Numbered from the stretch's first letter, positions 1 through 41,253 are shown. The stretch: DNA of 41,253 nt from Chloroflexota bacterium (GCA_034717495.1 JAYELL010000046.1:1-41253), one strand, 5' to 3'. Numbers and translations: made by a program. The notes: generated from the letters alone by a model not told the origin.

Positions 1-1132
1 GGCCTCCTGGATAACGCTCTACATCACCCTGACCGGACGGGTAGACGGCGATGGCAATCCACTACCCGATCTGACCTTCTACAACGGAGTCTTCGTCAAC
101 GTGGAGCACCGGGACAAGCAGTGGCTGGAGAACCACGGCCTTTGGCTAGATGGCCAAACCTGGCTCTACAAATACAGCGATCCCTACAGCCCCGATATCA
201 AAGAAGGACCTGACGGCGATAGCCCCGCCTATCAGGCCCTCCTCTTCAAGCCTTTCCAGGAATGCAAGAAGCCTCGAGACTGCAACACGCAACCCACCGG
301 TCAGGATTTCGTGGATACACTCAATCAGTGGATCAACATGGAGGGCATGCTGGCCTTTGCTGCCACAAGTGCCTTTCACATCAGCCCCGACGACCTCTTC
401 TCCAAGGGTAAAAACTTCTACTTCGTCGACTACAGCCAGACCGTGGACACCCCTCGTGAGTATATCGAGTGGGACCTGGACGCCGCCTATCAGGGCATGG
501 ACTACACAGCTGATATCTACGATGTTGGCGCCCGCAAGTTCGGCGTCTATGAGGATTGGATCGTCGACGATGGTACCTTCAAGGCTGAATATACTGAGAT
601 CATGCAGCGCCTGCTTGACGGGCCACTGAATGAAACCGATATCAACGATGCCCTTTCAGACTTCGAGGCGCTGCTCGGTGACGCCCTGGCGGCCGATCCT
701 CACAATGCCCTGGGTGATCCTGTGCCCGAGTACTTCTCAGATTTCCGCACCTGGCACTCGAATCGCATCGCCAGCGTGCTCAGCCAGTTGCCCTCGACGC
801 CACCCGAACCGGGGAACCCCGAGACGGCTCTGTATGTTGGTGCACTTGCCGGAGAAAGCGCGCCCGCGCCCAAGAACCGCTGGGATGCCACGGTCACGAT
901 CACTGTTTTTGTTGACCCTGAATCCCCTGACACACCATTCGAAGCCGCGACGGTATCGAGTGATTGGGGCAGCTGTGAAACCGATGACTCCGGAACGTGT
1001 CAGATCAGCAAGAACAACATCAAGAGCAATGTTGCCAGCGCTACCTTCACCGTCGCCGACATCACTGCGGATGGCATGTGGTACGATGCCGATGCCAACG
1101 CGGTAACGTCGGTCACTATCTATAAACCATAG
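1..1132 (+). CDS. CotH-kinase-like secreted protein, copy 1 (5' end outside window)
   Basis: The open frame runs from base 2 without a start, so the N-terminus lies upstream. About 376 residues are visible. The family signature is clear: a beta-hairpin NG-V-F-V-N-V-E-x-x-D-K-Q segment, then LYKYSDPY, INMEGML, the NFYFVDY strand and the acidic motif EWDLDAAY (near base 466-490), which matches the conserved catalytic/metal-binding aspartates of CotH atypical kinases. Known CotH proteins phosphorylate secreted proteins; the substrate here is unknown. After the kinase region (from about base 795) the C-terminus is an Ig-like beta-domain (NRWDATVTITVFVD ... CQISKNN), which differs from the C-terminus of copy 2. 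Bases 1-127 are identical to 1897-2023 of copy 2, pointing to recent duplication or gene conversion. No membrane anchor follows. Confidence 0.85.
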   Translation, partial: ASWITLYITLTGRVDGDGNPLPDLTFYNGVFVNVEHRDKQWLENHGLWLDGQTWLYKYSDPYSPDIKEGPDGDSPAYQALLFKPFQECKKPRDCNTQPTGQDFVDTLNQWINMEGMLAFAATSAFHISPDDLFSKGKNFYFVDYSQTVDTPREYIEWDLDAAYQGMDYTADIYDVGARKFGVYEDWIVDDGTFKAEYTEIMQRLLDGPLNETDINDALSDFEALLGDALAADPHNALGDPVPEYFSDFRTWHSNRIASVLSQLPSTPPEPGNPETALYVGALAGESAPAPKNRWDATVTITVFVDPESPDTPFEAATVSSDWGSCETDDSGTCQISKNNIKSNVASATFTVADITADGMWYDADANAVTSVTIYKP

Positions 1133-1159
1133 CGCGCACCTCGCTGGCCGCTGAGAACG

Positions 1160-1201
1160 TATAGGTTCGACGTGCCTTCACCCAGGCGCGTCGAACCTAT
1201 A
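1160..1201 (+). terminator. Hairpin downstream of CotH copy 1
   Basis: A perfect 13-bp inverted repeat TATAGGTTCGACG (1160-1172) / CGTCGAACCTATA (1189-1201), with an inner GCCT/AGGC pair, lies 28 bases after the stop codon. No T-tract follows, so it may be a transcript 3'-end stabiliser or Rho-dependent end rather than a classical intrinsic terminator. The rest of 1202-1426 shows no gene. Confidence 0.5.
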
Positions 1202-1429
1202 ACCTCCCTTAAGCAATTTCATTCTCTTGGCACCGTCCTGTTCCAGTCTTGCGCCAGCAAACAACTCAATCTGGATTTCCGCAGCCACCTCTTTCAGCAC
1301 TGGAATCAGCGCTTCTTCTCGTTGTTCACGATTGGTTCCCAGCGACGCTTGCACTCGATCCTGGAATGCGCTAAACTCTTATGACAGATGAGCGGGCATC
1401 CTTCGATGTACTTAGACAGGAGAAGAATG

Positions 1430-3187
1430 ATGACGAAAACACACACTTTCACCTTTGCACTCCTGATGCTGCTCGCCATGGGCTTCGTGCCCGCGGCGAC
1501 CGCGCAGGAAGCCGTTCCCGATTGGCCCGACCATTACGATCCCTTTACGTTGTTAACCTATCAATTGGAGATGACCGAAGCTGACTGGGATACGATCCGC
1601 TATGACCTGACCTTTGACATCGAGGTGCCGGCACTGTTCTGGGCTGAGGATGAAACCCCGATCCCGATCAACGTGCGCCGCAAGTCGGCCGATTCCTTCC
1701 CCCTGAATGATCCGGCTAATCCGGAAAAGGTTTCGCTCAAGTTGGACCTCAACGATTTTACCGGCGAAGCCTGGCATGGGCTGAATAAGCTGAGCCTGGA
1801 AAACGGCGACGATAACAACGTGGTCACCGAGGGCATGTCCTGGTACTTGCACCGCCTGGCGCAGGACGATGCCAATTTCGACTATACGTCCGGCCTGGCC
1901 TCCTGGATAACGCTCTACATCACCCTGACCGGACGGGTAGACGGCGATGGCAATCCACTACCCGATCTGACCTTCTACAACGGAGTCTTCGTCAACGTGG
2001 AGCACCGGGACAAGCAGTGGCTGAAGAACCACCTTCTGTGGCAAGGTGGCGATAATACCTGGCTCTACAAATACAGCGACCCCTACGAGCCCGCAATCAA
2101 AGTGGGTCCCGAGGATGAACTCGGTAATCCTGTTGATAGCCCGGCCTACGACACTCTTTTCTTCAAGCCCTTCCAACGGTGCACGCAGCCCTGCGCTCTC
2201 CAACCGGCGACGGAAACCGAGTTCGCCAACACGCTGACTGCATCGATCAACATGGAGGGCATGTTGACCTTCGCCGCGGTCAGCGCTTTCCACGTCAGCC
2301 CCGACGATCTCTTCTCCAAGGGAAAAAACTTTTTCTTCGTAGATTACACCCAGCCCCCGGCCCATTCTCCCGACCTTGCTCCCCTCCGCGAGTATGTCGA
2401 ATGGGATCTGGACGCGGCCTATGCCGGCATGGACTACGAAGCCGACATCTATAACGTTGGTGACGGGTCCGGCCAGTATGAGAATTGGATCATCGACAAT
2501 GAGATTTTCAACGAGCAGTACACTCAGATCATGCAGGATCTGATCGCCGACGACGGGTTGCCTGAGGCGACCGGGCCACTAAATGAGGCTGCTATCAACG
2601 GCGCTCTGACAGCCTTCGAGGCGTTGCTCGGTGACGCCCTGGATGCTGACCCGTACAATATGCTGGGCGACCCCGTGCCCGAGTACTTCGAGGACTTCCG
2701 CACCTGGCACTCGAATCGCATCGCCAACGTGCAGACGCAGTTGCCGCTGGCAGTGCTGCTGGCCAGTTTCAGCGCCAGCGCGCAGGCGAATCACGTGCTG
2801 GTGAGCTGGGCCACGGTCAGCGAGGTCGACAACGCCGGTTTCAACGTCTACCGCGGCCTCTCGGCCGGTGCCCCTGAAACCCTGCTGGGCTTCGTGCCCT
2901 CCGCTGTGCCAGGCTCGGCCCAGGGTGCAGGCTACAGCTATGCCGATCTTGACATCGCCGACGGCCAGACCTACTGGTACTGGCTGGAGGATGTGGACAC
3001 CAGCGGCGCCACCGGCCTGCACGGGCCGGTCAGCGTTACTTACCTGGCGCCCACGGCCGTCACCCTCAGCGACCTGACCGCCGGCGGCCAGCCGCCGGAG
3101 AACCTGAATTGGTTGTTGCCGGTCGCCCTCGCCCTCGCGGCAGCGGGTGCTGCGTTCGCCTGGCACCGCCGGGTCGCTGCGAATTAA
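1430..3187 (+). CDS. CotH-kinase-like secreted, membrane-anchored protein, copy 2
   Basis: 585 residues. ATG at 1430 is preferred over ATG 1427 because it aligns with copy 3 (MKKTYALTF...) and has AGGAGA 7 bases upstream. A signal peptide (hydrophobic FALLMLLAMGFVPAA, cleavage near AQE) is followed by the CotH kinase region: LSLENGDDNNVVTEG, the NG-V-F-V-N-V-E hairpin, LYKYSDPY, INMEGML, KNFFFVDY and EWDLDAAY (about residues 320-335). The last ~145 residues switch to a fibronectin-like module (VLVSWATVSEVDNAGFNVYR) and a C-terminal hydrophobic helix followed by HRR, i.e. an outward-facing tail anchor. That module recurs at the end of the 1511-residue protein at 4614. The likely location is the outer face of the cell membrane. 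Protein phosphorylation is inferred from the family; CotH proteins are also known in non-spore formers. Confidence 0.88.
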   Translation: MTKTHTFTFALLMLLAMGFVPAATAQEAVPDWPDHYDPFTLLTYQLEMTEADWDTIRYDLTFDIEVPALFWAEDETPIPINVRRKSADSFPLNDPANPEKVSLKLDLNDFTGEAWHGLNKLSLENGDDNNVVTEGMSWYLHRLAQDDANFDYTSGLASWITLYITLTGRVDGDGNPLPDLTFYNGVFVNVEHRDKQWLKNHLLWQGGDNTWLYKYSDPYEPAIKVGPEDELGNPVDSPAYDTLFFKPFQRCTQPCALQPATETEFANTLTASINMEGMLTFAAVSAFHVSPDDLFSKGKNFFFVDYTQPPAHSPDLAPLREYVEWDLDAAYAGMDYEADIYNVGDGSGQYENWIIDNEIFNEQYTQIMQDLIADDGLPEATGPLNEAAINGALTAFEALLGDALDADPYNMLGDPVPEYFEDFRTWHSNRIANVQTQLPLAVLLASFSASAQANHVLVSWATVSEVDNAGFNVYRGLSAGAPETLLGFVPSAVPGSAQGAGYSYADLDIADGQTYWYWLEDVDTSGATGLHGPVSVTYLAPTAVTLSDLTAGGQPPENLNWLLPVALALAAAGAAFAWHRRVAAN

Positions 3188-3210
3188 CATTCGACGATCA
3201 ACACGAGAAA

Positions 3211-3249
3211 CAGGGATCGGAGCTCAACCCTCATCATCTCCGATCCCTG
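3211..3249 (+). terminator. Hairpin after CotH copy 2
   Basis: A perfect 12-bp stem CAGGGATCGGAG (3211-3222) / CTCCGATCCCTG (3238-3249) lies 24 bases after the stop codon. There is no T-run. The core GGGATCGGAG is shared with the hairpin after the 4614 gene (9166-9204), so the duplicated 3' module includes it. The stretch 3250-3475 shows no other gene. Confidence 0.5.
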
Positions 3250-3475
3250 GCCAATCGATCAGGATCCTTTGATCAGGTTTGTTCCATTCCTGGCGCTATC
3301 CGATTCGATTTGGCAGCATCGCAGCATGCACTGGCAAAGAACAAAAACGTATTGGGGACATTGGACAGTGCCGATCTGATGCTCTTGGCGAACGTAGCGC
3401 GTCCGGCAGTGGCAAGAAGCAATCTCCTGTCAGAGGGCACTTGTTCACTCTCGGTTCACCAATAGGAGAAGAACG

Positions 3476-4387
3476 ATGAAGAAAACTTACGCACTTACTT
3501 TTGCACTCCTGCTGCTGCTGGCTACCGGCTTTGTGCCCACAGCAGCCGCACAGGAACCTGTTCCCGACTGGCCCGGCCTTTACGATCCAGAAACTTTGTT
3601 GAACTTCAACCTGGAGATGACCGAGGCCAACTGGCACACCATTGTCAACGATCTCACCTTCGATATCGAGGTTCCGGCGCTCTTCTCGGCCGAGGGCGAA
3701 GCACCGATCCTCGTCTCGGTGCGCCGCAAGGCCGCCACGAAGCTGGGCCAGGACAAGGTCAGCCTCAAGGTGGACATCAACGAATATACCGACGATGACG
3801 GCTGTGATAGTGATCACGGCTTCCCCGGTGCAACCTGCGTTGACAAATGGCATGGCGTCAAGAAGCTGAGCCTGGAAAACGGCGATGACAACAACGTCGT
3901 CACCGAAGGCCTGGCCTGGTATCTGCACACGGTTGCGGCAGATTCTGATCTGAACTACCATTCAGGCCACGCGGCCTGGGTGACAGTCACCGTCAATGGC
4001 GATAGCAAGGGCGTTTACGTCAATGTTGAACAGCCCGACAAACAGTATCTGAAGAACCACGATCTTTGGGAAGGCAGCGATGATACCTGGCTGTACAAGT
4101 ACAGTGATATCGACAGCCCCGAGATCAAGGTGGGTCCTGAAGACGAACTTCGCGACAAGAGGACTCCAGCGAAGAGTCTCGCCTCACACACACCGCGAGA
4201 TGCTTCGCTGCCGGCACCTGCCCGCATGGGATTCTGGCGTGTCTTCGGCCATTTTCCCCTTGCGAAGTTGACTGTCAGACCTGCTCAACATGACATATTC
4301 AGGCTTTTTGGACTTGCGAATAAGGGGCAGGAGTCGGTTACATGGGGGCATGATCTGTCATGTTCCCATGTAACCGACAAACTGTAA
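3476..4387 (+). pseudogene. Truncated CotH-kinase-like protein, copy 3
   Basis: It starts with a good RBS (AGGAGAA) and the same signal peptide as copy 2 (MKKTYALTFALLLLLATGF). Homology continues for ~226 residues through LSLENGDDNNVVTEG, the VYVNVEQPDKQYLKNH hairpin and KVGPEDEL. At about base 4152 it changes abruptly into ~77 residues with no resemblance to copies 1 and 2. The INMEGML, NFYFVDY and WDLD motifs are absent, so the kinase active site cannot form. The breakpoint tail contains a small inverted repeat (GACTC/GAGTC) and ends in a long hairpin (4333-4378). This is best read as a gene cut by recombination or element insertion. It could still make a secreted N-terminal fragment. Confidence 0.75.
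4333..4378. repeat. Long near-perfect hairpin at the broken end of CotH copy 3
   Basis: GTCGGTTACATGGG (4333-4346) pairs perfectly with CCCATGTAACCGAC (4365-4378). The inner CATGA (4349-4353) pairs with TCATG (4358-4362) around a 4-base loop, and the two G.T positions between them extend the RNA stem to about 21 pairs. There is no T-tract. It could be the end of a decayed mobile element, or a palindromic repeat; nothing beside it encodes a transposase. Confidence 0.6.
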
Positions 4388-4409
4388 GCATTTTGTAATC
4401 TTCGAACTA

Positions 4410-4438
4410 TTGACTCACCATGGGCCATCTGGTATCAT
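4410..4438 (+). promoter_or_regulatory. Predicted sigma-70 promoter of the SdrD_B-repeat protein gene
   Basis: TTGACT (4410-4415), a 17-base spacer and TATCAT (4433-4438). It predicts a transcript start near 4445 and a 5' leader of about 170 bases before the ATG at 4614. Confidence 0.5.
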
Positions 4439-4462
4439 TCATAGTGGCGAAAACCATGCCGC

Positions 4463-4518
4463 GATGGGCGGGACAGACCAACTGGGAGCCACTTTGCATG
4501 GCCCATCTCTGTACCGCC
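4463..4518 (+). promoter_or_regulatory. Structured 5' leader with possible pseudoknot
   Basis: Two complementary pairs interleave. GATGGGC (4463-4469) matches GCCCATC (4501-4507). GGCGG plus ACAGA (4467-4477) match TCTGT plus CCGCC (4508-4518). The order a-b-a'-b' means the helices are either mutually exclusive (switch) or form an H-type pseudoknot. No known riboswitch consensus was recognised. Function is unknown. Confidence 0.3.
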
Positions 4519-4613
4519 AGGGTGATCAACCCTAAAAAAACGGGGAGCACATTCTTCGACGAATACATAGCATGACAGTGAGCTACCCAGACTCATAACA
4601 GGAGAGAAAAAGT

Positions 4614-7600
4614 ATGTTGACAAACAAAGAAAAACCGAGGCGCTCCGGCGGCACCAAAGGCGCTCGCCGGCGCACCACATGGGCGGGATTGGCCATAGTC
4701 CTGGCAATGCTCGTTGCCCTCTTGCCGGGAACGTTGCCTGCTATCGCTACCACCACGCCGACATTTGACGGCTTTGTCGACCCGCAGTACCTGACCTTCG
4801 GCACAACCGTGTCCTTTGCCGGCGTCGGCACCGGGGCAAATCTGTACGTCATCGACGATGCCGACGACGGCAACATCTGGCTGACCTGGGAGATCGACCG
4901 CAGTTTCGTCGACAACAGTTATGACGATGACGGCGTCAACGGCCAGAGCCAGCATCCCTCCTGGGCGCCGGGCTACCAGCACCGCTTCCGCGACCTGGCC
5001 GAGAGCGACCTGCAGCAGATGCAATTTTACAACAGTTGCGGTGAGCTGGCCGTGCATGTCACCATGGACTACATCGACGGCTACGGAGGCCTGGAAGCCT
5101 GCGGCGGCCTCAAACCCGTTCCCGTCATCGGCGGCAAGCTCGACATCAACGGTGGCGGAATCGGCGACGGAACCACTGACCCGGCTGATAACGGTTCCTA
5201 CTTTGGTATCGAAATTCTCAACGGATGCCTGGACCTGGACGGCGATGGCACTTCCTGTCCCGACACGAACACCGGCGCTTCAAACGTCTTTGGCGGCACC
5301 GACGATCATGCAGCGGCAGGGGCCGGCTTTTTCGGGCTAGCGCCCACCTCCTGGCAAATCATCGATGGGATCCTGCAAACCGCAGATACCACTTATTCCG
5401 GCATCAATCTTATCGCCGTCACCGGCGGATACGCCGTTGACATGAACCTGGATAGCAGCATCACTGCGGCTGACAATGGTTCGCTTAGCGGGATTACCGT
5501 CACAGCCGGTGTCCTTTCGGCACCCGATGGACCGTTTCAGCCCAATCCGGCATTCACCGTTGCCAGCGGCCTGATCCAGGAGCCTGGTCCCTTGTACCCA
5601 TCCGGCTGCGGAACCATCCATTCCAACACCAACTCGGGCTACGATGCCAACCTGTACACCAGCGAATCCATCCGCTGGTCAATCAATGGTGACGACTGGA
5701 CCAAGTTTGACTACACCACCTCTTTGGTCGGCAATCTAAACCTTCCGGTTCCTCGCAGCGCCGGTCCTACTGCTTCCGGATACTGCGTATATAATCCCGC
5801 AGGCCTGCTTCCTGGAGGCGAGGGAGATTGCGACAACTATGGCCTAAATCAAGGTGACCCAGGTCCACCCCCAATTGCACCAGCACCAAATGACCTGCTC
5901 GGCAATCAGAGTCCCTACGGTGCAGAGTCGCCCTCCTGGGAGACTCCCCCGGGCACCGACTACGTGCCTCAGGCCGCCTACACCGCCGGCTGGGAGTACA
6001 GCCTGATCTACGAGATGAAGATCGACCCCAGCGTGTTTGTTACCACTAACTGTCCGGCTGGAGGCATCAGTCCATACCTGACCAAGCCGCTCGAGTTGCA
6101 CGCCTCTCCCAACAAGCTGGGCGACACCTATGTTCCCGTCCGCGTTGTTTTCGGCGCCATCGGCAACTACGTCTGGCTGGACGAGAACAGCGACGGCTAC
6201 CAGGATGCTGGTGAGCCGGGCATTCCCAACGTGGCCGTAGTGCTCTACGACAAGGAAGGCAGCGAGATCGCCCGCACCTACACCGACTCCCACGGTGGCT
6301 ACCTGTTCACCCGCGATTCCGCAGGCGAGCCCCTGTCTGCCGGCCTCTATTATGTGGATGTGCTCGACGGCACCGACACAACAGCTTATACGCTGCCTCA
6401 GCAGGATATGACGCAGACAACGCCCAGTACGCTGGCCGACGCCGACTTCGGCAACCAGGATCATGGCTCGACGTCGATTCCGAGCACGGCCTTTACCGGG
6501 TATGAAGTGATCATTGGCGGCGCGCTGCCAATGGAAAACCTGACGGCAGACTTTGGTTATAACTACAACCCCGACAGCGACGTCAACGGCGGCACCAACT
6601 TAGCCGCCCTGGGCGACCGGGTCTGGGTCGATACCGACGGCGACGGCGCGCAGGATCCCAATGAGATCGGTGTCTCCGGCGTGGAAGTGACGCTTTACTA
6701 CGATCAAAACCAGGACGGCGTGTATGACGAACCTTATTCCGTGGGCGGTTATGTTCCAACCACGACTACCGACGCCAACGGCTACTACCTGTTTGACGAC
6801 TTGCCAGCTGGCGCTTATGTGGTGACGGTCACAGGCGACACGGGCGCCAGCCACGATATTCTCGGCACCTACACTCAGACAGGCGATCCGGACGACTTTG
6901 GCCAGCCGGCGACATCGCCGGACAATACGACTACTGTCGCGGTAATCCTCGGTCCTGGCGATGTCTTCCTCAACGCCGACTTCGGCTATCAGCCGCCGGC
7001 CGATGTTACCGGCGAAATCGGCGATACCATCTGGTTCGATGCCGACATTGATGGAAATGGCCCCGCATTGCCTCCCGCCAACGATCCCGGTGGCGCTCCG
7101 GTCAATCAGGGCAATGGCGTCGAGGATGACAGTAATGAATACGGCATCCCAGGGGTAACGGTTGCCTTGATCAAGGACAGCAATGGCAACGGCGAGTGGG
7201 ATGCCGGCGAGCCGATCGTCGCCACCGACACAACCGACGCGAAAGGCCAATACCTGTTCCAGGGTCTGCCCGTGACCATCGGCACAGATGACTACCTGGT
7301 GTGGGTCAACGACACAGACAACGTTCTCGGCTGGTTTAAGCCCACCTACGACGCGGACGGCCCACTTCTGCCCGCCGGTGGCCTGGTCACTGGACTGGGC
7401 ATTAGTTCGGTCCTGGATCTGACCACCGACACGGCGGCGTTCATGGACCAGGACTTTGGCTATACGCCGCTCGAACATGAGGTAGACAAGGGCTTGATCG
7501 GCGACACCATCTTCTATGATGCTGATCCAAACGACGGTAACGCCTACAATCCTGCCGCGGGCGACACGCCCATCGAAGGCGTACTGGTGCAGTTGTGGAA

Positions 7601-9149
7601 TCGCCAGGGCAATAAAGTTCTAGCGACCACCGCGACCGATGAAAATGGCCTCTACTACTTCGGTGGCCTGGATCCCGATAGGTATCAGGTCGAAGTTTTT
7701 TCCGGCAACTTCCTGCCCGGTGGTGTATTGGAAGGGTTCGCCAACACCGCCGACCCCGACAATGACCAGGACAACAACTCCGGCGTGGTTGATATCCGAA
7801 ATAGCCCCTATATCGATCTGGACCAGGATTTCGGCTACCGGGCAACGGACAATCCTGGCTCTATCGGCAACCTGATCTGGGAAGACCTGAACGCAGATGG
7901 TGATGTCGATGCCGGTGAGAATGGCATCGAGGGCGTGACCCTGGACCTCTACCGCGACCTGAACGGCGACGGCGATGTCGATCCCGGAGAGCCGCTGATT
8001 GGCACCACCAAGACCGATGGCAGTGGCAACTACCTGTTCGAAGGTCTGTCCACGACGGATAACGGCGTAGGAGCAGCTGGTGCAGACTACATCGTCGATG
8101 TGACCGATGTGGACGGCGTGCTGCATGGCTACTGGCATTCCCTGGGAATCGCCGGGGCTGACAACAACAGCCAGTTAGACCCGTATGCGGTCTCGATCAG
8201 CGTTGCCAGCCCGGACAACCTGACGGCGGACTTCGGCTACTACGTCAAGCCTGCTGCCGTGGGCAACTGGGTCTGGACCGACATTGACAAGAACGGTGTT
8301 CAGGATGATGGGGAGACCGGCATAAATGGGGTGGTGGTGCAACTGGGGATCGCATACCCCGATGGTACCGCAATTACCCTTGTCACAGTCACCGCCAACG
8401 ATCCGGAAGGTAGCAGTCCCGGCTGGTACAGCTTTGGTAACCTGCTGCTGGACGAGGATTACGCGACGAGCAGCGGAACCTTTGGGGCTGCCCCCAACCA
8501 GCCTGCTCATGTGGTTTCAATAACAGTGCCCCCTGGCTACTACAAGACCTTAATCAACGCCGCAGGCAGCACGTTTATGAACGACTCCGACAACCACGAC
8601 GGAACGCCCGCGCAGGCAACCCAGGGTCAGAACGACGTGACGCGAAATGCTGATCCTGACGCGGAAAGCAACCCGAATGCGGGCTACGACTTCGGTCTGA
8701 CCGACACTCCGCTGGCGGTGTTGCTGGCTGACTTCGCGGCTGCAACCCAGGCGAATCATGTCCTGGTCAGCTGGGCCACGGTCAGCGAACTCAACAACGC
8801 CGGCTTCAACATCTACCGCAGCCTCTCGGCCGGTGCCCCTGAAACCCTGCTGAACTACGTGCCCTCCCAGGCGCCCAACTCTGCCCAGGGTGCCGATTAC
8901 AGCTACGCCGATCTTGACGTCGCTGACGGCCAGACCTACTGGTACTGGCTGGAGGATGTGGACACCAGCGGCGCTACCAGCCTGCACGGGCCGGTCAGCG
9001 TCACCTTCATGGCGCCCACCGCTGTCACCCTCAGCGACCTGTCCGCCAACGACCAGCCCGAAAGCCTGAACTGGTTGTTGCTGGCTGCCATGGCCCTTGC
9101 GGCAGTGGTCGCAGGCTTTGCCTGGCGCCGCCGCATCGGTGTGCAGTAA
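4614..9149 (+). CDS. Giant secreted SdrD_B-repeat surface protein with C-terminal membrane anchor
   Basis: 1511 residues; ATG follows AGGAGAG with good spacing. The N-terminus has a basic stretch, then a hydrophobic signal (LAIVLAMLVALLPGTLPAIA). Residues ~40-510 form a unique region with two Asp-rich, dockerin/EF-hand-like segments (KLDINGGGIGDG... near 172 and VDMNLDSSITAADNGS near 270). Six SdrD_B-type repeats follow, each opening with a G-[NDT]-x-[VI]-W-x-D-x-[DN]-x-[DN]G calcium-loop-like motif, at about bases 6157, 6604, 7015, 7495, 7858 and 8257. These domains are rigid Ca-binding stalk modules in surface adhesins. The last ~145 residues duplicate the fibronectin-like module and tail anchor of CotH copy 2 (...LNWLLLAAMALAAVVAGFAWRRR). 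No LPxTG is present. Likely a cell-surface filament or adhesin; substrate or partner unknown. Its placement beside CotH kinases makes it a candidate substrate or partner. Confidence 0.85.
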   Translation: MLTNKEKPRRSGGTKGARRRTTWAGLAIVLAMLVALLPGTLPAIATTTPTFDGFVDPQYLTFGTTVSFAGVGTGANLYVIDDADDGNIWLTWEIDRSFVDNSYDDDGVNGQSQHPSWAPGYQHRFRDLAESDLQQMQFYNSCGELAVHVTMDYIDGYGGLEACGGLKPVPVIGGKLDINGGGIGDGTTDPADNGSYFGIEILNGCLDLDGDGTSCPDTNTGASNVFGGTDDHAAAGAGFFGLAPTSWQIIDGILQTADTTYSGINLIAVTGGYAVDMNLDSSITAADNGSLSGITVTAGVLSAPDGPFQPNPAFTVASGLIQEPGPLYPSGCGTIHSNTNSGYDANLYTSESIRWSINGDDWTKFDYTTSLVGNLNLPVPRSAGPTASGYCVYNPAGLLPGGEGDCDNYGLNQGDPGPPPIAPAPNDLLGNQSPYGAESPSWETPPGTDYVPQAAYTAGWEYSLIYEMKIDPSVFVTTNCPAGGISPYLTKPLELHASPNKLGDTYVPVRVVFGAIGNYVWLDENSDGYQDAGEPGIPNVAVVLYDKEGSEIARTYTDSHGGYLFTRDSAGEPLSAGLYYVDVLDGTDTTAYTLPQQDMTQTTPSTLADADFGNQDHGSTSIPSTAFTGYEVIIGGALPMENLTADFGYNYNPDSDVNGGTNLAALGDRVWVDTDGDGAQDPNEIGVSGVEVTLYYDQNQDGVYDEPYSVGGYVPTTTTDANGYYLFDDLPAGAYVVTVTGDTGASHDILGTYTQTGDPDDFGQPATSPDNTTTVAVILGPGDVFLNADFGYQPPADVTGEIGDTIWFDADIDGNGPALPPANDPGGAPVNQGNGVEDDSNEYGIPGVTVALIKDSNGNGEWDAGEPIVATDTTDAKGQYLFQGLPVTIGTDDYLVWVNDTDNVLGWFKPTYDADGPLLPAGGLVTGLGISSVLDLTTDTAAFMDQDFGYTPLEHEVDKGLIGDTIFYDADPNDGNAYNPAAGDTPIEGVLVQLWNRQGNKVLATTATDENGLYYFGGLDPDRYQVEVFSGNFLPGGVLEGFANTADPDNDQDNNSGVVDIRNSPYIDLDQDFGYRATDNPGSIGNLIWEDLNADGDVDAGENGIEGVTLDLYRDLNGDGDVDPGEPLIGTTKTDGSGNYLFEGLSTTDNGVGAAGADYIVDVTDVDGVLHGYWHSLGIAGADNNSQLDPYAVSISVASPDNLTADFGYYVKPAAVGNWVWTDIDKNGVQDDGETGINGVVVQLGIAYPDGTAITLVTVTANDPEGSSPGWYSFGNLLLDEDYATSSGTFGAAPNQPAHVVSITVPPGYYKTLINAAGSTFMNDSDNHDGTPAQATQGQNDVTRNADPDAESNPNAGYDFGLTDTPLAVLLADFAAATQANHVLVSWATVSELNNAGFNIYRSLSAGAPETLLNYVPSQAPNSAQGADYSYADLDVADGQTYWYWLEDVDTSGATSLHGPVSVTFMAPTAVTLSDLSANDQPESLNWLLLAAMALAAVVAGFAWRRRIGVQ

Positions 9150-9165
9150 CACAAATCGACAACTT

Positions 9166-9246
9166 CCGGGATCGGAGACGATAGTTCGTTGTCTCCGACC
9201 CCGGCCTATAACCCCGACAAGCCCCGGTCGATGATCGGGGCTTTTT
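9166..9246 (+). terminator. Tandem hairpins and intrinsic terminator after the SdrD_B gene
   Basis: The first hairpin is CCGGG-a-TCGGAGAC / GTCTCCGA-c-CCCGG (9166-9204). The second is AAGCCCCG (9219-9226) / CGGGGCTT (9236-9243) followed by TTT, a typical intrinsic terminator. The first resembles the hairpin after CotH copy 2. Confidence 0.8.
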
Positions 9247-9249
9247 GTA

Positions 9250-9696
9250 TCTCCCCCCAGCCCCCCAAAGGGGGGAGCGATCAGAAATTCCTCCCTGTGG
9301 GGGGGTAGGGGGGGGCACGCCCGGACTACCCCCCGCGCCACCGGCATCCCTGCGGCAGCAACGACCATGGACTCCCACCTTCGCGGGAGTGACGTGTTCA
9401 CACCACCATCGTCTCCGTGTCCCCCCTCGCCGTGTCTCCCATCCCCGCGTCCCCGCGTCCTTCGTGCCCTTCGCTCCCTTCGCGCTTTGCGTCCTTCGCG
9501 TCCCTCCGCGCCTTCGTGGTCCAACCCCTCCCCGCGTTCGCGAGGATGACAGCGGGAGTGACGCGGCTAAATGGCCTTTTGCGCCGCGTCCCCGTGTCCC
9601 CGCATCCCCGTGTCCCTGCGTCCCCGTGTCCCTGCGTCCCCGCGTCCTTCGCGTCCCTCCGCGCCTTCGTGGTCCAACCCCTCCCCGCGTCCCCAC
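9250..9696. repeat. CT-rich intergenic repeat array 1
   Basis: Low-complexity, GC-rich DNA built from short phrases such as CCCCGCGTCC, TTCGCGTCCCTCCGCGCC and TTCGTGGTCCAACCCCTCC. It includes a longer unit (GGATGACAGCGGGAGTGACG... at ~9542-9600) that recurs twice at 19.2-19.4 kb. A small palindrome-like element GACTCCC/GGGAGT is at ~9369-9390. The array ends exactly at the stop codon of the regulator gene (9697). Open frames across it are pseudo-repetitive (Pro/Ser/Arg or Arg/Glu/Gly) and not genes. Confidence 0.8.
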
Positions 9697-11391
9697 TCAC
9701 TCGTTGTAGTAAAGATCTACGTTCGAGGAGTCTATAAACACGTGCTCCATGTAAACCGCCGGCTGTATCGACTGCCCTTCCAGGATACGTTTTGCCAGTT
9801 CGATCAGCTTCTCCCCATAGCGATCCGGCATGAAGGCTGTCGATCCAATGATGGCTGAGTTTCGCTTGCGAATCTCGTTGCGGACGACCCGGTCAGCCCC
9901 CTGACCAACGATAGCCACGTCGGCTTCCCGACCCAACTTACGCGCTGCCTTCAGCGCACCGTAGGCGGCATCATCGTTGAAGGAAAACACGGCGATTCGT
10001 TGGCCTTCGGGAACCGACTGCAACGCCTCAGCGACGTGCATTTCGCTCACCTGGCTTGTATTGCCGCTGTCCAGATAGATCCGTTTCTCCTCAGGAATTG
10101 GGCCCATCACTTCCTGGTAACCGTCCACCTGACCTGTGATCCTCGATGCGGGCAATGCCCCTGCACGTTGTTCCTCCAGAATCACCAGCCGATCATACTG
10201 GCCCTGCCAATGCTCTCGGACCCATTTGCCCAGCTCGGCTCCCGCGATGTGTCCCGATCGATAGTTGTCTGCGCCAAAAAAGGTCGCCCCTACCATGGGG
10301 ATATCCACGGCAATCACGGGGATCCCTGCCTGCAAGAATCTGTCCATGATCAAGCTGTTGATTTCGGCGTCAATCTGATACTCGATTGCCAGGTCGACCT
10401 GCTTTTCGATCAGGTAGTCGGCGACCTGTAGCGCCTGTTCGCCGCTGAGCTGATTATCGGCAAGGATTAGCTCCACCTGCTGTGCCTCTGCTGCTCGCTC
10501 CAGTCCACGCCGTACATCGATGGCAAAGGGGATTCCTGTTTCCGTTAGATTGGCAAAGCCGATACGGTAGGTTGGTTTGCGCCCATTGCTGCGGTAGTTG
10601 GTAACCGTACGCTCGTCGCAGACAGTCACCGATACGCCAGCCTGCTGCAACAGGTTGATGAAGGAGGGAGACACCTGGCTGTCCGTAACCACGTGAGAAA
10701 GCGAATCCACGTTCAGAAAAGGTGCAAAACCCACCTTGCCGAACTTGGTAGAATCGACCAGTGCCACCACCTGTGGCACTTTCTCTACCATTGCATGTTT
10801 TAGCTGCGCTTCCGCCACATCGCGTTCGGTCAGACCTTGCTCGAAATTAAAGCCGGTTCCGGAGACGAACGCTGTGCGCGCGTGAAGCCGTTCCAACATG
10901 TCAGTGCCCAGCAAGCCCGTTACGGAGTTATCGTTGGTCCCCATTATGCCGCCGACAACGATAACTGTGTGGTTTGTTGATTCGGACAGAAGGCGGGCCG
11001 TTTCCAGTCCGTTAGTTATTACCGTCAAACGCTGGCATGGCTGCAAACAGGGCACCATATGCAGAACCGTAGAACTGGCATCCATAATGATGGCGTCGCC
11101 ATCCTCGATCATGTCAGCGGCCCAGCGTGCGATACTTCGCTTTGCCTCGGTGTTGACCGCGTTGCGGGCAATGCGGGTCTGGGCGATCAGCGGAGGTTGC
11201 TCAACCGGTGCGGCGCCACCTCTCACCCGCCTCAAGCGGTTCTCCGCCTCCAGAGCCGCCAGATCGTTGCGGATAGTGCCTTCGGATACGTCAAACTGTT
11301 TTGCCAGGCTAGTGACTTTGACGACGCCTTGCCCGGCGAGTAGCTGCAGAATGCGCTCGCGCCGCTCGAATGTGGTCATGTGTGGATTCAT
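9697..11391 (-). CDS. Three-domain transcriptional regulator: DeoR HTH + DeoRC + periplasmic-binding-protein domain
   Basis: 564 residues from the ATG at 11391 (AGGAC 5 bases upstream); an upstream in-frame ATG at 11403 lacks an RBS. Residues ~5-60 are a DeoR winged helix (RRERILQLLAGQGVVKVTSL ... VSEGTIRNDLAALE). Residues ~70-240 are the DeoRC phosphosugar-sensing domain (DGDAIIMDASSTV, ITNG, GG). Residues ~265-560 are a sugar-binding (Peripla_BP_4/LacI-type) domain: YRIGFANLTETGIPF, IPVIAVDIPM, GATFFGADNY, FSFNDDAAYGALKA. Classical DeoR regulators are ~250 residues and end after DeoRC, so this is a fusion of two sensor types. The added domain closely matches the binding protein encoded divergently at 11735, implying recognition of the same unphosphorylated ligand. 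No signal peptide; cytoplasmic. Probably controls the divergent import operon and itself. Confidence 0.88.
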   Translation of the reverse strand: MNPHMTTFERRERILQLLAGQGVVKVTSLAKQFDVSEGTIRNDLAALEAENRLRRVRGGAAPVEQPPLIAQTRIARNAVNTEAKRSIARWAADMIEDGDAIIMDASSTVLHMVPCLQPCQRLTVITNGLETARLLSESTNHTVIVVGGIMGTNDNSVTGLLGTDMLERLHARTAFVSGTGFNFEQGLTERDVAEAQLKHAMVEKVPQVVALVDSTKFGKVGFAPFLNVDSLSHVVTDSQVSPSFINLLQQAGVSVTVCDERTVTNYRSNGRKPTYRIGFANLTETGIPFAIDVRRGLERAAEAQQVELILADNQLSGEQALQVADYLIEKQVDLAIEYQIDAEINSLIMDRFLQAGIPVIAVDIPMVGATFFGADNYRSGHIAGAELGKWVREHWQGQYDRLVILEEQRAGALPASRITGQVDGYQEVMGPIPEEKRIYLDSGNTSQVSEMHVAEALQSVPEGQRIAVFSFNDDAAYGALKAARKLGREADVAIVGQGADRVVRNEIRKRNSAIIGSTAFMPDRYGEKLIELAKRILEGQSIQPAVYMEHVFIDSSNVDLYYNE

Positions 11392-11446
11392 TTTTGTCCT
11401 CATGCCGGTGTCGCACGCGATTTCCAGGCGATTCCTCTGATTTTCC

Positions 11447-11475
11447 TTGACACAAGTTGTTGTTTATGATATCAT
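11447..11475 (+). promoter_or_regulatory. Promoter of the sugar-import operon
   Basis: TTGACA (11447-11452), 17-base spacer, TATCAT (11470-11475). Predicted start near 11482, giving a ~250-base leader before the binding-protein gene. The -10 lies inside the 14-bp palindrome TTATGATATCATAA (11464-11477). Confidence 0.65.
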
Positions 11476-11520
11476 AACGAGTAAGTTTCGTCAATCATCA
11501 ACAATTTTCGACAACTTGTG
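11451..11520. promoter_or_regulatory. Candidate operator sites of the fusion regulator
   Basis: CACAAGTTGT (11451-11460) and its exact reverse complement ACAACTTGTG (11511-11520) flank the divergent promoters. Each contains the small palindrome ACAA-N-TTGT, with centres 59 bases apart. Between them lies the palindrome at 11464-11477. The arrangement suits repression by a dimer or tetramer, possibly with looping; binding is inferred only. Confidence 0.5.
11466..11494 (-). promoter_or_regulatory. Divergent promoter of the regulator gene
   Basis: Read on the minus strand: TTGACG (11494-11489), 17-base spacer, TATCAT (11471-11466). It overlaps the forward promoter and uses the same palindrome for its -10, so two polymerases could not occupy the site together. 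Predicted start near 11459. Confidence 0.6.
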
Positions 11521-11734
11521 CCTTACCTCACGTAACAGTCCTGTCAGCGTGCTTCTCGATAGAGGAGGTGATGCGTCAAAGCCTGACGACCCGACGATCC
11601 GCAGCCTCTTCGTTGCGCTGCAAGTCTTCCCTTGTTTCCTTCGATCCGAGAAACAGGACATGCGCCCCGTCGATTCCCGAAGTCGTGCTAATCTTGGCAC
11701 AGCGAAGCTCTCAGTCCCTTCCTGGAGGAAAAGA

Positions 11735-12811
11735 ATGAACCCCACAACGTCGAAACAGTTACTGATCATCGTCGCCATCATTCTGGTGGCCGGCCTCGTC
11801 ACAGCTTGCGCCGCCCCAGTCCCCATGCCTGCCGAACAGGTGACCGTAGTAGAGACGGTCATTGTAACGGAGGTGGTCGAGGTAGTGGCCGAAACCGAGT
11901 GTGAAACGGCAAAGGACAGCTATAAGATCGGCTTTGCCAACCTGACCGAGGACATCGTCTTCACGCAGCTCGTGCGCGAGAGCATCGAGCGCGAGGCCGA
12001 GAAGGCGGGTAACATCGAACTGGTCCTGGCGGACAATAAATTGGACGGCGCCACCGCGCTTGCCAACGCGGACAACTTCATCCTGCAAGGTGTGGATGGC
12101 GTGATCGAGTTCCAGACCGACGAGAAGTTCGGCAACGTGATGATGGATAAATTCCGCAAGGAAGGCATCCCGGTGATCGCCATCGACATCCCCATGCCGG
12201 GAGCGACCTTCTTCGGTGCCGACAATTACGGCGCGGGGTTTATGGCAGGCGAGGCCGCTGCCAACTGGGCAAAAGAGAACTGGGAAGGCCAGGTCGATGC
12301 CCTCCTAGTGCTTGAACTGCCCCAGTCGGGCCCGATTCCAGAAGCCCGTATGCAGGGCCAGGTGGAAGGCCTTCTGGAAAATCTAGACGTTGAGGTACCG
12401 GAAGAGATGATCTTCTACCTCGACAGCAAGAACACCCAGGATGAAGCCTTCCGGGTCGTCGGCGATACCCTGCCCAAGATTCCTGATGCCAGGCACGTAG
12501 TCGCTGTCAACATCAACGAGGGCACGGCGTTAGGCACGATTGCCGCCTTTGAGGCAGCGGGCCGCAGTGAGGATATCATCGTCGTGGCCCAGGGTGCAGA
12601 TCCCTCCGGCCAGGATGAAATGGTCAAAGAAGGCAGTCGCCATATCGGCTCCACCGGCTACTTCGCGGAGCGCTACGGTGAATACCTCATTCCAGCAATC
12701 ATCGACACGCTGGAATGCAAGTCGCTGCCGCCAGCTATCTACGTGGATCACGTCTTCATCAACGCTGATAACCTGTGCGAATACTACCCCGAGCACAGTG
12801 CCTGCAACTAA
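11735..12811 (+). CDS. Sugar ABC transporter substrate-binding lipoprotein (RbsB-like)
   Basis: 358 residues; ATG 11735 follows GGAGG. The N-terminus is a lipoprotein signal (KQLLIIVAIILVAGLVTAC) with the lipid-carrying Cys at residue 25. The rest is a type I periplasmic-binding fold of the Peripla_BP_4 family: YKIGFANLTEDIVF, LVLADNKLDG, GIPVIAIDIPM, GATFFGADNY, TALGTIAAFEAAGR, IVVAQGADPSG. It delivers an extracellular sugar-like ligand to the permeases encoded downstream. The ligand cannot be named. It is strikingly similar to the C-terminal third of the divergent regulator at 9697-11391. Confidence 0.9.
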   Translation: MNPTTSKQLLIIVAIILVAGLVTACAAPVPMPAEQVTVVETVIVTEVVEVVAETECETAKDSYKIGFANLTEDIVFTQLVRESIEREAEKAGNIELVLADNKLDGATALANADNFILQGVDGVIEFQTDEKFGNVMMDKFRKEGIPVIAIDIPMPGATFFGADNYGAGFMAGEAAANWAKENWEGQVDALLVLELPQSGPIPEARMQGQVEGLLENLDVEVPEEMIFYLDSKNTQDEAFRVVGDTLPKIPDARHVVAVNINEGTALGTIAAFEAAGRSEDIIVVAQGADPSGQDEMVKEGSRHIGSTGYFAERYGEYLIPAIIDTLECKSLPPAIYVDHVFINADNLCEYYPEHSACN

Positions 12812-12820
12812 CGACACTTT

Positions 12821-12859
12821 CGAGAGGCGGAGGATAGCGTTGCCGTGTTCCGCCTCTCG
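12821..12859 (+). other. Intra-operon hairpin after the binding-protein gene
   Basis: A perfect 11-bp stem CGAGAGGCGGA (12821-12831) / TCCGCCTCTCG (12849-12859) with no T-run, between the binding-protein and permease genes. Such hairpins often protect the upstream message and give excess binding protein over permease; that role is inferred. Confidence 0.5.
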
Positions 12860-12903
12860 TCCACTGTATCGAGCTCACGGGTATCGATTCAGGAGCACGA
12901 TCC

Positions 12904-13908
12904 ATGACTACGCCAACTGCCTCGCCGGGGAGATCGCAGCCTGACCTGATGGAACGCCTCCGGGCAAGGGGCTTGAGGGTCAACAATTTCGTCAGCCTGG
13001 TGGTGATCTTCCTTATCATCTGTGCCGTCTTGTCCATCCTCTCACCCTATTTTCTGACCCTCGAGAATTTCAAGAACATCGGGCGCACCATGCCGGTCGT
13101 TGGCATCATCGCCATCGGAGAGACCCTCGTCCTTATCGCCGGTGGGGTCGATCTATCGGTGGGATCGGTGGCAGCCCTGTCCGGCGTTGTAACCGGGCTG
13201 TTGTGGGAAGTAGTTGGCTTGCCCATCGGCATCGCAGCTGCAGCGGGGCTGGCCAGTGGCGCGTTCATCGGGCTTATCAACGGCTTGTTGGTCACACGGC
13301 TACGCATCAACGCCCTGATCAGCACGCTGGCAACCTTCTCCATTGTGCGCGGCCTGGCCTTCGTTTTGACCAATGCCCAGATGAACCAGCTCACAGACCC
13401 GGGATTTCTTTTCCTGGGGCGTGGCGAGGTGGGGATCATTCCGGTGCCGTTTATCCTGATGTTGATTCTGTATGCCATTTTCATTTTCATCCTTCGGCGC
13501 ACACCCTTTGGCAGAGATCTGTACGCCATCGGCGGTAACCCGATGGCTGCCCGCCTGGTCGGCATATCAACCAGACGTAACGTCCTTGTCGTTTTCGTGA
13601 TCAGCGGCCTGCTGGCCGGCGTTGGTGGTCTGGTGCAGGCGTCGCAGCTGGCAGCCGGCGCGCCCCAGGCCGCCGTTGGTCTGGAGTTCACCGTGATTGC
13701 CGCCGTTGTGCTGGGAGGGACCAGCTTATCAGGTGGCAAGGGAACGCTTGTTGGCTCCTTCCTGGGCGTGATCATTCTGCGCACCCTGGACAACGGTCTG
13801 ATCTTGACCGGCGTATCCGCTTACTTTCAACAAGTCGCCCGTGGAGCGGTTCTGATCCTGGCGGTCGGGCTGGATCAACTACGCACAAAATGGTCGGCCA
13901 GGCGATAA
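12904..13908 (+). CDS. Sugar ABC transporter permease 1 (RbsC-like)
   Basis: 334 residues, ATG preceded by AGGAG. A multi-helix membrane protein of the branched-chain/ribose permease family: LSPYFLTLENFKNIGRTMPVVGIIAIGETLVLIAGGVDLSVGSV, the conserved INALISTLATFSIVRGLAF, FGRDLYAIGGNPMAARLVGI (ATPase-contact loop), and LGGTSLSGGKGTLVGSFLGV. It forms the membrane channel with the second permease at 15454, served by the ATPase at 13925. Two different permeases suggest a heterodimeric channel rather than the RbsC homodimer. Confidence 0.92.
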   Translation: MTTPTASPGRSQPDLMERLRARGLRVNNFVSLVVIFLIICAVLSILSPYFLTLENFKNIGRTMPVVGIIAIGETLVLIAGGVDLSVGSVAALSGVVTGLLWEVVGLPIGIAAAAGLASGAFIGLINGLLVTRLRINALISTLATFSIVRGLAFVLTNAQMNQLTDPGFLFLGRGEVGIIPVPFILMLILYAIFIFILRRTPFGRDLYAIGGNPMAARLVGISTRRNVLVVFVISGLLAGVGGLVQASQLAAGAPQAAVGLEFTVIAAVVLGGTSLSGGKGTLVGSFLGVIILRTLDNGLILTGVSAYFQQVARGAVLILAVGLDQLRTKWSARR

Positions 13909-13924
13909 GGTATGACAAAGGATT

Positions 13925-15457
13925 ATGACAGAGAGCACTGATAGTCGTCCAACTCTGGAGATGATCGATATCTCCAAAAGCTTTTTCGGCGTGAAAGTCC
14001 TGGACGAGGTGTCAATTGACCTCTTTCCAGGTGAGGTGCTGGCCCTGGTGGGCGAAAATGGCGCGGGCAAATCGACGTTGATCAAGATCCTGAACGGCGA
14101 CTACCGCAAGGATGGCGGCGCCATCGTCATCGACGGCCAACTGGTGGAGATCGAACACCCACGCGATGCCGAAGCGTTGGGCATTCACATGATCTACCAG
14201 GAATTGCATCACTGTCACGAGCTGTCGGTCACCGAGAATCTTTTACTCGGTCATCTCCCGCGAGGCAACGGGCCCGTCGGCAAGTACATTGTCGACTGGA
14301 AGAGGGCGCGCGCGATCGCAACAGAGCAGATCGAGATGTTGGGCCTCGAGATCGATCCCCTGGCCTTGATGGGCGAGTTATCGGTGGTGGAACGCGAGAT
14401 CGTGGAGATCGTCAAGGCGGTGTCCTCCAACGCCCGAATCCTAGTCATGGACGAGCCCACGGCAGCACTGACACCCCACGAGGTTGATCTCCTCTTTGAG
14501 ATCGTAGCGACTCTGCGCAAGCAAGGGGTCGGCATCATCTACATCTCTCACCGTCTGGATGAGATCTTTCAAATCGCCCAACGCGTGACCGTATTGCGTG
14601 ATGGTTACAAGGTTGGCACTGAACGGGTGGTCGATGTGACGAAGCATGATATCGTCCGCATGATGGTGGGTCATGAGGTCGAGGAGCGACAGCCTGACGA
14701 TCTACAGGTTCAGGAAGATGGCCGTCCCCCGATCCTGGAGGTCTCCCATCTGACCAGAACAGGCGCCTTCGAGGATGTCAGTCTGGAGGTTCACGCCGGT
14801 GAGATCGTGGGCATTTTCGGCCTGCTGGGCGCCGGACACTCAGAGCTGACCCGCACACTCTTCGGCGCAGAACGGGCCGACAGCGGGGAAATCCAGGTCG
14901 AGGGCAAGCCGCTTGTCATTCACTCGCCCACCGACGCGCGGCGGGTTGGCATCGGGCTGGTACCAATCGATCGCAAACAGCAGGGGCTTGTGTTGAGCCA
15001 AAACGTCCGTGAGAATCTCACCCTCTCCAACTGGCCGGCGATCTCCCGCTTCGGCTTTTTTCAGCGCGGATCAGAGCGGCAGCACGCCCAAACCTGGATC
15101 GACCGTCTGGGCATCCGCGTGGCCGGCGGTATGGAGGTCGAAACCCAGTTCATGAGCGGTGGCAACCAGCAAAAGGTTGTGCTGGGCCGCTGGCTCGAGG
15201 CCAACGTTAAGATACTGCTCATGAACGAACCAACCTGGGGCGTCGACGTTGGCGCGCGTTCGGACATCTACGACCAACTGGAGGGTCTGGCCGAACAGGG
15301 ACTTGGTATTCTGATGGTTTCCTCGGACATGCAAGAGGTCTTGTCGGTCAGTCACCGCATTATCACTATGTTTCAGGGCAAGGTCACCGGCGAGTTCGCT
15401 GCCAGCGCGGTTACCCAGGAAGAACTCTTGAACGCAGCGGCCGGAGGTGAAGCGTGA
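13925..15457 (+). CDS. Sugar ABC transporter ATPase with two ABC domains (RbsA/MglA-like)
   Basis: 510 residues, the usual length of the CUT2 fused ATPases. Domain 1: Walker A GENGAGKST (near residue 45), signature-like LSVVEREIVEI, Walker B ILVMDEPTAAL. Domain 2: degenerate Walker A GLLGAGHSEL, signature MSGGNQQKV, Walker B ILLMNEPTWGVDVGAR; the degenerate second P-loop and the Asn in the second Walker B are normal for this subfamily. It starts 16 bases after the permease stop and its stop overlaps the next start by 4 bases, so the genes are translationally coupled. It powers import of the unknown sugar-like ligand. Confidence 0.93.
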   Translation: MTESTDSRPTLEMIDISKSFFGVKVLDEVSIDLFPGEVLALVGENGAGKSTLIKILNGDYRKDGGAIVIDGQLVEIEHPRDAEALGIHMIYQELHHCHELSVTENLLLGHLPRGNGPVGKYIVDWKRARAIATEQIEMLGLEIDPLALMGELSVVEREIVEIVKAVSSNARILVMDEPTAALTPHEVDLLFEIVATLRKQGVGIIYISHRLDEIFQIAQRVTVLRDGYKVGTERVVDVTKHDIVRMMVGHEVEERQPDDLQVQEDGRPPILEVSHLTRTGAFEDVSLEVHAGEIVGIFGLLGAGHSELTRTLFGAERADSGEIQVEGKPLVIHSPTDARRVGIGLVPIDRKQQGLVLSQNVRENLTLSNWPAISRFGFFQRGSERQHAQTWIDRLGIRVAGGMEVETQFMSGGNQQKVVLGRWLEANVKILLMNEPTWGVDVGARSDIYDQLEGLAEQGLGILMVSSDMQEVLSVSHRIITMFQGKVTGEFAASAVTQEELLNAAAGGEA

Positions 15458-16443
15458 GCGATCCCGCGGCACTCGCAACAACACCTGAACAACAATCTCT
15501 ACAGGACAGGCTCAAAGCATCGGCTTTGCAGGAAGGCGCCGGGTTGGTGGTGATGTTACTCATCATCCTCGTGGTCATGTCCCTGTTGTCCCCCTATTTC
15601 CTGACGGCGAGAAATTTCTCGAACCTGCTGTTATACAGCTCCGCCATGGGCATCATTGCCATGTTCACCACCATGCTCATGGTGGGCGGTGGGCTGGATC
15701 TCTCGGTCGGCTCGACCGCGGCCCTGGTCGGCGTGGTCATATCTCAAAATCACAATTCCCTGGGCGTATGGGGAGCGGTGGCGTTGGGCCTGGTTGTGGC
15801 GATCGTCGTCGGCCTGATCAATGGTTTTCTGGTTACGCGCGTCGGCATCAACGCGCTCATCACGACGCTCGGCATGTTCTCCGTGGTACGCGGCCTTGCG
15901 TTCGTGTTTTCAGGCGGGCTCACCGAACTCATGCTCGATGAAACGTTTGGCGAATTGGGCAGGGGTGAGGTGGCTGGCATTCCCATGCCGGTAATTGTCT
16001 TCGCGGTGGCCACCATTGGCTGTGCCATCGTCATGCGTACCACACAATATGGTCGGGCAATGTACTCGATAGGCGGCAACGAAACGGCCAGCTTCCTTGC
16101 CGGTTTGCGTACGAAGCGCTATCAGATGATAGCGTTCGTGCTTTCGGCTCTCAGCGCCGGAGTCGCCGGCATTCTGCTGACCTCACAACAGGGCGCGGGC
16201 GCGCCACAGGCGGCCACCGGTCTGGAGATCAGCGTGATCGCAGCGGTGATTCTGGGTGGCACCAGTCTGGCCGGCGGCAAGGGCACCATTCTCGGCACGC
16301 TCATCGGCGTGTTGATCCTGGGCACGCTGACCAACGGCATGATCCTGTTGGGCGTTTCGGCCTATTATCAGCAGATCGCCCAGGGCCTGGTGCTGCTACT
16401 GGCCGTGGGCATGGACCAACTACGCACGCGCTCTGAGGCCTGA
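15454..16443 (+). CDS. Sugar ABC transporter permease 2 (RbsC-like)
   Basis: 329 residues. It starts with GTG (15454) overlapping the TGA of the ATPase gene, with a strong GGAGGTGA upstream. The fold and signatures parallel permease 1: LSPYFLTARNFSNLLLYSSAMGIIAMFTTMLMVGGGLDLSVGSTAALVG, INALITTLGMFSVVRGLAF, YGRAMYSIGGNETASFLAGL, LGGTSLAGGKGT. The two permeases are clear paralogs. It is followed one base later by the SGNH hydrolase gene, extending the operon into catabolism. Confidence 0.92.
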   Translation: MSDPAALATTPEQQSLQDRLKASALQEGAGLVVMLLIILVVMSLLSPYFLTARNFSNLLLYSSAMGIIAMFTTMLMVGGGLDLSVGSTAALVGVVISQNHNSLGVWGAVALGLVVAIVVGLINGFLVTRVGINALITTLGMFSVVRGLAFVFSGGLTELMLDETFGELGRGEVAGIPMPVIVFAVATIGCAIVMRTTQYGRAMYSIGGNETASFLAGLRTKRYQMIAFVLSALSAGVAGILLTSQQGAGAPQAATGLEISVIAAVILGGTSLAGGKGTILGTLIGVLILGTLTNGMILLGVSAYYQQIAQGLVLLLAVGMDQLRTRSEA

Positions 16444-16444
16444 T

Positions 16445-17296
16445 ATGGATCCAGAAAACGCCCTGACGGCAGATGCCAAATCCCAGATCGACTTCAACCT
16501 GCACATGGTCCCGGCAGCCCTGGGGTTGGACGTACCGGATGTCGCCACCGCTGCTATCCTCAACGTCAGTGAGGTTGCCCTGGTCGGCTACATCGCCGAA
16601 ATCGAAACGACGGTCCGGCATACAGCGCAGCGTCTGCTGGAAAAGCATGGCCTGGCGACAGCTCTCGAAAAATGGCCAGTCCCTATGGGTGGCACGATAC
16701 TGGCGGTCGGCGACTCCATCACCACTTATCGCTTCGGTTATGCCCGCATCCTGGCGGCAACGCTCGCCGTACACCGTGTCGATGATGCGATTCGCTTCGC
16801 CAACGTTGGCCAGTCAGGTTACACGTCGACTCACGGGCTTGAGACCACGTTTACACAGAATCTGGACATGAATCCGGACTGGGTCTTTATCAAGTTCGGC
16901 GTAAACGATTGCAAGCGCTTTGGCGGCCGCGCTGCCCGCACCCTGGTTTCTCTCGACGAATATCGGGCCAACATGGCCGGAATTGTGGATGCTTATCAGC
17001 GTTTCACCGACGCCCGGATCATCTTGCTTACCCCCACGCCTGTAGTGGAACAGCTCGCCAACTCGCTTCCCGATTTCGTGGCCATGCGCATGACCTGGGA
17101 CAATACCGATCTGGCCGCTTGCGCGGAGTTCGTGCGTGATCTGGCACGGTTGCGCAACCAGCTCGTTGTCGATCTTTTTGCCATCTTCGGTCCCGATCCC
17201 GACCCAGACTACTTCTTGCCGGATGGTTTGCACCCGAACCGTGCGGGACACGAGATCATCGCAGAACGAGTGCTCGAAACCGTGCGCGACATCTGA
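16445..17296 (+). CDS. Cytoplasmic SGNH/GDSL-family hydrolase
   Basis: 283 residues. The four SGNH blocks are visible: GDSIT (Ser nucleophile near residue 91), FANVGQSG (block II Gly), KFGVNDC (block III Asn-Asp, near 153), and DGLHPNRAGH (block V Asp-x-x-His, near 260). An ~80-residue N-terminal helical extension precedes the catalytic domain. There is no signal peptide, so it acts inside the cell, most plausibly removing an acyl group from the imported compound. The start codon directly follows the permease stop, so it belongs to the import operon. The exact ester substrate is unknown; acetyl-sugar esterase is the best guess. Confidence 0.85.
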   Translation: MDPENALTADAKSQIDFNLHMVPAALGLDVPDVATAAILNVSEVALVGYIAEIETTVRHTAQRLLEKHGLATALEKWPVPMGGTILAVGDSITTYRFGYARILAATLAVHRVDDAIRFANVGQSGYTSTHGLETTFTQNLDMNPDWVFIKFGVNDCKRFGGRAARTLVSLDEYRANMAGIVDAYQRFTDARIILLTPTPVVEQLANSLPDFVAMRMTWDNTDLAACAEFVRDLARLRNQLVVDLFAIFGPDPDPDYFLPDGLHPNRAGHEIIAERVLETVRDI

Positions 17297-17534
17297 GAAA
17301 CAGCATCAAGCCCAAAGAATCTCGTTTTCCGTACAAACCTTGACACGCCATCACAGGTACTTCGGCTTCGTCCCTCGACAAGTTCGGGGCACCGCTCAGC
17401 ACAGGACCTTTGCCACGAACCTGACGGCGAACGAAAACAAATCCGGAACCAGAATAAGTGCAATTGATGGCAGGTCTTTTTTCGCTGGGCAAGTAGACGA
17501 GCGTTTAGGCACTGACAAAGAAGCGGAGGCTACA

Positions 17535-18821
17535 ATGAATTCGCGTGAACGTTTTCTGGAAGTCATGCACTTCAACACCGACGTACGGTCGATGAAGTGG
17601 GAGTTTGGTTTCTGGGGCGAGAACATCAGCCAATGGTATGAAGAGGGCCTGCCCAGGAAATTCGGCACTAACATACCCACCAGCCTGACCACGGTGGGTG
17701 CTTCCCTTTATACAACCGCGTGGACTCACGAGTGGGCAAAGAACCGGACCTACCTGGAGAAGTTCCACCATGAAAGGGAGCGTCCGGTGCCGCTTCCGCC
17801 TGGTATTGCCGTCTGGGGAGGTGCACTGTATTGGCCAAGTCAGGGATTCCCCCTGGCGCTCGATGTTATGGACTATTTCGATTTCGACAAGAGTACGGCC
17901 CTTGTACCTGTTGAGCAGCTTTTTTGTCCGTTCTTTCAGCCACAGATATTGGATGAGGATGATAAGTATCTGGTCTACGTCGATATCGATGGCGTCGAGC
18001 GCCAGTTTCAGAAGGAAGAGGGTGTCATCCCCAGCTCTCGTAAGTGGCCCATTCGGGACTGGGCGAGCTGGCAGCAAATCAAGGAGCAGCGCCTTCGATT
18101 GGACTCTATCCATGAGCGCTTCCCAGACAATTGGGATTGGTGGATCGAGGAATACAAGGGTCGAGACTATCCTCTCTCGGTGGGTGGCTACCCCAACGGC
18201 TATTTCGGAACATTGGTTCACCTGATCGGTTACGAGAACGTTTTCTATTTGTACTACGACCAACCTGACTTGCTCAAGGATATCAATCAGCACCTGACTG
18301 ATCTGTGGATCGCCATCTGGGAGGAGATTCTGGCCAATGTGGAGATCGACTGTTGTCACATTTGGGAGGATATGTCCTCTACCATGGGCACGATGATCTC
18401 TCCTGGCCACTTTGAGGAATTCATGGCGCCCTACTATCGCCAGGTCACCGATTTTCTGAAGGGCAAGGGCGTTGATATCATCCTGGTGGACACGGACGGA
18501 AATATCGAGCTGTTGATACCGCAGTTCCTGGAGGTAGGTGTCACCGGCATGTATCCTATGGAAACCTCAGCTGGCATGGATGTTGTCAAGCTTCGCCAGC
18601 AATACCCCCGCTTCCAGATGATGGGTGGCGTGCCCAAGTACGACATGGCGCTGGGACCGGAGCGTATCGAAGAATTTCTCCAGCCTGTAAACGAGTTGCT
18701 CAAGTATGGCGGCTATGTCCCCCATGGCGATCATCTCATCTCGCCCGGGGTTTCCTGGGAGCAATTCAAGCACTACCGCAATCGCCTCAACCAGATCATC
18801 GACGCCAACGGCAGCGAATAA
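17535..18821 (+). CDS. Uroporphyrinogen decarboxylase/MtaA-type methyltransferase-family protein
   Basis: 428 residues from ATG 17535 (GCGGAGG upstream); the longer open frame upstream lacks a RBS and family similarity. Features of the UroD-like barrel: MNSRERFLEVMHFN at the start, WEFGFWGE, GYPNGYFGTLVHLIGYENVFYLYYDQPDLLKDI, CCHIWEDMS, ISPGHFEEFMAPYYRQV, VDTDGNIELLIPQFLEVGVTG, and MMGGVPKYDMALGPERI. True heme-pathway UroD keeps a different N-terminal Arg-rich substrate motif, so this is more like the sugar-locus paralogs related to corrinoid methyltransferases. It lies 238 bases after the hydrolase; that gap holds a CTTCGGCTTCG/CTCAGCACAGG-type intergenic repeat and no gene. Function in the sugar pathway is unproven; demethylation of a methylated ligand is one possibility. 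Confidence 0.75.
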   Translation: MNSRERFLEVMHFNTDVRSMKWEFGFWGENISQWYEEGLPRKFGTNIPTSLTTVGASLYTTAWTHEWAKNRTYLEKFHHERERPVPLPPGIAVWGGALYWPSQGFPLALDVMDYFDFDKSTALVPVEQLFCPFFQPQILDEDDKYLVYVDIDGVERQFQKEEGVIPSSRKWPIRDWASWQQIKEQRLRLDSIHERFPDNWDWWIEEYKGRDYPLSVGGYPNGYFGTLVHLIGYENVFYLYYDQPDLLKDINQHLTDLWIAIWEEILANVEIDCCHIWEDMSSTMGTMISPGHFEEFMAPYYRQVTDFLKGKGVDIILVDTDGNIELLIPQFLEVGVTGMYPMETSAGMDVVKLRQQYPRFQMMGGVPKYDMALGPERIEEFLQPVNELLKYGGYVPHGDHLISPGVSWEQFKHYRNRLNQIIDANGSE

Positions 18822-19019
18822 ATGACCTTCTCCCGGTAGCAGGAGGCGCAGGCCCCGCTGGGTTCATGAACCGTTGGTGCAGAGAGAACCCCACCTATCA
18901 CTGAGCCATGGAAGTCGGCCGCCAGGTTGGCCGAATCAAGAACCAGGCGCGGCTTCTGGACATCGACCTGGCCGTAATCGGTTAGCTTTCTCTCTCTGGC
19001 AGGAACCCGGCGCTCCTGA
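18822..19019. other. Gene-free gap before repeat array 2
   Basis: No start/RBS-supported gene, RNA gene or terminator was recognised here. A short minus-strand open frame has no family likeness. Confidence 0.4.
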
Positions 19020-19556
19020 ATCGCCCGCGTCCCCGCGTCCCCGTGTCCTTCGCTCCCTTCGCGCTTCGTGTTCTTCGCGTCCCTCCGCGCCTTCGTGGTC
19101 CAACCCCTCCCCGCGTCCTTCGTGTCCTTCGCTCCCTTCGCGCTTCGTGTTCTTCGAGAGCCTTCGCGCCTTCGTGGTCCAACCCCTCCCCGCGTTCGCA
19201 AGGATGACAGCGGGAGTGACGCGGCTAAATGGCCTTCTGCGCCGCGTCCCCGCGTCCTTCGTGCCCTTCGCTCCCTTCGCGCTTTGCGTCCTTCGCGTCA
19301 CTCCGCGCCTTCGTGGTCCAACCCCTCCCCGCGTTCGCAAGGATGACAGCGGGAGTGACGCGGCTAAATGGCCTTTTGCGCCGCGTCCCCGTGTCCTTCG
19401 CTCCCTTCGCGCTTCGTGTTCTTCGAGAGCCTTCGCGCCTTCGTGGTCCAACCCCTCCCCGCGTCCCCGCGTCCTTCGTGTCCTTCGCTCCCTTCGCGCT
19501 TCGTGTTCTTCGAGAGCCTTCGCGCCTTCGTGGTCCAATCCCTCCCCGCGTCCCCG
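19020..19556. repeat. CT-rich intergenic repeat array 2
   Basis: The same family as the 9.25-kb array. Phrases TTCGCTCCCTTCGCGCTTCG, TTCGTGGTCCAACCCCTCC and CCCCGCGTCC alternate, and the longer GGATGACAGCGGGAGTGACG unit occurs twice (~19201 and ~19342). A block of about 100 bases around TTCGAGAGCCTTCGCGCC occurs three times. It ends directly against the lexA promoter. All open frames over it are repeat translations. Confidence 0.85.
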
Positions 19557-19558
19557 TC

Positions 19559-19587
19559 TTGACATAGAACAGTTGTTCTGATATAAT
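19559..19587 (+). promoter_or_regulatory. Consensus promoter of lexA operon
   Basis: TTGACA (19559-19564), 17-base spacer, TATAAT (19582-19587): a perfect sigma-70 consensus match. Such a strong promoter is usual where a repressor holds it down. Confidence 0.9.
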
Positions 19588-19607
19588 CATTTTAGAACAT
19601 TTGTTCA
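19566..19607. promoter_or_regulatory. Two LexA (SOS) boxes
   Basis: AGAACAGTTGTTCT (19566-19579) lies between -35 and -10. AGAACATTTGTTCA (19594-19607) lies just after the -10. Both fit GAAC-N4-GTTC, the Gram-positive/Chloroflexota-type LexA site. They imply autorepression and DNA-damage induction of the three-gene operon. Confidence 0.88.
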
Positions 19608-19658
19608 GTTCCCTTGCAGGGATACGTAGATTGGTTGTCGCACGAAAAGGAGAATCAG

Positions 19659-20297
19659 ATGTTGCCAACCCTAACGGAACTTGAAATGGAAGTCATCGAT
19701 TTCCTGGAGATGCAGCTGCGGAAAGACCCCATCGCCCCCAGCATCGACGAAATCTGCCAGGCCGTTCGCCTGACCCGCGGCTATCGCATTAACAAGCTTT
19801 TGAACTCACTGCGGGAAAAGGGTTACATCGACCGGCGCCCAGGACGGGCCCGCTCGCTTCGCCTGTTGCTTAGTAGTGATGGCCAGCCCTTCCAGGCCGG
19901 CAGCAGACTGGTCCAGGTGCCGGTCCTTGGCCTGATCGCCGCGGGTTCCCCCATCGATCCACAGGATGGTTTCGACGACTTCATCGAAATCACCTCCGGG
20001 CTGATCGGAGATCCCAGCGAGACCTTTGCCCTTCGGGTCAAGGGAGATTCCATGATCGAGGACTCGGTCCTCGACGGCGATCTCGTGATCCTGCAGCATC
20101 AGACCACGGCCAGTAACGGTGATATGGTCGCCGCCTGGCTGCTCGACTCCGGCGAAACTACACTGAAACGCTACTACCGGGAGGGCAGACAGATCAGGTT
20201 GAAGCCGGCCAATGCCGGATATGCTGACCGGGTCGAGGATGAAAGCAATGTTCAGGTGCAGGGCAAGGTTGTGGCGGTCGTTCGTCAACTGATGTGA
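19659..20297 (+). CDS. lexA: LexA repressor
   Basis: 212 residues from ATG 19659, preceded by AAAAGGAG; an upstream in-frame ATG (19614) has no RBS. Winged helix at ~3-70 (LTELEMEVIDFLEMQL ... RLTRGYRINKLLNSLREKGYI). The self-cleavage bond is Ala95-Gly96 in GLIAAGSP. The S24 catalytic dyad is Ser131 (VKGDSMIEDSVLDGD) and Lys170 (GETTLKRYY). It represses SOS genes until RecA-stimulated self-cleavage. Its own promoter carries two matching boxes. The downstream FtsK-like and membrane genes, 114 bases later, are probably in the same transcript. Confidence 0.95.
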   Translation: MLPTLTELEMEVIDFLEMQLRKDPIAPSIDEICQAVRLTRGYRINKLLNSLREKGYIDRRPGRARSLRLLLSSDGQPFQAGSRLVQVPVLGLIAAGSPIDPQDGFDDFIEITSGLIGDPSETFALRVKGDSMIEDSVLDGDLVILQHQTTASNGDMVAAWLLDSGETTLKRYYREGRQIRLKPANAGYADRVEDESNVQVQGKVVAVVRQLM

Positions 20298-20411
20298 AGC
20301 GCGCCAGTATCCTCCTGGCGTTGCAATCAATCAACCAGTTCCAGACCTCCTTCTTGCCTCATAGGATCCCTATAACGTGCGTCATCGCTGCCGCTATGCA
20401 GGAGGCAGGTC

Positions 20412-21494
20412 ATGCGAAGAAGACTGGAAATGCAAGCAGATCGGATCGAAGCGGTCCTCGCTTCCCACAAGGTTCCAGGTCGCGTCTGGGGCGGCACCAT
20501 CACACCGCGCTTCATTCGCTTTCAACTCACCACCTCCCTCGGTACCCGCGTCAACAAGGTCTCTCAACTCTCTGAAGAGTTCGCCCTCTCCCTCGGCGTC
20601 TCCTCCGCTCGCATCTACCGGCAAAACGGCGCCATCCAGGTCGAGGTCCCTCGCAGCAAACCTCAGTCCGTTCGCCTTCTGCCTCTCTGCCAACGCCTGT
20701 CCAACGTCCCTCCCCTGGCCGCTCTGCTTGGCCTCGATCACGACGGCACTCCCCTGCTCCTTCGCCTGCCCAGCCCCGATGTCGTTCACGTCCTCATCTC
20801 TGGCACCACCGGCAGCGGCAAGACCGCCCTGCTTCGCTCCATCCTGCTCTCCCTCGCCATGTTCAATCGCCAGGGTGCCCTGCAACTCCTGCTCATCGAT
20901 CCCAAGAGCCGTGGCTTCAGCCCCCTCGCTCAACTCCCTCACATCCTCGGCCGCCTCGTCTCCACTCCCCAGGAAGGTGTCCAGGCTCTCTCCTGGCTCA
21001 TCCAGGAAATGGAGCGCCGTGACCGCGATCATATCTGCTCTCCCTCCATCGTCGTCGCCATCGACGAACTCGCCGACCTGCTCACCACCGGTGGCAAAGA
21101 GGTCGAAACCGCCCTGCTTCGCCTCGCCCAAAGAGGCCGGGAGGCTGGCATCCATCTCCTCTGTGCCACCCAGAAACCGGCCGCCTCCATCCTCTCCAGC
21201 CTCATCAAGGCCAACTTCCCCGTCCGTCTCGTCGGCTCCGTCTCCAGCCCCGAGGATGCCAAGGTTGCTTCTGGTATCGCCGCCACTGGCGCCGAAAAAC
21301 TGCTCGGCCGCGGCGACTTCCTGCTGATCAACAAGGGCCAGATCGTCCGCTTCCAGGCCGCTTACGCCCCTGAGGTCGACATCCGCCAGATCGTCAACCG
21401 CCTCCACCTTGCCAGCGACTCACGCCATCGCTGGTCCCAATCCGTGCCTCTCCTGGCACCTGTCGCCCAGCCTGTACCCGGGAGCACCTCATGA
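20412..21494 (+). CDS. Soluble FtsK/SpoIIIE-type DNA translocase motor
   Basis: 360 residues; ATG with AGGAGG upstream. The N-terminal ~100 residues resemble the FtsK alpha domain (GRVWGGTITPRFIRFQL, EFALSLGVSSARI). The RecA-like motor has Walker A GTTGSGKT (131-138), DPKSRGF, Walker B IVVAIDELADL (~213-223), LLRLAQRGREAGIHLLCATQKP and the SVSSPEDAKVASGIAATGAEKLLGRGDFL tail typical of FtsK. It lacks both the N-terminal four-TM domain and the DNA-reading gamma winged helix, so it is half the usual size. Codon choice is strongly C-ending (CTC, TCC, CCC), unlike its neighbours. It overlaps the next gene by 4 bases. It may pump DNA at division or during damage repair; a conjugative/integrative-element role is an alternative, but no relaxase or integrase is near. 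Confidence 0.85.
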   Translation: MRRRLEMQADRIEAVLASHKVPGRVWGGTITPRFIRFQLTTSLGTRVNKVSQLSEEFALSLGVSSARIYRQNGAIQVEVPRSKPQSVRLLPLCQRLSNVPPLAALLGLDHDGTPLLLRLPSPDVVHVLISGTTGSGKTALLRSILLSLAMFNRQGALQLLLIDPKSRGFSPLAQLPHILGRLVSTPQEGVQALSWLIQEMERRDRDHICSPSIVVAIDELADLLTTGGKEVETALLRLAQRGREAGIHLLCATQKPAASILSSLIKANFPVRLVGSVSSPEDAKVASGIAATGAEKLLGRGDFLLINKGQIVRFQAAYAPEVDIRQIVNRLHLASDSRHRWSQSVPLLAPVAQPVPGSTS

Positions 21495-21877
21495 AATGGA
21501 TCCTCGCTCTCACCACCGTCGCCGCTGCCGTCACCCTGGCACTCATCATCGGCCAGCGCATGAGCACCGATGCCATGGCCATCGCCTTCGGCGTTGTCTT
21601 CGGCGTCGCAGCCAGCATCCCAACCAGCCTGATTGTCGTCCTTGCCACCCGCAGTCGCCCCCGCGACACATACCGCCCGCCCGAGCACCCACCTCAGCCC
21701 GGCCAACCCCAGGTCGTCATCATGCCCGGACCTGTCGGCCAGCGCAATCCCTGGCTCAACAGCGGCCTGCCGCAGCAACAGCTCCCTCAGCCTCCCGCCG
21801 ACTTCTACAAGACCCAACCCGATCGACGCTTCAAGGTCGTCGGCGAGGATGAACACTGGCTGGATGCCGAGGATTAG
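21491..21877 (+). CDS. Small two-helix membrane protein coupled to the FtsK-like motor
   Basis: 128 residues, starting in an ATGA overlap with the motor gene. Two hydrophobic helices (WILALTTVAAAVTLALIIG at ~3-22 and MAIAFGVVFGVAASIPTSLIVVLA at ~29-52) are followed by a basic turn, a Pro/Gln-rich linker (~60-108) and an acidic tail (VVGEDEHWLDAED). No family was recognised. The TM plus Pro-rich linker layout mimics the N-terminal half of a classical FtsK, so it may anchor the soluble motor to the membrane. No terminator was seen in the 43 bases before the convergent sufE gene. Confidence 0.75.
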   Translation: MKWILALTTVAAAVTLALIIGQRMSTDAMAIAFGVVFGVAASIPTSLIVVLATRSRPRDTYRPPEHPPQPGQPQVVIMPGPVGQRNPWLNSGLPQQQLPQPPADFYKTQPDRRFKVVGEDEHWLDAED

Positions 21878-21920
21878 TGCTCATTTGTCATTCGAGTTAT
21901 TCCTTTTCTGCGGAACCCGA

Positions 21921-22367
21921 TCAGGCCCCGATCTCGCGCAGCGCAAGCCGTTTCATGTAGGAAAGAATCGCGCTGATGCCGTTCAACCGTTGGTAACTCA
22001 ACACATCCGGCAGGCCCATCTCGCGATAGAAGTCGCCTGGGATCGCCAGGATTTCCTGTGGCGTGGTGCCAGACAGCCCTTCAGCCATCAAGGATGCAAA
22101 ACCTCGTACGGTCGGCGACTCCGGCGGCACGTCGAAGTAGAAGATCATGCGACCATCGTTGGCCTCGGCGTGGATGAATACCGGGGTCATGCATTCGTGA
22201 ACCTGTTCCATGCCGTCACGCTGCTCAGCAAGCCAGTCGGGAAGCAATGGCATGCGATCTGAGAAATCGAGCAACAGCTCCAGCTTTTCACGCCCTTCCG
22301 CCCACTTGAAATCTTCCACGATATCCTGCAACTGCCGGGGCAAACTGTCAGTATTCTCGGCCATCAT
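21921..22367 (-). CDS. sufE: SufE-family sulfur acceptor for Fe-S cluster assembly
   Basis: 148 residues (ATGATG start at 22367/22364 after GAGAGGAA). The family pattern is present: LQDIVEDFKWAEGREKLELLLDF near the start and the active Cys59 in QVHECMTPVF, then FYFDVPPESPTVRGFASLMAEGLSGTTPQEIL. SufE takes persulfide from a cysteine desulfurase (SufS) and stimulates it. No suf genes are nearby, so it works with a distant SufS. A separate promoter at 22396-22424 drives it. Confidence 0.88.
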   Translation of the reverse strand: MMAENTDSLPRQLQDIVEDFKWAEGREKLELLLDFSDRMPLLPDWLAEQRDGMEQVHECMTPVFIHAEANDGRMIFYFDVPPESPTVRGFASLMAEGLSGTTPQEILAIPGDFYREMGLPDVLSYQRLNGISAILSYMKRLALREIGA

Positions 22368-22395
22368 CCGTTCCTCTCAAATAGGGCATCGGTTC

Positions 22396-22424
22396 ATTGT
22401 AGATGCCCTGCAAATCCCCGTCAA
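22396..22424 (-). promoter_or_regulatory. Promoter of sufE
   Basis: On the minus strand TTGACG (22424-22419), 17-base spacer, TACAAT (22401-22396). A GGGCATC/GATGCCC inverted repeat (22384-22390 / 22402-22408) overlaps the -10 and start region and could be an operator. Confidence 0.6.
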
Positions 22425-22530
22425 ATAATCCAAAATTCCCTGTCTGGCGACCGGGGATAGATCTGTCCGGAGTAATGGCATCCAGAACAGGTCGTGGGAT
22501 TCGCCGGCAGTTGCCCTCCATGCTGCAATG

Positions 22531-23457
22531 TCAGAGCGCTGATAACAGCATTCCCAGGGAAAAGAGAACGCAAAAGACAAGGCTCAGCCGGGCAGTGCCG
22601 GCCAGAGCCTTGTTCAATGCCGGCCCATCGGTCGTGGACACAACGGTTTGCCTCAAACGGGCAGCCATGGGCAGGGAGAGCCAGGGCAACAGGAGCAGCG
22701 AGGCCATCAAGGCCGGCCTTCCGTGAAGGAGATCGACGATTGACAACAGGACTGGCACCAGGTAGGCAACTGCCAACAACAGGGTGTATTCCCCGTGAGT
22801 ACCCTCCACGCCCAGCCGCACTGCCAGGGTTCGTTTGCCTACCCGGGCGTCGGTCTGCATGTCCCGCAGATTGTTTACGACCAGGATGGCTGTGATCAGT
22901 GCGCCGGGCGGGATAGCGGCGGCGACTACCACCGGCGTGACCGTCAGCGCCTGCACGTAATAGGTGCCAATCACCGCGGCCAGGCCAAAAAAGGTAAAAA
23001 CAAACAGATCTCCCAGGCCATGGGATGCCAGGGGAAAGGGCCCGGCACTGTATGCCACCGATGAGATGATACCGGCCACGCCCACCACCAGAATGGGCCA
23101 GCCACCGATGGCAATCAGGTACAGCCCGATGAGAGCGGTGATAAGCAGCACCAGGATCAGGCCAAGTCGAAGTTCACTGAGAGGAATGAGGCCGCTCGAT
23201 GCAACCCGGGTCGGCCCCTTGCGGTCAGCCTGATCGAGTCCGCGAACGAAATCGAAGTAATCGTTGGCCAGGTTGCTGGCAATTTGCAACAGGATCGCGG
23301 CGGTCAAGGAGGCCAGCACTGGCAGCAGCTGAAAGAGATCATCAGCGACAGCCAGGGCAGCGCCCACCAATACCGGCCCAACCGCAGCCGGCAGGGTCTT
23401 GGGCCGAATGGCCAGTTGCCACGCCTGAGCGCCTGAAATTTCTTCCTGATGATTCAT
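22531..23457 (-). CDS. menA: 1,4-dihydroxy-2-naphthoate polyprenyltransferase (MenA-like)
   Basis: 308 residues from ATG 23457 ([35 protein letters not shown]). UbiA-superfamily membrane protein with ~8-9 helices. The first Asp-rich motif is [21 protein letters not shown] and the second [22 protein letters not shown]; both bind prenyl diphosphate-Mg. It makes demethylmenaquinone in the inner membrane, so the organism respires with menaquinone. The RBS is weak; the longer frame upstream runs into the neighbouring gene and was not used. Other men genes are not in the window. Confidence 0.88.
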
Positions 23458-23494
23458 TTTCGGTTTCGCCGGATGGCATTTCGGTTCGGCGTCC

Positions 23495-24121
23495 TCAGTC
23501 CCATTCGCCGCCCGGATTAAGGGGCGCTTCTTCCCAGGCTTGCAGGAAGGCCATCGCCTGGTCGGAGGTAAGCAAGTAGGCAAAGCGAGCAACCTGCCGT
23601 CCCATATCCTGTACACGCTGCTCCAATTGGGGATCCTTTAGATTCCCGTCATTGTCGAACTGCTTCCACCCTTGCGCGATCGACACTTGCTGGGGCAGTA
23701 CCCAGGCGCGCAATGATCGTCCCACGGCCCGAAGACTATTGAGGGAATTGGTAGCGCCCATGCTGCCCCCTGCGACACCCAGGAGACCGATCATTTTTCC
23801 TTCGAATTCATCGAAACCCATCAGGTCCAACGCATTTTTCAGAACACCGCTGAAGCCTGCGTGATATTCGGGCGTTCCGAGCAGGACACCATGAGCCCCT
23901 TTGATTTCCCGCTTGAGGCGCAACACGTCGGGAGCTTGCCTGGCATCTTCGCCATCACAGAAGGGCAACTGGTAGCTGCGCAGGTCAATCAACTCAGTTT
24001 CTGCGCCAAGCTCTCGAGCTCCAGCCAGCGCTATCTCCAGGGCGCTTCGCGTATAGCTGGCGGGACGCAGGCTACCACAGATGGCAGCAACGCGGATAGA
24101 ATTCTTGCTTATGTCACTCAT
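23495..24121 (-). CDS. NADPH-dependent FMN reductase-family protein
   Basis: 208 residues from ATG 24121 (GGAGAA upstream). Flavodoxin-like fold with AAICGSLRPASYTRSAL (phosphate loop), LPFCDGEDA, GTPEYHAGFSGVLKNALDLMGFDEFEGKMIGLLGVAGGSMGA, all typical of SsuE/YieF-type NAD(P)H:FMN or quinone/chromate reductases. Ends 38 bases before menA's start, so co-transcription is plausible. Quinone reduction next to menA is an appealing but unproven link. Confidence 0.88.
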   Translation of the reverse strand: MSDISKNSIRVAAICGSLRPASYTRSALEIALAGARELGAETELIDLRSYQLPFCDGEDARQAPDVLRLKREIKGAHGVLLGTPEYHAGFSGVLKNALDLMGFDEFEGKMIGLLGVAGGSMGATNSLNSLRAVGRSLRAWVLPQQVSIAQGWKQFDNDGNLKDPQLEQRVQDMGRQVARFAYLLTSDQAMAFLQAWEEAPLNPGGEWD

Positions 24122-24146
24122 CGCAGGTTCTCCGGGTGCCTCCCCA

Positions 24147-24521
24147 TCAGTTGCCGCGCCAGGCAGCCAGCGCCAGAAGAATCCATCCGGTGATGAAGGC
24201 GGCGCCGCCGATGGGTGCCACGGCGCCCAGCCAGCTGGTTCCCGTAAAGGCAAGCAGGTACAGGCTGCCCGAAAAAAAGAGGATTCCAGCCACGAATAGC
24301 CATCCGGCTGCCGCCGGAAGTCTCGATTGTGCCCAGCGCGTCAGGGCGATGGCGACGAGCAATAGCGCCAGCGAATGATACATCTGATAGCGGACCCCCG
24401 TTTCGAAAGTTGAAAGCAGGTCTTCGCTTAGCCGGCCCTGCAGGCCATGAGCGCCAAAAGCTCCCAACGCTACTGCAAGCCCGCCCATCAGGCTGCCAAT
24501 GATGAAAAAAAGGCGATCCAT
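24147..24521 (-). CDS. DUF423 (YgdD-type) small membrane protein
   Basis: 124 residues from ATG 24521 (GGAGAT upstream); a longer start at 24548 is less well placed. Four hydrophobic helices. The family signature is [36 protein letters not shown], plus [12 protein letters not shown] and [12 protein letters not shown]. Function of the family is unknown. Confidence 0.85.
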
Positions 24522-24566
24522 GGTTATCTCCGGTGAGGTTTCCGACATCAGCGAGATCCGGCCCGA

Positions 24567-25397
24567 TCAGTCCTGGGTCGCGATAAAAAGACCGGTGGAT
24601 TTTTGGATATGGATCGCGCCCTGGTTAGCCATTTCTTCGACCAGCAGTTGCCGCAATGCGTCTTGATCATTCTCGTCAGCCAGACCCCAAAGCCGACTTG
24701 ACTGCACATACGCCATCAGGGCTTCGATCTCGGTCACAACCAGGCCATCCCGGTACTGGGAAAGGGAAATCGTATCGAACCAGGGCATGAGCTGCTCGGT
24801 ACCATTTTCCAGACCAAACTGGTCGAAGGCGCCCATGGTCACGGCTTCCTCGGGCACCAACCGGAGTACGTACTGGCGCAGCTCCTGCATGTGTGAGCGT
24901 CCGTTGGTGGCCGCGTAGAGTTGCCCTTCCGGCTTCAGGACCCGCTGAATCTCGCGAAGGGCCTGCCGGCGATCAGGCACATGGTAGAGCATGTGGTTGG
25001 CCACCACACCGTCGAAGCTGTTGTCGCCAAAGGGAATCGACTGGGCCTCGATCAATTCAAACTGAAAATGTCCCAGGGTTGGCGATGCGTTGGCTCCATC
25101 GCTACCAAAGCCCAGATTGTCCTTCGCTTTTTCGAGCATCCCCGGGGACATATCCGAGAGTGTGAGTTGCCATCTTGCTGGAATCCGGTCCAGGTTTTGG
25201 CGCCACAGGTCGGCAGGGCCGCATCCAAGCTCAAGTACACGGGCGTCAGCAGGGAAATCGAAGTGGTCAAACACCCAGCGATGCCAGCTTCCCTTGTTGG
25301 TGCTATACAGCTGGTGTAACCGAATACGGGTATTGAGATTTGAATCGTCTTTATACTGCTCTTTCAGCAGATAATCCTGTTCGGAAATCTTTGTCAT
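24567..25397 (-). CDS. Class I SAM-dependent methyltransferase
   Basis: 276 residues from ATG 25397; an ATG at 25424 is also possible. Motif I is RVLELGCGPADLWRQNL, then LTLSDMSPGMLEKAKDNL (motif II), FDGVVANHMLYHVPDRRQALREIQRVLKPEGQLYAATNG (motifs post-II/III). The ubiE/Methyltransf_11 type is clear, but the acceptor is not. A UbiE-like role in menaquinone synthesis is possible given menA in the same cluster, yet the sequence lacks clear MenG hallmarks. It starts ~54 bases after the upstream CorC-like gene. Confidence 0.82.
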   Translation of the reverse strand: MTKISEQDYLLKEQYKDDSNLNTRIRLHQLYSTNKGSWHRWVFDHFDFPADARVLELGCGPADLWRQNLDRIPARWQLTLSDMSPGMLEKAKDNLGFGSDGANASPTLGHFQFELIEAQSIPFGDNSFDGVVANHMLYHVPDRRQALREIQRVLKPEGQLYAATNGRSHMQELRQYVLRLVPEEAVTMGAFDQFGLENGTEQLMPWFDTISLSQYRDGLVVTEIEALMAYVQSSRLWGLADENDQDALRQLLVEEMANQGAIHIQKSTGLFIATQD

Positions 25398-25450
25398 ACC
25401 AACTTCTTTCTCACCACGAGTCATGCCCTCTGCAATCAACCATTGACGAT

Positions 25451-26794
25451 TCACCAATTGGCAATTGACAATGGATCACCATCCTCCGGCAACCGGACCA
25501 ATACCTGCTGGACCGCCAGTCCCATTACTGATTCCACCTCGAACGTCACGCCGTCCTGCACGACGATATCACCTGCTTCTGCCACCCGACCCAACAGGGA
25601 CATGACCAGCCCGCCGACGGTGTCGGCACCGGGATGGGCAACATTTAGCCCCGCAAGCTGGTTCAATTCGTCGACAAGAAGATCCCCGCGTGCCCGCAAC
25701 AGGCCTGGCTCGACCTGCTCCAGCGGCGCTATTTCCAGGTCGAATTCATCCAATATCTCGCCAACCACCTCTTCGATCACATCTTCCAGGGTTACCAGGC
25801 CGGCGGTGCCACCATATTCGTCCACGACGATGGCAAGCTGGTTGCGTTCCCGACGAAAGCGGGCCAGCATGTCGTCCAGCGGCAAGGACTCTGGCACATA
25901 GATCACCGGTCGAAGCAGCTGGAGCAGGTCGAACTCCTCTCCCTCAACATGATTCACTTCCCGACGGGCCAGGGTTTTGATATGCACAATGCCAATGACA
26001 TCGTCGAGATCCTGTTCGTAGACGGGGAAGCGAGAGTGGCGCGCCTCACAGACGAAACGCATTACCCCAGCTTCACTGTCTGATGCAGGGATACCCATAA
26101 TATGGTTGCGAGGGGTCATTACCTGCCCGACGGTCCGCTCCCGCAGGTCGAATATGTTCTCGATAAAGAGCAAATCGTCGGCATCCATCAGTCCGCCTTC
26201 TGCGCTCTCCTCGGCGATGAATTCCAATTCTTCGGCAGACAAAAGGCGGGCATCTTCACTGGCTGGGGGGATGCCCATCAGGCGCACAATAGCATTGCCG
26301 ATGGCATTGAGGAAGGAAACGAGTGGCGAGAAGATGCGGCGAATGAACCGCATCGGCCCATTCAGACGCAGAACGGTTGCTTCAGCGTATTGAATTGCCA
26401 GCGATTTGGGCACCATCTCACCCAGGACAACATGCAGGTATGTCATGAGGCCAATGGCAACTATGCTGGCTATGGTGTGAGCCAGTGGCTCTGCCAGATT
26501 TTCAAACCGGCTGAGAGGTTCCAGCAGCCACCCGGCCAGCACATGCTCACCATACATGCCCAACCCGAGGCTGGCAATCGTGATTCCGATCTGGGCCGTC
26601 GCCAGGTAGCGGTTTTGTTCGTCAGGATCGATCAGAATCCTCAGTACGTCACGGGCGGCCTTGGATCCCTTCTCAGCCGCCTGGGCGATGCGGGTACGGG
26701 GTACGGCAATAATGGCAAATTCAGCCGCAACGAAGAAGGCATTTAACAGTATCAGAAAGGCGATGACAAGGATCGGAATCAGGTATTCTGTCAT
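25451..26794 (-). CDS. CNNM/CorC-HlyC-type membrane protein, copy B
   Basis: 447 residues. DUF21/CNNM transmembrane domain (~1-195; [64 protein letters not shown]). A CBS pair follows (~215-340; [59 protein letters not shown] in part), then the CorC_HlyC C-terminal domain. Family members are linked to Mg/Co homeostasis, not to hemolysis. Its start overlaps the stop of copy A by 4 bases, so the two are translated together and may form a heterodimer. Confidence 0.9.
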   Translation of the reverse strand: [447 protein letters not shown]

Positions 26795-28143
26795 GCGGCG
26801 GCCTCCCGCAATCGCTCAACCTGATCGGGCGTTGCCGGCATACTGACGGCCGCCACCGCCTTGCCCTCCACCCGTTCCACCCGCAGGGGCAGATCACCGA
26901 ACTGCACCCTGTCGCCTACCTCGGGAACATGCCCCAGCTCGCGTAAAACCAGGCCGCCAATGGTATCGGCCTGTTGGCTGGGCAGGCCAAGATCGAGAAT
27001 GGCGTTCAGCTCATCTACCTGCCAATCCCAGCGAATCATTACCCTATTGCCGGGTAATCCCCTGAAAAGTGGTACCTCCTGATCGAACTCGTCCTGCACC
27101 TCACCAAATATCTCCTCGATGAGGTCTTCCAACGTCACGAGTCCCGCCGTGCCGCCATACTCATCCAATACGACGGCGACATGGTAGCGACGCTGCTTCA
27201 ACATAGCGAAGGCATCGTCTGCCGGCATGGTTTCAGGTACAAACACAGGGGAGCTCATGACCTGGCTGACATCGCCGTGGCCCTCATGTTGTCGCAGGCA
27301 GAGCAGATCCTTCAAGTGAACAATTCCCACGATGTCGTCAATGGAGTCGCTGAAAAGGGGCAGGCGGGAAAAGGGAGAATTGGCAAGGTGCTCAAACATC
27401 TCCTCGCAAGGTGTATCGACAGGTGTGGCCAGCACCCGGGTCCGGGGAACCATGACCTGTCGCACCGTTGAGCGGCGCATCCAGAGGGTATTCTCGATCA
27501 AACGCCGCTCCTGGCTGTCGAGCAGTCCCCCCCGGCTGCTTTCTTCGACCAGCATGGCGATCTCTTCCAGCGAATGGATATGGGCGTGTTCGCTGATCGG
27601 GTCAACGCCCATGAGTCGCAGGATCAGTTGACCACTACCGTTGAAAAGCCAGATCAACGGTCGAAATATCACCATGGACCAGCGCATGGGCACCGCAGTC
27701 AGCATGGCCAGTCGCTCGGGGTACTGAACACCGATGTTTTTGGGCACCAGCTCGCCGACAATCACCTGGACGCCGGTCAAGACAAGAAGCACTACGGTGG
27801 CGGACATGGAAAGCGCCGCGGCTGGCGCCAGGCCACCCAAACGCACTAACCAGGGGGCTACGGTCTGGCTGAGGCTCGACTGTGCATAAAAACCCAACAT
27901 CAGGCTGGAAGCGGTGATGCCCAACTGGCAGGCAGCAATATAGGTATCCAACGCCCGTGGGTCCTCGACGATTGGCAGCACCATGTTTGCCAATCGATTG
28001 CCCTCCTCCGCCAGTTGGGCCAGTCGTGAACGTCTGGCACTGAGCGTGGCAAACTCAGCCGCTACATAAAATGCATTGACCAGAAGCAATAATGTGATTA
28101 TGAGGAATACGACGATCACGTCGAGCTCCACTCGGAGAGGCAT
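26791..28143 (-). CDS. CNNM/CorC-HlyC-type membrane protein, copy A
   Basis: 450 residues, first gene of the pair. Same layout: N-terminal helices with [52 protein letters not shown]; CBS pair with [15 protein letters not shown] and [42 protein letters not shown]; CorC_HlyC end. The start is uncertain: ATG 28143 lacks a good RBS, and an in-frame GTG a few codons later is possible. A promoter lies at 28268-28296. Likely a divalent-cation transporter or its regulator. Confidence 0.9.
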   Translation of the reverse strand: [450 protein letters not shown]

Positions 28144-28267
28144 TCATGGTAGTGGAATTGGCGCTTCAACTCAACCACCCTTGCACGCTGGGACGGCGTT
28201 TGCGGCCAATCACCCCTGATCTGCCGGGATATGGGGTGGTGCAAGCAACATGCAATTCATCTGGCCT

Positions 28268-28296
28268 AGTATAAGCTGGATAGGCACAGGCTGCAA
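28268..28296 (-). promoter_or_regulatory. Promoter of the CNNM/CorC pair
   Basis: On the minus strand TTGCAG (28296-28291), 17-base spacer, TATACT (28273-28268). It diverges from the exporter promoter at 28332. Confidence 0.5.
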
Positions 28297-28331
28297 GTTA
28301 CTTGCTCGATTGGATATTTTCGAAAATGGGG

Positions 28332-28360
28332 TTGACCTGCGTCCATTAGTGTGATAGAAT
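28332..28360 (+). promoter_or_regulatory. Promoter of the leader/ABC exporter operon
   Basis: TTGACC (28332-28337), 17-base spacer, TAGAAT (28355-28360). Predicted start near 28367, only ~30 bases before the leader ORF. Confidence 0.65.
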
Positions 28361-28396
28361 TTAGCTTCATCTGACTGAATGAAAGGAGGCACACCT

Positions 28397-28489
28397 GTGA
28401 CACATATTCGCCGTTTCCAGCCGGCTTGGACAATCGAACCTGGCGCCGGTTCCCTCGCGCGTCACTGGCGTGAGCCTTCGCAATGCTAG
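28397..28489 (+). CDS. 30-residue leader peptide (attenuation)
   Basis: GTG start with a near-perfect AAAGGAGG seven bases upstream; an in-frame ATG at 28379 would contain that RBS and is less likely. The product starts MTHIRRFQPAWTIEP and ends GSLARHWREPSQC, stop TAG at 28487-28489. No other gene function is seen. The first of several competing hairpins starts at the base right after the stop, and an intrinsic terminator follows 33 bases on. This is the layout of ribosome-mediated attenuators in front of antibiotic-response genes, such as the bmrB leader ahead of BmrCD in Bacillus. The trigger is inferred to be a ribosome-stalling antibiotic or charged-tRNA shortage (two Trp, five Arg codons). 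Confidence 0.7.
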   Translation: MTHIRRFQPAWTIEPGAGSLARHWREPSQC

Positions 28490-28561
28490 ACTCCTCCGAC
28501 AGGAGTTTCGTCGGAATTCCGACGGCGATGGCTGCACCTCCAGCCCATCGCCGTTTTTTTT
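28490..28561 (+). terminator. Transcription attenuator with competing hairpins
   Basis: A: ACTCCT (28490-28495) / AGGAGT (28501-28506). B: TCCGAC (28495-28500) / GTCGGA (28510-28515), exclusive with A. C: CGTCGG (28509-28514) / CCGACG (28519-28524), exclusive with B. D: ACGGCGATGG (28522-28531) / CCATCGCCGT (28545-28554) followed by eight T, the intrinsic terminator. C takes the first three bases of D. A ribosome held at the leader stop would cover A/B, freeing C to weaken D and allow read-through into the exporter genes. Confidence 0.72.
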
Positions 28562-28620
28562 ATGAAAGGCTGGCGTGGCCAGATTTCACGACCGGGCCTG
28601 AAAATTTCCCGGCTATTTGG

Positions 28621-28658
28621 CACTGGCAGCAGTCGTCGAACGCTGTCAGCTGCCAGTG
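28621..28658 (+). other. Hairpin between attenuator and exporter start
   Basis: A perfect 10-bp stem CACTGGCAGC (28621-28630) / GCTGCCAGTG (28649-28658), 25 bases before the RBS of the exporter gene. It has no T-run. Possible mRNA processing or protection element. Confidence 0.4.
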
Positions 28659-28699
28659 ATCTCTCACCACAGCCCGAGGCAGGAAAGGAGGTCAAACTG

Positions 28700-30508
28700 A
28701 TGGACCGACTCGGTATCTACCGGCGTCTCCTCAGCTACCTGAAACCCTATTGGCCTCAGGTGATCCTGGCATACACCTCCATGTTGTTTGCCACACTGTT
28801 GAATTTGATCATTCCGCTGGTGATCAAAGCCGCTATCGACCAAGGATTGGCGGCCGGCAACGCGCGGGCGCTCTTTACTGCGGCAGCCGTCATCCTGGTG
28901 ATCGCCGTTGTACGAGCTCTGGCCGCTTATGGGCAGGTCTATTACGGCGAATGGTTAACCTACCGCGTGGCCTACGATCTGCGAAATCAGTTCTATGACG
29001 CTGTGCAGCATTTGCCCTTTGCCTTTCACGACAAGGCCCACACCGGCGATCTGATGAGCCGTGCTACCGGCGACATTTCGGAAACTGAGCGCTTCACTGG
29101 CCGGGGCATGATGGAACTCACGGGCACGGTGCTGCTTCTGGCTGGCGTTGTCATTGCCATGTTGATCGAGGCGCCGCGCCTGGCGCTGCTGGCATTGATC
29201 CCTTTCCCGATTTTGATCGTTTCAACCATCCGTTTCGGCGCGGTAGTTCGGCCCATGTTCAAGGAAATCCAGAAGCAGCTTGGTGTGCTGTCGACCGCCA
29301 TGCAGGAAAGCATGACAGGCATTCGCGTCGTCAAGGCATTCGCGCAGGAACCCTATGAGTTCGAGAAATTCGGCCAGGAAAACGAAAGCTGGTTCCAGAA
29401 ACGCTATAGCGTCATCAAGGTCTGGGCCAACAACTGGCCCTTCTTCACCTTCTTGATCGCCCTGAGCATCATCATTCTGCTCTGGTTCGGCGGGCCGCTG
29501 GCCCTGAACGGCACGATAACCGTCGGAACCCTCTTTGCCATGATTTCCTACGCGTTGATGCTTAACGGGCCTGCCCAGCGTCTGGGTTTTCTGACCAATC
29601 TGGCGGCGACTGCCGGTGCAGCCGCCAGCCGTGTATTCGAAATCATGGACACGACCAGCGAGATCGCGGAGAAACCGGAGGCCGTGCCCCTTACTCATGG
29701 CCAGGGCGAAGTAGCTTTCCATAATGTCAGCTTCGGATACGACGCCGAACGTCAGGTCTTGAGCGAGATCGGGTTCACAGCCAGACCAGATCAGGTTGTT
29801 GCCCTGATGGGACCCACCGGTTCAGGTAAGTCCACGATCATCAATCTGATCCCCCGGTTCTATGATCCTACCGGCGGAGAGATTCGGATAGACGGCACCG
29901 ATATCCGGGATGTCACGCTGGATAGTTTACGCCATCACATTGGCATTGTGCTGCAAGAGCCATTCCTTTTCGGCGCGACCATCGCCGAGAACATCGCCTA
30001 CGGCAAGCCCGACGCCGATGATGCGGCAATTGAAGCCGCCGCGCGAGCTGCCCGGGCCCATGACTTCATCACTGGCTTTCCAGATGGCTATCAGACCCGA
30101 ATCGGAGAGCGAGGCGTTACCCTCAGCGGTGGGCAGAAACAGCGAATCGCCATTGCCCGGGCCCTGCTCTACGATCCACGCATCCTGATTTTGGATGACT
30201 CAACCAGCAGCGTGGACACCGAAACCGAGCACCTGATCCAGCAGGCCCTGCAGGAATTGATGAAGGGGCGAACCACGTTCGTTATTGCCCAGCGGCTCTT
30301 GACGCTCAAGAATGCGGACCAGATCCTGGTGCTCGATGATGGCAGGATCATTCAACGAGGCACCCACGAGCAACTGCTTTCCGAGGAGGGTCTCTACCGG
30401 GAAATCTACGACCTGCAGTTGCGGGACCAGGAGGAATTCCTCGATTTGCAGGATCGCATTGGGGTCAGCACGGACCAATCCGGTCGCCCGGCTGCCGTAG
30501 CTGGCTAG
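28700..30508 (+). CDS. Heterodimeric ABC exporter subunit with degenerate ATP site
   Basis: 602 residues from ATG 28700, preceded by AAAGGAGG (28684-28691); the longer upstream frame overlaps the terminator and is not used. TMD with six helices (~1-310), then NBD: Walker A GPTGSGKST (~375), Q-loop GIVLQEPFLF, signature LSGGQKQR, Walker B ILILDDSTSSVD, switch FVIAQRL. The catalytic Glu is Asp and the switch His is Gln, the known signs of a non-hydrolysing site (as in TAP1 and LmrC). It supplies the canonical signature to its partner at 30612. Exports drugs or lipids; controlled by the upstream leader/attenuator. Confidence 0.92.
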   Translation: MDRLGIYRRLLSYLKPYWPQVILAYTSMLFATLLNLIIPLVIKAAIDQGLAAGNARALFTAAAVILVIAVVRALAAYGQVYYGEWLTYRVAYDLRNQFYDAVQHLPFAFHDKAHTGDLMSRATGDISETERFTGRGMMELTGTVLLLAGVVIAMLIEAPRLALLALIPFPILIVSTIRFGAVVRPMFKEIQKQLGVLSTAMQESMTGIRVVKAFAQEPYEFEKFGQENESWFQKRYSVIKVWANNWPFFTFLIALSIIILLWFGGPLALNGTITVGTLFAMISYALMLNGPAQRLGFLTNLAATAGAAASRVFEIMDTTSEIAEKPEAVPLTHGQGEVAFHNVSFGYDAERQVLSEIGFTARPDQVVALMGPTGSGKSTIINLIPRFYDPTGGEIRIDGTDIRDVTLDSLRHHIGIVLQEPFLFGATIAENIAYGKPDADDAAIEAAARAARAHDFITGFPDGYQTRIGERGVTLSGGQKQRIAIARALLYDPRILILDDSTSSVDTETEHLIQQALQELMKGRTTFVIAQRLLTLKNADQILVLDDGRIIQRGTHEQLLSEEGLYREIYDLQLRDQEEFLDLQDRIGVSTDQSGRPAAVAG

Positions 30509-30611
30509 AAGCCACGACCTCATTCCACAGCCTGAGCTCGATAACTCACAGGTGTTGAGCTAGCGCATTTGCAGATAAATCAGGACAACGGTTGAGGCAG
30601 GAGGCACCACA

Positions 30612-32531
30612 ATGACTGAAAACAACGGCCAAACAACCAGCGGCAATGGTCGCCACAAGCTGAGCCTTCGCGAGATGCTGGGCATGCCCGTTCAAACCCA
30701 GGACTCGGACCATCTTCGGCGGGAGGCAAAGGTCGAGGACCTGTTGCCCGACGAGAAGGATTACCAGCTGGGCAAGGCTTACGATGGCAGGCTGGTCCGG
30801 CGGTTGGCGGCATACAACCAGCCTTATCTGGGGAAGCTCATTGTGGCGATCTTCTTCATGATCATCAATGCTCTGATGACCGTTGCCCAACCCTGGATCA
30901 TCGGCCAGGCCATTGACAAGGGAATCGTCGCGGGTGATATGGCGCAACTGCGCTTCTGGACAGTGGTCTTCGCAGCTGTGGCACTGGCCGTTTGGCTGAG
31001 TAACCGCTACCGCATCGGCCTGATGGCCTACGTTGGCACCCGAGTGGTCGCCGACGCGCGTCGCGATCTCTTTCGCCACCTGCACAGCCTTTCACTTACC
31101 TTCCACAACAACTACAGTGTGGGCCGACTGATGAGCCGGCTGGTTAGCGATGTGGGGGTTCTGCAGGAGTTCATCACCTGGTCCATCACCGGTCTGGCTC
31201 GCTCTCTCTTCATGCTCACAGGCATCATCATCGCAATGCTGATGCTCAATTGGCAGCTCACCCTGGTCACCTTTGCCGTGCTGCCACTGATGGTCATCCT
31301 GACAAATTATTGGCGGGCGCGCGTGCGCGATATCTACCGGGCATCCCGTATGCGCCTTTCCCTGATCAATGGCTATCTGAACGAGTCGATCACGGGCATT
31401 CGCGTCACCCAGAGCTTTTCCAGGGAAGAGATCAACGCCCGCCATTTCGACGATTTCAATCGCTCCTACTTCGATGCCAACGTGCGAGCCGGACAGTTAA
31501 CCGCGGTCTTCTTTCCGGGTGTGGATTTCATTGGCTCGTTAGCGACGGCTTTGGTAGTTGCCGTCGGCGGTTGGTTGGTATTGGGCGACGCATTGACTGC
31601 CGGTACGCTGGTGGCCTTCGTATTGTACGTCGAGCGTTTCTTTGATCCCATCCGTGACCTGGCACGGCAATACAATGTGTTCCAGTCGGCAATGGCGGCC
31701 TCGGAGAGAATCTTCAACCTGCTGGACACTGAGCCCGATCTGATCGACGCCAGAGATGCCGTTGATTTGCCAGAGATCGAAGGGGAGGTGGCCTTCGAAA
31801 ATGTTTCGTTCAGTTACAAGGATGATGAGCCGGTCCTGCGTGATATCACCCTGCGCGCCGCTCCGGGCCAGCGTATCGCCCTGGTCGGTGAGACCGGTGC
31901 AGGAAAGAGTACCATGATCCGGCTGCTGGCCCGTTTCTTTGATGCCAGCGAGGGCGCTGTCAAGGTAGACGGATACGACGTGAGAGCGGTTTCCCAGGCA
32001 AGCCTGCGCTCGCAGTTGGGTATTGTCCTGCAGGACACCTTCCTCTTCGGCGGCACTATCGCCGACAATATCCGTTACGGCCATCTTCAGGCAACGGATG
32101 AGGAGCTAAAGGCTGCAGCAAAGGCTGTGGGTGCCCACCAATTCATCAGCCAGCTACCCAATGGTTATGACACCGAGGTGGGTGAGGATGGGGTCAATCT
32201 CAGTGTCGGCCAAAGGCAGTTGGTTTCTTTCGCCCGCGCCTTGCTGTCCGACCCCCGCATCCTGATCCTGGACGAGGCAACCAGCAGCGTGGATACCACC
32301 ACCGAAAAACTGATCGAACAGGGACTCGACCGGCTGATGCAAGGCCGCAGCAGTTTCGTCGTCGCCCACCGCCTGTCCACCGTCATCAACGCCGATCAAA
32401 TCGTCGTGTTGGACCAGGGCCAGATCGTCGAGCAGGGGACCCACGAGCAACTACTGGCAAAGCAGGGCCGCTACTTCAATCTCTACACCATGCAGTGGGC
32501 GCAGGCGGAGACCGGCCTGAACATGAACTGA
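30612..32531 (+). CDS. Heterodimeric ABC exporter subunit with catalytic ATP site
   Basis: 639 residues; ATG with AGGAGG upstream, 103 bases after the first subunit. An ~75-residue cytoplasmic N-terminal extension (Asp/Glu/Lys rich) precedes six helices. NBD: Walker A GETGAGKST, Q-loop GIVLQDTFLF, signature LSVGQRQL (variant), Walker B ILILDEATSSVD with catalytic Glu, switch FVVAHRL with His. Thus it has the working Walker B and switch His but a degenerate signature, exactly complementary to the first subunit. This is the BmrD/LmrD/TM288-type partner. No terminator was recognised directly after it; repeat array 3 follows. Confidence 0.92.
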   Translation: MTENNGQTTSGNGRHKLSLREMLGMPVQTQDSDHLRREAKVEDLLPDEKDYQLGKAYDGRLVRRLAAYNQPYLGKLIVAIFFMIINALMTVAQPWIIGQAIDKGIVAGDMAQLRFWTVVFAAVALAVWLSNRYRIGLMAYVGTRVVADARRDLFRHLHSLSLTFHNNYSVGRLMSRLVSDVGVLQEFITWSITGLARSLFMLTGIIIAMLMLNWQLTLVTFAVLPLMVILTNYWRARVRDIYRASRMRLSLINGYLNESITGIRVTQSFSREEINARHFDDFNRSYFDANVRAGQLTAVFFPGVDFIGSLATALVVAVGGWLVLGDALTAGTLVAFVLYVERFFDPIRDLARQYNVFQSAMAASERIFNLLDTEPDLIDARDAVDLPEIEGEVAFENVSFSYKDDEPVLRDITLRAAPGQRIALVGETGAGKSTMIRLLARFFDASEGAVKVDGYDVRAVSQASLRSQLGIVLQDTFLFGGTIADNIRYGHLQATDEELKAAAKAVGAHQFISQLPNGYDTEVGEDGVNLSVGQRQLVSFARALLSDPRILILDEATSSVDTTTEKLIEQGLDRLMQGRSSFVVAHRLSTVINADQIVVLDQGQIVEQGTHEQLLAKQGRYFNLYTMQWAQAETGLNMN

Positions 32532-32639
32532 ACGGTGTACCGGAGTTCCAAAGTCTCAGGGGCGTCATGTCATGATGTCAAAATGCCATCATTCCAGAAT
32601 GTCACGAAGTCCCGGAGCGAAGCGGAGTGGAGAATATCA

Positions 32640-32808
32640 TTACACTATCACCGTGTCCCCGCGTCCCCGTGTCGCCCTATCGTCTCGTCGGCTGAAGCCT
32701 CGACTCCTACCCATCCGACCGCTGACCACTGACCGCCGATCGCCGTGCCCCCCATCGCCGTGTCGCCCTATCGTCTCTCCGTCGACCGAGGACCGCCGTG
32801 TCCCTCCG
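32640..32808. repeat. CT-rich intergenic repeat array 3
   Basis: Shorter, degenerate member of the family: CCGTGTCCCCGCGTCCCCG, TCGCCCTATCGTCTC (twice) and CGACCGAGGACCGCCGTGTC-like phrases. It ends against the stop codon of aspS (32809), as array 1 ends against the regulator stop. No gene. Confidence 0.7.
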
Positions 32809-34116
<1,308 letters not shown>

Positions 34117-34194
34117 CGGTCACTCCTTCCAAGGTGCGTGTCGCGACCATGAAAACTCGTTGGTTCCTTTACTTTGCCTGGTTTCGCCAGAGTC

Positions 34195-34555
34195 AAAAAA
34201 CCCTCATCCTTTGGAGGACGAGGGTTTGAAAACCATCGTGGTGCCACCACCATTCACCCGTAAAAACGGGCACTCAGCCGGCTCGGTGCACAGACATCGT
34301 TGATTGGAACAAAGCCGTTGCGCTGTAACGGGCGCAACCCGGTAACGGCTAGTGTCGGAGTGCGGAGGGTCAGAGTCTCAGAGTCTCGGAGAGTCAGAGT
34401 CCCGGATTTCCATCCTTCCGATTTCGCCGCACGGCTCAGGGGTGTCGTCTCGAGGGGTCGGTGGCGACGCTTGCAGCCTGGACGTCGCTCTCTGTCCACC
34501 GGTGGGCCTTCTCGATAGGTCCCCATCACAGCCTTTGGGGTTCTCTTCGATTGGA
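34195..34555 (-). promoter_or_regulatory. T-box riboswitch of aspS (candidate Asp specifier GAC)
   Basis: On the minus strand the T-box sequence GGTGGCACCACG (34248-34237) is followed by an intrinsic terminator, AACCCTCGTCC...GGATGAGGGTT then a T-run (34227-34195). The distal stem I carries AGAGAGCGACG...CAGGCTGCAAG...CGTCGC. TCGAG/CTCGA and GGGG/CCCC stems bracket a loop GACGACA (34449-34443) in the position of the specifier; GAC at 34446-34444 codes Asp. The TGGC bulge fits the discriminator G of tRNA-Asp. Uncharged tRNA-Asp would stabilise the antiterminator and raise AspRS synthesis. Confidence 0.85.
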
Positions 34556-34560
34556 GTGGG

Positions 34561-34589
34561 ATTTTAGCACAGGAAACAGACCCTGTCAA
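34561..34589 (-). promoter_or_regulatory. Promoter of the T-box/aspS transcript
   Basis: On the minus strand TTGACA (34589-34584), 17-base spacer, TAAAAT (34566-34561), a few bases before the first leader stem. Confidence 0.8.
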
Positions 34590-34619
34590 CCAACCTTGGA
34601 GTTTCTTGGCACTCCTCAA

Positions 34620-35000
34620 TATGGGCGATATGGGCATTGAAAAGAAAACAAACATGACCGCAGATCGATCCAAAAAAAGATCAGCGACCTCTGCGCCGGA
34701 GGTCTGCGGAAATCAGCGGTGAAAAGAACAAAACATAAACGCAGACCTGTCCTGAGCGTAGCCGAAGGGTGGATGCAGATCAATCCAAGAAAGATCAGAG
34801 AAGATCAGCGAGAATCTGCGCCGGAGGTCTGCGTAAATCAGCGTTCCTCTGGCTTGTTCAGGTCAGGAGAATTACCAGGCAATTTCGGTTGAACGGCACC
34901 ATGGATTCCCGCCTGCGCGGGAATGACGGAGCGGGTAATCATGGCGGTCTGGACAGAGACCATTGCCCCGGGCTATAATGAGCCGGAGAAACATGAACGA
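34620..35000. repeat. Gene-free region with fossil intergenic repeats
   Basis: No gene is supported. A ~60-base unit (AAGATCAGCGA..., TCTGCGCCGGAGGTCTGCG..AAATCAGCG) occurs twice (~34675-34722 and ~34790-34842). CCTGTCCTGAGCGTAGCCGA (34748-34767) is a dispersed element whose degraded reverse form is also at ~17360. ATTCCCGC/GCGGGAAT (34905-34924) is a short palindrome followed by GACGG, echoed near 9369-9392. Confidence 0.6.
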
Positions 35001-35002
35001 CC

Positions 35003-35035
35003 AACTTCCTGGAAGCTGCGAGCTTCCAGGAAGTT
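35003..35035. repeat. Perfect 15-bp-stem palindrome
   Basis: AACTTCCTGGAAGCT (35003-35017), loop GCG, AGCTTCCAGGAAGTT (35021-35035). It sits 30 bases before the lipoprotein start at 35066. Each arm itself contains the small palindrome CTTCCTGGAAG. No T-run. It may be a mobile palindromic repeat or affect the downstream mRNA. Confidence 0.7.
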
Positions 35036-35065
35036 CAGAAACGACACCGCGCAATAAAGGTTGTT

Positions 35066-36943
35066 ATGAACACAATTCATCGCACATTACATTCCACCTG
35101 TCTGTTGGTCCTGCTGATTCTGGGATCGAGCGGATGTTCCCGGCAAGAATCGCCGGCAGACACGCGCACAGCATCCCCTCAACCTACCACAGCACGCGCC
35201 GCGGCCGCGACGCTTACCTCGACGCCAACGGCCACGGCGACTCCGTTGCCCGCGGCCACCAGCACACCTACAGTCACATCCACAACCCAACCATCGGACA
35301 CACCGCCCGCACCAACGATCACCCCGACGGCCTTGCCCCCGACCTCGACCCCACCACCGCCAACACCCGAACATGCAGGTCCAATCCTGACGGTACAGGC
35401 CGATACCCTGAATATCCGAGGTGGTCCAGGCATCACTTTCCCCGTGGTGGGACAGGCGCCCAGGGGCCAGCTGTTCTCCGCGATTGCCAGGACTGCCGAC
35501 GGGTCCTGGGTACAGATCGACCTGGATGGCATGGAGGGTTGGCTTTATGGTCCCATGGTAGCTGCCGAAGGGGATTTGACCCTGCTGCCTGAAGCAGATG
35601 GCCCACCAGCCAACCAGATTCCGAGCGTTCAACTTACACAGACCACGGTCACCATTCCAAGCTATCCTTACGCTGAATTCACCGAAGACGCCTTCAATGC
35701 CCAATTCAACTGGACCTATCTCCGCTTTGACCGCGACGCCTACCAGGCCAGCGATCCACAGCCTGTGGACAAAACCTACCACCTGCTTCTCCTGGAGAAT
35801 GAGTACCTTCGCCTCAGTATCCTGCCGGAGCTGGGTGGACGCCTTTACGAGGCGGTGTTCAAGCCCACCGGCAACAACGAGTTCTACCGAAATCCGGTCA
35901 TCAAACCTTCGCCCTGGGGACCGCCGGAACAGGGTGGCTGGCTGGCCGCCGGTGGCATGACCTGGGACCTGCCGGTGGAAGAACATGGCTATGCCTGGGC
36001 CATGCCCTGGGGCCATATCACTGTCCAGTACGACCCCTCCACCGCCGGCGTGACGGTCTTCATGCCCAACGAGGGACATCTGCGCGGGGATGTAGACATT
36101 ACCCTGAGGGCAGGGGGGGCAGCCTTCACCGTCGAACCGAGAATCGTCAATCCTACCGATCAGGATACCCCATACAAGTTCTGGATCACTGCGATGCTGG
36201 CACCGGGGCCAGGTGACAGACCCAGTGAGGAGCTGCGATTCATCTACCCAACCGATGCCATGACGGTCCACAGCCGCGGTGATGATCACTTGCCGGAGGG
36301 CAATGAGATGATGTCCTGGCCCACCGTCGACGGTCAGGACCTGAGCCGTCTGGGAAACTGGAATCAATGGCTGGGTTTTTTCGAGCGTCCCGCTGCACAT
36401 GGACCGTTCACGGCTGTCTACGATGAACGTTTTGACGAGGGCATGGTACGTGTTTTTCCAGCAGATGCAGCGCCGGGCAGCAAGGGCTTTGGCCTGGGCT
36501 GGGCAACGGCGATCGACCCCGCTTACTACACCGATGGCGACTCGGCCTACGTGGAGATCCATGGTGGCGTTGCCCCGACCTATGAAAATCAGGCCACTTT
36601 GCCTGCCGGCGCCACATACACGTGGCAGGAAACGTGGTATCCCGTGGCTGGCATCGGCGGGATTACCTACGCTGACCGCGGCGGTGCCCTCCATGTCGGT
36701 GGCAGCCACGGCCGCCTGGAGATAGGCGTTTTCCCTGTGCGGGAGATAGCAGGGAAACTGCTGGTTACCCTCGACGATCAGATCGTTTTTGAGAAATCCA
36801 CACAGTTGAGCCCTGCGTCACCCTTTCATCAGGACCTGCCGGTTGAGCGTCTGGTCGGGGGAAGACAGGTGTCGGTGACGCTTTTTGACCAGGATGGAGA
36901 AGCGGTGCTACACTACGCGGGCACATTGAGCCTGGATGATTGA
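35066..36943 (+). CDS. Lipoprotein with SH3-like and DUF5107 domains
   Basis: 625 residues. Lipoprotein signal (LLVLLILGSSGC, lipid-carrying Cys ~24), a Thr/Pro-rich spacer (~35-105), then a bacterial SH3 domain (~108-165; ADTLNIRGGPGITFPVVGQAPRGQ ... GWLY). From ~235 the DUF5107 fold begins: ENEYLRLSILPELGGRLYEAVFKPTGNNEFYRNPVIKP, GGWLAAGGMTWDLPVEEHGY. DUF5107 is a galactose-mutarotase-like beta-sandwich usually fused to TPRs and tied to carbohydrate recognition. Here the TPRs are absent, but the next gene encodes a TPR protein. It is anchored outside the cell membrane; the exact ligand is unknown. Confidence 0.78.
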   Translation: MNTIHRTLHSTCLLVLLILGSSGCSRQESPADTRTASPQPTTARAAAATLTSTPTATATPLPAATSTPTVTSTTQPSDTPPAPTITPTALPPTSTPPPPTPEHAGPILTVQADTLNIRGGPGITFPVVGQAPRGQLFSAIARTADGSWVQIDLDGMEGWLYGPMVAAEGDLTLLPEADGPPANQIPSVQLTQTTVTIPSYPYAEFTEDAFNAQFNWTYLRFDRDAYQASDPQPVDKTYHLLLLENEYLRLSILPELGGRLYEAVFKPTGNNEFYRNPVIKPSPWGPPEQGGWLAAGGMTWDLPVEEHGYAWAMPWGHITVQYDPSTAGVTVFMPNEGHLRGDVDITLRAGGAAFTVEPRIVNPTDQDTPYKFWITAMLAPGPGDRPSEELRFIYPTDAMTVHSRGDDHLPEGNEMMSWPTVDGQDLSRLGNWNQWLGFFERPAAHGPFTAVYDERFDEGMVRVFPADAAPGSKGFGLGWATAIDPAYYTDGDSAYVEIHGGVAPTYENQATLPAGATYTWQETWYPVAGIGGITYADRGGALHVGGSHGRLEIGVFPVREIAGKLLVTLDDQIVFEKSTQLSPASPFHQDLPVERLVGGRQVSVTLFDQDGEAVLHYAGTLSLDD

Positions 36944-37014
36944 CAGAGTGACCTGTTCTTCCAGTCCCTGATTTCTGGGCGTGTTCTCGAACACCGCCCG
37001 ATTGTGATCCGACA

Positions 37015-38841
37015 ATGCAAGACGATCAACTTTTTTCCCGGTTCCGCCGTTGGCGGGACTTCACCTGGCGAGGACCCCGCTGGTCCTGGTTGGTGATCGC
37101 TGCTGGCATTCTTGTATTGGTATTGGCATGTCTGTTGGCGGCTGGCATTGCCGGTTTGAGCCAGGGCTTCACCGACCGACAGGCGGCTATTCAGGTTCAG
37201 GTAGACGATCACCTTGCCAGGGGTAGCCACCTGGTCGACGCGGGCAATGTGAGCCGGGCCATGGCGGAATATCAGATGGTCCTGCAACTCGATCCTGGCA
37301 ACGCTGCGGCCCAGGAGGCCATTCGCGCGCTCCAGGCGACACCAACGCCCGAACCGACGCTGGTTTTCTCGGTTCAAGCGCCCCGGTTGTTGCCTCCGTC
37401 GGCGGCAACGCCGGTACCCACCGAAAGCCGACAACCCCTGGTCAGTGACGTGATCTTTCAGAAAGCCGAAGCTGCTCTTGAAGAGGGCAAGTGGCTCGAT
37501 GTAGAGAGTTTTCTCGACCAACTCCAAGCCCTGGACCCCTCCTACCGTGCTGACGAGGTGGTGAACCTGCGCTTTGAAGTCGCCTTTCGGGAGGGGTTAG
37601 GCCTGGTCAACCAGGAACGATTTGAGGAAGCATTGCGGGCCCTGGACCATGCTTTGTCCATCTATCCGGATGATCTGCGCGCCCAGGAACAACGGGAACT
37701 TGTGGCCGATTACGCCAACGCGCTGGGGACATGGAAAGCGGATTGGTCCAAATCGGTGATCTTTCTGCAGAAGATCTACGATCGCCACCCTGACTTCCTC
37801 GATGTAGGCGAGCGCTTGCCCGTGGCGCTGGAGGGTTGGGGAGATGAAGAAGTGACGAGTGGTCAGTGGTGCGAGGCGTCTCAACATTTCGGGCTTGCCC
37901 TGGCACTGGCATATTCCGCTGAGACCGAGGAAAAACAGGATCAGGCCGCCGACGCCTGTACCCGGGGCCTTGGACCACCCACAGTGGAAGCGGAGCCGGA
38001 CAGGGCTACCGGTGCGAAACTGCCGGCTGTTTCCGGTCCCGGACGGATCGCCTTTGCGTCCTACTCCTCAGAGTTCAACCGCTGGACCCTGTTCGAGGTA
38101 CCGATGGATGATCCGGTTCCCGTTGCAGCCCTGATTGGTGGATCCCAGCCCGCATATTCTCCCACCGGTGAGCGTATCGCCGCCCGGTCGCAGCGAGGTG
38201 ACAGAACAGGACTGGTCACCATGGCGCCGGACGGCACCGATGAGGTGCGGATCTCGACCTTCTCAGAAGATTCCCATCCCAGTTGGGCGCCCGACGAGGT
38301 GCAGATCGTTTTCGAATCGAATCGGGAGGGCGACCGGCGTTGGCGCGTCTACAGGACTGGTTCCAGGAGCGGCGGTGAAACCATGTTGGACTTCGGGCGC
38401 TGGCCCGCATGGGGACCAGAAGGTAGCCAGATCGCCTTTCAGGGCTGCGACCAGCGAGGCAACCGGTGTGGGCTGTGGCTGATGGGAACCGATGGTAAGG
38501 GAACATCGCAGGTCACCGATGTTCCCGGCGATGCCATGCCGGACTGGTCACCGGACGGCGGGCGGCTGGTCTTTGCCTCGGCGGAGCGCGGTGGTAGCTG
38601 GGATATCTACATTGTCGAGATCGACACCGGCAGCGTGGCCACGCTGGCCTCCAGCCCGGGAATCGACGCCCATCCGGTCTGGTCACCGGACGGCCGGCAG
38701 GTCGCCTTTCTTTCAAACCGGGATGGCGGGTGGGGGCTTTATGTGGCTGGCGTGATCTCGGGACAGGTGAGGATGGTCACGGCCCTGCCCGGCACCTTGC
38801 CCGACTGGTTCGATGCCCAGATCAGCTGGGGGCCGGGTTAA
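37015..38841 (+). CDS. Membrane-anchored TPR and PD40 beta-propeller protein
   Basis: 608 residues. Cytoplasmic basic N-terminus, one TM helix (~25-50; WLVIAAGILVLVLACLLAAGIAGL), then TPR-like helices (~65-105, DAGNVSRAMAEYQMVLQLDPGNAAAQEAI; ~145-300, with a Pro/Thr linker between). From ~345 a TolB-like propeller: GRIAFASY..., QPAYSPTGERIAARS, HPSWAPDEVQIVFESNREGD, PAWGPEGSQIAFQG, MPDWSPDGGRLVFASA, HPVWSPDGRQVAFLSNRDGGWGLYV. Likely an extracytoplasmic scaffold. It lies 71 bases after the DUF5107 lipoprotein, and TPR plus DUF5107 are often one protein, so they may work together. Bases 38842-38980 hold no gene. Confidence 0.8.
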   Translation: MQDDQLFSRFRRWRDFTWRGPRWSWLVIAAGILVLVLACLLAAGIAGLSQGFTDRQAAIQVQVDDHLARGSHLVDAGNVSRAMAEYQMVLQLDPGNAAAQEAIRALQATPTPEPTLVFSVQAPRLLPPSAATPVPTESRQPLVSDVIFQKAEAALEEGKWLDVESFLDQLQALDPSYRADEVVNLRFEVAFREGLGLVNQERFEEALRALDHALSIYPDDLRAQEQRELVADYANALGTWKADWSKSVIFLQKIYDRHPDFLDVGERLPVALEGWGDEEVTSGQWCEASQHFGLALALAYSAETEEKQDQAADACTRGLGPPTVEAEPDRATGAKLPAVSGPGRIAFASYSSEFNRWTLFEVPMDDPVPVAALIGGSQPAYSPTGERIAARSQRGDRTGLVTMAPDGTDEVRISTFSEDSHPSWAPDEVQIVFESNREGDRRWRVYRTGSRSGGETMLDFGRWPAWGPEGSQIAFQGCDQRGNRCGLWLMGTDGKGTSQVTDVPGDAMPDWSPDGGRLVFASAERGGSWDIYIVEIDTGSVATLASSPGIDAHPVWSPDGRQVAFLSNRDGGWGLYVAGVISGQVRMVTALPGTLPDWFDAQISWGPG

Positions 38842-38980
38842 TGGTCAATTGCCGATGTCAGGCGGCAGTTGGCGATTGCGATCCGTGCGGGGCCGTTGGG
38901 CAGGTGCAACACTTCGATGAGCGCGTTATTTGGGAATAGAGCAGATCATCCTATTGCGCTGTCCCCGGGAAGTCCAATGT

Positions 38981-39009
38981 TTGACCGTACGGGGCGGGTG
39001 GGGTACAAT
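38981..39009 (+). promoter_or_regulatory. Promoter of tRNA-Pro
   Basis: TTGACC (38981-38986), 17-base spacer, TACAAT (39004-39009), 11 bases before the tRNA 5' end. Confidence 0.75.
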
Positions 39010-39020
39010 GCAAGAGTCTT

Positions 39021-39101
<81 letters not shown>

Positions 39102-39309
39102 GAACACGTATTCCACACTGGAATCCGCACGGCTGGCCAGAAAGGCTAACCATGAGGGTTCCAGTGAATGATTCTAACACACCACACGACTCACCGCCAG
39201 GTGAACTATATCCCACACGGCTGGAAGCGCAAGAAGGGGGGCCACCTGTGCTTTGGGAGGCAACGGAAGAGGCGAGCAACGTTGGTCCGATGAAGCCAGT
39301 CCGCCCGTC

Positions 39310-39810
39310 CTACGGCACCCGTTCGTACCAGCGCGGCGACGGCTTGCTGGCGCCCCCGATCCAGAGCTGGTAGGTGATCTGCATGTGGCCCAGGTGTAGC
39401 GCCGTGTGGTCGATCACATGCAGGATGCCCCAGCGGACGGTCACCGGCTTGCCCCTGCTCTTCCGCATCTGATCCAGGTCCGCTTCGGTCAAACCGGCGA
39501 ATACCTCGCGGGTCTCGACGCCCACCTCATCCAGGCGGCGCAGCAGGCTATCCGGTCCATCCACCTGGCTCGTGAACTCGGCCGGCCGGTCCCGGGTGGC
39601 CGCCTGGCCACCGACCACCTCGGCAATCCAGAAGTGCTCGGCCCCCGCCACATGCGCTGCCAGCACCGCCAGCGAGTTCATGGCGTGATCCTCCGCGCCG
39701 GGCAACGGCCGCCAGTTCAACGCTTCCGCGGGCAGGCCGGCGATCAGGTCGCGCACCTGGCCCCGCAGGTCCTCGATCATGTGCAGGTAGTGTTCAAATT
39801 CAGGATTCAT
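39310..39810 (-). CDS. DinB-like four-helix protein
   Basis: 166 residues from ATG 39810 (weak RBS). DinB_2-type helical bundle with three well-spaced metal His: AAHVAGAEHFW near residue 50 and HVIDHTALHLGHMQITYQLW near 130. Some family members bind metal and act as thiol-dependent transferases, but most are uncharacterised. It is isolated, facing the tRNA. Confidence 0.82.
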   Translation of the reverse strand: MNPEFEHYLHMIEDLRGQVRDLIAGLPAEALNWRPLPGAEDHAMNSLAVLAAHVAGAEHFWIAEVVGGQAATRDRPAEFTSQVDGPDSLLRRLDEVGVETREVFAGLTEADLDQMRKSRGKPVTVRWGILHVIDHTALHLGHMQITYQLWIGGASKPSPRWYERVP

Positions 39811-39848
39811 GACACAATCTACCGGCCGCCGACCACAGACCACAGACC

Positions 39849-39968
39849 GCAGCCCCGCACGATGCCGTCGGTGCAGGTGCCGGTGAAGACCATGGGCAGG
39901 TAAGCGCCGGCCAGTCCCATCAACATGCAGCCGATGACGGCGGTGCTGTATCGAGCGCTCGAAGTTGA
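39849..39968 (-). pseudogene. Fragment of an ABC permease gene
   Basis: A ~40-residue minus-strand stretch reads ARYSTAVIGCMLMGLAGAYL followed by a TGTCTDG-type turn. It resembles the conserved core of simple-sugar/nucleoside ABC permeases (ALMGLAGAYLS...GTWTEGM), but nothing of the gene remains on either side. Probably a deletion remnant. Confidence 0.45.
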
Positions 39969-40195
39969 CATTTCCGCTTTATGAACGACAAGTTCCATGC
40001 GATTCGCTTCCAAAGCCACCTAACGTGTTATTCACCCGCTCGGCGTTTTTAACCCGAACCATCCTTTGCTCGGAACCGAATGATGAAAAATCGCGCCGAT
40101 TCCCCCGAGGCGAAGCCGAGTCGGGTGCAATTTGGGTTAGGTGTTTTTTGTTGCTCAAGAGCCTCTGTTTTCTTGATAATTTACGCACACGCAAA

Positions 40196-40531
40196 CTACT
40201 GACCCAGTAAGGTGTTTAGTTTCAGTAAAACTTCATCAACCGTTACTGTTGGTAACGTACAAACGAACTCGGCTTTTCTTGTTTTCCAATCAAGGTTTTT
40301 TACTTGGTCAGACAAAATTGCGCCAGTAATTTTCAACCCATTGGGTATTACCACCTCAAACGGGTAACCTTTGACTTTGCTCGTAATAGGGCAAAGAATT
40401 GCTAACCCAACTTTGCCGTTATAGGCCACGGGCGATAAAACTAATGCTGGGCGTCTTCCTGCTTGCTCATGCCCAGCTTGCGGATTGAATGTGAGCCAAA
40501 TGATATCTCCACGTTTCGGTTTATATGCCAT
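40196..40531 (-). CDS. mazF: MazF-type endoribonuclease toxin
   Basis: 111 residues from ATG 40531 (an ATG at 40549 would overlap the antitoxin). PemK/MazF fold: GDIIWLTFNPQAGHEQAGRRPALVLSPVAYNGKVGLAILCPITSKVKGYPFEVVIP, GAILSDQVKNLDW, very close to the E. coli MazF pattern. It cuts mRNA unless bound by MazE. The start lies 4 bases after the antitoxin stop. The module is AT-richer than its surroundings, a sign of transfer. Confidence 0.92.
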   Translation of the reverse strand: MAYKPKRGDIIWLTFNPQAGHEQAGRRPALVLSPVAYNGKVGLAILCPITSKVKGYPFEVVIPNGLKITGAILSDQVKNLDWKTRKAEFVCTLPTVTVDEVLLKLNTLLGQ

Positions 40532-40535
40532 AGCT

Positions 40536-40778
40536 TCACCAAGCCTCATTGCCCACGGCGTCGCCAGTGTTCATTTCTTGGTGAATGTTATCGCTGGTTA
40601 CACCAGACAATAATTGTTCCAGTGACCAATGGCGTGGGGAAATTGGCTTGATAACAATCCGACCCTCAATGAGCGAAACTTCTACAACTGAATTATTTTC
40701 TAATTGGGCATCTAGTGCAAATGCTTTGGGAATTCTCAAAGCTAGGCTGTTGCCCCATTTCTGAACTTTTGTGCGCAT
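40536..40778 (-). CDS. mazE: MazE-type antitoxin
   Basis: 80 residues, ATG after AAAGGAGC. SpoVT/AbrB-like beta-fold DNA-binding N-terminus (KVQKWGNSLALRIPKAFALDAQL), VVEVSLIEGRIVIKP, then an acidic/flexible tail that would wrap MazF. It probably represses its own promoter at 40808-40836. Confidence 0.92.
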   Translation of the reverse strand: MRTKVQKWGNSLALRIPKAFALDAQLENNSVVEVSLIEGRIVIKPISPRHWSLEQLLSGVTSDNIHQEMNTGDAVGNEAW

Positions 40779-40807
40779 AAGATATTGCTCCTTTCGTGTC
40801 TACAATA

Positions 40808-40836
40808 AAGATACACCACTTTGCTCATTTAAGCAA
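40808..40836 (-). promoter_or_regulatory. Promoter of mazEF
   Basis: On the minus strand TTGCTT (40836-40831), 17-base spacer, TATCTT (40813-40808). Confidence 0.45.
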
Positions 40837-41007
40837 GCACTATAATTGGCCCCGAAAACTGGACCACGTGCTAAGGTGTGAAAACCGAGTACAATCAGCA
40901 CGTGGAGGTGCCAATCTCATGTCCAAGAAACGTCGACAGCACAGCGCCGAGTTCAAGTTCCAGGTGGCGCTAGAGGCTGCGAAGGGAACAGCGACTGTTA
41001 GCGAGTT

Positions 41008-41085
41008 AGCTACGCCAGCACGTCAGCAGACGATGCGAGAGCTACGCCAGCACGTCAGCAGACGATGCGAGAGCTACGCCAGCAG
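41008..41085 (+). repeat. 32-bp tandem repeat in orfA (2.4 copies)
   Basis: Unit starting AGCTACGCCAGCACGTCAGC: copies at 41008-41039 and 41040-41071, plus a 14-base partial copy to 41085. Confidence 0.9.
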
Positions 41086-41149
41086 GCGGTGCGTGAGCTA
41101 GGCGGTGCGTGAGCTAGGCGGTGCGTGAGCTAGGCGGTGCGTGAGCTAG
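41086..41149 (+). repeat. 16-bp tandem repeat in orfA (4 perfect copies)
   Basis: GCGGTGCGTGAGCTAG repeats at 41086, 41102, 41118 and 41134 without a mismatch. Identical copies suggest a recent or still variable expansion. Confidence 0.95.
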
Positions 41150-41253
41150 TCGATACGATATCCATCCGAACCAGGTGAGCGCCTGGAAGCGACAGCTGAT
41201 AGCAGGAGGAAGCAATCTATTCATCAACCAGAACGGAGCTCGTCGAGAGCGAG

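Follow-up and report, generated by a model that had tools for sequence, protein, structure and literature searches.

The window, by which we mean the whole stretch of 41,253 nucleotides from a Chloroflexota bacterium that was analyzed, contains a gene for a fusion regulator and, divergent from it, an operon for a CUT2-type transporter (Table 1). The earlier note on this DNA had described a DeoR HTH, a DeoRC sensor and a transport binding protein (SBP) domain on one regulator, and Pfam matched all three: HTH_DeoR (PF08220) at aa 14-67 (E 1.3e-14), DeoRC (PF00455) at aa 84-242 (E 1.1e-46) and Peripla_BP_4 (PF13407) at aa 288-544 (E 3.7e-28). The SBP domain is complete, is of the CUT2 type and occupies about aa 276-568, behind a linker of about aa 262-275. 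As had been noticed before, the fused domain and the divergent SBP share the phrases IGFANLTE and GATFFGADNY; aligned over 295 aa, the two are 45% identical (E 2e-81). Translation of the divergent SBP probably begins with the ATG of position 11735, which follows GGAGGA by five bases; from this codon the protein has about 358 aa and a lipoprotein-type signal with a hydrophobic stretch ending in TACAA. In the fused domain, a signal peptide or membrane segment was not found (the best 19-residue hydropathy was 1.6, and that of the linker 0.4). Therefore, the fused SBP domain should be cytoplasmic. For the double ATPase, AraG and RbsA were the nearest NCBIfam models, both below the cut-off. The GDSL-type esterase is a conserved operon member in the window and in three related loci (L077, L078 and L079). 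The last conserved neighbour of the operon is the URO-D-like gene, the true start of which probably lies inside the listed ORF.

Table 1. Features of the regulator locus and the divergent operon in the window
Feature	Position	Strand	Evidence or remarks
Fusion regulator (putative repressor), 568 aa	9697..11403	-	HTH_DeoR, DeoRC, linker, CUT2-type SBP domain
Sigma-70 promoter of SBP operon	11447..11475	+	TTGACA 11447-11452, 17 bp, TATCAT 11470-11475
Probable operator, three direct 10-bp repeats	11486..11515	+	TTTCGTCAAT CATCAACAAT TTTCGACAAC
Exported lipoprotein-type SBP	11735..12811	+	Peripla_BP_4 E 1e-28; ORF listed from 11447
CUT2 permease 1	12904..13908	+	BPD_transp_2 E 2.7e-44
CUT2 double ATPase	13925..15457	+	ABC_tran, two stretches
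CUT2 permease 2	15454..16443	+	BPD_transp_2 E 4.9e-36
GDSL-type esterase	16445..17296	+	Lipase_GDSL_2 E 6.4e-23; neighbour cluster C11
URO-D-like (corrinoid methyltransferase-type) protein	17136..18821	+	URO-D E 2.6e-10; neighbour cluster C1

The fusion protein was modelled with AlphaFold from an alignment of 36 fused relatives (pLDDT 88.7). In this model, aa 277-568 match solved sugar-binding proteins over their whole length (Z 27-29, rmsd 2.0-2.8). The family profile matched the C-domain of E. coli DeoR (7l6l) over 181 residues (E 4e-19). A LacI-type origin of the fused domain was ruled out by profile scores: the domain scored 99 bits with Peripla_BP_4 as compared with 25 with Peripla_BP_1, and 38 bits with RbsB as compared with 23 with CcpA (NCBIfam). 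Thus, it is a CUT2 SBP, as had been supposed, and not a LacI-type domain. When a LacI-type HTH and hinge were looked for in the fusion protein, Pfam gave no LacI HTH match and HTH_DeoR was found instead. A chimera made during assembly was also ruled out, because full-length relatives with 35-70% identity are encoded in dozens of genomes. Each part of the protein is a member of a known family and the combination is a new variant. A published account of the HTH_DeoR-DeoRC-SBP architecture was not found in the openly available literature that was searched. The judgement that the architecture is not the textbook one therefore holds, yet it is common in its class.

The candidate operator repeats start about 10 bp past the -10 box of the SBP promoter. 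The same divergent arrangement is common to seven loci (the window, L077, L078, L079, L081, L084 and L011), in each of which TTGACA, a 17 bp spacer and a hexamer directly precede the repeats; the repeats are present as 3-5 direct 10-bp copies per locus with the consensus TTTCRACAAN. A matrix was built from these seven loci. The best three-unit score in the window, which is itself among the matrix-building loci, was 36.2, as compared with -3.7 (sd 3.0) for shuffled sequences. Outside the matrix, loci L091 (z 11.7), L159 (8.9), L092 (7.6) and L085 (6.9) also scored far higher than shuffles. In several fusion loci, the matrix scan gave weak repeats or none. When up to 2 mismatches were allowed, the pattern had a single site in the 5-Mb genome, namely the operator listed in Table 1, and a reversed control pattern had zero matches there. 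Two other operator candidates were rejected. An inverted repeat, CACAAGTTGT/ACAACTTGTG, with its halves 50 bp apart, was not seen in relatives, and the tandem repeats were preferred. A tandem operator of the Chloroflexus aurantiacus type was not found either: one TCGAAA lies near the window gene and none is in tandem. The operators of DeoR-family rhamnose regulators have been described as tandem-repeat motifs; in gel shift experiments, C. aurantiacus RhaR (Caur_2290) binds four tandem TCGAAA sites, and it is released from the DNA by L-rhamnulose (PMC3870299). Direct repeats over the start region therefore fit a DeoR-type repressor, and we infer that the window fusion protein binds them.

The fusion is not confined to the window. 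In a protein search, 40 of the 298 genomes of the window's class contained a match with an E of at most 1e-60, and the fused domain is present in 38 of these 298 sampled genomes. Two of the 40 matching genomes (G003 and G087) have the DeoR part only, and in another genome (G129) the reading frame of the fusion is split. Two more cases were found outside the class. The named relatives in a contig scan with six exact-pattern peptides were Chloroflexi or Anaerolineae MAGs, and none of 72,556 plasmid records covered 80% of the query with a window-type fusion. The host genome encodes a second fusion of the same domain order, which is 42% identical to that of the window and precedes an operon for a double SBP, an ATPase, a permease, a rhamnose isomerase and a rhamnulokinase-like kinase. 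Many fusions adjoin ATPase-permease-permease genes that are accompanied by an SBP of another type or by none.

The same three domains also occur in the order HTH-SBP-DeoRC. Two such proteins are encoded in the host genome (L068:6917-8653 and L069:11931-13652), and relatives were found in 21 of the 298 class genomes at E 1e-50, a few of them partial or limited to a single domain. Full-length relatives (99% cover, 31-32% identity) are also encoded on three rhizobial plasmids, in one case at the head of a CUT1-type operon. The SBP tree and the HTH-DeoRC tree both set these proteins apart from the window type; as judged from the sequences, this architecture arose separately. In these proteins, the SBP match begins some 50 residues late, and the missing first strand-helix-strand sits past the SBP end, just before DeoRC. 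By profile comparison, the displaced segment was recognized with a probability of 92.7% (E 4e-7), as compared with less than 2% for five control segments. A model of an HTH-SBP-DeoRC protein (pLDDT 84.5) has a strand at 349-354, a helix at 360-376 and a strand at 379-384 in this segment. Residues 79-325 of the model align with ribose-binding proteins from residue about 48 onward, residues 388-570 align with DeoR (Z 27.6), and residues 107-389, a range that takes in both the end of the SBP and its displaced start, align with TpMglB-2. Thus, the SBP in these proteins looks like a natural circular permutation. Tandem SBPs are abundant in these genomes, and they would be an obvious intermediate towards a permuted SBP.

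The genes beside the fusions give information on the sugar. Rhamnulokinase-like kinases form a cluster of 14 loci, and RhaI/RhaA, bifunctional RhaD-dehydrogenase (RhaD-ADH) and triple-domain RhaS genes also lie beside fusions. Other fusions adjoin arabinose/fucose-isomerase-like genes, or Opp-type transporters and sulfatases. For many members, such neighbours suggest that the sugar is L-rhamnose, a similar deoxy sugar or a pentose. No rhamnose catabolic gene was found among the genes adjoining the window fusion. In L077 and L078, a rhamnulokinase-like gene, just under the model cut-off, adjoins the fusion, and this suggests that the substrate of the window operon may be a deoxy sugar.

The window protein appears to have kept its two possible ligand pockets intact; a loss of pocket residues, which the earlier note had named as a result that would speak against its proposal, was not seen. 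The DeoRC signature is kept (D108, S110, T112, T130, N131, GG151-152, G190, E198, K202, D217 and K220). For the SBP domain, pocket positions were mapped by homology to RbsB, the sugar contacts of which we take to be Asp89, Arg141 and Asn190. The corresponding residues are D367, R421 and N476, and among 44 fused domains they are present in 44, 44 and 39, respectively. At other contact positions the fused domain differs from RbsB, and the sugar is therefore probably not ribose. Of 16 pocket positions, 12 have the same residue in the fused domain and the divergent SBP of the window, as compared with 131 of 292 positions (45%) overall (p about 0.015). Thus, the ligands of the two copies are probably identical or similar sugars. 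Because both pockets look intact, two inputs are plausible.

Relatives in which one of the two sensor domains has degenerated or is missing are informative. In nine related fusions (L108-L114, L154 and L155), the DeoRC signature has been lost: D108 is changed to C or A, T112 to I or L, D217 is replaced, and K220 is changed to A, S or R. In these nine, D367 and R421 are kept throughout and N476 is kept in eight. Conversely, three regulators (L157, L158 and L159) have no SBP domain and keep DeoRC and the operator repeats. In the HTH-DeoRC tree, L157/L159 and L158 are nested within the fusion group, which reads as a later loss of the SBP domain. Because one clade lost the DeoRC signature and L157-L159 lost the SBP, each sensor domain is apparently dispensable. 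We regard this natural dissociation as the best available evidence that both domains would act as sensors. The proposal that the regulator has two inputs is plausible, and its support is now stronger.

We therefore propose, with a probability of roughly two in three, that the protein is a DeoR-family repressor of the divergent sugar-uptake operon with an SBP as its second sensor, so that it would receive two sugar inputs. The features on which this proposal builds (the fusion, its age and spread, the two apparently intact pockets and the conserved repeats) can be read directly in the sequences. A DeoR-family repressor would have gained a cytoplasmic CUT2-type SBP domain once, long ago. The fusion protein would bind the three tandem 10-bp repeats and repress the operon; bound past the -10 box, it would block the start of transcription. 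Incoming sugar would then close the SBP domain, and an isomerised or phosphorylated product of the sugar would occupy the DeoRC pocket. Either or both of these events may loosen the DNA-bound oligomer, and the operon would be derepressed. That the protein represses rather than activates, which ligands it binds and how the signals are combined are what we infer. The earlier note had assigned a phosphorylated product to DeoRC. Because C. aurantiacus RhaR responds to unphosphorylated L-rhamnulose and not to L-rhamnose (PMC3870299), the DeoRC domain here may not read a phosphosugar.

Two simpler schemes give the sensing to one domain. In the first, which we consider rather improbable, the SBP domain alone senses, the sugar itself is the inducer, as in LacI or AraR, and DeoRC is an oligomerisation scaffold. 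LacI and GntR/AraR regulators, which have no sensor other than a PBP-type domain, are a precedent, and sensing by the SBP alone appears viable because the nine fusions that lost the DeoRC pocket residues retain those of the SBP. However, the DeoRC signature is fully kept over a large divergence in the window and in most relatives, and a scaffold would need none of it. In the second scheme, DeoRC alone senses, and the SBP domain is carried along passively or serves for contact between proteins. The three regulators of the fusion group that keep the repeats without an SBP agree with this idea. It is nevertheless quite unlikely: the sugar-coordinating D367 and R421 are invariant in the 44 fused domains, the whole SBP domain is there and was modelled with confidence, and the same combination of domains arose a second time in another order. 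A repressor with two inputs remains the preferred reading.

The origin of the fused domain was analyzed with two maximum-likelihood trees of SBP domains, one of 80 domains and one reduced to 60 rows, from which the longest outgroups had been left out. The phylogeny that had been suggested as a check did not place the fused domain as the sister of the local SBP; fused domains grouped with fused, and free SBPs with free. The window fused domain lies among fused domains from other species (its identity to L077 is 73%, and the four nearest group at 100/99), and the window SBP groups with SBPs of other species (90% identity to L077). The latter group comprises eight free SBPs (100/98 or better), all of which adjoin fusions. 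The HTH-DeoRC tree has the same main groups as the SBP trees and likewise makes the fusions a single old group. As far as these sequences tell, there was one old fusion, which was acquired once and then spread through the class.

When all fused domains were forced together with the free SBPs apart, the cost was 1.8 log-likelihood units (p 0.18). Because trees with the free SBPs outside and inside the fused group are thus not separated, it is even conceivable that the regulator's domain gave rise to the free SBP. In other words, the exported SBP might be a sensor domain that was copied out of the regulator and gained a signal peptide. Both SBP trees put the eight free SBPs in the midst of the fused domains, with weak backbone support. 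Furthermore, when the class was searched, such free SBPs (at least 65% identity) were found only beside fusions, and the next closest matches after them were fused domains. However, a topology in which the fused group excludes the free SBPs also fits, and the rooting hangs on distant outgroups; we consider such a reverse flow unlikely. It concerns origin and is compatible with the function of a two-input repressor. The earlier proposal that the fusion was made by local duplication of the SBP gene is, for a recent event, rejected: the fused domain does adjoin an SBP gene and is 45% identical to its product, but when a clade of the window-type fused domains and the free SBPs is imposed, the log-likelihood falls by 75.6 units (AU p 3.3e-69), and many fusions adjoin an SBP of a different kind or none.

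A wider account can be put forward tentatively. DeoR repressors may have taken in a transporter receptor at least twice independently, once at the C-terminus and once, in circularly permuted form, in the middle of the protein between HTH and DeoRC. The resulting two-input switches would compare the free imported sugar with its product, one input would later have been lost in some lineages, and the exported receptor of the window may derive from the regulator. Repressors are usually taught as reading a single sugar signal. Here, a transport receptor and a phosphosugar-type sensor are carried on one putative repressor and natural versions with a single loss exist, and the combination of signals is thus directly testable. 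Moreover, dozens of Chloroflexota proteins gain a functional label, the candidate operator helps to find their targets, and the fusion domains are ready-made modular parts for sugar biosensors.

Several known systems can be compared. Like the DeoR/GlpR-family repressors (E. coli DeoR 7l6l, AgaR, GlpR and C. aurantiacus RhaR), the window protein has HTH_DeoR and DeoRC with the signature kept; unlike them, it has about 300 more residues, which form a whole SBP domain. As with the DeoR-family RhaR, a candidate direct-repeat operator lies near the promoter that would be regulated, although the unit at the window is TTTCRACAAN in place of the TCGAAA reported for C. aurantiacus RhaR (PMC3870299). 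The fused domain has the whole fold and the key sugar-contact residues of the CUT2 sugar-binding proteins RbsB, YtfQ and MglB; unlike these proteins, it has no signal peptide and is placed in the cytoplasm on a regulator. In LacI/GalR and the GntR-type AraR, a binding-protein fold likewise is the sugar sensor of a repressor. In contrast to them, the fusion has a different HTH and an additional DeoRC sensor, and its fused sensor is nearer to transport SBPs than to LacI domains. Hybrid two-component sensors of the BT1754 type (PDB 2x7x), which are among the best matches, also have a regulatory domain like ribose-binding protein. BT1754 senses in the periplasm and acts through the membrane, whereas the fusion regulator is predicted to be cytoplasmic and to bind DNA directly. 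TpMglB-2 of Treponema pallidum (PDB 6bgc), which we take to be a topological variant, is a transport protein and not a regulator, and its likeness concerns the permuted HTH-SBP-DeoRC fusions rather than the window protein.

In the nine fusion regulators from loci L108-L114, L154 and L155, the DeoRC pocket residues are decayed and the SBP (sugar-binding protein) pocket residues are kept. On these residues, the nine are natural candidates for sensing by the SBP domain only.

Another domain order was found in four DeoR regulators, where an SBP domain, itself apparently circularly permuted, lies between HTH and DeoRC. Two of them are encoded in the genome carrying the window. At E 1e-50, this type had matches in 21 of the 298 sampled genomes of the class, a few of the matches being partial or one-domain. 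Rhizobial plasmids also encode such regulators.

A CUT2 permease carries an SBP domain at its C-terminus. The C-terminus of RbsC is cytoplasmic; if that of this permease is likewise, its SBP domain would lie on the inner side of the membrane, where it could be a brake on transport. Furthermore, two stand-alone SBP-like proteins, each of 296 aa, are probably cytoplasmic receptors because no signal peptide was found in their sequences. Single-chain SBPs with two or three SBP domains in tandem were observed at five loci; the protein at L091 is a triple RhaS with a score above the model cut-off.

Sugar operons of these loci are repeatedly adjoined by B12-binding and URO-D methyltransferase-like proteins, which perhaps serve O-methylated sugars.

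Coordinates of the features (L-numbers, loci with fusions, related regulators or SBPs)
Feature	Location	Strand	Remark
HTH-SBP-DeoRC regulator	L068:6917-8653	-	window's own genome
HTH-SBP-DeoRC regulator	L069:11931-13652	+	window's own genome
HTH-SBP-DeoRC regulator	L071:1139-2908	+	
HTH-SBP-DeoRC regulator	L193:8004-9764	+	
Permease-SBP fusion	L148:515-2431	+	
Stand-alone SBP-like protein	L146:1257-2147	+	
Stand-alone SBP-like protein	L147:3711-4601	-	
Tandem-domain SBP	L070:5443-8163	-	
Tandem-domain SBP	L091:1395-4544	-	triple
Tandem-domain SBP	L067:9135-11132	+	
Tandem-domain SBP	L069:1582-3570	-	
Tandem-domain SBP	L104:3070-5154	-	
B12-binding/URO-D methyltransferase-like	L067:4986-6833		
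B12-binding/URO-D methyltransferase-like	L103-L106		neighbour cluster C1
B12-binding/URO-D methyltransferase-like	window 17136-18821 (cluster C1)	+	
GC-rich tandem repeats	window 9415-9657		periods 8, 9, 15, 16
Surface-protein-like ORF	window 4614-9149	+	1511 aa

In the window, short GC-rich tandem repeats sit between the end of the regulator and the upstream gene. The surface-protein-like ORF contains repeated 'GDRVWVDTDGDGAQD'-type units, which by eye look like SdrD B repeats.
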